Assembly: GCA_963971225.1 (NCBI GenBank)
Contig: OZ020267.1
Span: forward strand, 65,128,577 to 65,192,576
DNA from: Melieria omissa
Lineage: Eukaryota; Arthropoda; Insecta; Diptera; Ulidiidae
DNA: 64,000 nt
Direction: 5' to 3'
The notes under the pieces are model-generated. The model ran no database searches, was not told the DNA's origin, and was given only the letters and a program-made list of their open reading frames with translations. Of this stretch, positions 1 through 64,000 are shown in pieces. The position numbers were made by a program, and so were the translations under genes. Within the stretch, counting starts at the first letter, position 1; every line of letters starts with the position of its first letter.

Positions 1-1336
<1,336 letters not shown>

Positions 1337-1469
1337 TGCGGTCACTGTCACACCTCACATTCACACAATCATAACCAGAACTATGTAATTTGATAGGGCG
1401 CTGAGGGCATTTTTAGCATTAAAGCTTATATTTATAATTCCAAAACATGCAACATTTCAATTCAGAGTT

Positions 1470-1854
1470 TCAGCGTAATGAATGCTGTGCACGCAGATAA
1501 TTCCACAAGTCGCGAGCTGTACGTATGCTGACCATGAATTGACACAGTTTCGTTTCGATCAGACAGAGAATTATAAATTTGGCACGCTTATCCTTGAGCT
1601 GAGACTGCAAAGCAAAAAGAACATAACTCGCTGTTTTATCGACTCCACGAAATGACCAGAAATACCTCCTCACTGCTATCAGGCCCAACATCAACGACGG
1701 TCCACAAGTCCTCCGATTCGAGATAGGCACGCACCGTCATCGACCACGCCTTGTAGTTGTCCAGACCCTTGAGTTTTTCAATCTGCAACTGCAGCGTCAT
1801 TGCGTCTGCTGAGCGGGTCTTGTTAGTTAATTGAGTTGCAAAGACGGCAGACAA
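1470..1854 (-). pseudogene. Decayed Ty1/copia-type Gag fragment
   Basis: Two overlapping minus-strand frames together resemble the N-terminal part of a copia-type Gag (UBN2/DUF4219-like). The first (1854-1636) has LQIEKLKGLDNYKAWSMTVR then LESEDLWTVVD. The second (1730-1470) has DKRAKFIILCLIETKLCQF and TARDLWNYLRAQH. The frame changes near 1670-1690, so the fragment cannot make one protein. No protease, integrase, reverse transcriptase or LTR is seen nearby. It lies just downstream of RPB4. A domesticated gag exon with an intron is possible but less likely than a dead retrotransposon piece. Confidence 0.6.
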
Positions 1855-3299
1855 CTGACTGTCGCAACAGCAGCAGACATTTCACAGAGACACATCGGAC
1901 ATGTGCAAAACAAAGACAACAAAAAAGCAGAAAAATCGTTATTTTAGCCACTCGGCAGCAGGCAGTGGCTGGCGCTTAGACAATGAGTGCTGCGCCATGA
2001 TTTCCAAAGTAGATAAAAATATGAGCCACAACGCGCGCTGCACGGGACGTAACGGCCAACTGAGCTGTGCAGCACGGACAACAATGCAGCGCAGGTTTTT
2101 TCTGTTATTGTCGCCCGTGACACTTATTTGCGTATATTTTAAGTTTTTGCCTTGTTGCTGACTAGAATGCGGCACAGTGGTTTGGGTAGGCAATGTGGAG
2201 GAAAGAAATGTTCTTACATTGGCAAACTTACTGTTTGTTATTTCAGCAAAACAAGTGGAACAAAGCGTTCAAAACCAAATTTAGTTTGACTGCTGTGGTT
2301 TTCAAAAGCCGAAGAACTGTTTTCCAATTGTGGTTATAAACATTTTTCCTCACTTTTATCTGTCCGATTGCATGATTCGCCTCACTGTGTCCAGTGCTCG
2401 CTGCAGTTCAAGTGGACATTGTGTGTTGTTGCAATTATGAAATATAGCTGCAGCCACACTTTATTGTTCATACGTTCTTTCTATGAAGCTCCTTCACTCG
2501 AAATAAAAAAGTAGTACACATTGTATGCTATTTTCAACACAAATTCTATTGATTGATAACAAATCAATCCATGAATACGAAACGTTAGTGTCAGTTCCAA
2601 GATTCCCGTTTTTCGTTTTTGACCAGTTTTCATACAAATTTTGCGTAAAAATAAATCAACTCTTTATTGCATTTCAGTATAAAATTAAAAGCACAATTTT
2701 AGAGTTATACAATTATTTTTGTATGAGAGATTTCATGAGAAAAGCTTTTTAGTAGTGGCAAACACTAAGTTTTAGATGTCGCGTTGCACAGCTGTACGTA
2801 TGTTTGTTGTAAGTTTATGCAATTTTAAAAGGTTGCAAAAAATATTTGGTCGTTTAAAACAGTGTGCAGTGGTTTGAAAATTCGGAAAATGAGGCGTAAG
2901 TCGAAAGTTCCATGCTACCAGTGCAATTTCAAGTTTAAAAAGGAATTTCCAAAATGAAAAAATACAAAAATTGTGCAAGTGAAGGCAGTGCTGTTCATAC
3001 GTCATGCTTGACTGTGTTTAGCTGCATGTTTGTTGAAACACAAACTACACAACTAACCAAATTGCAACCCAGTGTCAACTGGACCTGAACTCATTTGGGT
3101 TCGAACTTCGTAAAACCCTTAAGAGAGCAGAATAAGTTGACCTTGGCCTCGCCCTTTCTTTGTGTTTATTTCAAGTATGTAACGTCTTGGAAAAATTCGA
3201 CTTAACCTCGTTTTCGGAAATTTCATCCCACTGCACTATAAAGCAAATTAGTCACATAAGTATGTTTCATATTACGCACTAGGTATGTATAAATAATTC
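1855..3299. other. Intergenic spacer, nothing recognised
   Basis: AT-rich sequence between the gag remnant and the 3' end of the minus-strand PP2C-like gene. Short open frames here have no codon bias or known motif. The reverse complement of TTTATT at 3300-3305 is a plausible AATAAA poly(A) signal for the PP2C-like gene. Confidence 0.5.
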
Positions 3300-3305
3300 T
3301 TTATT
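3300..3305 (-). terminator. Putative poly(A) signal of the PP2C-like gene
   Basis: AATAAA on the minus strand, about 260 bp beyond the stop codon at 3567. It is the nearest canonical hexamer I found downstream of this gene. Confidence 0.4.
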
Positions 3306-3566
3306 CCGTACTAAAATATATGCAGGTTTGCCTGATTGTGATGCCTTCATTCTATTCCAGCGTTTGCCGAATGCTAATCGATCGCTAATCCGCTGTGCTG
3401 GCTCATTTAAAATTTACATTTAAAAACAATAAAAGCTCTGTTGATTGGACTTGGAAAATGGTGTACATACGAACATAGAATGCACGCACATGCATATATG
3501 TCTGTGTTTGTTCTGTGGTAGAAGCTAAGCTAGGCGCAAGTAAATCACTCCAACTGGCAGCACCGT

Positions 3567-6500
3567 TCAAAAGTTGGTTTCATCAAACTCGGCCGACTGT
3601 AAGGACGCTGTTGGCGCTCCACTCGCTCCCGTTGTTGACGCTGCGGCCCCTTGCGGCGAAATGCGCACCCCACCGCCGGCTCTGCCGCTACCACCCACCG
3701 TGTACGCCACCACCGTGGCGTGGTCCAGCTTGCCGGGCAGCGCAGTAAAAGCACTGCTATCCACTACACGCTTTCGGGCGGCGCGGTGTTGCGGGCGATT
3801 CAGCTCCACCTCGCGCTTGATGCCGTCCGGGCCCGTGGCCAGCTTGTAGAAGAGCTCGCGCTGCTCGAGCGTCTTGCGCCGTGCCGACGTGATCATGCGC
3901 ACAAAATCGATCAGCAGATGGCACAGACGACGCGCCGAAGTGCAGGGCGAGAAGGTGCCGTTGATGCCGTAGCTCAGCAGATCCTCCAGGCGATACAGTG
4001 TGAGCGCGTGGCGCTGCGGGCCCGTCACCAGTGGTAGACCAGCCATCGATTTGGGTATTTTGGGCAGCAGTGCTGGACTGAATGGCGGTTGGGTGCGCGT
4101 GGCCGGATTGCCTGCCGAGGACAGACGCCGCGGCTCGATAACCGTATGCGAGCGCATGTACTTCGGCCGACTGGGCACGGTGGTGGCCGCTGCCGGTCCA
4201 CTTTCGGGCGAAGTTGACTTCTTGGTGCGCGGTGGACGCACGGGCACACTGGCTGGCGCCGAGAGCGGCGGTGATGCTGGCGACGACGTTGAAGTACTCA
4301 TGTCACTCGGCTGCTGGCGACTGTGGAGTTGGCTTTGTTGTTGTTGGTGATTATGGTGATGCAAACGTGCATATATGGAAGAGGCGCTTTTGTTTTGTCG
4401 CTTCGAGGCCAAATGGGTATGATGATGGCCGTGTGTGACCGAGCTGGACATTAGCTTCACGTCTGGCGTCCAGGCCTCGGCGAATTTGCCTACGACGGGA
4501 TCGAAATTGTCGCTGACGCCATCGGAAGTGAGAAACACAATGTCACCGCGCTCGATTACGGTCATGGTGAACGTTAAATTGCCCAACTCGGGTTTGGTGC
4601 CGTCCGCAGGTCCCAGCGCGCCCAACGCGTCGCGCATGTCGCGCATTGAAGTGATGTCGTGTGAAGCTGGATGGATTTGGTTGAGCGGTTAGTTCATTAC
4701 AAGCTTTAATTATAATAAAACACTACTCGACAAAATTTGAATTTGTTTGGAAATTTTTCATCTCTTGTCGAACAGTGTCTTTATTCCAGCACTCACCTTG
4801 TGTCAGCTCGCGCACTCCGTGCGTTTTCGAATAAACATAGCCCAGCGAATCGCCCACATTGCACGCGCACACCACATACTTTCCCTCATACATCTCATCC
4901 TGTCCGCTGGCCAGCGGCAATATCAGCGCAATGGTTAGCGTGCTCAACGCGCCACCAACTTCCAGAATGCAGCCATGCCCCTCCCATAAGCTACGCAATA
5001 GGCTGACAAATACCTCCTGCGTCGAGGTGGCCATACACTCGTGCGCCAAGCCGAATATGGCACGATCCAAATAATCCAAGCAGCCATGCACAGCCGAACG
5101 TGCCGCAAGCCGGGCGCCGTCACCTGTATTCGACAGGGAGAAAACATTAATAACAATGAGTAATGAATTTGTAACAACATTATTACCCCAATTGACACCG
5201 TCGGCGAGTGCCATGGCCGCAGCATCGCCTCGCACCACCATGCCATAGCAGTCGGCAATCGGATTGCCCATGGGCTCCTTGGTCAGCATGTTGTTCTCGT
5301 ACAGCGACACGGAAATGCCATATGCGTAGTCTGTCTCCATGTTCCAGTCCGTGACGCCGGCAACGGAGTCCACCAGCAGCGCACTGCTTTCAACATTCCC
5401 ACTCACCATCGCACCGCTATTAGAAACTGCCTCCTGCAGCAATCGCTCGGTGGCGCCCTCCAGCAGTTTGGCCGTGTTGCCGGTATCGCACAAAATGTTG
5501 TTATCGTTGTGATGTGTGCCGTTTGTTGTTACTGTTGTTGTGCTATTGGCAATGTTAGTGGTAGTGGTAGTGTTAGTGTTGCTGTTGGTGACATCGCGCT
5601 TATTCTGCGCCGCATTATCGTCTTTAGTTTGTGCGCTAATTTTGCTGCTGCTGCTTGTTGCAACAGTTGCGGCAGTTGTTGCGGCTTTCCTACTCGGCAA
5701 TGATTCAGTCTTGGTTGCATTCAACAGGTTTTTGTTGTTTTGATCGTTGGCCGCATCATTGACAGCAGTCGTCAGCCCATTCGAAATGGCCGCCGTCTTG
5801 GTAGACACCATGCTGACCACAATTGTGGTCGACTTGCCGTTGGCGTTATCCACCTGACTGTTGGCAGCTGTTGCTGACGCTGTAGACGCTGTGCTGGCTG
5901 CGGTTGTCGTCGTCGTCGTTGTTGTCGCGGCACCTTTATTGCCGCTGGCAACACTTGCACTCTGTTGCTGATTCGAGTGGACAATGCCAGCTCGCGAATT
6001 CTTGCGCGAACGTATGCCGAGCGCTTTGTTAGCATTCTGATCGTTAATGGGCGCAATAACGCCGCTGCTCAGTTTTCGCGGTGGGCCGCCGAAGCGGTTG
6101 AATTTGTTGTGATTGCGGTTGCCGGTGGTGATGCTCTTGCGCACCTCAAAGCAATCGTTATCCTGTATGGTGTCAATGAAGTCGATGTCGTCGGCGTAGC
6201 TGGCGCTTAAATGCAGTTTCGAGCGCTTGATACCGGTCAGACCATCGTCGGGGCCGGTGCAAGCGGCCGTTATTGTACTGGGTCCAGTGGGATAGGTGCC
6301 GATCTTCAGCTCGGGCAGATCTGTGGGATTGTTCCCATTGAATATGATTGGGCCGGGCACGAAAATGCGTTCCATGCGACTGAAATGGGTAAAAATATGA
6401 TAAGATAAAAATATTATTAAATAAAAAAAACATGGGCGCCAAATTTGAAAATGTGATTTCAGGAGACAAATACTTGAATTTATAATATAAAATTGGTTCA

Positions 6501-6949
6501 CATCATTAAAAGTGGTTTAGTTTTTAAATATGAGAATATACATAAAAAAGTTATAAAAAGAATGATCCTATAAGCAGTTAAATAGCAAATCTGCAAAGCA
6601 GTTTGGCCATACATATCCGCCCTTTTTCACAATTAGTCATTTTTGAACGCTTTGCATTTGGTTTGCCTTCAATTTTTTTTTACTTTTCGGTAGAATATCA
6701 TTCACCGGTTACTTTTTGTATCATGTGTTATATGTAGCAAAGTTATTATTCATGTTTATAAATGCGCAGCGCTTTCAAATACACAACAAATTCATAAATT
6801 TATTCCAAAGAAACTTACCCCTCGAGATATTTAGTTATGAAATTGCCATCATCTGCTGTCTTTCGCGGACTTCGGGATCCATCGCGCGGCTCCGCAATAA
6901 AACTTAATTGACGAAAATATGTTGTGACCTTTTGGCGTAACGATGGCAT
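3567..6949 (-). CDS. PP2C-like phosphatase-domain protein (CG9801-like), four coding exons
   Basis: Exons on the minus strand are 6949-6819, 6379-5187, 5123-4797 and 4666-3567. The introns are 439, 63 and 130 bp, all GT-AG, and the phases add up to 917 codons including stop (916 residues). The first exon starts MPSLRQKVTTYFRQLSFIAE with a good context (CAACCATG). The next joins as GRMERIFVPGPIIFNG. Residues about 120-350 are Thr/Asn/Ala/Ser-rich low complexity. The PP2C-like domain covers about 385-620, with TDYAYGISVSLYEN, MALADGVNWGDGARLAARSA, VVCACNVGDSLGYVYS and IVFLTSDGVSDNF. These match PP2C strands carrying metal-binding Asp residues. The usual DGHGG is replaced by DGVNWG, so catalytic activity is uncertain. 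The C-terminal third is Ser/Pro-rich and basic. The resemblance to Drosophila CG9801 (PP2D1-like) is from memory. The 63-bp intron has no stop and keeps frame, so its removal rests on the splice sites. Confidence 0.85.
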
Positions 6950-8073
6950 GGTTGATTCCTGCTGCTGCTGCTGCTGTTTTATTCTTCAGTTCTTTTTATA
7001 TTTGTTGCTCCGGTTGTGCGCTTCAAATGCTGCACTGCACACGCACTCAATACGGGCTGACGATCTTTAGGTAGACATCTAAGCTACAGAGAGATCTTGA
7101 TCTTTCACCAACTGCTGCTGAATCTTTGGCTGCTTTCAATGCAGATGTTGTCGTTATTAATTTCCCAGCCCGAGCAACAACAAGAGCAGCCAGACACAGC
7201 GCACACGATAATCGAATGATGCGGTCTGTGTTGGGGCTTATTGATGAATGTTGATGGGTTGTTGCTCTGATCTGTTGTGATGTTGTGTATGTAGAATCAG
7301 CTGGTCGGCTGGCTGCTGGCGCTGCGGCACATTCACATCGTTAATGCTTAATTATGTCTGTTAATATGGTTGTTTTTGTTGTGGTAGAAGTTTAAACAAA
7401 GCGTCTCGCTGCTGGCTGCGGGCGGCCACTGGCACTGGTGTCTCACAACTTCAATGAAGAAGACTGCAAGAAAGAGGAAAACAAGAGAAACATTTAACGA
7501 CTTAAGAGATTAAAATACAAAGCCATGGCAAAAGCCTTAAAGAGCTTAACAAGGCGAGAAGAAGTGTCGTTAATGTATCTTATGATTTTAAAGCTCTTTT
7601 TCGTAAAGTTGTTTTTGCTTAAAGAGTAAATGAATCAGTTTTCTATCTTCAACATTGAATATTTTATTGTTATGGCAGCTCACATGTAAGAATTTTCAAC
7701 TAATAAGAGTAGTAAAGATTATTTCATAGACTTTGAATTAATTTTCTGCTGTCAACATTGAATATTTTATTGTTGTGGCAGCTCACTTATAGGAATTTCC
7801 AACTAATAAGCACCGAAAGATGTGCATTTTGATTTTAGAAAGTACATAATTATATTGATACAAGGACTCCCTGCTTATAAATATCAGACTTTGTGTATTT
7901 TCATGAATCCTCATATCTGTGGAATACTGTAATTATTTACAGGAAACCAAATTTTAGGAAATGTCCATCATTTTCTGCTTATTCTTAGTTAGTGTCAAAT
8001 ATTTGGAAGCTAATACTTTTTTTGGAAGCTAATACTTTTTGTGAAAACTAATACTTTTTCAATAAAAAGTATT
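6950..8073. other. 5' flank of the PP2C-like gene, with local duplications
   Basis: Contains a short (CTG) run at 6959-6976, presumably 5' UTR or promoter sequence of the minus-strand gene. A block of about 50 bp is duplicated: CAACATTGAATATTTTATTG occurs at about 7650 and again at about 7753, followed in both by GGCAGCTCAC and CAACTAATAAG. At 8005-8060 a unit with CTAATACTTTTT occurs three times. No coding frame is supported. Confidence 0.45.
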
Positions 8074-8223
8074 AGTGGAGTTCACTCTTCGTAGTATTTT
8101 AGGTGTAAAGTTGGAATAGTAGACATTTTTGAATTTTCGCAATGTTTTCGAAAGCAATTGTAGCGACAGATTGCTACGATTGCAACTTTACACCTCAAAT
8201 GCTATGAAGAGTGAACTCCACTA
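8074..8223. mobile_element. MITE with inverted termini, copy 1 (150 bp)
   Basis: The termini are inverted: AGTGGAGTTCACTCTTC at the left, and the same 17 bp in reverse complement at the right end. Similarity continues inward through GGTGTAAAGTTG. The core contains TCGCAATGTTTTCGAAAGCA. A second copy lies at 61001-61152 with the same core and the same inner arms. There is no coding capacity. The target duplication is not clear. Confidence 0.75.
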
Positions 8224-9559
8224 TTGTTGGAATTTTTAACAAGCAAAATGTTCAGCACAACATTTCAGCACAACATTTTCAACATTTTTAAACCTTTTCA
8301 AAGCACCGTAAGTTTTTCCCAAATAATCTAAAACTTTTTATCACACGAAATTTTTTGACAAAATTCCATCGCGTAAGTCCTCAGCTATAAACAAACTAGC
8401 TGACTGAAAGAATTTGCCAACAGCCTCTTCTCGATTTCGCACAAATCCCAACGGTTTTTTACAGCACTTACTGCAACTGAACGTGTAAAATTTTCAACTT
8501 GACTGCAGCGCAGCGTTTTAAAACTGCATCTGCCTGCTGCCCATTGATAGTGCAACGAGTGTGCCGTCGGTCGTTTTGCAGCAGCTTTGTCACCGCTGTG
8601 ATAGTCACTTGAGCGTGAAATGCGAATGACATAAGTTTTCAACGTTTATTTTTTTCTGCATTTTCTTTTACACTTTGCTGCATTTCGATGTTGCGGTAAA
8701 ATGTGACACAGATAAAAGTGGAGCTGGCCGGGTATAGCCGGCGCTGCTGAGAGCAGTTTATAGAAACTGCACAATGTGCCCACAAATTGAATTGTGCTGC
8801 AACAAATCGCACAGCCATTCAAAGCGATAAAGGAGATTAGTAAAAAAAATAAATAAACTAAAAAACACATAAGTGTGCGCACCGGCTGTCCGGCGCGTGC
8901 AGATGACTTGAAAAGTTCTGAATTGAGTGAAATTATGAAAAAGGTAGCGTCAGTGGCGCACAAATCTCGTGTATAATGTGTGAATTTTACAGAGACATCA
9001 CACATATTACAAAAGTGGGCAGTTTTTGTAAGCTAAGAGAAATAGAAATAGTCAACTGAACTATTTGTGTATGAGATTGAATGTTTTCAAGGCGCATTTC
9101 TCAACATTTTTTAGAGATTTTTCTTGCACAAATTCTTTCCTATTCTTATATCCCTTTTAAGTCAAATAAAATCAGCATAGAAATGCGAAATGTTTCAGTA
9201 ACGATCCACATTTGAAAGCACACAATCAAAACCTAAAATAGCAAATTGCTGGGAGTATGGATTATAAAACTTAAAACTTGTTTGTCCAAAAATGCTCAGC
9301 TAGCAATAGGCATAGATTTTAGATGCACCAAAAATCCCGAAAAAGTGCGATAAATACCGTAGAGTAGCTTCTCTGGTGCCTCTAGATTGACGAACCTGGA
9401 GGTGTCACACGTTTTACTCAACAATAGACCCAATTTCGGTATAGTGCTGGGATATTCTTAAATCTAGGTACATCTATGTACCTCTTCTTGGCTTCACGAA
9501 GAATTTGACTGGTCTGTGGGTGGCTTTCCACCGGTCAACAAAACCTAACCCATTGGGTA
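8224..9559. other. Intergenic, nothing recognised
   Basis: AT-rich spacer. Open frames at 8385-9005 on the minus strand show no family motif or codon bias and are treated as chance. Confidence 0.4.
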
Positions 9560-9675
9560 CTTGTCGTAGTTCAGCTGCTAGAACGAGGCGGCAGTCGACC
9601 TCAGGTTCGAATCGCCGCGGTAGCCAAAACAACAAAAATAAACTCAAACAAAAACAAATTTCTTTAGGCGAAAAC
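9560..9675 (+). mobile_element. tRNA-derived SINE-like sequence
   Basis: A box A-like TAGTTCAGCTGCTAGAAC starts at 9567 and a perfect box B GGTTCGAATC at 9604. Both are internal promoter elements for RNA polymerase III. The spacing is about 7 bp shorter than in a functional tRNA, and no acceptor stem pairs, so this is a tRNA relic. It is followed by an A-rich tail with repeated CAAA units. Best read as a tRNA-derived SINE. The outer limits are approximate. Confidence 0.55.
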
Positions 9676-9815
9676 AAAATTGCAAACCTCTGAGCGTAAA
9701 ATTGACTTGAAATGTTCTTAAAAAAAAACCACTTGAATCGTCATAAAATTGTACATTTACACACATAACGCAGGTGGTTGCAAAAAACTAGTCTTACTTA
9801 CTACCTTACTAACTT

Positions 9816-10269
9816 AAGGCTTGATTACACGTAACGAGTAGAGCGACGAGACATCAACTCTAACGGGTACTTTCGTCTTCGTTTCGTCTAAACGGTAAGG
9901 CGAGTTCTTGATTGAGTCAGTGACCGATGAAAGTGGCGAGAGAGTCACTAGAATCACATTTTGTTTGCTAGGCCGAGCGACGACTACTTTACCGTTACAT
10001 TGTTCTCTTTTTCGAAGCGATTCGCGGAATCGCTCGTCACATGCAGAATCGCTCGTAACATGCGGAATGCGTCACACACCACTTTTCGCTCGGTTGAGTT
10101 TAATTGCGCAGGTTGCTTAGTTCATTTTGTGCATTGTGAAACCGAACTGACTCGTCACGTGTCAAAATACGTTTGAACAACTCGTCGCTTTTGCTCGCTA
10201 TCCCAATTCTTTCGGCCTAGTACCATTTTGATGTCTCGTCACTCGACTCGTTACGTGTAATCAAGCCTT
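9816..10269. mobile_element. 454-bp non-autonomous DNA element with 42-bp inverted repeats
   Basis: Terminal inverted repeats of about 42 bp start AAGGCTTGATTACACGTAAC at the left and are mirrored at 10228-10269. They continue through CGACGAGACATCAA with only two or three mismatches. The interior contains short repeats of GAATCGCTCGT at about 10028-10060. No transposase motif is visible. The flanks do not give an obvious target duplication, so the superfamily is not assigned. Confidence 0.8.
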
Positions 10270-12245
10270 CGGTCTCGTTAGTGAGCAACCAAGCCAGTTT
10301 TGTATGCATGTACCTCATGTCAAAAGGTCTCAATGTCAATCAACCAGTTGAATTTGACCAGCGTTGATTGATATTTAAAGAAATTTTCGGGCACTTAACC
10401 TTAGAACGGTTTTTCACTTTTACATATCTGCTTTTTCTTTAGTATTTTTATCAATTTTTGCTTTGATGATTTTTTTTTATTGGGTTTTACAATTAGTTCT
10501 ACAATTAAGGTTCTACAATTACAATTATCCAAATCCCTTGTGTACTTTTAGAGATATCAGCGAATATAATATGTAATCTTTGTAGATATGGAAAACTTGC
10601 GGTCTTTCTAGTGTTAAGAAATTACGGAAACTTTTAAACTAGAGTATGTATAACTTTTTCGATCGCAAGCATAAAGTCAAAATTTAGCAAAAGCAAATAA
10701 ATTCTGCACACTCAGTTCATACATATTTATGCACATACGAAAAAAAAATCACAGCAAATCAATATCGATTGGTCAATTCATGGCAAAATTCTATTTTCGC
10801 TTAGCTAAAATTGTCAAATATTAATTTTTTTTTTTTATGATCACACACATTATGATTGTCCAAGTTTAGACATCGACAAGCGGCAACGAGAGAACGCAAA
10901 TCGAATTTTACAATTTTGCATGCTACTGTTGACATTTCCCGACGCTAAAAACAAACAAATTTATTGAACGTATATGTTTGGAATGGCGTTGCAAAAAACT
11001 TGTATGAGGTGAAAATTGCGATTGGGCTGTCCTTCGCAGAAATCCGCGCCGCCAACCACCCAATCTCGACGAAGTGTTTATGGAGCCGTCAAAAGCAATT
11101 TATGCGCTAAACCCGGCGCGCGCCACCAGCGCCATTTGCACTGCGGCGCGCACAAATAAACGCTTAACGGCAACATGAACCTTTTCAACGCTCTCCTTCA
11201 ATCAAGCGGAAAAATCACCAACATAACACTTCACACATACAACATGAAAGACTGCAGCTCAATTATAAACAAAAAACTGTACACTTGGAAAAATCATTGG
11301 TCTTCGGCGAATTATATATGTTATTATGTTTTAATTACATAAATAATGACTCAATGCTAAAACAAAATTGCAAACATTTAAAAAGTAATGCAAAAAAAAT
11401 CTGGTTTACGGTAAATTTAACTGTCGGCCGTTTGCTGCAGTGTAGCGAGCGCGCTGGGAATCGTAGCTGGAAATTTATTTACTTTTTGAGAAAGCGCCAA
11501 AATAAATAAACAAACTAATTATTCATTCAAACGCGCGTCGAGTGCGGCCCCCGAAGACGCGGCCGACTGAAGCTATCAACGCTGCTAGCCACTTTAGTGA
11601 ACGATATGAGCGGCAGCAAGTCTGAAAATTATCTTCGTCGATTGTTGCCTTTGCCCAAGTAAACATTTTCCGCTTTCGGGAAAATTATACACAGATGCAG
11701 ATAAGAAAAACGCTGCGCGTAGTTAAACAATCAAGCGATTTTTTAAGTGGACTTTATGGAATTACAAGTAAAAGTGCGCAGTCTACAATGGAACTTGGCC
11801 ATACTAATAAACACGACAGTAAAACGACACTGAAACGCAGTGAAAATTGCAATTTGTTTGTATTTGTATCATTTGTGCAAGTCTTATGTCATGTGGCTAA
11901 TGAAATCACAACTAACGCTGAAGTCAGACAGAATTTCTAAAAATATGTGATGTACGTGTTCGAATGTTTTATGGGAAATTTTGGAAAATTTCTATATCGA
12001 TGCCATAAACAATTTTTATTGTACATAGTTTCGACTGCATGTCCTAAGCGTAGTCTATACGCACATGTGTACATATAAATAGTGTACACGTTGAACACTT
12101 TGAAGAGTATGATTCCACTCCCATATGCGTCCATCTAACGCATTTGATGGTTCAAGGCTTCCGCATTCATTCATTCAATGTCCAATTGACGCTGACGCCA
12201 GAGACCTAAAGCATGCAAGTACGTCAATATGTAAATATGTACCTC

Positions 12246-12282
12246 ATATGTATGTATAGATGTATGTATGTATGTATGTATG
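12246..12282. repeat. (TATG)n microsatellite
   Basis: About eight TATG units, with one interruption (TAGA). Confidence 0.85.
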
Positions 12283-15200
12283 TCAATGAATGACTGCTAC
12301 AGTTGTGGCAAGACCACGATTTTTCCATTCATTAAATATTCGTGAGTTGTCGCCTAAGGAGGCGCGCAGATAACATCGTGTGAGTACATACATATGTACA
12401 TTATGTCAATGTATATACATACATACATACGTGTGCTGCATCGAGGCGCATCTACATTCATAGAGTATTTATGTATGTAGGTCGGTGGCTGTGACTGTTT
12501 TATGAATATTGACAAGAGCGTTTGACACGATCTTGACCGAATTATTGACATGCTAAACCATAGCCCGACACTGTGTAACTTTCCTTCGTTTTTTTTCGAT
12601 TTTCCAACATGCAAGAAAGTGAAGAACAACATTGACAACTTGGAGCAAATATCACTTTTACATGAAGAAGAAGATATGTAAACTAATATAAGGCAATTTT
12701 ATATCCTTATCGGAGTTGTCAAAGTGTATTTACTGTGGCAAAAGGATTTTGATGCCTCGAGGGACAAGTGGCCTTTTATGAAAAAATTTAAATATTTTAA
12801 ATCAGAATGAAACAACCCATGGGCCCATTTTTGAGCACATCCATACCTCTAACCATTCGTCGGATAGAATCTACGATAATGCTCGAAGGAGCTACTATAT
12901 CGCGCTAATATGTAGTTATAGGGTTTTCTGGAAGTTCCACCGCCTAAGTTAGAGTGACAAAGCAAAGAAGCTCATTTACTCCAAAGTTGGCACATTGTGA
13001 TACAATACAAACCAATTCGATGTGTTAGTGAACTGCTCCGAATCAGCTATAAGTATATTTTTTGAGCGAAATCAACAATTAGTGTAGAATGTACTTTTCC
13101 TCATCAGTCAATTTGCAACATTAGTCAGTAGTGATTATAAGCGTGTCCAAGTCTCTGAGCGTAACTAATAACGATCCAATCACACAACTGATGAGAAAAT
13201 GGGTGTAATTTACCTACTTTTCAGTAAGTTTGAGTATTTTTAGAAACAACTTTTTTATGTATTCTTGCCTTAAACGTTTTAAAGTAGTCAATAAGCCATT
13301 TGCACCAAGCCCCACCTTATGCCGATTATAGCGTGCGTAATTCTTTTTCGCTTGATTGAACATCATTTTCAACAATTTAAAATACCATCAATACATTTCA
13401 GTCGAGTTTTTATAAGCTTTATTGCGTACCGGAAGAATAGTCGAGAATGCTTTGATATACTGGAATTTACGGCCTTCGTTAATAGACATGTGTGTGTGTA
13501 TGTATCTTTTCTCTTACGTCAATGCGTAAATTTTCCTCATGCGACAGTATCAAATATTCATCCTTAGCAAACACAAATGACCAAGGATTGCCCAATAATG
13601 CTTAGGAACCTATAAAAAAAAGCTTACCAAATTGCAAATTAAACTAAAAGTCTTTCGAGGTATGTGTTCAAAACATACAAACAAAATAAAATTGCTCAAT
13701 AATTAAAAAGCGTGGAAATTGCAAAAATTGCTTTGTAACAAAAATACGAGACGATCGAAAAGTATGAAGCAGCTGCTAAACAACAACAAATTGATGACTC
13801 AAAAACTTGAAAGTGCCAAACAAAAACAAAACACAACGAAAATAAAAGCTAATCGGCATTACTTTTGTAAAACCTTCGCGCCATAGCGCCGTAGTTGGGG
13901 CGCAGTAGGGCGCAGAGCTTGTAGTGACCCAACTATGAGCACGCAAAGTGGACATTACTTTTTGTTGCTATGGGTTGTCGGGGAGGGGGTGGGGTAGTAA
14001 GAGGAGAAGTGTGTGTTTGTGTGTAAGCACATATTGCTTGCTGTGCCTGCACTTATATGAAATGAGGAAAACAAGTAAAAAATGAGAACGCCATAAGGAC
14101 AATTTAGACGAAAAGTGTGCCGCCGCAAATTGCTTTCAGATCCGAACAGCGGCAATACAACAATGCCACTCGCTGGGCACACATACGTACATATGTAAAT
14201 ATGCAGTTATGTGTGCATATATGCATAACAGTATGTGCTATGTAGATAAGGTACATATGTATATATATGCTGTTTATGTATATAAACAAATGTGCAAATG
14301 CGTACAATTAACCAAACTAAATGCCAACGGCTGAAAGCAATGTGGAGCAACCGCAGCACACCAACACTAACGCAGTCAATTTGAACCCCGATAACCAGCT
14401 GCTGCATAATTCAGATATTCTTAAAACAGTGCTAGTAACTATTCGATGATGTGAAAAATGTACTTAAAGCATTTTACTCACTTTCAATACTTTCATTAAA
14501 TTTCAACGCCTTTAATTGTAATCTTAGCCCAGTCGTTCCTCTTCCAGCCATTAGACCAGAGCATACTTTTGAAAAATATATCCCTCCGCCTTCTAAACAG
14601 CCACCAAACTACCCCAGTTTCCCCTATGCGCTGCGTATTCTTTGCCATTTGAGACGCTGCCATGTGCCCTGTGACCTGTGCAGTGTTGCTCTGTTTATTG
14701 TTGTTGTTGTTTGGCTGCTGCCGCCATAGTTTGCTGCTTTTAATGTTTTTCATGATTTCTTTTTGGTTTTGTTTTTAATTTTATCTGCGTTGCTTTCAAT
14801 TGTGAATTGTGTAAACATTTTATGCACTTTCAGTTTCGTTCTGAGATTTTTGCTTTTAGCAAAAATAAAACTAAATAAAATCCAAACACAAACAACAAAC
14901 TGACTGCACGGAAATAACATTAAATAGCACTGAGAGCAAAGCAACGAAAGCGCAGGCAATGCAGTTTAGTGGCTGGTGTAGATAATTCCCCCTAAAAAGC
15001 AAGCAAAAGCGCATAAAAGTCTGTGGCTAGTGTTGAGCACTATGACAAGTTGTCTACATATCACCTGTAGAATTTGTGGTAGACTAAGTCTAGAGCACTT
15101 TTTCATTGGGAAAGTTGAAATCATCCATAAAAGTCATTTACATTAATGTATATTCTTTCAATTATTAGAAATTCGTGCAACTAATCGACTTTTCAACTAA

Positions 15201-17795
15201 GCTGAAACTTTTTCCAACTAAACTTTTCCCAACGTTTCGAACATTTCAAGCATGGCGTACGCTACCCTCGAATCAACGTCAAATCAATAATGCACACACG
15301 CCAACGTTGTGCTCCTCTTCGTCATAAACAAATTAGTGTAAAGCAATTCAACTAACTGGCACATGCACACGTTGCGCTCACGGCAATTTCGTGTAAACTG
15401 TGCCCGGGGTGAAGGAACTTTTTGTTGCTTGCATGTCAACGCAGGTTATGTGAACCAAACATGTAAATAGCGTTGCCCAGCAAACTCGGCTCATTCGCGT
15501 AGTTGCTAATTTGTTGCCAAGTGCAGCACTGCACTTTACTGCCAATCGAATGCGAAATTAAATATCTCAGGTAGCAATATGGCCGCATCCCGCATTTAAG
15601 TTTGAGCGCTGCAGTTGTCTATAAGGCAAGTGAACCCATGAATTAATTAAGCGCCATTTGCGGCACATGGGCGCACACAAGTAAACATAGCGAGCTATGC
15701 ATACAAATGCGCCGACCAGATGCGCTGCGCCGCAACCACGCCTAGAGTCGCCATTAGCACTCCGCCAGACGACGACAACGCACCTCACCGCCGCCAACAA
15801 TGCGAAAACAAAGAAAGCACAGACAACGCAAATGCAAACGAATTAAATGTTAATAATTTCAACTTGCAACGACGGCAGCGAGACTGGCACGTCAAATGCT
15901 AAAACGTGCTGCCACCGAGCAATCATTCCACTGTCCGCTGCAGCGACAGCCACCAAGTCACCAACAACATTGACAACATCAACACGCTGACTGCAAACAG
16001 TCAACGCCAGCCGGGGTGTTTTAGTGCAGCAAAACGGAGCTTCAGAATGCAGTGCGCCCGCCGAGTATTGACAGCACGAACGAGCAGCAAAAACGGCACC
16101 GCAGACGGCGAACGCATATGACAACAGGACCACACCAGCGTTCTAGACTTGGCAGACAGGTTACTGGGTGTCAAATGGCGTTTCTTGTGGCCACTGACGC
16201 TCTCCAGCTCCAGCTGTCTGTCTGCTGGTCGTCTGCGGTCTAAATAAGCGGTGATGGTTACTTGAATTTTTTCTCAGACGCTGAAATTAGTCATCATACT
16301 CGTATAGTGCACAATTCAGCTGTAAAAATGACTAATCGAGCGTACGTTGAGCCAAGTCGACAGACGCAGAAAATTCAATGAACTCCTTAATGTTTTTACG
16401 TTAAGTGGTTAACGAAAATAAAGGAGGGGAGGAGGCCATACTGTGAAAAGCTGTTAATTTTAGAGAATAAAAGTGTAAACCAGCCAACCGAATAACCAAT
16501 CAAATTATTATAACCGTTCGTTATTTTATTTCTTTTCAATGAGCCTTTGTCTAAAATCGATATCAATAAACGAGTAAACATGTGGCTTCAAATATGGTTT
16601 TAATTTTCTTTGAGCTTAAAGTATCGATTTCATAATCAAAAGATTACAAAAATGGCTTCCATTTGATACTTGAACAATTTTTGACAGAAAAGTGTTAGTC
16701 GGTCTAAGTTGACCATTTGATGACATACTGTCGATTGTTGGTTGGTTGAAATTTATGTAGCCAAAAACAATAATTGCTTATATTTGTAAATCTACATAGG
16801 TATACAAGCTTTATGCTATCGTAAGTCTTTTTTGACCATAAAACTATTCAAAAGATATACATTGGGACTCTTGATATTCGACTAACGGAATCACTGAGCT
16901 GTTCGAATGGTAACTTTTTCAACTACTATTAATCGGTTATGGTCAAACTCCATAAAGCGCGTTTCAGGCGTTCAGGGTTTGTCGCGTTATGGCGTTTCTC
17001 GCGTTATTCGCGTTGCAATGTTGTATACTCCATAACACGCGTTTCACGCATCAGCTTCTTCTTACGTCAGCTGATGCTAATTTTTAATTCGCAAACTGCT
17101 GATTGATTTCATTGTGAATTGTGAAAAACAACGAAATGAAATTGCTATACGACGTTATAGACTTTATAGAATTTACTGATTTCATTTTAAACACAATAAA
17201 TGCATATCGGGCATTGCAAAACATAAAAAAAAGATTCAGTTGAATTCAACTTGTAGCAATTTATTTCACAGGGATGAGCAAAATTCGATCGACAACGAAT
17301 AAGCTATCGAATTTCCAATACAGCGAAGACTAAGTTTCGTCTGTCAAAGAATTATGCTAATTTTTAGGAATTTCACCACATTTTATGTTAAAATATTGAA
17401 TTTCAAATGTTTCTTAAATGTATTTAATAGCTTTCGTGTAAAATAAATGCATTCGACCTTTGCGATAACACAAGTTTGTTATCGGCATTACCATTTAACC
17501 ACATCGTTTGACGTCGTTAAGCGCGAAACGCCAGAGAAAGTTGAAAATAGTTCTTTACTAACTTTTGATAGTTAAATATCATCTGGTGTTTTCCGCCTTG
17601 CTTAAACATTTTCCGAAGAAACTACGCATATTATTTTAATAACATCTAGAACCCTAGCCGCACAAGCCCAAGTCAAGATTCCTAGTGGACCTGGCTTGCG
17701 CGGCGAACGTTAAAATATCCTATCTGCTCTCCTTTATTAAGAAATCGAAAGAGTTTGCCCCAAATTGAGACTGGTTAGTTAGCATCAGAACCATT

Positions 17796-17880
17796 TAAGA
17801 AGGGATTCACAATGGGCCAATTTGGCTTCTGAGTGGAATTGCGGTCTCTGTGCCGCACACACCCTTCCCTACCTAAGCTA
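17796..17880 (+). repeat. Interspersed repeat, copy 1 (possible non-LTR 3' tail)
   Basis: Starts near GGATTCACAATGGG and continues to TGCCGCACACACCCTTCC, followed by a CTACCTAAG-type tail. A diverged copy in the same orientation is at 47810-47890. The CCGCACACCC plus CTACC tail is typical of 3' ends of insect LINE-like elements, but no coding part is attached. Confidence 0.4.
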
Positions 17881-20750
17881 ATCTAGAACGTTAGTATACT
17901 TATTTATATAAAGTTTTTTAGTATAAAAGTCATGTGTGATACTGATTCCAAAATCCCCACACAATTGCCATACAATTGTGAGTCTCTTACATTTATTTCT
18001 CACATACTTATGTGGCACGCACTGTGGCGAAAAGCTGGATCTTAATCTTCCATAGAGCGGGCCAACCAGTTGACTAATGAACAAACAGCCAAAGTGGAAA
18101 CTCTTCCCGAGTGTCCTGTCGTGTTAATCTGTTTATTGTTCTCAGACTAAACTGCATACATCCTCACAGAAAAATACCAACTCTAATGTCAGTCAAAGGA
18201 AGCAGCTATAAAGTACATTGACTCTCATCAAAATACAAATACAACAACTTCAATGTATGCACAGAGTTTATATCGCTATGCAAATGCGTAGTGCATAATT
18301 AAATGAAAACTTTAATATCCCACGACAAATAGAGAAAGCAACAAACAGCAAAAGACCAAGAACAATGAATAAAGAAAAGTGAAATATGAATAAAGTTTGG
18401 CGCCAACAGAGAAAATTCCACTAGCAAACTAAACAAGGGGTCATAAAATAAATGGCCTGAATGTGAAAGAGATGCGAAAAATTCAAAAATCTTCACGATT
18501 GTGTCTGCTAGGGGTGACATTGTTTGGCCAGACAAGGCGGCCAATGTAAGCACTGCAAGTAGCAATGGCTCGGAAGAAAGTGAAGCAGCACAGCAGCAGG
18601 AAATAAGAAAGTGAACATAAATGTCCACATGAATTGTCTGTCGTCACACGGATCGATGAATGGTCGTGTGAGATGAAGTCACCGGGATGAACTGAACTGA
18701 ACAGTAGAACTAGTCGCATAAAATGGATGCAAATGGCGCGGAGTGACAACTTTGCGATTGCACTGCAATGTTGGCGGCAAATCAATTTTTATATTGCAGC
18801 ACTTTGCATTCCGGTAATTGAGTTGTGCGCAAGCAGCAAAACGTAATTTCATTTCCCATTTCAAATAGAAGGACATGCGTGTGGTGAGCTCATCTTTTCT
18901 TCTTATTGCTTAATTTCCGGTTCCGGTGCTATTACAATCCGAGACCAAAACAAACAACAAAGAGAAGCGCAGTATTGTGGCGCATGAGGAAACGATTCAA
19001 TTAAAGATGAGCTTCCTCTATAGGATTGAGATGTTAGAGGATTTAATTAAAAAGAGTGAAATTAAAGAAATAAGTTAAAGACAGATATTAGAGCGAGAAA
19101 AACATGAGTGAACCATTTAATATAAGAAAAAGAATTCTTGTGGTCTTACTTTGAATTTGATGTCAAAAAAATATTGGCACAAGAATTCATTGAAGACCAT
19201 GAGCCATTAACAATGAGCCCCTGCTCGAAGACTCGGAAGACTTCAAGACAACAAAGGGGGCGCCTACTCGTACAAGTGAGTTGTTATACCACTTGCGTCT
19301 GAAATCGGTCGAGTAGTGGCATACAAAAGATTTATGGGTCACACATAACACGTTTGTCAAAAGCCTTCACCATCGCAGAATTTTGCCGCCACAAGCTATT
19401 CGCGCTACTCGATCGTCACGAACACAACAACGGTGTAAAAGCATAAATCCAACAACTAATGAGCATTTTGCCGCGACGAACAGCGACTACGTTTGTTCTC
19501 AATCACTGAGCAAATCCACGGCCTTGAGAAGAACTTCATAGAGATGCAAATCTACAGTGGGGGAAAACAAGTGGTTGCATAGACAAAAGCCTTGGCACTC
19601 GGTTTCTAACAGCAATGTTATAGACGTTAATTTTCCCGACTGATGCCAATTGTAGAAAAGCAAAATATGATTGCAATTAACGCCAGCGAAGCCTCACTGC
19701 GTTGATGTGTCAATCTTCGCGGAATTGTTGTAGTAATTTGCGAAACAGGTTTTCTTTGCTGGTGTGGGGCAATTGAGCGCTGAGTGGGGTGTGATGTGTG
19801 CGATGGCTATTGTTGTGGTCTTTTCTACGACTGTGCGCTGTTTGCCTGCAAGACAGCGTCTAATTTGAGCTTGCAGCTGTTAGTGAACGGCGCAAGACGC
19901 GATATCGAACGTGCTGTTTGTGTTGGCAGTGCCTTGAATATAATCAAAACATGCAAAGCGTAAAAGTAGTGCAAAATGAAATGCCCACAATCGTAGCCCA
20001 CGTTGCAAACGCATTTTGCCCTCTTTTGTCAATGCGACGCTGCTCGCAACATGGCCAAGTTGAAAGGCACAGCACAGCTGCCAATTTGCATTTAAGCCGT
20101 CGCGTCGACTCCGAAATGGAGCAACTGCTGCTGTCGAATGCAGCACAGCGCAGTTGGCGGACGCTGACTGACAACCAACAGAAGCAAAACACACGCCACT
20201 GTAGTAAGGCCAATGACGCTGTCGTCGACGGCAGCGTGGACGAAGGGTGGAAGGCCAACGCGCGCATACATATGTTGTACGCTGCGCGGCATGCGACACG
20301 AAAAAATCAATAATTTTAATAAAAGCTCGCAGCAGCAAGGCCGCGGGGGACAGCTAGCACGATGTACCCATACGGTTGTAGCGTAGTACGGACGCCAGTG
20401 TGTCGACTGGTCGTAGTGGAAAATATGAATATTTACCTTTGTTGTTTTCGATCCGTCTTATTTATGGTTGTTGCCGTTAGAATCGAGTTGTTATCAATTA
20501 TGTTTATTAAATACGGTTTAGTGAAACTGAATGCCACAAATGCAGTTTGATTAATGGGCCGCTCGCGCACGCACTTGACGCCACAGCGAGTCGGTTTTAC
20601 AGTTTACTGATTTGAATTTAGCGCAAAACGACCTACAGCACAATGCAACGGTTACGTGTCGCCGCTAATCAAATAATCGTGGCACAAACAATAACTTTTC
20701 TAGTCACTTTGCGTTATGTTGCACTGAGCGCAGCTATACAAATGTACATA

Positions 20751-20768
20751 TGTGTGTGTGTGTGTGTG
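20751..20768. repeat. (GT)n microsatellite
   Basis: Uninterrupted TG dinucleotides. Confidence 0.85.
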
Positions 20769-22785
20769 AGCTTGTATGAAACTGAACTGCAATTATGCGC
20801 TCCGCACGTCCACTCGGCTTCAAATTCACTCGCTTTCTGTTAGTCGGCCGCGGCTGTGGCCATCAGCTGCTTTTGGCGTTTTCTCCCCTTTTTGTACGTT
20901 TTGCGTAGGCGCTGCCAGTGGAGTAGCTTCCGTTGTTTTGCTTTTTATTATGGCTGTTATTGGTGCTTTGCTGTGTCCTGACTTTCGTAATAAACTGTCA
21001 GAATTTTTGTTGTTTCGTTGTTTTTATGTGATTTATTTCCGGTTTCTCGTTGCCAACACTGCATTGGTAATGTGTTGTAATTCACAATGATACAAACAAT
21101 TTACGAAATGAATATCTGTGTAGATATATAAAAAAGAACTGATTCTATTCTATAGAATAGTTATAAAAGTATACCAGATAGAGTGACGTCTTCATTTATA
21201 TGACAATACAAAAAACACTTTCAAATCGAGCGATGCCAACCAATTTTATACGAAAAAAAAAAAGTGTGACCATAGTGAAATTATTCAAGTGAACCAGATA
21301 GAATGATGGCTTTTATTTGTATGACAATAAGAGAGACATTTTAAAAATTATTCCTCATTTGTCACAATGTTAAAAAAATAAATCCTGAATAATAGCAAAT
21401 AGTTTATACGTCGCTCCCAGTCGATTCGCATTGACTCGATACGCTTTCTCGATAGTGCTGATGGCTAATAAACTTTGAAGTCTTTTGATACTGAAGCATT
21501 CGCTCGATATGAGAACTCTCGTTTTCATTTTTGGGGAAGTGTGTGGAAAGTACTTTAGAGCTCTCAGAAGCAGCGGGAAGTAAACAAAATGAAGAAATTT
21601 TGAAAAGTGAAGTTTTGAAAATAAACAAATTAAAAAATTTTTCATGAATAAAAATGTACGATTGGGGCTATTTATTGTTTTTGGAGGAGGTTGGTCGCGA
21701 ACCCCAGTCAATGAATTCTATTAGCATCTTTAGCAGAGTGCGTTTGTTGACTCCAAATAAAAATTATATAAATATATTGAAATTCAAAAAATTCAAATTT
21801 CATTCATACATTTTGTTACGATTGACAATAGAGAAAAAGCAAAACGAGAGCACAATTGGTATCGAGCTGTTTGTGTCGTGCGTTCGATACGACACGACGA
21901 GATTTTGTGTTACGGAAAGCAAAAACGATAGTTTGATACATGTATTTGCTCGATATCGAATTATGGAAAGCCACCCCTGACGTGCCTCCTTTTTTCACAC
22001 TCCTCGCATCAACAAATCACTTTGAAATATAAATAAATTAAAATTCCCTGCGGCAAGCGTGCAATTGTTCAAGCTTCATCATTATTATATTTTTTTCGAC
22101 TTGTATAGGTGTCATGGAAAAATTTGGCGACCATTTTTTTTAATCTTTTACGGGTTAACTGCAGAACTATTGTGCATTTTTATATTGTGAATGTTTCGCG
22201 CCGTTGCATTTGACAGCTGCCGGAGCGCGCAAATCCACAACGCAATTCGCTTGATATTTCGCTCACACATCTTCGCTCAACTGCGCCCATGCCGATGCGC
22301 GCAAACGAAACAGCAACAGCACACTTTCTCGCAACAAATCCGGCTGCCCATTAGCCGCCGCCAGTGTTGCCGCTGCAAAATTTTAAAAAGTCGCAAAACA
22401 AGTGTCACAGCCGGAAAAAAAGGGTCATCAAGTGATCCAATTTGCTTTGCCATGTATATAAATACATACTTTCATTATTTTCCCTTTCGGAGCTAATTTT
22501 TGTAATAAACTTCTTAAGGAGATGATGTTCTGTGAAAAAACTGTTTTGCCCTTAAATTAATTGATGAAGGATATATTAAAAGGTCCCAATATGCATGTTT
22601 TGTATTTATTATGAATACATTTGCATTTCAAAGCATATGCGTGATATACTTACTTTTCCATTGGGAGCCATCAAAATTATTTTAGCAAATAACTTAGGCA
22701 ATGCCACAGAAAAGCGCGTGAATTCAGATTAATTTTGTACATTTTTGCGGGAAAACTTAGACATAATTAAAGAGTTGCAAGTAGT

Positions 22786-23061
22786 TTAACCTTCTACCTT
22801 TCCCTTGGGGTCTAATTCACCCCAGGCAGAATTAAAAAAACGGTTGAGTGGTTTTGTGCGCTCGTCTTGTGTGTTAATCGCTCTTTCAACCCAATAACAA
22901 ATCGAGAAAACACTTTTCGGGGCTTTCTCCTTTTCTTTTGTTATTTATGTGTTACCTTCCTTCATGTTTTGTCAGTAAATTATATAACCGTTTGGTTGGG
23001 GTCATCCTGACCCCAAAGGACAGCGAAAGCCATTTTGAGCAAGGGACAGGCACAAGGTTAA
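22786..23061. mobile_element. piggyBac-like MITE flanked by TTAA
   Basis: TTAA at 22786-22789 and 23058-23061 flanks a 268-bp element. The inverted ends are CCTTCTACCTTTCCCTT at the left and CCTTGTGCCTGTCCCTT at the right (reverse complement). Just inside each end is a GGGGTC/GACCCC palindromic motif (TGGGGTCTAATTCACCCCA and TTGGGGTCATCCTGACCCC). TTAA duplication and short C-starting ends are hallmarks of piggyBac-type elements. There is no transposase. Confidence 0.75.
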
Positions 23062-24954
23062 ATGTTGCCAGAGGTGTAATTTTGAAGTACTTACGTGTTA
23101 CCTTTAAAAAGTGAATACCAAAAGGAAGGCATATTATAAATATTACGTTCGCAAAAATAAAAAAATTAACTTTACGAAACAATTTTGAAAATTAATATAT
23201 AAACTTTTTGATAAAAGAAAGGGGCAAAAGTCGCATGGTTTTGAAGAAAAGTGTCAAAATAAGCATATTTTTAAAAAGTCGGTGTCAGGTATCATCGGTC
23301 TCCAAAAAGGGTCAGTTTGACACTTTAGTCGCACAACGGCAACACTGGCCGCCGCCAGCAGCAATACAACCGCGTCGATTGCATTACATTCGCATTTATC
23401 AAAAGCCGTTGGTGGTTCGTTTTCATTTCAGAGTTTTCTTTTAGTATAAAAATCTAAGTGAAGTCACCGTTTCCGAATAAAGTGAGTAATCCAATTTCAA
23501 TACTTAGTTGTTAAAAGCCTGCGGTAGTTAGAAATAAATTTGATTAATTCAATAAATTCCATTGGAGAATGTGCAGTGTGTGGGGAAGCCACGCGCCGTC
23601 TACTAGTTTATGTGGTTTTTCGCCTTTTTGTTTTTGTTAGCCGAAAATTCCCATAGGCTTTTTGTGCATAATTGCGCGACATCATTTATAACGTTCTGTT
23701 CAAGGATTGAGCGCTATGCTCACGTCAGCGCCAGCACGGGCGAGTTGAACGAACTTTTGTGCTGTTTTCTAATTACACGAATGTTGTAATTCGTCGATGT
23801 CCACATGCGCTGCAGTGGCAGCGCTGCACCGTTTGTGTGACGAACGACTTGGCCTATCCGGAGGAGATTGTGAAGCGGCTTGTGCCCCGTATTTGCATAA
23901 AGTACCGCTGGCGCCTTCAGGCGTCCCTGCTTCCCACCGACACGTGTTTTTCGGGGAATTTTTGGCTCGAAACGAGTCTGTCGTTGCGCGAAAAGCGCGC
24001 GAGTTGTGCGGCGCGGATGCAGCGAGTGCGTGTTTCGCTGTTGTCAAAACGGCACCGAATTTGCTCAACTTTCGCTATGAGCACTTTCCGTTCCTCCCCC
24101 TGCGCTTTAAATTCTGCCAATAGTGGAATCCGCGGAATAGTCCGGAGAAATTAATTGTCCTTGAACCGCTAGTTTGTAATCCATTGTGTCCCCGTTTTAA
24201 ATGGCGGCAGCTTAGCAAATTGCGCGCAAAACAGGACTTGAAAAGCCATTTTGCATTACAGCAGAATGTATGTAAAATTGTTTTTGTCAACGTTAATTAA
24301 AAGATTCATTGACTTGTGATACAATTTTGGCGGTCGTCACCTGCTCGATATTCAGCTGCTGCATGAATCTGTCTCATTTGTGTATTTGTTTTAAATTTTA
24401 TTATGAAAAGTCATAAAGTTCATTTACCCATTGAGAAATGCCGTTGAACTTTTATGACATGTTTTGAACGCTGCGTCTGAATGTCTGCTTGCGTTGATTG
24501 TATAAGGAAATTGATAATGCCAAATGGAGGCGTGGCAGATATGAAAGTCAATACTTTGTAATTTTATATTGGCTGAGCTTTTTCAAGCATCTTGGCATAA
24601 AATCAAAATACGGTTTACATTACTTACACTGTGGCCGATAACTGTCATTTAATTTTACAGTTCTAAAAAATTAAAAATTCAAAACTGAAGATTAAAAAAT
24701 AAATACTACAAAGAAGCTTGAATTACTAATTCGATTTTATTATAGACAACATTTTTGGCCCAAAGCGTGTCGTCCAAAAGTGCCTACCATTAAAAACAAC
24801 AACATCCATTGCATTTTAAATGAATCTCATTTTATTTAAGGTTTTTTATGTAATTTTAAATTTTTAAGGCAAAGCGTTTACATAAAAATACTTCTTGCGT
24901 CTATTATTATTTTTAAATTTTCTTCAAATCATATTTACTTGTTGTTTCTATATA
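23062..24954. other. Spacer with one GC-rich patch
   Basis: Mostly AT-rich. Between 23759 and 24154 a GC-rich patch is open in two plus-strand frames. One reads RCTVCVTNDLAYPEEIVKRL with codon-like third positions. I do not recognise either frame. It may be an unidentified exon or a 5' UTR. Confidence 0.3.
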
Positions 24955-25366
24955 CAGGGTCTTTCAATAAGAGATCTCATTGTAAATTTTGTGCAGTTTT
25001 TAAAGTGTCCTAATCATACAACTGTCTACGATGGCCTTTGACAAGTAAAAACTTTGAGGTTTTCAATGCATTGAAATAGTGAAAATTCACTAAAAATGCT
25101 GAAAACATTGCAGAGTCGCTTCGTAATCAATCAATGTGAATGCTTCAGCAATGATTCAAGCGTTTCAAAACAATATAAGAGCATTTTTTTTGGCGAAAGA
25201 CTGCCACCACAATGCGAAAATAACTGAGGCAGACAATTTACGGATTTTGTGTGATCCATTCCTAACCTCAAAGTTTGTACTGTGGTCTTAAATAAAATAA
25301 ATATCACTTTCTACGACGATTCTGCGCCTTTCTATTCAAAATTGCATCTCCTGTTGAAAGGCCCTA
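24955..25366. mobile_element. mariner/Tc1-type MITE (412 bp) with TA duplication
   Basis: The left end CAGGGTCTTTCAATAAGAGA and the right end (reverse complement) TAGGGCCTTTCAACAGGAGA form about 20-bp inverted repeats, each bordered by TA. The interior is AT-rich, with no recognised transposase. TA target and short TIRs point to the Tc1/mariner superfamily. Confidence 0.65.
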
Positions 25367-26576
25367 TATATGTATATATGTTTGTTTTGTGTGTATATAC
25401 GAACGTTTTATGTATGTTTGTAATTGGGATTTTGTTTGCTGCTATTTGCCCAATTTTGGTTTGCATTTTTGGTTTTGGTTTTTTGCTTGTTTGCTAACGA
25501 AATTTTTAAACTACTCGGATCAAAAAGAATTATAAAGGGTTAAGCGTTTCGCTAGTTATGCACTTTTTTATTTCTGCATATATCAATTTTTACATATATT
25601 TACATACGCATGGGCTGTAGGTATGTATTGCATCCTTATTAAATATTTGTATGAAGTCGTGTTATGTTAAAGCAATAAAAGCATTGCGATAATTTTTTTA
25701 AAAATAGTTTCCCATTCGATGCAGTTGAGTGTAAATAAAGAACATTATCTCCAAGTCCAATGGTGATTTTGTTATATGTTGTTGTTGCTTTGCTTTTCAA
25801 ATTCAATACACATACGAGTATAACATTAGAATTGTCTTAGCTTCGCACTGTCTGTCTGTATTTTGTTGTCACTCTGGTGCCGGCTGATGCATGCAGCTGG
25901 CGTCTTTGTTCATTTCTGCGAGGAGTTGGCTTAATTTTTCTTATTCAGTAATCGATCAGCATAAAACAAGGTTTCTGACTTTGTATGCATTGGTAACAGA
26001 TAGGTTGGTATAATAAGGAGACGATGTTGTTGAAAGCGAATCACTGGGGTGTTTTTGCGCCCTAAAGTATCATTGGCTGCCGCTGTAAATTGTGGCGGCA
26101 TTTCATAAATTTACAGTCGAATTCAGTAAAAATATATAATTTCGTGTATAAATATAAGGTCAAGGCAAGCATTTGGTTCTTGTTGAATGTTGGAAATGAA
26201 ACAGCTTTGAAAAATAATTATTTTATTCGTTTTTGATTAAATTCTTTGACTTTTAGTAAGTGGTGAGTGTTTAGAGAATGCAGCTACCAAATGAAAATTT
26301 CGTGAATATTGTGTTTGGTTATAATTTGCGGATCATGTTGCTAAAGGGTCCCGCATTAGCTGCTGCTGCTGCGGTTCGATGCCTCTGTTCTCTACTTGAT
26401 TGGGTGTAATGCAAGCTGCGTTTGCGTAGCTTAATTTTTTGAGTGGTACTCTTGTATATCGCTTATTTATTGGTTTCTGTTTGTGTTTGTGTGTGTGGGT
26501 GTATGCTTTCTGCTCTGCATGACTGCTGCTGCTGCTCATTCTCCACACGTGTATTGTGTTAAGATACTTAAATCAA
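25367..26576. other. Intergenic, nothing recognised
   Basis: AT-rich spacer before the 3' end of the minus-strand claudin-like gene. No supported coding frame. Confidence 0.4.
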
Positions 26577-26582
26577 TTTATT
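26577..26582 (-). terminator. Putative poly(A) signal of the claudin-like gene
   Basis: AATAAA on the minus strand, about 113 bp beyond the stop codon at 26695-26697. Confidence 0.5.
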
Positions 26583-26694
26583 ATATTATGTATTCCCTTT
26601 GCATTGAGTGCGCTGGTACATAGCCAGCCCGTTTGCCCAGCTTTGAGCCTTAGCCTAACTAAATGTTGAACAGAGTAACGTTAGGCGCAACTAA

Positions 26695-29600
26695 CTAAAT
26701 CATTAGCGCCGAAAACGGATTGTAGCGCATTATCTTCGACAACAATATCCAAAGTACGGACGTTATGGCGCAGAGCACAACGCCACCCCAGCCCAAGTCG
26801 AGGCTCCACGAAGTGAGGAAAATGCGCGCACCCAGTAGTGGTTTCGCCATAATTGCCACGCCGCCGGGTCGCGCCACAATGCCGTCGACGGTGCCGTCGT
26901 AGTCGCTGTCCAGCATAGGTCGTCCCTGCTGTCGCTTGAAGTGTATAATCATGAGTGTAAATAGCGCGAAAAGTGCTGCAAAAAACAGAAAAAGTTGTAC
27001 AAACAAGCAAAGTTGAACGTTAAGAAAGTTGAAATTTGTTTAGGAAATTCTGTGAACTTGACCCACCAGCTAGTAGGTACATGACGCCAGTGATTAGTAT
27101 GGCGCTAATTTGTCGCTGACACACGCCAAACGCGCCCACCAAAGCGGCACTGCCCAGTATTATCAGGCAGACTAGTGAGCAGGAAATTGACAAGTTTTGC
27201 ATTCCTGTAAAAATATTAAAGAGTAAATTTTGAAAATATGGTTGACATGCTAAAGTTGCTTCAACATTTGCAAATGCATAGAAGAAAAGTGAATGAAAGA
27301 AGTTACGAAAAAAGTTAGAAGGTTAGAAAAGTTAGGTTAGGTTAGAAAATTGGGTTCAATTGTGTGTGTGTGTGTGTGTATGTACAAAAGTGAAAGCATC
27401 AGTTTTAAAAAGCATGCAATACTATTTTAAATAAGGCGGTGGGATGACTTAAAATGAGAGTCTAGATATTGTTTTTTATTCTAAAGAAAAGTAAAATACG
27501 CATATTTGTTATTTTCGAAGAAGTTAACTCTCAACAAAAGTTATATTGAAATGCTGCGTAATAAAGCACTCGGACTATTTATGGTAATCTCACAACAGTC
27601 ACATTTTACTGGATTGCTTAATGCTCAATAAATTCGTCTATTATTATATTTGGCACATTCTTCTAACAATACTCATTAGGGACATTTATGCCGTTGCCAA
27701 AGTGTTTTTCATGGGAAATAAATTGAGTTTTTCGTGTGTAGTAATTGTTGTTGCTGTTGTTGTTTTGTGCAATATTACCAATACCACGAATAGCATTGAT
27801 AGCATTCACGTACATATTGCGTGCGCGCCACTTGCTGCCACATTGACCACTCACCACTCCTCTTTTCGCTTTTTATTGCAGACATTTTTTGACGCACGCA
27901 TTCGCATAAATTCGCACACTCGTTACGGTATATATAGCAAATTGCAAAGAGTGGTCTGAAGCGTTAGAAATGGCTGCAAAGAGCGAAAACAAAAACGTCA
28001 GCAACAACAGCAGCAATATTACTGAAAGCGAGACTAAACGCAAGCGTGGACGTCCGAAGGGCAACGGCGGCGCCAGCGGCAGCAGTGCCAGTGCAGCCAA
28101 AGCTGCCGCAATCAAAACGAAAGTAATCAACGGCAAACTTATGAAGCGCGCCGTGGGCGTACCGAGGAAGGTGCTGACCGGCAAGCGTGGCCGACCGCGT
28201 AAGGAATATGTTTGGGTCGAAGTGACCACAACATAAACCAAAGCAACACTTAAGTAACCGTAACAAAATCAAACAAAAACAAATAAAAATTACACAGAAC
28301 GGTTTTTGTAGTAAATTAAACTGACGAACTGTAAATTTCTGCAGCAAGTTTCGAAAATTCAAAACATATTTCATAAAGCAGTATTTTGTATGAGAGAAAA
28401 ATGTAATAAATTTTAAATACGATAATAAAGAACAATTACCACAACGATGAGCGGTTTATAGAAAAAATTATGTATATATTTGTATGTCATGTGATTAAAT
28501 CTCAACTCGTATGTGTTAAGGTTTAGTATTGAATAGCATGTCAGAAACTATAATGTTTTCTAGCATTTCATCTAAAGCCATTTATCGCTGTTCATTTAAT
28601 TGTTAGCTGTCAATGTGACCTAATAAAGTTGTCTATGTAAAAGTTCAACAGATAGGCCAACGCTACAAAAATACGCTAGTGACTAAAAATACATTAAAGT
28701 GCACGTCTGTTTTAACTGTCGGCGAAGAAACCAACCGAAAGCGCAAAACACCCAACGGACAACCGGCAGCAGCAACAGCTTTCGACGCAGTGCCCCCAAA
28801 GGCCATTTTCACATCCGCCTTGCAATTTATACAATTTATGGACATATCCGCTCTCCCCAAGCTGCTTGTTCACTTGCAAATGTGACTGTGACGCTTTGTG
28901 CTGCCTGCGCCGTATTTGCTCGTGATTTTATTTTATTTTTAAAATTTTTATTGCCGCCACAAAATGGTTGCAATTCCAAATGAAACGAAGGGCAAAACGC
29001 AGTGGACCAGTGCAACTGAATGGCAAACTGGTGCCCACAAGCTGGCGTGTTTGATGTAAATATTAAAGCAATTGAACCATGAAAATGTCCTTTACGGCCG
29101 ATGCGCGCCTGCAGACATGGAGGGCAAATGTGGTTTGGGCGCAGTGTCATTGTTTGCCGGCAGATGGGCGGATGTGCGTGTCGATTCGGTTCATTTAATT
29201 GCTAAATCTTAATGCCACAGTTTGCAATACTAGTTTATTTATATATATATTTTTTGCTTTGTACGAACTTTAGTGCGTAATTGCAATTGGACCCACACAT
29301 ATTTTATGTCATTTGAAATTAATCCCCTGAGTAGCTAAACACGGCACTGCTGGACTGCTGATTAAGCTTTTGCAAATGCAAACTCTTAAATTTTTGGCAA
29401 AAGGCCGCATTCATTTATTGGTAATTTGTCTACAGCAATAAGTCTGCGGCTCACCGCCACAAATTACGTCAAGTAGCAATTTGTGTTGGTAATTGAAACT
29501 GGAATTTCAACGCTCTAACAATGCTTATACAGATTTTGGGTAATAAACTTCTAAACTATTGTAAAGTGAGAAGTTTGTCATTTCAAGCTTTCAAACTGCA

Positions 29601-32600
29601 GCTTCGTCCATTCTAACTAAAAGCGCAATGTATGTTTGTGCAGATATAAATATGTAAACAGTAAGCATGCATAATTTATGGCAATTTCTATGAAGTAATT
29701 TTCATATAAGAAATAAGTGCAAGACTGAAGCAGATAAAATATTTGCAGGTACAACCTACGTGAATACGCGCACAAATATCACTGCTGCTACGCCTGAATT
29801 CTTTTAAACTAATAAAATTGTTACTAAAATTGACTGCGCCTACGAGTTATTGCAAGATTCATTACAATCTGGGTTTTTTCTTAAGAACTAAACAAATCGA
29901 TTTCTGGATTGAGCGCACATTTCAGCCAACCATTCAATTGAGGATGCAGAAACAAGATTTCCAAATGCATCTAAACACTCTGGTTGTGGTTTTCATTGCA
30001 GCATAATGTCCGCCGATGAGCAAATGCCCGCCGCAGCCACAGCTACAGCCACAGATGGAGCAGCCGAGAAGACTGCAGCCGCCGTCGACACTGCCATTGT
30101 TGAGCAGGAGCGCTCCGAGAAAATCCTAAAAGCCAAAGAGCTGTACAGCCTAGGGTCCAGAAATTTTCTGGTCAAAAGCTATGCCGAAGCAGCTGATGAG
30201 CTCAGTCAAGTGTGCGCACTCTACGAGGAGTTGTATGGCGAGTTGTCCGATGAGCTGGGCATGCCGTATCTGCTGTGAGTTTTGCGCACTTTTCCGCTGT
30301 GTTTATTGCATTTGTGTTGCAGTATTTAAATTCGATTTTCTGTTTTATTGTAGCTATGCAAAATCTCTTATTGCCTTGGCGCTAGACGAAAACAAAGTCA
30401 TCGATGTGCCCGATGTGGAGGAAATGGAAGACGATGACGATGATGATGATGGCGAAGCGGATGCGGATGGCGCGGAGAGCGAGGGTACTGGTTCAACTAA
30501 AGATAATGGTGCAGCAGCTGCACCATCCAGCTCGTCGAATGGCAACGCCAAATTGTCAGCAATTCCAGAGGCTGCTGACGATGCCAAGAAGTGCGATGAA
30601 GCCGATTCAACCGCTGGCGATGATGTCAGCAGCGCAGCCACAGCGTCTGCTGTAGCGCCGGAAAGCGAAAAGTCGACAGAGCAAACGCAAGTCAGCAGCA
30701 CAGACGACGATGAAGCAAAGCCCAAGAATGGCGCTGCCAATGGCAGCAGCGCATCCACCGCAACCGCAGCAGTGGCTGCACCTGTTGTCGATGGTGAGAA
30801 GCCAAGCACATCGAACGGCAACGATGAGGAGGAAGAAGAAAACGAGGCGGTGAGCATTGCATTGCATTGCAACTTGCACAGCTTGGGCGGAACGAAAGTT
30901 GAATTGTGTATTTGTTGGAGTTGCTCGAATGCAGTCTGTCTGAATTAACTTCCGATTTTCGTAATTCAAAGTTTGTTATCCGCCCACTTGCCAGTTGTTG
31001 CAAGTTTTCATTGTGCTTTTGTTTATTTGCGGATTTCGTTTTCTACTTAGGCGTCCAATCTGCAATTGGCCTGGGAAATCCTTGAGTTGGCTGCCAAGAT
31101 CTTCTCACGTCAAGGTATGGGCGGTCTGCCCAATTTGGCTGAAGTGCAAACCGAATTGGCCAATATTGAATTCGAGAACAACATACCCGATGCAGCACGC
31201 GACGACTACGGTAAGAGCCAATAAATGCAATATGCGCAAAATTGTAGATGTGTGTGTGGCTTTCATTTAACAGAGAAGGCCTTGAAAATCTATGGTGAAT
31301 TGCCCACAAACTATCGTCGCGCCATGGCCGAGATACACTACAAGATCGGCCTGACCTATTTGATGGATCAGCAGAACAAGCAGGGCGCTGAATCGCTGAA
31401 GGCTGCATGCAGTTTGATTGACGGCGAGGTTGAAGAAATCAAAGCCAAGAGTGAGCTCACCGAAAAGGATAAGAACAACATACAGGACATGGAGGAGACA
31501 AAGCAGGAGATTTGGACAAAAATCGCCGAAATCGAGGACACACAGGCACAGGTACTTTGTCACAATAATTGAACATAGATTTTGAAATTTGCCAACTGAA
31601 GAGTATATTTGTTGTCTTGCAGAATATTGCCGAGGTGCGCGCTGCACTGGACAGTTATATAAAACCGATTGCTGCAGACAATGCCGACGGTGCTGGAACC
31701 TCGACATCGTCATCCGGTGCTGGAGCCTCGTCCTCTATCTCATCGTCCACAAAGCCTACCGATATTACACATTTGATTAAACGCAAGAAGCCCGAGGAGC
31801 CCAATTCAGAAGCTGAAGCGGCCGCATCGCCAGCAAAACGTCCTGCACTGTAAGGTTGCACAGCGATGTCATAACGTATGGATTGCATTCCAGTGTTAAC
31901 AAGCAGAAGAAAAACAACATGCGCGGTCGCACACAAGAACACACATACACACACACACACACACAAAACACACGTACACACACACACACAAAACACACGT
32001 ATGCTCTTGCAGGTGACTTCAATAATTTTCTCCTAATACAATTTTTACACTCAAGCGTTGTTACCTCTTGTGCACTACAAACATTTTACGTATTTCTGAA
32101 ACCTATCCGACCTCAATTTGTTCCATGTGAACAGGCTCTTCAATGCTCGCTCTCACTTCTTAATACATATTTGAGCAGCTTGATGTGTTTTCGCAAAAGC
32201 GATATGAAAAGAAGAAAGATGAATGTGCAGTGTTCACTTCTGTCTAGCGTTTTGTTTTTTCCTTTTGAATACCTTCGACTAACTTGAATACATAAGTTGT
32301 TGGTAATAATTTATATTCAGCGCTCCTCAACTGCCGCCCTCATACTTATTGTTTCGCTCCCTTGCTTTTCTTAAGTAATAATTGAATTTATGTGCATATG
32401 TATGTGTATGGATTAAACATATTTGTATAATCCGTTTTGGTACTTGAAAATTCATAAATATTTATATAATAAAAATAAATTTAAAAATAGAACACAACTT
32501 TTTAGGTTGAAAGATGAAATCAGAACAAAGAACTTGAAAAGATGAATCAGAACAAAGGTTTTGGTAGTTGGAAATGTGCGCTCGTTTGGTTGGTTTATTT

Positions 32601-35442
32601 TTAAATATTTTGTCAGAACGGTCTGCAATTTGTTTCGATTTGCTTAGTGATTTTTAGTTCAACATACAATGATGAATAATTTTCCTCTATAAGCATTATA
32701 AAATAAATATTTATTTCGTTAGGCAAAGACTACGCTTTTTGCTAAAACTACTTTCTGAAAAATGCATCACAAACTTGTTTTCACACCTATCGTTTGTCTA
32801 CAACCAACGTTGAAAGAAACGACTATGAATGCTTGCTACAACAAACCCTTTTAAAAAATTATACAAAATACTTATGTGTAAAGGAACTTCGAATTACACT
32901 GGCTCTTGTCTTACGTACTACAGAAAGTGAATTGTTTTAGAGATGAAAAGTTAGTAAGATTACATAGTATGAGAAAACATTCCAATACGTAATTCTACAA
33001 ATTAGTACTGCATGTAGTGTTGCACAGTTGATGTCAAAGCCTATCTAAAGAACTGCTAAAAGTAGTTGATAGAGCTGGCGACTTCTACGACGTTACGACA
33101 TTGGTTAGCAGTAGTGAGAGGAGTTGAGATAGAACACCGATTTGGATCGTTTTGTTGTTTTGCAAGTGTAGTTATAGTAAATAATTTCTGAGACACCTAA
33201 GTTGTACCATACGTACTCAAGTGGGGCTGCAATGTTGTCTGGGACTCACTATGTTGCCAATCGTTACGCTGTTCCTCGCCGCGCGCGTTTTCCATTGAGC
33301 CGGCCAGATAGTTGACGCAGGGCGGTGCGCCGCGCGGAAACTTCGGGTTGCGGCGTAGTTCTTGTAATTCTGGTATGGGCAGATCGATGCACAGCGTCCA
33401 GATGCCGCCATGCATGGGCACCAGAAATACCGTGTCGCGGCGAAATCGATAATCGACTGAAAAATTCAAATCAATTTGGATAATTAAATTAAAAGCAAAT
33501 AAAGAAAAGACAATTTCAATAAATAAGATAACTAAGATAATTCTGGAAAATCGCAGCTCATATTTTAATTGAAAGTCTCACCTTTCTTGTCTGGCTTCAG
33601 CATTGCCACCTTTTCGCCCAGCATCCAATCGAGGTGCAGTCCCGAGCGATTCGTATACCGATCCAGACTGCTTCGATCCCACGTCACATGCTCCCAGTGA
33701 TCAGTCATGATGGCGGCGCACAGCATTGCCGTCGCGCTGGTCGTCATCAGCAGCGTCACGAACAGGAACAACACCGGTGGTGGACCCATGCAACAACTCG
33801 AGCAGCACGCTGTGGCGCCGGTACCACTTGTCCCGTCCATGGCCGAGTTGATTGAGGTGGGCGAGTCGACGGCTGCGCCGTTGCATCCACCCGCTCCACT
33901 GCCGCCCGCGCCCGCCTGCTGCAGTATCTTGGAGCAACTGCTGTTGCGCAACAGAATACTGTTGCTGCGTCTCAGGCTTTCGACAGCGGCCGCTGCGGCT
34001 GCGGTCGTCGCCGCCGTTGGATCCAACTGTAGCGAACTGTGCACAACGGCCGACGGATGCTCATAAATGCTGTTGTGGCGACTGGGCGCAAAGTAGTAGC
34101 AGGTCGTCTGTGTGTGATTGCCGGCCGCGCTGCTGCTGCCGCCACCACCATTGAGGCTGCCACTGCCGCCGTTCTCATTGATGGCGCTCAGGTCCTCATT
34201 GCTCGAGGTGTACACAATCGACTGGGTGAACTGATTCGAGTAGCAGTTCTGTCGGAAGGTCGAACCCGAGAGCGGTGCGTAGTGGCTGCCCTGCTGCTGG
34301 TGGTTCGCTGTCGGTTTGCCGGTGACGTTCGCTTGGACGTAGAGCGCCTCGTAGTCGTAGTGGTGCGGATTGCGGTAGATCACCGGCCACGAGCGCGTCG
34401 TCTTCGAGTTGTGACTGTAGGTGGTGGTGGTGTTGTTGGTGGTGGCAGGCGGAGGAGCGACACCGATGGCTGGCTGTTGGTAAGCGGTCGGTGAGGTAGC
34501 GACGGCAGTGGCGGCGTTGGCTGCTGTGCCAACGGAAGACGCTGCAACTGTTGCACCAACGGGCAGGGCAGCGTCGTCTGTGGGCGTGGTGGACGCTTCG
34601 AGCACTGCGGTGCTGTTCGACCGATGCGTTGAATTTGTGTCGGTGTTTGTTGGTGTGATCGTATGGGCCGTATCGTCCGCCTCGACCAGTGGCGTCAGTT
34701 CAGTGGGCTGACTCTCCTCGCTGACCTGGGCGGTTAAGTGCGCTGCGGTTTCGGTCGTGGGGCTGCTGGTGTGCGGCTGCTGCGTCGCCTGCTGGCGCTG
34801 GAGCACATTTTTCGCTGACGCGCTAATCGTTCTTGCCGCCGTAAGCTTGAGCGGCGCCGGCAGTTGCCTACTGCCGCTATTACTCCCCACCGCTCGGTCC
34901 GGACGCGCGCTGGCCACGTTCGTCGCTATCACAATGGTCGCTGTGGGCACGGCGGTCAGTTCATTGAAGTCCTCCTCTTCCACCAGTGTTGCTCCTGACG
35001 AATAAATGTTGTTAGTGTGCTTACTGAGCAGCGCAAAAGGTTTACTGTTACTACTCAGGCAATGGCTGTTGCTGCCGATGTTGATGTTGTTGTTGTTGCT
35101 GTTGTAGTTGTAGAAGATATTGCTATTTGGCTTCGACTTCGCCTTTGACTTGGTCTTGGATGTCGCTTGCGTTTGCTGTGCGTTGGGTGGTAGTGATTTT
35201 TGTTGTTGTTGTTGTTGCAGTGATAGTGTTGTTGTTGTTGATGCTGATGTTGGTGGCTGTGGTTGTGGTGGAGGTGGTGGTGGTGGCTGGAATTCACAGT
35301 AATGTCCATCGGTTGGCGACGTTATACTAACTTCCGGTACACAGCGGGCGGTCACCTTATAGCGACTGCCGCTGCCGCCGCCACCCTTCGTCCGCACTAG
35401 TCATAAGTCCGTGTCGCGTTTTTTGATTTTGTTGAGGCTCAT
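26695..35442 (-). CDS. Claudin-like (PMP22/Clc-like) four-TM protein, with in-frame TGA near the start
   Basis: Minus-strand exons are 35442-33582, 33456-33250, 27204-27067 and 26975-26695, with GT-AG introns of 125, 6045 and 91 bp. All junctions are phase 1 and consistent. From ATG 35442 there are 13 codons (MSLNKIKKRDTDL), a TGA at 35403-35401 followed by CTAGTG, then the same frame is open to the exon end. The region after the TGA is long and low complexity (Pro, Gln, Thr, Asn, Ala runs). It ends in CCSSCCMGPPP just before TM1 (VLFLFVTLLMTTSATAMLCA). The first extracellular loop has GGIWTLC, fitting the claudin W..W-C signature. TM2 (SCSLVCLIILGSAALVGAF), TM3 (spanning MYLLAALFALFTLMII across the last intron) and TM4 (WGGVVLCAITSVLWILL) follow. 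From the internal ATG at 33840 the product would be 294 residues, a normal size for the family. With readthrough it is 828. The fly gene name is not known to me. Confidence 0.82.
27361..27379. repeat. (TG)n microsatellite
   Basis: Dinucleotide run inside the large intron. Confidence 0.85.
27970..28236 (+). CDS. Small AT-hook (HMGA-like) protein, 88 residues
   Basis: A single-exon frame on the strand opposite its host intron. Two clear AT-hooks are visible: KRKRGRPKGN at residues about 23-32 and GKRGRPRKE at about 70-78, with GVPRKVL between them. Such hooks bind the minor groove of AT-rich DNA, so a nuclear, chromatin-associated role is likely. The middle is Ala/Ser/Gly-rich and the C-terminus is VWVEVTTT. 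The start context GAAATGG follows a pyrimidine-rich TTTTTATTGCAG at about 27881, which may close a 5' UTR intron. AATAAA signals lie at 28282, 28405 and 28424. The exact orthologue is not known to me. Confidence 0.8.
   Translation: MAAKSENKNVSNNSSNITESETKRKRGRPKGNGGASGSSASAAKAAAIKTKVINGKLMKRAVGVPRKVLTGKRGRPRKEYVWVEVTTT
28282..28287 (+). terminator. Putative poly(A) signal of the AT-hook gene
   Basis: AATAAA 46 bp after the stop. Two further hexamers at 28405 and 28424 could serve instead. Confidence 0.45.
30006..31853 (+). CDS. NASP: NASP-like histone chaperone (SHNi-TPR), five coding exons
   Basis: Exons are 30006-30274, 30354-30849, 31051-31210, 31274-31551 and 31623-31853. All junctions are GT-AG and phases sum to 478 codons (477 residues). 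NASP-family proteins escort histone H3-H4 (and H1) in the nucleus. TPR1 is at residues about 35-75 (KAKELYSLGSRNFLVKSYAE). It is followed, across the first intron, by LLYAKSLIALALDENKVIDV. Residues about 105-250 form an acidic and Ser/Ala-rich insert that interrupts TPR2, as in this family. Further TPRs carry LQLAWEILELAAKIFSRQ and EIHYKIGLTYLMDQQNKQ. A coiled, charged stretch and a C-terminal basic patch (IKRKKPEEP, SPAKRPAL) look like nuclear localisation signals. The start follows an acceptor CAG at 30001, so a 5' UTR exon lies upstream. The gene is nested in the claudin-like intron. The Drosophila counterpart is, from memory, CG8223. Confidence 0.93.
31939..31991. repeat. (CA)n microsatellite in the NASP 3' UTR
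   Basis: Interrupted CA repeats shortly after the NASP stop codon. Confidence 0.85.
32468..32473 (+). terminator. Putative poly(A) signal of NASP
   Basis: AATAAA about 615 bp past the stop, the first canonical hexamer I found downstream. Confidence 0.4.
35401..35403 (-). promoter_or_regulatory. Candidate stop-codon readthrough site, TGA-CTA-G
   Basis: Minus strand reads GAC TTA TGA CTA GTG CGG. TGA followed by CTAG is the strongest known leaky-stop context in animals. The frame upstream begins at ATG 35442 (AAGAACATGAGC, A at -3). The same frame downstream has no stop for about 605 codons and no ATG for 519 codons. An alternative is an acceptor at CTAG/TGCGG, but no pyrimidine tract precedes it. 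Confidence 0.55.
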
Positions 35443-37818
35443 GTTCTTGAGTCCTCCTGTCGCTGGTGTCGCGCGTGTTGGAGTTACTGTTTCTGTTGCT
35501 TTTGTTTTTGCTTTCGCTTTTGTCGCGGTAAACGGTCGTTTTGGTGATGGTGCGTAATCTATTTGTATAGTGGCGGCGGTGGTGGTGGGGGTGGTGTGGG
35601 TGGTTTTGGTGGAGAGTGGTGATGTTGTTAATGATGATGGCGGTGACTTAGATACTTGACGGATTTTATTAGGTTTCAAATTAATTTTTTGTGTTTTTCC
35701 CCGGGTGGCACAAACAAATAGCGAATGAAAACTTGCAATGGTCTGTCGGTGTTTGTTTTGTTTTCGGTTACGTGGCAACGCTTAACGAGTGTTACTACAG
35801 TTTCGGTGTTGGGTGCAAAAGCTACAGTTTAGTTGACTGCTAGACAGAGGGGGTGAGTGGGGTGAGTGAGCGTATGTGTGTGTGTGTGTGTGCGTGTGTG
35901 CGTGTGTGTATGTGGCTTATAGCTGTTTGCAATTTGACCAAATGGCGATTTGTATGCGATGTTAGAATAATTAGCGTTTTGATTTGTGTTCAGATAGTAA
36001 ACTCTATCAACTACAGCGTTTTGGGGCATTAGCGTCAAGCTATAAAAGAAGAAGAATTTAAAACAGAAAGAGATAGAAATATTCAGAGTTAGTGTTTACT
36101 AGTAATTACTGATAATTTTCGGCTTAATTGGCTCAACTGCTGGCCGGAGATGATCGATAGGCGAGTGCAAGAGACAAAGCAAGGAGACAGAGCAAAGGTT
36201 GAAAGAGAAAAGGAATTTGGACGAGTGATGCGTGCAAGCAATTAACTATTAACCATAAACATGCTTATATATGTATATATGTGTGGGTGTATGAATGTAT
36301 GTATGTTTGTGCAGATTTGACAAAGCCACTAAAATAGAGATATGACATGTTTTTGTCAAATTACTTTTAGATACATATGTGCATATATATGTACATGCGT
36401 ACATGTTTGTATGTGTTTGAAAATTTGTTAACATCTCATTTTTCATGCAATAAATATACAGAACATGCAATAAATATGCAAATGAAATGGGCATATTTCA
36501 ATATGTCACAAGTTGTGCATAAGTATTTGTGTTTGATGTAGTTAAGTCTGTATGTATGTGAGCCGGTAGTTACGTAGGTGAGCAGATACAACTTTTATAA
36601 AACATATTTCTAAAAACGACTACGAATAAGTTTGCATATAAGTGAAAGCCATAAATTTAGCAATAGAAATTATATGTACATACATATTTATATAGAGAAT
36701 ATGTACGCGATTGTAGTACACAAAAATATAAATGTGTATTAAATCGTCTAAAAATTAAATAGCAAATATTATGCAAAAGATTTAAAACTGAAAAGACATA
36801 AATTTCAAAGGTCAAAGCCAGATTTGCCGTACTTGCGCTTGCATCTTTTTCACCTAACTCACTTCCTTCTGGCGTAAATATTATAATAATGTTAATATAC
36901 CAGTTACTGTCCCATACCCACTCGCAATTCTGCACAAAATATTTGCTTTACAAACGTATACAAATTCTCGAACGAGGGTCTGCAGCTGGCAAAATTAGCT
37001 CCAACTCGAGCAGCTGTCAAGTAGCTCTTTAGGAAACATGACATGAAAGCCAATGCGGTTGGCTGCTGGTCAAATAAAAATTAAACCGCGCGCCACTAAT
37101 TAAATGTTTATTTACTTCGACCAACTTGAAAAGCTGCAAAGTTGACTGTCAATTTGAGTAGTGACGACTTGACATAAAAAAATGTTTCCCACAGAACAGG
37201 AGACCAAACGGCAAGTAACTCACTGCAATACGAAAAGCAACAACAATAAATCATAAATCATATCCTTTGGTCTGAATTAAGTCTCCAAAAACAGATCAAT
37301 CAAAATAAAAATAAACATCAACAATATCGACCAAGAAGAACAGCACTCGAATTCATATTCGACACATGCAGTAACTTTGTGTCCTTTCGAACAGGAATGT
37401 GAAATGTGACTAATGCTTGGAAAATTGATATAGAAAATCACTCACATATTTACATATATGCAATATGAATGCATAAGCGAAATGAATAATAGAACAATTA
37501 ATAAAAGTGCTCACAAGTTTTAATGGAAAATTAATAGAAATATTAGCAAAGTGGTTTTTGATTAATTTTGTTTGCTTTGCTGTAGAACTGCAAATTTTGC
37601 ATATCTAATTTTTATATGAAGGGGTTTTATGAGCTTTTAAGTAATTTGTTTACTAGACAATTATTTTGCAAACATTTTTTTTAGTTTTAATATTTTTAAC
37701 AATTTTTATTTACTATCTTTCTCTGTCTGCTTTGTCTCCGTTTGTCACATTTGGCTGTTGCATATTTTGGTCAAATCCTTGAATTATATTTTTAGCATCA
37801 AGCATTCACCTTTTCAAT
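35443..37818. other. 5' flank of the claudin-like gene
   Basis: On the minus strand the frame leading into ATG 35442 is open back to 35778 but contains no other ATG. It is Thr/Lys-rich and probably 5' UTR. A GT-rich tract lies at 35873-35914, and TATG/TATA-rich low complexity at about 36265-36310. Nothing coding is supported upstream. Confidence 0.45.
35873..35914. repeat. (GT)n microsatellite
   Basis: GT run with a few GC interruptions. Confidence 0.85.
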
Positions 37819-39415
37819 CTATATATATAAAAATCAAATAAATTTCGTATGTGTTCTATAGACTCCCAAACCACCAGACCTATTTTAATAAAATATTACG
37901 TGTGTGTTTACGGGCACCGTGTGGAAGGTTCTTAGCATAGGGGGCGTGGCATTATTCAAGGGGGCGTGGCACCGCCCATACAACTCAATTCTTTAATATT
38001 GAATATCTTCAGAATTATAAGTCGTATAGCATTGAAATTTGGTACAGTGTCATGGCGTAAACATGTTGTTCGACCGGTAAAATTTAATGGGCGTTGGACA
38101 AGGGGCGTGGCACTTTTTAAATTCCGGTGTAACTTTCGAACTATAGCGTTCACATCAGTGAAACTCGGTACAAACTAACGATTTGGTCGTGTCCTTCGAC
38201 AGGGAGAATAGGGTGGGTTTTTGACAAGGGGGCGTGGCGCCGCCCATACAAGCCAACTTTTTAATACGGAATATCTTCGGAATTATAAGTCGTATAGCAT
38301 TGAAATTTGGTACAGTGTCATGGCGTAAACGTGTCTTTCCAGAAATAAAATTTAATGGGCTTTGGAAAGGGGCGTGGCACTTTTTAAATTCCGGTGTAGC
38401 TTTTGAACTATAGCATTCACATCAATGACACTCGGTATAAACTTATTATTTAGTCGTGTCCTTCGGCAGGGGGAATAGGGTTTATTTTGGACAAGGAGGC
38501 GTGGCACCGCCCATACAACCCAACTTTTTGATATGGAATATCTTCGGAATTATAAGTCGCTCAGCATTGAAATTTGGAACAGTTTCATGGCGTAAACGTG
38601 TCTTTCCACAAATAAAATTTAATGGGTTTTGGAAAGGGGCGTGGCACTTTTTAAATTCCGGTGTAGCTTTTGAACTATAGCATTCACATGAATGACACTC
38701 GGTATAAACTTATTATTTAGTCGTGTCCTTTGGCAGGGTGAATAGGGTGTATTTTGGACAAGGAGGCGTGGCACCGCCCATACAACACAACTTTTTGATA
38801 TGGAATATCTTCGGAATTATAAGTCGCTCAGCATTGAAATTTGGAACAGTGTCATGGCGTAAACGTGTCTTTCCACGAATAAAATTTAATGGGTTTTGGA
38901 AAGGGGCGTGGCACTTTTTAAATTCCGGTGTAGCTTTTGAACTATAGCATTCACATGAATGACACTCGGTATAAACTTATTATTTAGTCGTGTCCTTTGG
39001 CAGGGTGAATAGGGTGGATTTTGGACAACGGGGCGGGGCACCACTCATGCAACTCAAATTTTTAATATGGAATAATTTCGGAATTATAAGTCATAGAACA
39101 CTAAAATTTAGTACCCTGTCGTCTCATACATGAGTCATTCTAATAAGATTTGATGGGCGTCAGACAAGGGGCGTGGCGCATTGTTTGTGACCCAAATATT
39201 TTGCTGAACTTTGAGTGGCACAGCAATGAAACTAAGTACGAACCTACCATTTTCCATTCCGAAAGACGGGATGGTGCGGGTATTGAACAAGGGGGCTTGG
39301 AACCGCCCATATAACTTAAATCTATATATATATACAAGAAAGTGACTGTATGTGAGTTACGGCATCACACACAAACGGACCGTTTGGGCGAGACGAAGTT
39401 TGCCGGGTCAGCTAG
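37819..39415 (+). mobile_element. Non-autonomous Helitron, copy 1 (1597 bp)
   Basis: Begins TCTATATATATAAAAATC after a host A and ends GCCGGGTCAGCTAG before a host T, the TC...CTAG structure of Helitrons with A/T insertion. A subterminal hairpin CAAACGG-A-CCGTTTG lies at 39372-39386. The body is an array of about 267-bp units, each with GGGGCGTGGCACCGCCCATA, at about 37961, 38230, 38497, 38764, 39031 and a divergent one at 39290. Apparent open frames here recur once per unit and are repeat artefacts. No Rep/helicase is present. A second copy is at 45350-46426. Confidence 0.85.
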
Positions 39416-39924
39416 TAAACAATAAAAATCCCACTGAGATATTTCGGTCATATGAGAAAGCTCTACAACTACAAGTTTTTATATGTATGTATATAACACG
39501 CACACATTCAATAAAAATATTATTCTAAGAAAATTTACTTTTGTATGCAAAAACTGTAATTAAAAAAACCTACAAACAGAAGTCCATACAAAAGAATAAA
39601 AATATAATTCTTTGTTGTTACTTGCAACACACTTCCGATTTCTTTTTACTACCATAATTAATGGCAATTAGGATGTCGGCTACGGAACAGCAACAATTTT
39701 CCATGGGCCATTAGTGGACGGGTACTTGACCGTTACATTTGGGCATAAGAAAATAAGCCGAAATAAAGCGCCGAAAACGTGCGTAATTTGCAATTAAGAA
39801 CGCGAATACGTGAGGGTGCCGACACAGTGTTGCCAGAGTTTTGGCTCTAAAAATACCACTGCGAAAAGGAATTCCTTGCGAAAGGAATTTCAAAAGAAGA
39901 AATTCCAAGAATATGTTATAAGTA

Positions 39925-40570
39925 CAGTAGAATCCCGATTATCCGGATCAAATGAAACCAGGGGTATTCCGTATAATCGAAAATCCGGATAATCGATTTC
40001 AAAGCAAATCAAACAATATTAAAACTTTAATATTTTTTTATTATGTAACGGATTTTACATGTGTCATTTAGAAAATACTATATTATAAAAAACGAGTTTA
40101 ACGATAGATAATGAATTACATAATACCTATGTAATTTAGAATTTTGATTGGAAATAACTTGTTATTGATCTTTGACGTAATGAATCACATCTTTTCATTG
40201 CGGCCAAGTCCCTGATGCGCTTCAGTTGTAGCAACTGTATAGGATCCAATTCGTCCTGTCTTTCAAGCCACTTAAAAGCAACATCTAGAGCTTCAAAAGC
40301 TTCTGCGTGAGATGGTACTTGACATTCTTCCCCAGTTTCAGTTTCTTCTTCATTTTCTCTCTCGTTACTGTTCAAATCCTCAATGATTTCTTCATCAGTT
40401 AAGATTTGGAATCCAGTCAGGGTACACGGTCGGAGGCGGGAATAAACTTGTCGTAACATGTCGCGTTACACCGGCAAAACATTTTTAAATTGACAGTTAG
40501 AGCCGAGACAAATGAGTCCGGATAATCGGATGTTCGGATAATCGATGTTCGGATAATCGGGATTCTACTG
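39925..40570. mobile_element. pogo/Tigger-type element, internally deleted (646 bp)
   Basis: Perfect inverted ends CAGTAGAATCCCGATTATCC bordered by TA on both sides (39923-39924 and 40571-40572). Subterminal repeats of GTTCGGATAATCGATG occur at 40530-40560. The inside keeps only the C-terminal part of a minus-strand transposase. Confidence 0.85.
40136..40459 (-). pseudogene. C-terminal fragment of a pogo/Tigger transposase
   Basis: The frame has the family's acidic linker (LTDEEIIEDLN, then a Glu-rich run), PSHAEAFEALDVAFKWLERQ and QLLQLKRIRDLAAMK. This resembles the tail following the DDE domain in Tigger-derived proteins. The CENP-B-type DNA-binding domain and the catalytic core are absent, so it cannot transpose. 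Confidence 0.8.
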
Positions 40571-40752
40571 TAGGTCGAACTGAAAGGAAAATTGTTTTCG
40601 CTTCAATGGGCTTAAATTTATTGAATTCATTTAGTTTAGCAATACATAGGTGACGTTTGAAGAAAAACAGTTTGAGGCTCAAAATGCCTCATGTCCTTTC
40701 AAAGCATAAAGTTCCGTATTTATGAAAGAAATCCCTGGTTTTGGCAACACTG

Positions 40753-41744
40753 GTGTCACTACGTGCTGATTGGCGGGTTAGAAGAGACCATTGTCAGCGT
40801 GGGGGAAGTGGCTCAGCTCATTAGGTTATTTGTGCACCATACCAGTCACACAAACTTCGATCAGCATACAACTTTACAAGTCGTAAATATCAATCAGAAA
40901 GTGTCTTATGGCTACTTACAGGTTTGAATGTTAGCAACTCTGCATGAGGGAACTGAAAGGGAATGCATTTTGCTCAGCTTGGGAAATAGTGCAACACGAA
41001 CAGTCAAGTTGACACAGACAAATGAAACAGACGAATAATCGTGCCGAAAAAAAATCAATAAGCAGCCAAGAAAGCACACTTGTAGTGGACAAGAAATTTA
41101 AAATCCTTGACACAATTTGCAGCAAAAACTGCAACTCGAATTGGTTCATATCAAACATGCGGCGACTGTATATTTGATTGGAACTTTTCTCCCGCATACG
41201 GCAAACTGTGCTTTGCATCTTTACCGGCGCCGCTGAAATTGTGGCTGCTGGCACGTTTTGCATGCAAGTTCTGCAAGTCTTGAAACGTACAGTAATGTAA
41301 TTGCATTTTCCGTGCCGCATAGTTGTTGCAGTAGCGCTAAGCTTCTGGTTAGTGTTGTTAGACGATGGCTGCCAAAGGCAACGCAAGTTGTGAGGCAAAC
41401 ACTAACGTATCATTTATATTTATCTCTATGTTTGTAAGTGATATTCTATTCATACCGTTGTTTATGTGCAAGAAGTAGCACCACAAAGTTTGCTAACGTA
41501 ATTAAAATGTCTCACTTGCAACTGCGTTTTCACAACTTGCAACGCTCTCTTTGCGCCAACACTTTGTGCTTGCTTCACATTGGCCCCCTAAGCGTAGGGA
41601 TTCATTCTTGACAGAATAGATTGACAGATAGCAGCAGCAATGGTCATATACCTACATGAATGAAGCTGGATTTTGTAATTTCTTAAGCGCTTAGACTATA
41701 ATCACTGAAAAGTTCAAACTCAAATTGTTTGTACAGCTTCTTCT
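40753..41744. other. Intergenic, nothing recognised
   Basis: A 155-codon minus-strand frame at 40931-41398 has no recognisable domain and no splice partners. It is treated as chance. Confidence 0.35.
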
Positions 41745-42055
41745 TGACCGGCACGACAGCCCGATTACGAGACTGAGGCCTAGCTACCCGCAACCAACGG
41801 TGTTGTGCGTGCGAATGCTTTTTACAAGGTTGGAAGGGACTTATAGTTTTATGCCGATTCCGAACGGCGAGTTGAGAGCTTTTTCATAGGCAATTTTACT
41901 CTCAGAGGTTTGCCATTTCCTGCTGAGAGGACACCCGCCGAAAGAAAAATTGTTGTTTTTCTTTTTTTCCGGTGTTAACGCAACGGAGTATTTAACTCGC
42001 GGAGTCTTGACTCGCGGCCCAACACACTAGCCAGCTGAGCTACGGCGGCTGTTGT
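41745..42055 (-). mobile_element. tRNA-derived SINE
   Basis: On the minus strand the head reads GCCGCCGTAGCTCAGCTGGC, containing a perfect box A (TAGCTCAGCTGG). A degenerate box B follows in the CGAGTCAAGACTCCG region about 40 bp downstream. The body, with GAAAAAGCTCTCAACTCGCC and TTCGGAATCGGCATAAAAC, resembles a SINE-like repeat common in flies. The 3' limit is approximate. Confidence 0.6.
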
Positions 42056-42258
42056 TTGTACAGCTTTATTATTAAAAAGGAACGTGAGGTGCTTAAAAAA
42101 TAAGCAAACTTATGGGCCAAATAGGTAAACATTTATCTTTTAACCTTTAGGCTTTAGAGCTTTCACTTTGTTAGTAGATCCTTGAAAGTTCCCCAAGTGT
42201 TTCCTGCAAAAGTATCCAAACTTTCATTCGACCTTGTAGTGTATAGTAGACTCAGAAA

Positions 42259-42398
42259 AAGTGGTGCACACAGGATTTCATTTTGGGCGGGTGGGAGGGG
42301 CGAGAATTAAGTTGCAACTGTTGAGTCGAATACCATTTGAAACCATATTTATTGTTTGGGGGCGGTTTAAACACCCAAACCCCCTGTGTGCGCCACTG
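42259..42398. mobile_element. Short MITE (about 140 bp)
   Basis: Inverted ends AGTGGTGCACACAGG (left) and AGTGGCGCACACAGG (right, reverse complement) surround a G-rich/C-rich core (TTGGGCGGGTGGGAGGGG and ACCCAAACCCCC). No coding capacity. Confidence 0.6.
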
Positions 42399-43043
42399 TA
42401 ATTCTATCATCTCTGTAGTTTTGCACTTCGTAGTGCTGAAAGTTTAAATTTCTTTCCACTTTAAGAGCGAAAGGCAACTTATCTTCTATCTAGTAAAAAA
42501 ATCATGATAACTTATTCCAGAAACCAATGCCTGTCAGCGGGATTTTTCTACTACAATCATAGTACAAAAATCCATTAGAATATCACGAATATTAATAGAA
42601 TCTTACACGTATAATTTCTGTTCTTGATGAAAGTTTTAGTTTAGAAGAATATGAAGAGAAAAAAAACATCCAACTCCAAACAAAGGCAACTTTCTTTTGA
42701 CATCTTTTGAAATAAGTGTCCATTCGAAATCGGCACAATACTTTTATTCATCCATATACTAAAAAAAAACCTAAAGCCAGCGTTCATAGATTTTTAAGCT
42801 TCAATATTTAATTTTTTATTGTTACATTTTGGTTTTAAAGATTTCATGTTTCTGTTATACTGTTCGGCAAGAAAAAAAACAACAAACCTTTCTATCACCA
42901 TGTATTTGGTGGGCACTTTAACCCATAGTGAAATATTATTATTTCACTGAAATATTATGCTTTCACTATGACTTTAACCAAACACTGATTTATATTTCAA
43001 TACTAAGTATGTACTATACCTCGCAATTGAAATTGTGTAGAAC
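42399..43043. other. Upstream region of the small secreted-protein gene
   Basis: AT-rich. TTTATATTTCAA at about 42990 could act as a TATA-like element roughly 55 bp before the ATG, but this is weak. GAAATATTATTATTTCACTG repeats locally near 42930-42970. Confidence 0.35.
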
Positions 43044-43439
43044 ATGAAAATTTATTTTTGTATTTTGCTATTGGCAATCACATTTGTCGGCTGTGTTGCC
43101 TATAGGTCGAAAGGTAAGACCAACGATGTGGATTTCTTGAATCTGCGTAAAGTTACAAATCAGCCAAACGATAGTTTTGAGCCACAGGCCGACATCGGTC
43201 AGCGCAAAACACAGACGGACGCCAACGAAATCATGGAAATGCTACAAAAAATTCTTGAAAAATTAAAGACAGTTAATGCATATTTCAAGGAAATAAACAA
43301 GGAATTCAACACCAACAATTCGGTAAGTAAACAATGCTTTTCGACCAAAGAACAGAGAGTTTCCACTAACTATTGATTTATCATGTAGCAGCTGTATGTG
43401 GATGTGATAGTAAGTCGATTGCCAACATTTGCTTCATAG
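43044..43439 (+). CDS. Small secreted protein, two exons, unknown function
   Basis: Exon 1 is 43044-43322 (93 codons), ending at a TCG/GTAAGT donor. A 66-bp intron (43323-43388, ending TAG) is followed by exon 2 43389-43439 (16 codons and TAG), giving 109 residues. The N-terminus MKIYFCILLLAITFVGCVAY is a clear signal peptide, with likely cleavage near residues 18-20. The mature part is hydrophilic. It includes a predicted amphipathic helix (EIMEMLQKILEKLKTVNAYF) and no Cys in exon 2. The start context is GAACATGA, and an AATAAA lies at 43646. The protein belongs to no family I recognise. Small, fast-evolving secreted proteins of this kind in flies are often reproductive or glandular, but that is only a guess. 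Confidence 0.6.
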
Positions 43440-45349
43440 GACGTAAGGAAGCTGTTGAAGTTGTATACAAATTAAACTGATGGAATTGCTTTCATAAAAC
43501 AATCGCAGGAAGAATTATAGCGAAATAACGTTAAGACAGCCGAAGGTGTTAAAAGCAACAACAGTTTATATGGTATGGTATATTTATGTCACAAAAAAAA
43601 TAAGTGATTTGCGGCAAATATTTTGCAAATAGCCGCTGGAATAGTAATAAATTCTGATACTTCAATACTTGATTGTGATTGATTTGTTTAGAAATAGTTT
43701 CATGGAATGATTTATTTTGCATGCATAATGCACGTTTCTATGTAAATCGTATGTGACGATTTGTATTTGAAATGCTGAATTGAATGTGTAACTATTCATT
43801 CCGTCCCTACAATCAGCACCATTTAAAATGTGTTACGCAAAATCGCAATCAAATTGTTTAGCTGTAAAAAAAAAATTGTTGCGGTGCACAGCTTAAAAAT
43901 TCCATGAATTTCCGCAAAAACATGTTATGTCGCCTTTGTAAGCCACAGTTTATGTGTTGGCGGTTTATTGGTTTGTAATAACATGTAGTTGCTGTTATGT
44001 GTTTGTATGTAAGCATGTGCATGGATTTCGTATCAAGCTGTTTTTGCTTCATTTAGGGCGCACTTGTTGGCGCTGCGGTGGCGCTTCGAACGCTTGGCCT
44101 CATTATATTCTCATTCAGCTGGTAATGGCAAGTACAACAATGAACAGCGCAATAACAATAACACTACCAGCAATAGTGTGTAGAGCGGCTGTCGCTTCGG
44201 CCAACGCACCACATGCCAGCAAAATAAAATTTTGAAAAAAAAAACATTATTTTGTAGAGCAGCAATGCATTTCATGTCTCAGTTTCAGCCATGAATGTGA
44301 CACATTACATGCACATGTGTGTGTGTGTGTGTGCGAGTGTGAGTCCTTCCAAAGGCAAATCGATTAATTTGGAAATTTTCAAAACCCTCTCTATGTTTAG
44401 TACTAGAAATTATATGTCAACATTGTGAAACTTCAGTTAGAAGATATGAAGGTGAAGCTTTGATTTCTTTCGTTCAAAATATGTTTACATAAGTGAATTT
44501 CTTTTCGAGATGGTCCGTACTCTACTTTGAAGCCCAATACCATTTGAAACCATGTTTGCTACCCCAAATATTTGATAGAAACAGACATTTAAGTGGGTTA
44601 CAACCTCTGAAAACCCTAGTTTACTCATAGAAGTAATACTTTTGAGCTTTCCAAAACCATCATTGCTAATTTTTGTATCAACTCATAATAAAAAAAATAA
44701 ACCATAGATCAATATTGTTTTTCAAAAATTCAGCAACATTGAGAGACTTTGCCCTCTGATTTCAGTGCTCCATGCATCAAACTGAATAGTTTGTGAATAC
44801 AAATCTGAACGCATCAATATGTCAGACTCATTAAAATTGTAATCACTACCAATGCAAAATATTAAATGAAAATCAAGACATTATTTTATAGTAATATAAA
44901 TACATAAATTAAAATAACTTGACCCACCTTTTTGCCAAAATCTATTTTTACATTGAGACATGTTGATTATGAAATGCCAAACAGTTTTACGCATGACGCA
45001 AGTCGACGCATCGAATTAAATTGAATGCATTAATTATGCAACTGTGTTGCGTTTAATGTTTCATTCGACATTATATGCAAATTATCAGAGAACAAACCAG
45101 AGACAATGACAACTATATACATAGACTGTACGTTGTTGCAGATGTGCGCAGGTGTGTGTTGTGTCATTGAAATTCATGGCGTCGAAAGGAATTGCAACTG
45201 ACATCAAATGGGTATTTGCATGTAAAACGAATCTACACAGCTGCAAGTCCTTAATCTCTTTTCAGCAACAACAAGAGAAGCAACTTTAGTTGTATTTAAT
45301 ATAAAGAAAGAAATGTGAAAAAGTTTGCCAAGTACTAAAAATTGTCCAA
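43440..45349. other. Intergenic, nothing recognised apart from a (GT)n tract
   Basis: AT-rich. The short string AATACCATTTGAAACCAT, also present at 42329, recurs at about 44538. A (GT)n microsatellite is at 44315-44333. Confidence 0.4.
44315..44333. repeat. (GT)n microsatellite
   Basis: Uninterrupted GT dinucleotides. Confidence 0.85.
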
Positions 45350-46426
45350 TCTATATATATAAAAATCAAATAAATTTCGTATGTGTTCTATAGACTCCCA
45401 AACCACCAGACCTATTTTAATAAAATATTACGTGTGTGTTTACGGGCACAGTGTGGAAGGTTCTTAGCATAGGGGGCGTGGCATTATTCAAGGGGGCGTG
45501 GCACCGCCCATACAACTCAATTCTTTAATATTGAATATCTTCAGAATTATAAGTCGTATAGCATTGAAATTTGGTACAGTGTCATTGCGTAAACATGTTG
45601 TTCGACCGGTAAAATTTAATGGGCGTTGGACAAGGGGCGTGGCACTTTTTAAATTCCGGTGTAACTTTCGAACTATAGCGTTCACATCAGTGAAACTCGG
45701 TACAAACTAACGATTTGGTCGTGTCCTTCGACAGGGAGAATAGGGTCGGTTTTTGACAAGGGGGCGTGGCGCCGCCCATACAAGCCAACTTTTTAATACG
45801 GAATATCTTCGGAATTATAAGTCGTATAGTATTGAAATTTGGTACAGTGTCATGGCGTAAACGTGTCTTTCCAGAAATAAAATTTAATGGGCTTTGGAAA
45901 GGGGCGTGGCACTTTTTAAATTCCGGTGTAGCTTTTGAACTATAGCATTCACATCAATGACACTCGGTATAAACTTATTATTTAGTCGTGTCCTTTGGCA
46001 GGGTGAATAGGGTGTATTTTGGACAAGGAGGCGTGGCACCGCCCATACAACACAACTTTTTAATATGGAATAATTTCGGAATTATAAGTCATACAACACT
46101 AAAATTTAGTACCCTGTCGTCTCATACATGAGTCATTCTAATGATAAGATTTGATGGGCGTCAGACAAGGGGTCACAAACAATGCGCCACATTGTTTGTG
46201 ACCCAAATATTTTGCTGAACTTTGAGTGGCACAGCAATGAAACTAAGTACGAACCTACCATTTTCCCTTCCGAAAGACGGGATGGTGCGGGTATTGAACA
46301 AGGGGGCTTGGAACCGCCCATATAACTTAAATCTATATATATATACAAGAAAGTGACTGTATGTGAGTTACGGCATCACACACAAACGGACCGTTTGGGC
46401 GAGACGAAGTTTGCCGGGTCAGCTAG
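45350..46426 (+). mobile_element. Non-autonomous Helitron, copy 2 (1077 bp)
   Basis: The same 5' TCTATATATATAAAAATC and 3' GCCGGGTCAGCTAG ends as copy 1, again between A and T. It has units at about 45493, 45762 and 46029 plus the terminal one, so two fewer 267-bp units than copy 1. It carries a new 15-bp palindrome at 46170-46204. Otherwise it is nearly identical to copy 1, so the two separated recently. Confidence 0.85.
46170..46204. repeat. Perfect 15-bp hairpin unique to Helitron copy 2
   Basis: GGGTCACAAACAATG, loop CGCCA, then the exact reverse complement. In copy 1 the same place reads GGGGCGTGGCGCATTGTTTG with no hairpin. Confidence 0.85.
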
Positions 46427-49400
46427 TGCTTTAATACTTCAATGCGCGCTGCTACAAAAAGATATAAATTTAATCAGTGCTTGAGGCATGAGTTCAACTT
46501 TAATGAAAATGTTATCTCTCTTCAGTTTAGTTTCAAAAGTTTTAAACTAACCTCAAATTGATTTTCTTTTCTAAACTTTTCAAATTGTTGTACTAACTTC
46601 AAGCATTGGTCAGCTACAACTTTAAGAGAACAACGCCTTAAGATAAATTGGCGAAACAATCTAGAAAGGCAAACCAAATCTAACTATTCGCCGTACCGTG
46701 GCGGCATTAAGCTGACAAGTACCAGCCCGACGTTGGGCGTTTTGGAAAATTACGGCTATTACGGTTTTACATGAATGCATAAGTCAGCTTGCAGCAGTTG
46801 GACAAGAAAATCTCCGCCACAGACAGAAGCAAAGTTAATCAGCAAATATGCTTTGGTTTTTTGGCTTTCACACTCGCTTGAAAGACCATATTGTACAATG
46901 TGTGTGTGTATGTTGTAGAAGACACAACACAAAAAACTTTGGCGCAGTTATAATGAATAAAACCTGATCGACAGCAATCAAAATTGCACAAAGAAAATGA
47001 AAGCAAAGCGGTTAGACCGAAACACATTACTCGGACTTCAAGTTAAACTTTTTTGTGTCATCTGCTGAAACTTTGAAGCATAATTTACTTTTGTGGAATT
47101 GTTTTGTTGTTTAATTTGAAACTAATTAGGGACTTTTTGTTGCACAGGGAGCAATTTGAGAGTAGATAGGTAATAGGGACTTGTTCAAGGAAAGCTTCAA
47201 ATTTACACAAAATCTGGGTAGTCAGTTCTTATTATTTATGATTATATATTCTTTATTATTTATTAGAAAAAGGTATACCTATGCAACACTGGCAACCAGT
47301 CAGTCATGAAGTTAGTAGTGCCGGCTGGCCATTGTTTTGTCCGCCGACCCATTTTAAACAAAATGTGAACAGCGCCTCAAGCAGCACAATGCGGACATTT
47401 TATTTTCCTTTCTTTCATTTCATTCCATATTTTTTTTCATTTCATTTCTCGGCTGCCGTTTGTTTGGTTTCTATAGCATATAGTATTTAGCGACATTATT
47501 TGTGTCTGCTTTTAGGCGCACTTTGATGTCATGTTGTTGTCATGTTATGAAAACCGTAATAAATCATAGAATTCAAAGAAAGCAATACGAGAGCAGCAGC
47601 GATAAGACTGTGCTAAGTCTTGAGAATATATTGGCAGAAGCTAATGTGTGTTTAGTATATTTTGAAGGATTTGGTTTGCTAATGAATTTAGTAATATTGC
47701 TAATGAATTTAATAATATTTAGGATTCGAGCTCGAGTGGTTGTGGCAGCGAATACGAAAATAATTTTTCGTTCTCGTAAAGTCAACCACTTACTATGTGA
47801 ATGCGTAGTTGAAGAGAATCACAATGGGTCCAATAGGTTCATCGAGTGAAAGTGCATGCCGCACACCCCTTCTGTAACCTTCTACCTATTCAGTTCGACA
47901 ACCATTTTCTATTTAGTACAACAACCATTTCATAGGGTCTGAAAGTAAAATTTTAGTTAGATCATTTTTAAGTTGGTTTTTGAATAAAAAAAAAAAAACG
48001 TATTTCATGACATTAGCTTTTTTTGGAAACAAATGCAAAAAGTTAAAAAAAAAAATTTTTTTTTTTAAATGTAATTAAAACATAATCATTGAAAAATGTA
48101 TTATTATAGTTGTCATGTTTTACATCACCAAAACAGATTTCATTAAATTGTTTCTTTCTGCAATCGTCGCTCAAATTTTGCCATTTGGTTTAGCACTTCG
48201 ACACACTATAAACTAAAAGGTGTGACTCTACACACCGCCATACATTTCTTTTTACAAATATTTGCATGAGTGTTTATATGTATTGTGTCTTTCTTTATTC
48301 AACCACAATGCAACAACACAAAAACTTGTACAAAAAAGAAATAAATTAACATGAAATGTCAGCAGTAAAAAACATTTAATGTACGGTGCAGAAATAACAA
48401 CAACAATTCTTGTTTCAAGGTGAAATTTCTGAAAATTTATTGTTAAGCGCAAAATTTAGACTGTTACGCTATAATCGGCGCCAGTGCCCGCTGACTTCTC
48501 GCCGAATGCTGAACCCATTTTTTTGTGCGCCTACAAGCAGGCAACATGTTTTGGCTTTAAGTAAACGCATACATTTGTAGGTAAGTAGGTGTGTGTGTGG
48601 CACTTAAGTGCCGCTGCGTTGGTTTATGCGTTGCGGTTTAATTAAATTAAGTCAGCCACATTTTTGCTGTTTAATTTTTCATTTCGCCGAGTATTGCATG
48701 CAATTTACACCTTTGCTGTCGTGCGGAAAATTTACTTCAACTTGCTGTGCGCATACATAAACACAGTCATAGACATTCGCCGCTGTACACATACATGCAA
48801 ACGCGGTTTTAAGTATGTACGTTGTGCCAAACAGCATAAAGGAAACTTTTGCTGAAGAAGTTTCAATTTTCATTATTCCGAGTTGAACTCTACTGACGAC
48901 TTTTATACTTTGGGTGAGTTAAAACTTGGTAGAAAGTTAAGACAGTGTCAAATCGCGTAAACATATAGATTAATAAATGTATATTATGTAATAAATTATG
49001 TTAACCTTGAAAATTGTTGACGTTTCAAGGTATTTTTTGTTGTAGTCAAATTGAGTATCTACACACAGAAGTAACGAAAAAAAACTGGTCTTCATGCATT
49101 CTAGCAAACAATTTTGTTTTTTGAAGCTTCAGGGAAACTTGAACGTTGTGGGATCTATATGAATCATTTCAAGTTTTTAAATTTAAAAATTTATGTAATA
49201 TTTTTTAAAGATAAATTTTTGATAAAGAATCAAAGACAAGACTACTATAGACCCAACTAAAAAATAAAAATAAAAATTTTTCTTTAAATTTCTGTCCATA
49301 AGACCCACTCGTTTGTGGTCCCAAACTTAACTTCTTTTTCTTTAAGCTGCCAGCTTTACCCAGTGGAGTGAGCTGTATACACATGTAGACATGTGGGATT

Positions 49401-49599
49401 TCATATATTTTATATATTACTTAAAAAAGCATACAATCTTAGTGGCAATAAAATGTTTTATGAGCCACATCACTTCCGGCAATGCTCTAAAGCGGCCGTT
49501 TCAACACCCTTACGATCTGTCACCTAAGCAACAACAACCGATTAACTCAACATTTTTCGGCAAAGCCTTAAATCGCCCAAAATTAACATATGTACTTAC
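46427..49599. other. Gene-free spacer
   Basis: No supported gene. It includes an interspersed repeat at 47810-47890. Homopolymer A and T runs lie at 47988-48065. Open frames at 47281-47849 lack motifs. Confidence 0.4.
47810..47890 (+). repeat. Interspersed repeat, copy 2 (possible non-LTR 3' tail)
   Basis: GAATCACAATGGGTCCAAT through ATGCCGCACACCCCTTCTG, then CTACCTATTC. Matches the repeat at 17796-17880 with scattered differences. Confidence 0.4.
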
Positions 49600-49789
49600 T
49601 AGGCATCGCAATCCCGGGATCCCGGGATCCCGGACTTTTTCCAGTCCCGAAAATCCCGGGATTCAAATTCTTTTATCCCGGGATTTTCGGGATTGCAAAA
49701 GATGCTTCAAAGTTCAAATGAAATAAATTTTAAGGCACAAAAACACAATTCCTTATTTGAGGGAGAAGGGAGGGGATAGAGTGCGTCTT

Positions 49790-49940
49790 TTGCAAAAGGC
49801 TTATGATTATTTACTAAGCATTCAACCAACAAGTGTTGAATCTGAAGGATGTTTCTCTTCAGCAGGGTTCATTTGAAATAAATTTCGCTCTAGATAAGAG
49901 AACAAAACACTTAATGCCTTTGTATTTTTAAGATCTCAGT
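49790..49940 (+). pseudogene. hAT transposase C-terminal dimerisation-domain remnant
   Basis: The frame reads AYDYLLSIQPTSVESEGCFS then SAG, the conserved hAT dimerisation-domain signature (normally S-I-x-x-T-S-V-E-S-E-R-x-F-S). A stop follows at about 49869. NKFRSR and LNAFVFL continue in the same frame past further stops. Degraded and non-functional. Confidence 0.75.
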
Positions 49941-50158
49941 TTTTAGTTAATCAAAACGCTTAACTTTTTTATCGAAATAATCGAAGTAAAACTAAAAGCA
50001 CAAACAAATTAACTGTTTTATTTTTTTTATCAAATATGCATATATATGCACTTTATGATACATCGGTTGCAAAGTAATAAGTTATGTTTAAGTGTCATTT
50101 TGGGATAAAAAAAAATGCTATGAAACTGAAGTTAAATGTCAAATGAAAAACTTTTAAG

Positions 50159-50512
50159 TTAACTCTTCAATTCCCAGTGTCACCTGTAGGTGACAGATGC
50201 TTAATATTTGTTTTCCTACCACATAGGTTTTAATTTTAAAATTCTAACACTTGTATAGCAAAGTCAATTAGAAGTACTTGTTTATTTAATTTTCCTACCA
50301 ACACTAGCGATACGTCATTTGTAAAATTTATTCATTTGTTTCACGCGTAATTAAAGCAGTGCGAGTTTGTGTGGTTTCTTTCAATATAAAAATGAGGGTA
50401 GTTTAAACATTTTTTATGTATTTTTTTGTCTTATCCAAACGTATCTAAGCTCTTTTATTTAAAAAGAAAATTTTCTTTTTCACTATTTTGGACATGGGAA
50501 TTGAAGGGTTAA
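50159..50512. mobile_element. piggyBac-like MITE nested in the hAT element
   Basis: TTAA at 50159-50162 and 50509-50512. The ends are CTCTTCAATTCCCA and CCCTTCAATTCCCA (reverse complement at the right). The interior has a CACCTGTAGGTG palindrome near the left end and no coding region. Confidence 0.75.
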
Positions 50513-50753
50513 ACAAAATGTGATTAAATTCAAGATAAAAAATCTTGAAACTACCCAAATGTGATTAAAATGTGTCCATTTTTATGATAAATATATTATA
50601 AACAAGTATTTATGCAATTCGGGAAAATTGTTTTATTAAAAAATTTGTTATATGAATCCCGGGATTAAATCCCGGGATCCCGGGATTTGACTTTTCAATC
50701 CCGAAAATCCCGGGATCGCAAAATGGCCAAAAATTGCGATCCCTAGTACTTAC

Positions 50754-52144
50754 ATACATAAGTACATATGTACGTAAATACTTAACTGGAGGTAGTGCCA
50801 GAGACATGTTGAAATTTGCATTTTATGTTCAACCCTAATGTACAAACAAACCGCACACACGTGTACCTTACTTAAGCACACACACAGGCGTACATACATA
50901 CAGTAAAATTGCAATACCATGTATGCGCACAAAATGACAAGTAGCACACACACTGACAAATATTCATACATATTTCCACACCCGCACTTATGTATAGAAC
51001 TTATGTCGGTAGGTGTGTTTGTCCGCACCTTTGCACAGCAATGATTGCCGTCTAGCGCAGCCAGCACATCGCACCTCAAGTGGTTTCGACACGCCGATAC
51101 CGCAGAGATAAAACATTTACATATTCGCATCCTGCCGTTCAACACATATCGACGCGCGGCAGCCACATAAGGCAGTGCCGTTGTCCATTAGAGGATTCTG
51201 GCCAAGAATTCTTTGGGCCAACAGTGGAAGAAATGCTGCGTGCAACAGTCTTCCTCATGAATGTTTGTATATATGTGCACACAAGTATGTCATTCTCTGC
51301 CAACAAGCCTGACTTGTTCAATAGCTTTGCTTGGCTTGTCTGTTGTCTGATGGCCTGCTGGCTCGGCAGCTGTTTATCTGAGATTTGCTCTTAAGTGTGC
51401 AAGTAAATCAAATTGAATTCCCTGCAACACCCAAATCAATGCTATCAATTTTATATTATCTACCCTAAATACATACACACACACACATTCACAAGTGTGT
51501 ATTGGTATGCGATGGCAATATTGCGTTGTTTAAATATGACGGCTGGCGCCCGCCCGCGCGACACGAGGCTGTGTGGCCATATTTCATGTACCTAATTGGC
51601 ACGTTGCGTTGGCTGACTGCCTGGGCGTGCTTCTCAGTCTTCGTCGCATCGAAAATTAAGTGTAAACATAGAAAATTTGCAATTCGCAATTTGTGAAAAT
51701 GTAAAGAACGCGCGCTGTCAGACGCAATTTTACGGCCCACATGCGTTGACATTCGGCGTTTAAAATGTGTTTAGCTGTAATGGATAATAAGGCGTGTGCC
51801 AACAAAATGACAAAATGGTGTTAATTTTATGAGTTCCCCCGCTACTCGAAGTTAATTGAATAATCGTTGATTGTCATTGGATTATTTTACATCAGGAACA
51901 GAGAGAAAAAAAGTGGCTTTTCTGCAATGGAAAAATTCTGTTTTATTGAAGTTAAAAAACTTTACGTTTCTAATTTTAGCAGTGTTTAGGATGATCAAGT
52001 TTCAAGTTTAAGCTTGCAAGCAAGAGACCCAAAATTTCGGCATAACCTCCAAGCTTTTAACTTTAGCAGTGTTTAAGATGCTCAAGTTTTAAGATTGCAA
52101 GCAAGCAACAAAATTTCGCAATGCACAACGTTTTAAGGCATTTA
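50754..52144. other. Spacer with a diverged tandem duplication
   Basis: TTTAGCAGTGTTTA(G/A)GATG followed by GCTTGCAAGCAAGAGACC-like sequence occurs at 51976-52040 and again at 52063-52121. A (CA)n patch lies at 51475-51488. No gene is supported. Confidence 0.4.
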
Positions 52145-52909
52145 TAGGGGTTTCCAACAAGAGGTGTTATTTTGGTATTCAAAGAAAAATGTAATTTTTT
52201 GAGACAAATGATGGATGTTTATTTCATAATAAAGAGCCAAATGGCCACCACGACCACGCTTACAGGACCATATCCTTTTCACGAAATTTTCCATAACCAA
52301 ATCGCAAAGTGGCTGCCCTATGTCCTCGATAGCCTCACGAATTCTATGTTTGAGGTCTTGAATCAACGCTGGGCTGTTGGCGTAAACCTTATCTTTCACG
52401 TGGCCCCAAAGGAAGAAGTCGCAAGGTGTTAAATCACAAGATCTCGGTGGCCAATTGTGATCACCTCCTTCAGAGATAACACCCAGAGGACCCAATCAGC
52501 AAAGACACGACGTTGTTGATGATCGGCCGGCTTGAGTTCTTGTGTTAACTGAACTTTATAAGCCTTAAGACACAAGTCTTTATGCAAAATACGGTGTAAT
52601 GACGTTTTTGGAATGCCCAATTCCAAAGAACGACGAGGAATCGAAAAACCTGGGTTTTCTTCAACACTGGGCTACAGCAGCAATATTCTCAGGTGTTCTT
52701 GAGCGACGTGCACGGGTTTTATTCTTCACATCACTAACTTGTCCCAACAGCTCGAATTTTTCCACCAATTTCTGTATTGCGGTCCGACAAGGTGCTTCAC
52801 GACGACCCAAAAATGCTTTAGTTTTGCGAACTGTGACTGCAAGATTTTCACCATTTTTGTAGTGAATTTTAATAATTTCAATGCGTTGTTGAAGCGTGTA
52901 TCGTTCCAT
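52145..52909 (-). pseudogene. Truncated, frameshifted mariner transposase
   Basis: Three blocks on the minus strand. The N-terminal HTH region (52909-52661) has NGENLAVTVRKTKAFLG and AIQKLVEKFELLGQVSD. A middle block (52626-52429) has GIPKTSLHRILHKDL and QRRVFADWVL. The C-terminal block (about 52490-52142) has GDHNWPPRSCDLTPCDFFLW and VYANSPALIQDLKHRIREAI. The deletion joins FADWVL to the GDHNWPP region near 52483-52500 and removes the first two catalytic Asp residues. A separate frameshift lies near 52640-52665. The third catalytic Asp sits in the SCDLTPCDFF region. It resembles the DUF4817-type mariners of flies (possibly the rosa group, named from a tephritid). Confidence 0.85.
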
Positions 52910-53023
52910 TTTTAGTAATGGCGTAGTTTCTACTTGTCAAATGTCAAAGAATAAAAGCTTCAAAAGTGACAGCTACCGAAATACCAGGTGATTCAAAATA
53001 AAACCTCTTGTTGGAAAACCCTA
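52145..53023 (-). mobile_element. mariner-like element with a large internal deletion (879 bp)
   Basis: Inverted ends TAGGGGTTTCCAACAAGAGG (left) and TAGGGTTTTCCAACAAGAGG (right) with flanking TA. The minus-strand transposase begins MERYTLQQRIEIIKIHYKNG near the right end. Full-length relatives are about 1.3 kb, so about 0.4-0.5 kb is missing. Confidence 0.9.
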
Positions 53024-53145
53024 TATAAATTGGTTATTTGATACTAACAACTGGATTACTAAACATTTTAGAAAAAATCCTAAAAATTGCGTTCTTCGTA
53101 TTCGTAAAAAGCGAAAAGCCACATCGATATAATATTAAATTAGTA

Positions 53146-54027
53146 GGGGAATTCTTTGCAAGGTGCCACTCTTTACAAGGTGCCACCCCTGCAGAAAAAA
53201 ATTCCTATTGTCATTTAAGGAATACATGTCAACATCAATTTTAATGTGGTTTTTGAGGGAACAGACGCAACAACACGGTCTGGGTAAATAAAAGTGTAAA
53301 ATTTGGTTAAGAAAAAACGTAAAAATGAAAACTGAAGGTTTTTCTTGCGGTAAAAAAGTAACCAAAAACTTATAAAAAACTAAGGTAAATATCAGTGTTG
53401 GACTTAATTTTTAATGGTTTTTCATAATCCGAAATAATATCCGAGCACATCGTAAAAGGAACAAGTTTATACAATGATTTCCAAAATGGCATAAAAATGT
53501 TAAGTGCCACCCCCATTTTTCATTGTTTTGTGGTCCTATATCGGTAAAATGACTTTTTATTGCTCGGAATCGTCATTACAATGAATTTAAAGTGTTCTTA
53601 GTCAATTTTTCTCTAATCCTATCATGAGGAAAAAATTAGTTCAGCATTGTTTATTAATTTACATACAATTATTCGTTTTATTCGTTACCATTCAATTTGC
53701 ATTTTGCTTTCAGTCATTTTCTATTCAATTCAAATTAAATTCAATAATCTTTCATAAATTTTCTAAATCAGCCTTTTTACTTGAGATTTTTACGTTTTTA
53801 GCTGTTTTTCAGGGGGTGGAACTTTGCATTAAAAATTTTATGGTATCGATTTTGAACACTTTGGGAAATTGGCTGTAAAATTCGTATTAACAAAAAATTC
53901 AAATGAAGTGTTACCTTGGATCGTAGCTTCTCTTTCCAACGGTATATTAAAATTGGCGATGCGTTAATTTTCTAACGAGTTTTGCGCAAAAAAGCTATGG
54001 GTGGTGGTACCTTACAAAGAATTCCCC
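53146..54027. mobile_element. Tc1/mariner-type non-autonomous element (882 bp)
   Basis: Inverted ends GGGGAATTCTTTGCAAGGTG (left) and GGGGAATTCTTTGTAAGGTA (right, reverse complement) between TA dinucleotides. A second CAAGGTGCCACCCCTGC repeat lies just inside the left end. The AT-rich interior has an open frame (53624-53878) of Phe/Ile-rich low-complexity residues that I do not regard as a gene. Confidence 0.7.
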
Positions 54028-54076
54028 TATTATTTAAAGTTCTAAGGATTTTAAGGGCGAAAGTATAAAAATTTTA

Positions 54077-54252
54077 ATGGAAATTCAACAGCAGATAATA
54101 CATTGCAGTATTAAAGACATGTTCAATCGATTTGCCAACAACGGTACGGTAGCACATTTTCAAAGGAGAACACCAAAAAATCGTTTAGTGTCAGATGCGC
54201 AACATGAGATGAAGCATTGGCTCTACCTTAATTTTTTTGTATTTTTTGTATA
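54077..54252 (+). pseudogene. Possible Tc1-type transposase HTH remnant
   Basis: A short frame reads SIKDMFNRFANNGTVAHFQR and then TPKNRLVSD. This is reminiscent of the linker between HTH motifs in Tc1 transposases (xRFxxxGTVxxxPRxGRPRxxT). No other transposase part is nearby. Low confidence. Confidence 0.35.
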
Positions 54253-56646
54253 ATGCTTTAATCCTTTATTCAATGTGAGTCCAAAAATGTTTTATAAAGT
54301 GATAAACATTTTTAATTTATGCCACTGACGCACTTTATTCATGACATGTGCTGAGCATTTTCAACCTTAGAAAAGTTTTTGGTTTGCTGGACCATATTTT
54401 ATATTTTTATTACTATACACAAATATTAATTTCAGAATAAAAAGTGTCTTTACAAGGCTTCACTCAAACTTCTACCAAGATAAAAGTGCACTAAAAAATA
54501 TAAGAACAGTTCCAAGGTTAATTACTTTCATGGCTGAATTCGTTATGACTATAAAATCGTGTCGCACCGTCTGGTCACCGCACTTGCTGTAAATTCAAAA
54601 AGGCACAGTAAGTGGGCCTTCACTCGATGCGTGATTGAACTGATTGATTTGGGGAAGTGAAATTTGTTTGCATAGGAGGAAAGGGACCTTGCAACATTGC
54701 CCTTTCATTAATTTGTATCTGCTCGCGAGGCACCAATGCGAGTGTGCAAACAAATTCGGTTACATAATACCTCTTACATAAATTGCTCATGCACAAATAT
54801 TTACCCAAGCAAACTGAAGAGCGCTTTTTGTAGTTTGTACGTGCAGCACTTTTTGAAGCTCTCCACAAAAAGTCCGAGTAAACAACGTTTGTGTGGCTTT
54901 ATGCAAAAACCTTTCGGTGTCTTATATGATCGCAAGAACCTCAAAACTGAAATTGTATAGTCGTTAATTTCGTATTTTACGATAATCCAACCAAAATGCA
55001 GAGCCAAAGTGTGCCAAAGCAAAATTTTTAATTACGTACATAAACTCAACAACAACAAAAATGTTTTTTGTGCCACTCACAAGCAGCAAAAACAACTTGA
55101 AACGAACTGAACGAACGAACACAACAGCAGCAGCGAGACGCCAGCCGACAAGGTCAAAAGTTTAACTATGACACAAAAGAAAATGAATGGAAGGTGCCAT
55201 AACAGTCAATGGATGAAATTGTGAATTGTTGGTCCAATAAAGAAAGGCTCAGCAACACAATGCTTGGGAAGCATTTTAATTGCGATAAGCAGAGAACGTT
55301 GAAAGCGATGAAAAGGACGAAACGTGTAGAAAGAAAGTGCACTGCTAATAATAGCAACCAAAACAACAACAAAAATAATGTCAAAGGTACAAAGTAGTCG
55401 AATGACAAACCAAAATAAATACAAAAGGCGCGCACTCAAACACACACACGTAATGTACACGTGCAAAAAGGGCACCACGCGCAGTCGCTTGCAACTGCGA
55501 CGCTGACAAATAGAGCAAATAAATTTCAATGAGTGGAAGCGACGCACAACATCCGCACTCGTCCAGCGCCCAGATAAGCGAATCGACAAGCCGGCCAGGC
55601 GGCGCAATGGGAGTGGCAGCGGGCACGTTTGAGGTTGTTGTGTCCTATTGGAATATTCATGAAAAACAGCAAACAACAACAACAACAATTACTGCCAACA
55701 CATGACTGCGCATAAAAATAATACTACAACAACAAATACGTATTAACCAAACGTAAACAAAGCGTAGTCAGCGATACCAGCGAAAGGACACAGTCGCACC
55801 CTCACAGCTGGATCAGAGGCGGCAAATACGGACCAGCCAGCCAAAACTGAGACGCTGACATGCCAACGGATCCAGCGGCGACAACAGCATACACTCGCGT
55901 ACGTAGTTAGTAGCGACGACGGCGAAACGTATGAATATAATCAAAAATGCATGAACGGAAAAAGCACAACATTATGTGCGACATACAAACATACGTAAAT
56001 ACAAAGCCAACAACTCTCCTACACACAAGAATGCTTACAAAATTTGTACACATGCACACCGCAATGTTGTTGTAATTGCTGCACTAAACAAAAAAAATGC
56101 CTTGAAATGCCATTTGCATTGAATGGAATTATTGCATATAGCAGACGGTGGCGACGGCGACGGCGGTGCCGGTTTCCGCGATCGACCATAAAGTGTCGGC
56201 TTATTTGCGTGGTGGCCGTTTAAAAGGGATTACCATGGCTTATGTGTGCGCGAAATTGATCAGCTTTGCTTCAACAATGTAATTTTAAATTTTTTGTAAA
56301 CCCATGTAGCATATTGCAATTGTCTTATTTAAATTTTATATTTATTTACTTGTTTTATTTAAAGTTTAAATTGCGGCTACTTTAAATATAGATTTAGTTC
56401 GTTACTTGTGGTGGTTACTTGTAAAAAATATCGAACTGTAATGCCTTTCATTTTTAGTGAAAATTAAAAATAAAATGTTTACATACTTTTTCAAAGTTGG
56501 TTGCGCTAGGAGTTAAACCTTTAACCCTTTGAAAAGCATTGCATTGCATAGCAAAACATTGTATTAAACATTAATTCTGTGGTCAAAAGCAATAACCGCC
56601 TAAGTCGAAAATTGCTGTTTCGAGCAATCTCGTTTTAAAGTTTAAA
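54253..56646. other. Gene-free spacer with a GC-richer middle
   Basis: Around 55080-56200 the sequence is richer in CAACA, CAG and CGAC strings, like fly 5' UTR or promoter DNA. The overlapping frames on both strands lack motifs. It could be the first exon region of an unseen gene. Confidence 0.3.
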
Positions 56647-58243
56647 GGGGTCCTCTAGAACAAACGGTGTTTTTTAAAGCTTTTTTCGGGGTTTTTTTTC
56701 AGAAACTGCAAATGATAATGAGATAATTCTTCGTATATTTATTCTTTACATATTGAATTATAAAAACAAATGTTTTCCACGTGCTACCGCGAACACTGTT
56801 GGGGTCCGCCAGCTGAGTACCGGCCATGTTTTTTTTTAAGGGCGCGCTTGCGCCATCCTAACTTTGTCCCTGTTCGTCTGAAATGTAATCCAAAAATTTT
56901 CTCTTAAAAAGCATTACTCCAATTAAAGGATGACCTATAATGAACCCAATCTGATCAAAATTGGACCCGCGGCATCGTTTTAACGTTTTTTTTTTTCCAA
57001 ATTCGCCCTTTTTTTTGCTCTAAAAACTCCCCCCAAAAATCGGCTAGTCAATGGAGCGCAATCTCCGTAGGTTAACCCGTGGAAACGGGTTTTGAATACA
57101 GCAAAACAAGAATCAAGTGAATCGGTGAATTAGTTTCGACGGAATCATGGCGCAATGGTCAGAAAATGTGTTTTCGAGAAAAACGCGTTTAAAGTTTTAA
57201 AACCGTCTTACCGTGCACAGTGATTCGTTCCATAGACAAAATTCAAAAAATTTATAGTCTCAAAATTTAATGATTTTCATGTCATTTGAAAGGTAAAACT
57301 CCAACTAAGAAAACCCAAAACAATCTGTGCAAAAAATTAATTAGTGTGTGTGCAAAAGCGGCTCAAAGTTGAAACTTTTTTCACAAAAAAATGTAAACAC
57401 ATCTTTTCTGTTTTTTACATGGTTACCAAGAAGTTGCTGAAACTTTTAATATAGATTAAGAAATGATGTGGCCATTTTCGCTTTTAATGTTATCTCAAAA
57501 ATTTGCAAAGCTGACGCTTTTACATCACTTTTAAATCAAAATATTTTTCCAAATTAAAAATCTGAAAATTGGCAAAACTTAGAGGAAAATATCTAAAAAG
57601 TATGTGAAAGTATGTTCCTGGATTTTTTTTAATTTTAAGAAGCATTCTTTCTTTGTCGGATAATCCTCCGATATCTTCCGATCTCAGAAAATAATTAAAT
57701 TTGAAAAGTGGTCTAAACACGTATTTTTCGACAAAAGTTATTTTTTTCATGCTTAAAAGTATGCAATCAGCATGAAAAATTGAAAAAACTGCAAAAAAGC
57801 AAAACATACGCCTATTGTTATCGTTTTTATTGCAAAACTAAAGGGTCCTGAGACAATTTCTGTTACTCTTTGTAATAATCAATGTTGATGTTACCGACTA
57901 AATGCAAAATCTGAAAAATCTAGCCAACACACTTGGTGCTTTAGCTCTCCAAAAGTGACGAAATTTGAAAATTTAAGACTCTGGCATTGCCAAACTACAA
58001 AAGTTTAAGAAAAACAAATTAGAGATTTCAATTCAGCAGACCATGATTAACTAGTATGCCAAATTTTATGGAGTCGAATCACTGTGCCGCGTAGTGAACG
58101 AGGCGGATTTGAGGCTCTGTATCTCAGAGACGTTTATGAATTCGACAAAATCCGTTCGTATACTTTTTCTATGATAGTTATACTAGAAAATAAGAACTAA
58201 AAAAAAAATCGATTTTTTTCAAAATGTAAAACTAGAGGACCCC
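56647..58243. mobile_element. Unclassified 1.6-kb inverted-repeat element
   Basis: GGGGTCCTCTAG at 56647 is mirrored exactly at 58232-58243 (CTAGAGGACCCC). The flanks are TTTAAA at the left and TTAAGC at the right, so a TTAA-like target is possible but imperfect. The interior is AT-rich, with no transposase recognised. Confidence 0.55.
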
Positions 58244-58344
58244 TTAAGCGCGTAGTGTGTTCGTTATGGGAATGCGAATAAGTTTTTATTAATAACATTT
58301 TTATTTTAAAGTTACAAACTTATTGTCTTTATTTTAAAGACAAT

Positions 58345-59991
58345 ACTGGTTGCAGAATTGTCGCGTACGCGGACGACATTGCGATTGCAGTCTCCGGAAA
58401 ATATCTCTCCACTCTCTCTGAGAGACTTGGTTATGCACTAAGGATTCTATCCCAATGGTGCCGTGAATTTGGCCTTGACGTCAATCTCTCCAAAACCGAG
58501 GTCATGCTCTTTAGCAGGAAGTACAAGATACCTCGGTTCGTACTTCCCACTCTGAACGGCGTTAGACTTAACCTCAGCAACAATGTTAGGTATCTTGGTC
58601 TAATACTTGACTCTAAACTGAATTGGAAGGCCAACATTGCTGAAAGGGCGCGGAAAGCCTCGTGTGCTCTCTACTGCTGTAAACGAGCTTTAGGCGCAAG
58701 ATGGGGACTCCAACCTCGTGTTGTGTCGTGGCTTTACTCGGCAGTGGTTGAGCCAAACCTCCTTTACGGTGCCGTCTTTTGGTGGCCCGCCATTAGCAAG
58801 GCGGTCAACCTGAAACCTCTTGACAAAGTCAGGAGGATGGCGGCCCTTTTGGTTACAGGGGCTCTCCGTACTACACCCACCAAAGCAGTGTACACCCTCC
58901 TCCACTGGCTCCCAACTGCACAACGGGTCAAATTACACGCGAAGTGTTCTGCAGTCAGACTTCACGCGATTTCCCGCTGGGCTAGATCGGATCTTGGTCA
59001 TTCCAGGATTCTTATTGAGGACTGCTCGATGCCCACCGGCATCGACCTCATTAGCTCCCCTATCAAGCCTGATCACGGCTTCACTATACGCATCCCTCAT
59101 AGAGATGAATGGACAGGTAACGAACTAGCGACCGATGACTCCATCAACTTCTTTACCGACGGCTCCAAATTGGACAACAAGGTTGGCTGCGGGATTTTCT
59201 GCAGCCAACTGGGGCTTCGACTCTCCTTCCGCTTGCCTGATCACTGCAGTGTCTTCCAGGCGGAGGTAATGGCCATATATCAGGCCTCCATCTGGCTTAC
59301 TCGCGACAGCGCACACAGGGCAGATATCCACATTTACTCAGACAGTCAGGCAGCTATCAAGTCGCTTGCAAGGGCGACCACCTCATCTAAGCTGGTCCTG
59401 GACTGCCGTGAGTCTCTAAACGCCTTAGCCAGACGCTCCAATGTCTCACTACTCTGGGTGCCAGGGCACAGGGGCATCGTAGGTAACTGCGAGGCGGACG
59501 AATTAGCCAGAGCGGGTACGTTGCTCTCTGGTGCTTCGTCCTTCCTCGCTGTTGGAGCTCCTCTTGCATCAGTTAAACTGATGCTCAAGCAGTTTTACTA
59601 TAAAATAGCAAACGATTTGTGGTCTGAGGAACAGACCTGCAACATCTCCCGACAAACCTGGCCAACTTTCAACCTGAAACGGACAAATCAGCTGCTCAAC
59701 CTCAGTCGTCACTCGATAAGTTTAACGGTATCGGTGCTTACGGGACACTGTATCATGGGTAAGCACGCTGAAAGACTGGGTCTGCAATCCAACGACCTAT
59801 GTCGAGGATGCGGCTCTGAGGAGGAGGACGAAACCGTTCTCCACCTGCTATGTCAATGTCCTTCTTTAGCCAGAAGAAGATTTAAATTCCTCGGCTCAGC
59901 CTTTTTCGATAGTCTAACTGGACTATCTCCTCTGAATATCAGGGACATAGCCAGATTCATCATGGAATCTTCATGGTTCCAGGCGCGTTAA
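58345..59991 (+). pseudogene. ORF2 fragment: end of reverse transcriptase plus RNase H
   Basis: The frame is open for about 548 codons without interruption. It starts at the RT active site, IVAYADDIAIAVSG, then LSKTEVMLFSRKYKIP and VRYLGLILDSKLNW. An RNase H domain follows, with catalytic-site motifs FFTDGSKLD, VFQAEVMAIYQAS, IYSDSQAAIKSL and WVPGHRGIVGNCEADELA. All four acidic positions are kept. A C-terminal zinc-finger-like CRGCGSEEEDETVLHLLCQC is present. The combination of RT and RNase H fits the I/LOA/R1-type groups of insect LINEs. The absence of stops suggests recent insertion. It lacks the endonuclease and most of the RT, so it is not autonomous. Confidence 0.88.
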
Positions 59992-60085
59992 GGGGGAGTC
60001 GCGCCATACACTGTGGTATCACAACGGGCCAATAGTTGTGCCTACGTGAGCTTTTTCACACTGAAGGCTGCCACTCCAACCTAAC
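58345..60085 (+). mobile_element. 5'-truncated LINE-like retrotransposon
   Basis: The sequence similarity to retrotransposon coding DNA starts abruptly near 58345, inside the reverse-transcriptase domain, and runs through the end of ORF2 at 59991. It ends with a short 3' UTR containing CTCCAACCTAACCTAC. Loss of the 5' end is the usual product of incomplete target-primed reverse transcription. Confidence 0.85.
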
Positions 60086-60119
60086 CTACAAACTCCCCGA
60101 TTTTATCAAGGACTACAAG

Positions 60120-60262
60120 GTAAGCTCACTTCTTGCCTTTCTAAACCTCTCGAATTGGCATCCATCTACCTAGGTTGAATCAAGATAGTGGTTTCAAAAC
60201 GGCGCATCTGCGCTAATTGGATGCCTGGGGCATTACCACTCTAACCAACCAACCAACCCAAC
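60120..60262 (+). repeat. Second LINE-like 3' tail
   Basis: A short block with GGCATCCATCTACCTAGG and GGATGCCTGGGGCATTACCA ends in CTCTAACCAACCAACCAACC. This resembles the 3' UTR plus short-repeat tail of another LINE. It directly follows the truncated element. Confidence 0.45.
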
Positions 60263-61000
60263 CCCGATTTTACACAAACGTAGAACACAGTCAAGGGAAC
60301 GTGGTGGCATCCATAACTCAATTTCTTCTTAAGTCGACTTAAGCGGTTATTTCTTTTGACCACAGAATTATGCTTTTTAAAAGCCTTTTGTATAATATCA
60401 TCTAATTTAATTTTTATAAAAACTTTTAATATTTAAAAAAGCAACCAAATACTGTTTATAGTTTGATTAATGATGTCAACTATTTCAATATTTTGAATTG
60501 AATAGATTCTAATATTTGTTAATATTTAATTGTGTTCGAAAAGGGTTAAAGTAAAACTCGTGTGTAAAATATTCGCAACTGTGTAATGTCAGCATGTCAA
60601 CCTATTTCAGTTGGTATTGTTCAGCAGGTCTTTTTTATTCATTGAGTCGCGCAGACCACATGACATGGTTGCCCGAAACATTAGATCCTTCGGCCCTTTT
60701 AAGTAGGTTTACTAGGTGGAAAGTGGGCTTTTCTTACTGTGAGGTCACTCAGGTAATGCATGGAAAAAGTGGATAAAAAATCAGTGTGTTTTTTCAGGAT
60801 AAATGAAAAAGAAGAACACTTAGTAAACACCTTTTATTTGAATAAGCTTAATGATTACTTAATCTATAAGAAAAACAAAATATCTGAGCAAAAAAAAAAA
60901 CAGAAAAATTCTAATAATTTGAATATCTAACATTTACAAGAAAATAATAATAACAAAGTTAGCAGATTTTCAACCTCAAAAGTATAGTGTGAAAATATAC
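60263..61000. other. Spacer, nothing recognised
   Basis: AT-rich, without supported coding sequence. Confidence 0.4.
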
Positions 61001-61152
61001 AGTAGCGAAGTTCAGTCTTTATACCATTTTAGGTGTAAAGTTGTTGTCGTAGCAATTTTTTAATTATCGCAATGTTTTCGAAAGCAGTTGTAGCGGCAGA
61101 TTGCTACGACAGCAACTTTACATCTAAAATGCTATAAAGAGTTTACACTAAT
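61001..61152. mobile_element. MITE with inverted termini, copy 2
   Basis: Same family as 8074-8223. Shared arms are TTTTAGGTGTAAAGTTG and its inverted partner, and the core is TCGCAATGTTTTCGAAAGCA. The outer ends are more diverged (AGTAGCGAAGTTCAGTCTTT against AGTGTAAACTCTTTATAGCA). Confidence 0.75.
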
Positions 61153-64000
61153 ATAAAAAGAAGATAAATAAGAATGTAATGTAATCTAATGACTACGAGT
61201 TGGGCCCTTGGACCATTGCATACTGCAACCTTATAGGTTTATTGTGCCGATAAAGAAGAATAAGAAGAAAAAGTAGGTCTTTAGAATACCAACTGGTACA
61301 CTTAAGCTGTCGTGCGAGTTAAATTAGTTCGATAGCTAACAAAGAAGTTAACTTAAGTACATTACAGTGGACCCATTACAGTAGTTATGACTAAAGAACG
61401 GAGATCTCCATCTGCATTACTGTCGCTTTTAATTGTCGCTAAAAAAGAAAAATGGTTTTCGAAAAAGGATGGCCCAAGGAAACGGTGTTTTCAGCAAAGT
61501 AAAACATTCTTATATAAAGTAAAGTATTTTCTACCGTTCATGCACGGAGTTACAGGGACATCAGGTCACGTTTTGAAGTGAAAAATGAATCGTTGGTTGT
61601 GACAAAAAATTATTTGGAACACTTGTCACAAAAACGCCATTAAATTTCTTCTAGCTTTAAGAACTGTAGATCTCATTCAATTTTAAGAGACTTCTAGGGG
61701 CATGTAATGGGGAAAGATATGTGGATTATGAGTTACTTATGGAAAACAAATCACAGAACTTAGTCCTTCGAAGGGAAACATTGAGGTTTATTGGACACAA
61801 AAGGGGCACAAAAGGGATCAATTCAAGCTGAACAAGCGAGTGAGCCCCTGTTATTCTTCGGCTTTCAAGGAATTTGTTATTTGAAAACAATTTCACATAT
61901 AGCACTTTTCGCTTAAAGCGAACTTCGAAGGACTGGGAAAATGGTTCGTTTTAAACGAAAGTTTCGTAATAAGCGAAAACAAAAAAGCGCTTACTTATGA
62001 AATTGGTTTAGGCAGAAGTTCGTTTCAAACGGGTTCGTTATAAACGAAAAAAACTGTATTTGCAAAAGCTTCACCAATAAATTTCTATTGAAATTTTATG
62101 AAAATTTTTCACTATAGAAGAAATTCCATGAAAATGTTTTCATTTCATTTCAAAGAAAATTGTTCATGTAAAATTATTAGATGAAAGCGTAATATTTTCT
62201 ATACTTATGCATCAAATAATGTGCGTACTTGCAAAACTTAATGGAGATATACTACATATGTACAATTAAAAATAGTTAATTTAATTTACAAATTTTAACT
62301 CAAGCAAATTCTATTTTACATCAACAGCAACACTTACACGATGACACCAACAAATCTTCGGACAATTTACATACTTATTTGTGTATGTAAAATCTCATTG
62401 GATACTTATGCATGATGCGGCACGAGTAGGTACGAGTATATGTTGCATATGTCTAAAAGTGTCTACACACAGTCAACATCCTTTTTCAACAACACTTCAA
62501 TAAATTAACAATTACAAAGTGTTTAGTAAATCTTTTCGTTCGGGTCTCACATCTCTCACAGATCAAACTACGTTTCCACAGGACTCTTTAACGTCATTTA
62601 AGTATGCATACAATTAAATTATTGAATAACTGAATAAAAACATTTGAAAAATGTCAGAACAAAGACACACAACACACTCGAATGCATGACTTGTGGACAG
62701 GGGAGATGACTTAATTACTCTGTGTGTGGGGAGTGGAGTGCGGCAGGCAATGTGGTACGCACCAGTCTGGCAACTGCAGTCGGACAAAGTGCCAAAGCGC
62801 TGGCACCGACTCGCTGGCAACACGCTTTGTTGTTGGCTGGCTTCGCTTGAATTTCGTTGCTTATTCTCTGCTGTGGATTCTAAATGTGGTTAACGGCGGC
62901 TGCTGTATTGCTGGCGTACACCGATTGTGCTGGTTGTGCGACAGCCGCTGCGTCGTTTTCACGTAGAATGGCACACGGCATGTGGTGTCTTCACTTGAAG
63001 TATGCAATGGCGCCTGTGAAAAGTGCAGAGCAGTGTTGGAGCGCCGAAAACACTAAAGCGCGCGTCGGTCCGCTGTCGCCGAAGGCCAACGTATGCCTAT
63101 GACGTCGGACAATGGGCTCAGTTGTTGATCCTTCAGCCTTCGGTGCTGCTTGGTGTTTGTTGTGGTTTCGGGTTTGTTTTGTTGATTTTACATAGTTTTT
63201 AGTACGCAAGTTTGATACAACTTGGTTTGCCTTGGCTGAATACGTTTCACAAGTATGACTCAATCTGCAGGCAACCGACTGGGTGACGACAATGTGCGCG
63301 AATAGAAATTACCATTGGTGAGAGGCGGCGTATGCGTGCGTCCTCAACGCCAGTCGAACACGTGCAGTAAACTTTTAATAGACCACCAAATGCCAGCAAT
63401 TTGAGCACAAGTTGAAATAAGCTGCTGAACACGAATTCGATATAATGCAGTGCGGTAAACTTTACCATTTATTCATCAATATCAATTTATCATATATCTT
63501 TTATGTGTATCCGAAAGTCTGGAACTTTAGTATGTAACATTGAATATAAAGTAGAAATATTTGTTGCTGCATTTTGGTTCCATAAATAAATTAGAATCCT
63601 ACACATTCACATTAAATGTCCATAAAAATAATAAGACCAAAGTTTGCATGTGTTTTCTTGGCAATAAGTGTATTGGCACGTGTACTATTTTTCACTGACT
63701 GTGGCGTAGTTTAGGTCAATGTGTCGAGTCTTGCAGCACAGCTATGGACTGTGGCCAAGAGATATCGTTGCCCAAGGCTTCGCGTTCAAACATAATTGCA
63801 TCAACGTTATGGTGGCGTGCAAAGTAAAGAAATACATTCTATGATTTTTGAAGGGTACATTTTTTTATGAAATCTAAGAAGCTTAGAATGAGTGGACAAT
63901 AAATTAGTAAGGAAACAGTTGACAGATAGTGAATTATAAGAAAGTATACAATCTAAGAATTGTCAACATTTTAAGCCGAACATTCTGACCGCGAACATTA
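61153..64000. other. Gene-free right end
   Basis: Nothing coding is supported. At 61905-62055 is a cluster of TTCGTTT-N-AAACGAA-like palindromes. The GC-richer patch at 62680-63400 is open in several frames without motifs. Confidence 0.4.
61905..62055. repeat. Cluster of CGTTTnAAACG palindromes
   Basis: Four or more imperfect palindromes: CGCTTAAAGCG, TTCGTTTTAAACGAA, TTCGTTTCAAACG and TTCGTTATAAACGAA. The last ends in AAAAAACTG followed by TA. Arrays like this occur at the ends of pogo-like DNA transposons, but no matching second end was found. Confidence 0.5.

Follow-up and report, generated by a model that had tools for sequence, protein, structure and literature searches.

A UGA-CUAG stop after 13 codons as a possible readthrough gate on a claudin-like gene of the fly Melieria omissa

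Results

A long reading frame behind an early stop codon

The window analysed here is a 64,000-nucleotide stretch of the Melieria omissa genome, and its minus strand carries four splice-compatible coding exons of a claudin-like gene (Table 1). Read directly from the sequence, an ATG at 35442 in good context (aagaacATGa) opens 13 codons, MSLNKIKKRDTDL, which end at TGA 35403-35401 and are followed immediately by CTAG. Past the TGA the same frame, frame 0, stays open for 611 codons (35400-33568); the last base of the exon is 33582, so that 606 codons and one further base separate the TGA from a donor GTGAGA at 33581. The first-pass annotation had described this arrangement, a good-context ATG, 13 codons, TGA-CTA-G and a long open frame leading to a phased donor, and translation and splicing confirmed it. 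The next in-frame ATG lies at 33840. The intervening run is indeed free of in-frame ATGs, but it counts 520 codons and not 519, and within 36300-33840 the sole frame-0 AUG upstream of 33840 is the one at 35442.

When the exons 35442-33582, 33456-33250, 27204-27067 and 26975-26695 are spliced together the frame is kept throughout, and no internal stop other than the TGA appears. This reproduced both of the product sizes proposed earlier, 294 residues from ATG 33840 and 828 residues (13+X+814) for the readthrough form from ATG 35442. The 6 kb intron 33249-27205 holds a plus-strand gene, which we take to be NASP; neither of the two exon pieces searched had a Pfam match.

Table 1 Features of the locus in window coordinates.
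Feature	Positions	Strand	Evidence or remark
Upstream ORF, 66 codons (MPQNAVVDRV...), weak start context	35829..36029	-	ORF listing
Putative 5' leader with a strong 3' splice site at its start, tag/CTTGACG	35443..36039	-	acceptor 6.01, 99.1 percentile of 3075 AGs
First ORF, 13 codons MSLNKIKKRDTDL + TGA	35401..35442	-	frame reading; synonymous margin +2.7 nats
15-codon ORF in another frame, ATG overlapping the TGA (ATGA)	35357..35404	-	ORF listing
TGA-CTA-G stop context, preceding codon TTA	35397..35403	-	sequence; window base rate; readthrough literature
Possible stem-loop 3' of the TGA	35342..35374	-	folding z-scores
Low-complexity N-terminal region, 520 codons without ATG, frame 0	33841..35400	-	weak stretch 35331-35182
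Rival in-frame acceptor, branch-like CACTAAC and ttcgtcag/GAGC, first exon base 34994	34994..35018	-	4.44, 97.7 percentile
End of long exon: internal ATG, TM1, start of first loop	33582..33840	-	donor GTGAGA at 33581
Next coding exon, containing GIWTLC	33250..33456	-	acceptor 98.5 percentile
Coding exon, TM2 and start of TM3	27067..27204	-	acceptor 99.9 percentile
Last coding exon, end of TM3 and TM4, to stop TAG	26695..26975	-	acceptor 99.3 percentile

Frame 0 has no stop in 35400-33841, whereas the other two frames have 12 and 18 and the shuffle mean is 12.0 (0 of 1000 shuffles as low). In-frame ATGs are also missing from this region, whereas dinucleotide shuffles had 4.7 on average (11 of 1000 had none) and position-specific composition predicts 7.45 (P 0.001). 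The long frame as a whole is non-random, while an open run like that of the first 135 codons would arise by chance a few times per thousand: 35400-34995 contains no frame-0 stop against 4.17 expected, and 33 of 4000 shuffles were stop-free. Ahead of the TGA, too, frame 0 runs for 126 codons without a stop (35781-35404; 92 of 4000 shuffles), indicating that the composition here yields open frames easily.

The predicted protein

Hydropathy analysis of the 294-residue form gave four hydrophobic segments, starting at residues 23, 166, 191 and 262, and GIWTLC at residue 104 falls between the first two, with the next Cys 24 residues further on. The signature of loop 1 in the PMP22/claudin superfamily is W...GLW-xx-C...C. 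The claudin-like identity put forward in the first-pass annotation is in keeping with the hydrophobic segments, and GIWTLC may correspond to this signature; Pfam did not bear it out, as Claudin_2 scored 16.9 bits (E 0.0056), under its curated cut-off of 29.1; a search of solved structures with the same part found no clear relative, its one match having an E of 0.91. From these sequence features the 294-residue part is best called claudin-like or PMP22-superfamily-like. It resembles the PMP22/EMP/claudin superfamily in the four segments and the placing of GIWTLC, and differs in the sub-cut-off Claudin_2 score and in the low-complexity N-terminus of ~520 residues, which is rich in Ser, Thr, Ala, Pro, Asn and Gln and probably disordered.

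Pattern scans of genome contigs and viral contigs returned 26 and 6 matches, with no relative among them. When the 611-codon frame was searched against its own genome (490 Mb, 164 contigs), one of the 20 scored candidates reached E <= 0.001, and this was the locus itself. No Drosophila orthologue was identified from the literature, and no link was found between the claudin-like gene and CG34377, a gene described as having two readthrough sites (PMC4528330).

The stop codon and its surroundings

TGA-CTA-G with TTA as the P-site codon is a leaky kind of context. Among the 6404 stop triplets of the window, counted in any frame and on both strands, TGACTA accounts for 22 and TGACTAG for 4, which makes the context about a 1-in-290 coincidence, although the finding was selected for it. 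CTA follows 22 of the 2170 TGAs, ~1 in 100. In the HEK-293T assays of PMC4132726, UGA-CUA alone gave 1.5% readthrough and OPRL1 with UGA-CUAG ~31%. UUA in the P-site was permissive in the mammalian OPRL1 UGA-CUAG reporter. Two UGA-CUAG sites with different flanks were reported to be >10-fold apart in readthrough, so the rate is not set by the motif by itself.

RNA structure downstream of the TGA is only mildly unusual, with z-scores of -1.07 for 100 nt from the stop, -1.71 for 75 nt and -2.41 for 140 nt. Among the readthrough candidates of Jungreis et al. 2016, predicted RNA structures are given for 9% in mosquito and 10% in fly (PMC5100048). Selenocysteine insertion at the TGA was rejected, as none of the 6 Rfam matches that 24500-36300 gave up to E 5 was a SECIS; at the gathering score Rfam had no match anywhere in the window.

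A leader-like sequence upstream of the first ATG

All acceptor scores and percentiles given here rest on an untrained splice-site PWM. At the acceptor at 36039 the base composition shifts: 36439-36040 has an A+C content of 0.53 and 9 ATGs, and three successive pieces of 36039-35443 have A+C contents of 0.68, 0.62 and 0.78, with one ATG in all. In 35839-35443 (397 nt) A+C is 0.70, a value reached by none of 6064 other 397-nt windows, which overlapped, covered both strands of the 64 kb and excluded those touching 33500-36100; just 2 of them were ATG-free. An A+C-rich, ATG-poor stretch of this kind is the look of a transcribed, scanned fly leader. The region 36039-35443 therefore looks like an exonic, AUG-poor 5' leader, and its composition together with the acceptor speaks for a single exon holding ATG 35442, the TGA and the long frame. 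The A+C bias runs on into 35400-34995 (0.66-0.68) and hence does not mark the coding start. The ORF at 36029 was considered as a coding exon and left as an uORF, since no good donor was seen on inspection by eye.

Where coding in frame 0 begins

We examined the start of frame-0 coding with codon statistics, whose versions disagree. With a small full codon model, trained on the later exons of the claudin-like gene and one other ORF pair, frame 0 was best in 35400-35332 (186 of 5370 null stretches) and again from 35151 on (35151-34995, 2 of 5296); it was poor in 35331-35152, where 5272 of 5274 null stretches were at least as good, and the whole of 35400-34995 was not significant (935 of 5082). 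A larger full codon model, with 12 ORF stretches of 264 kb as its training set, left 35400-34995 unsupported at +4.4 (equalled or bettered by 2212 of 10220 null stretches, while 10 of 1110 coding windows scored no higher), with +5.2 in 35400-35332 (760 of 10642 null as good) and -8.4 in 35151-34995 (7885 of 10530); 34992-34801, at +11.4, was typical of coding.

A synonymous-only test, for which 11 other ORF stretches served as training and the claudin-like gene was left out, gave +7.2 nats for the 14 codons right after the TGA (35400-35358; 39 of 23488 null and 7 of 2346 GC-rich null stretches). The margin was +8.3 nats for 35400-35332 (null 0.5%) and +12.6 when the first ORF was added to that segment (68 of 23292 null, 50 of 4748 GC-rich null, 1 of 4000 base-composition shuffles); the first ORF alone gave +2.7 (1808 of 23488 null), its 13 codons being too short for the test. 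Further along, 35151-34995 scored +11.3 (null 1.3%) and 34992-34801 +9.6, and the whole of 35400-34995 scored +13.8 (null 4%) versus +13.2 for the next 135 codons, 34992-34588, which are undoubtedly coding. Upstream of ATG 35442, frame 0 was unsupported in 35601-35443 (-3.4). A GGC repeat adds to the coding signal after the TGA.

The AC repeat 35331-35182 fails in frame 0 on synonymous and full codon models alike. Its synonymous-only margin was -6.9, its A3 of 0.68 was matched by 18 of 1314 true coding windows, and a leader-composition model beat frame 0. We give most weight to the synonymous-only form, since in AAC/CAA repeats amino-acid content is a poor guide, the Q-rich training genes being a confounder; we came to this preference with both results in view, not blind. 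ORFs for training were chosen by eye and may include several exons of a single gene, and the null stretches were assumed to be non-coding. Synonymous choice, one of the two model types, thus supports frame-0 coding directly after the UGA.

Discussion

The reading that we favour is readthrough at the UGA-CUAG. Ribosomes would scan an mRNA with the leader 36039-35443 to AUG 35442, and the majority would stop at the UGA after 13 codons. Some would insert an amino acid at UGA-CUAG, with UUA in the P-site, and go on to make an 828-residue protein in which the ~520-residue N-terminus precedes a four-pass PMP22/claudin-like membrane domain. We infer the existence of the transcript as drawn, the readthrough, its rate and any regulation. 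The readthrough interpretation of the first-pass annotation gains from the exonic-looking AUG-poor leader, the sole AUG, the leaky kind of stop context and the synonymous signal, and loses from the larger full codon model on 35400-34995. The same annotation had the 294-residue form arise by internal initiation; its size stands, but initiation at 33840 on the leader-bearing mRNA is unlikely by plain scanning, because a ribosome moving from 35442 to 33840 would meet 9 out-of-frame AUGs. The UGA would gate the entire long protein rather than switch between two proteins, and the dosage switch for a membrane protein suggested earlier is a conjecture. Readthrough feeding the long frame is plausible and the single most likely reading, ahead of the three alternatives below, although, coming from one genome, it falls short of proof and we place it slightly under an even chance.

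Exons with no start codon are ordinarily read by splicing to a coding exon further upstream, which here could lie in the long 5' region or outside the window; it would join the long frame at a frame-0 acceptor past the TGA, leaving the 13-codon ORF in intron or in the leader of another isoform. The best candidate acceptor, at 34994, has the branch-like CACTAAC ~18 nt upstream (the candidates at 35286, 35023 and 35098 are weaker), coding signal is clear just past it in both model types (34992-34801), and the larger full codon model gives no support to 35400-34995. However, ~2% of AGs score as well as 34994, stop avoidance and the synonymous-only test place frame-0 coding upstream of it, parts of the small full codon model also disagree with a coding start there, and the leader looks exonic. 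Nor did a coding exon stand out in a scan of 35300-64000, made with small training, restricted to the best 25 segments per strand and liable to miss small exons; on the minus strand its best segments scored 17.5 nats, antisense to a retrotransposon ORF, and 17.0, the AC-rich leader. We regard this second-ranked explanation as rather unlikely.

Initiation of the long frame at a non-AUG codon past the TGA, with the 13-codon ORF as a repressive uORF, is doubtful and ranks third. Near-cognate codons are in frame (GTG 35397, ACG 35391, GTG 35355 or later) and GTG 35355 has A at -3, but the strongest synonymous signal (35400-35358) sits before it; GTG 35397 and ACG 35391 have C at -3, the first in-frame CTG (35220) has T there, and many scanning ribosomes would be captured first by AUG 35442. 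FlyBase is described as having had 27 genes with annotated non-AUG starts, mostly postulated for want of a well-placed AUG (PMC4528330). Most improbable of all is an artefact or private allele, either a nonsense change in the individual or an indel in the repeat 35309-35170 by which a start in a different frame, at ATG 35309, is concealed. That frame (84 codons, MDITVNSSHHHH...) does beat frame 0 in 35307-35185 on synonymous choice, +1.1 versus -10.1, with the third frame also at +1.1, and it leads in 35331-35182 by ~17 nats in the small model, one stop being disregarded, and by 4.2 nats in the larger model. On the other hand, a leader-composition model fits 35331-35182 better than either frame, ATG 35309 has C at -3, and the 156 Mb contig in a 164-contig assembly suggests good assembly. 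The leaky context would also have to be a coincidence under an artefact.

Known readthrough genes offer partial parallels to readthrough at this UGA. Those of flies (kelch and the PhyloCSF sets of Jungreis et al.) often have UGA followed by C, and the candidates in PMC5100048 strongly favour both; their second frame is likewise open, and in many of them it is rich in repeats (CAGCAGCA). They differ in that their first ORF is full-length and gains a C-terminal tail, whereas here the first ORF has 13 codons and the second frame holds nearly the whole protein. In the FlyBase curators' account (PMC4528330), annotated fly readthroughs are C-terminal extensions with very few exceptions, and the detection method is biased that way; a 13-codon first ORF would accordingly be new among them. 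The vertebrate genes OPRL1, OPRK1, AQP4 and MAPK10 share the seven-base motif UGA-CUAG (PMC4132726), and the P-site UUA that is permissive in the OPRL1 reporter is also found here, but as described there the vertebrate readthroughs extend complete proteins and the motif is conserved across vertebrates. A literature search that left supplementary tables aside found no description of a case like the present one, and no paper on stop codon readthrough in tephritids.

If the readthrough reading is true, the novelty would be readthrough that gates nearly an entire protein instead of adding a tail. With no in-frame AUG for 520 codons behind the leaky UGA-CUAG, this may be an animal chromosomal gene whose principal protein is made only via readthrough, and termination efficiency would then determine how much of a membrane protein is produced; we advance this tentatively, and with less confidence than readthrough itself. 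With a leaky stop as codon 14, expression of the gene would be controlled chiefly by how efficiently translation terminates. Such genes would look start-less or mis-annotated in standard pipelines, and other start-less first exons would be worth searching for leaky stops near their 5' ends.

ATG content of the N-terminal region and predicted RNA folding upstream of the TGA

On the minus strand, the 520-codon low-complexity N-terminal region of the claudin-like gene (33841-35400) is sparse in ATGs, with 8 found against ~14 expected when all frames are counted, and a single frame holds seven of these eight. An overlapping frame in the region is listed in the table. The 100 nt 5' of the TGA that closes the 13-codon ORF have an unusually stable predicted fold (z -3.38; 1 of 200 shuffles). 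A predicted hairpin holds the start codon at 35442.

Other features of the window

The claudin-like gene has a 6 kb intron that contains a gene on the plus strand, presumably NASP; neither of two exon pieces searched from this nested gene had a Pfam match. The two tandem arrays elsewhere look like one and the same repeat.

Features in the window
Feature	Position	Strand	Description
Overlapping frame	35058-35309	-	84 codons; start ATG 35309; His/Gln/Asn-rich; begins MDITVNSSHHHH...
Predicted hairpin	35434-35456	-	
Nested gene	30006-31853	+	
Tandem repeat array	37957-39114		267-bp unit, 4.3 copies
Tandem repeat array	45489-46112		267-bp unit, 2.3 copies
Retrotransposon-like ORF	58282-59988	+	Pfam matches to reverse transcriptase and RNase H
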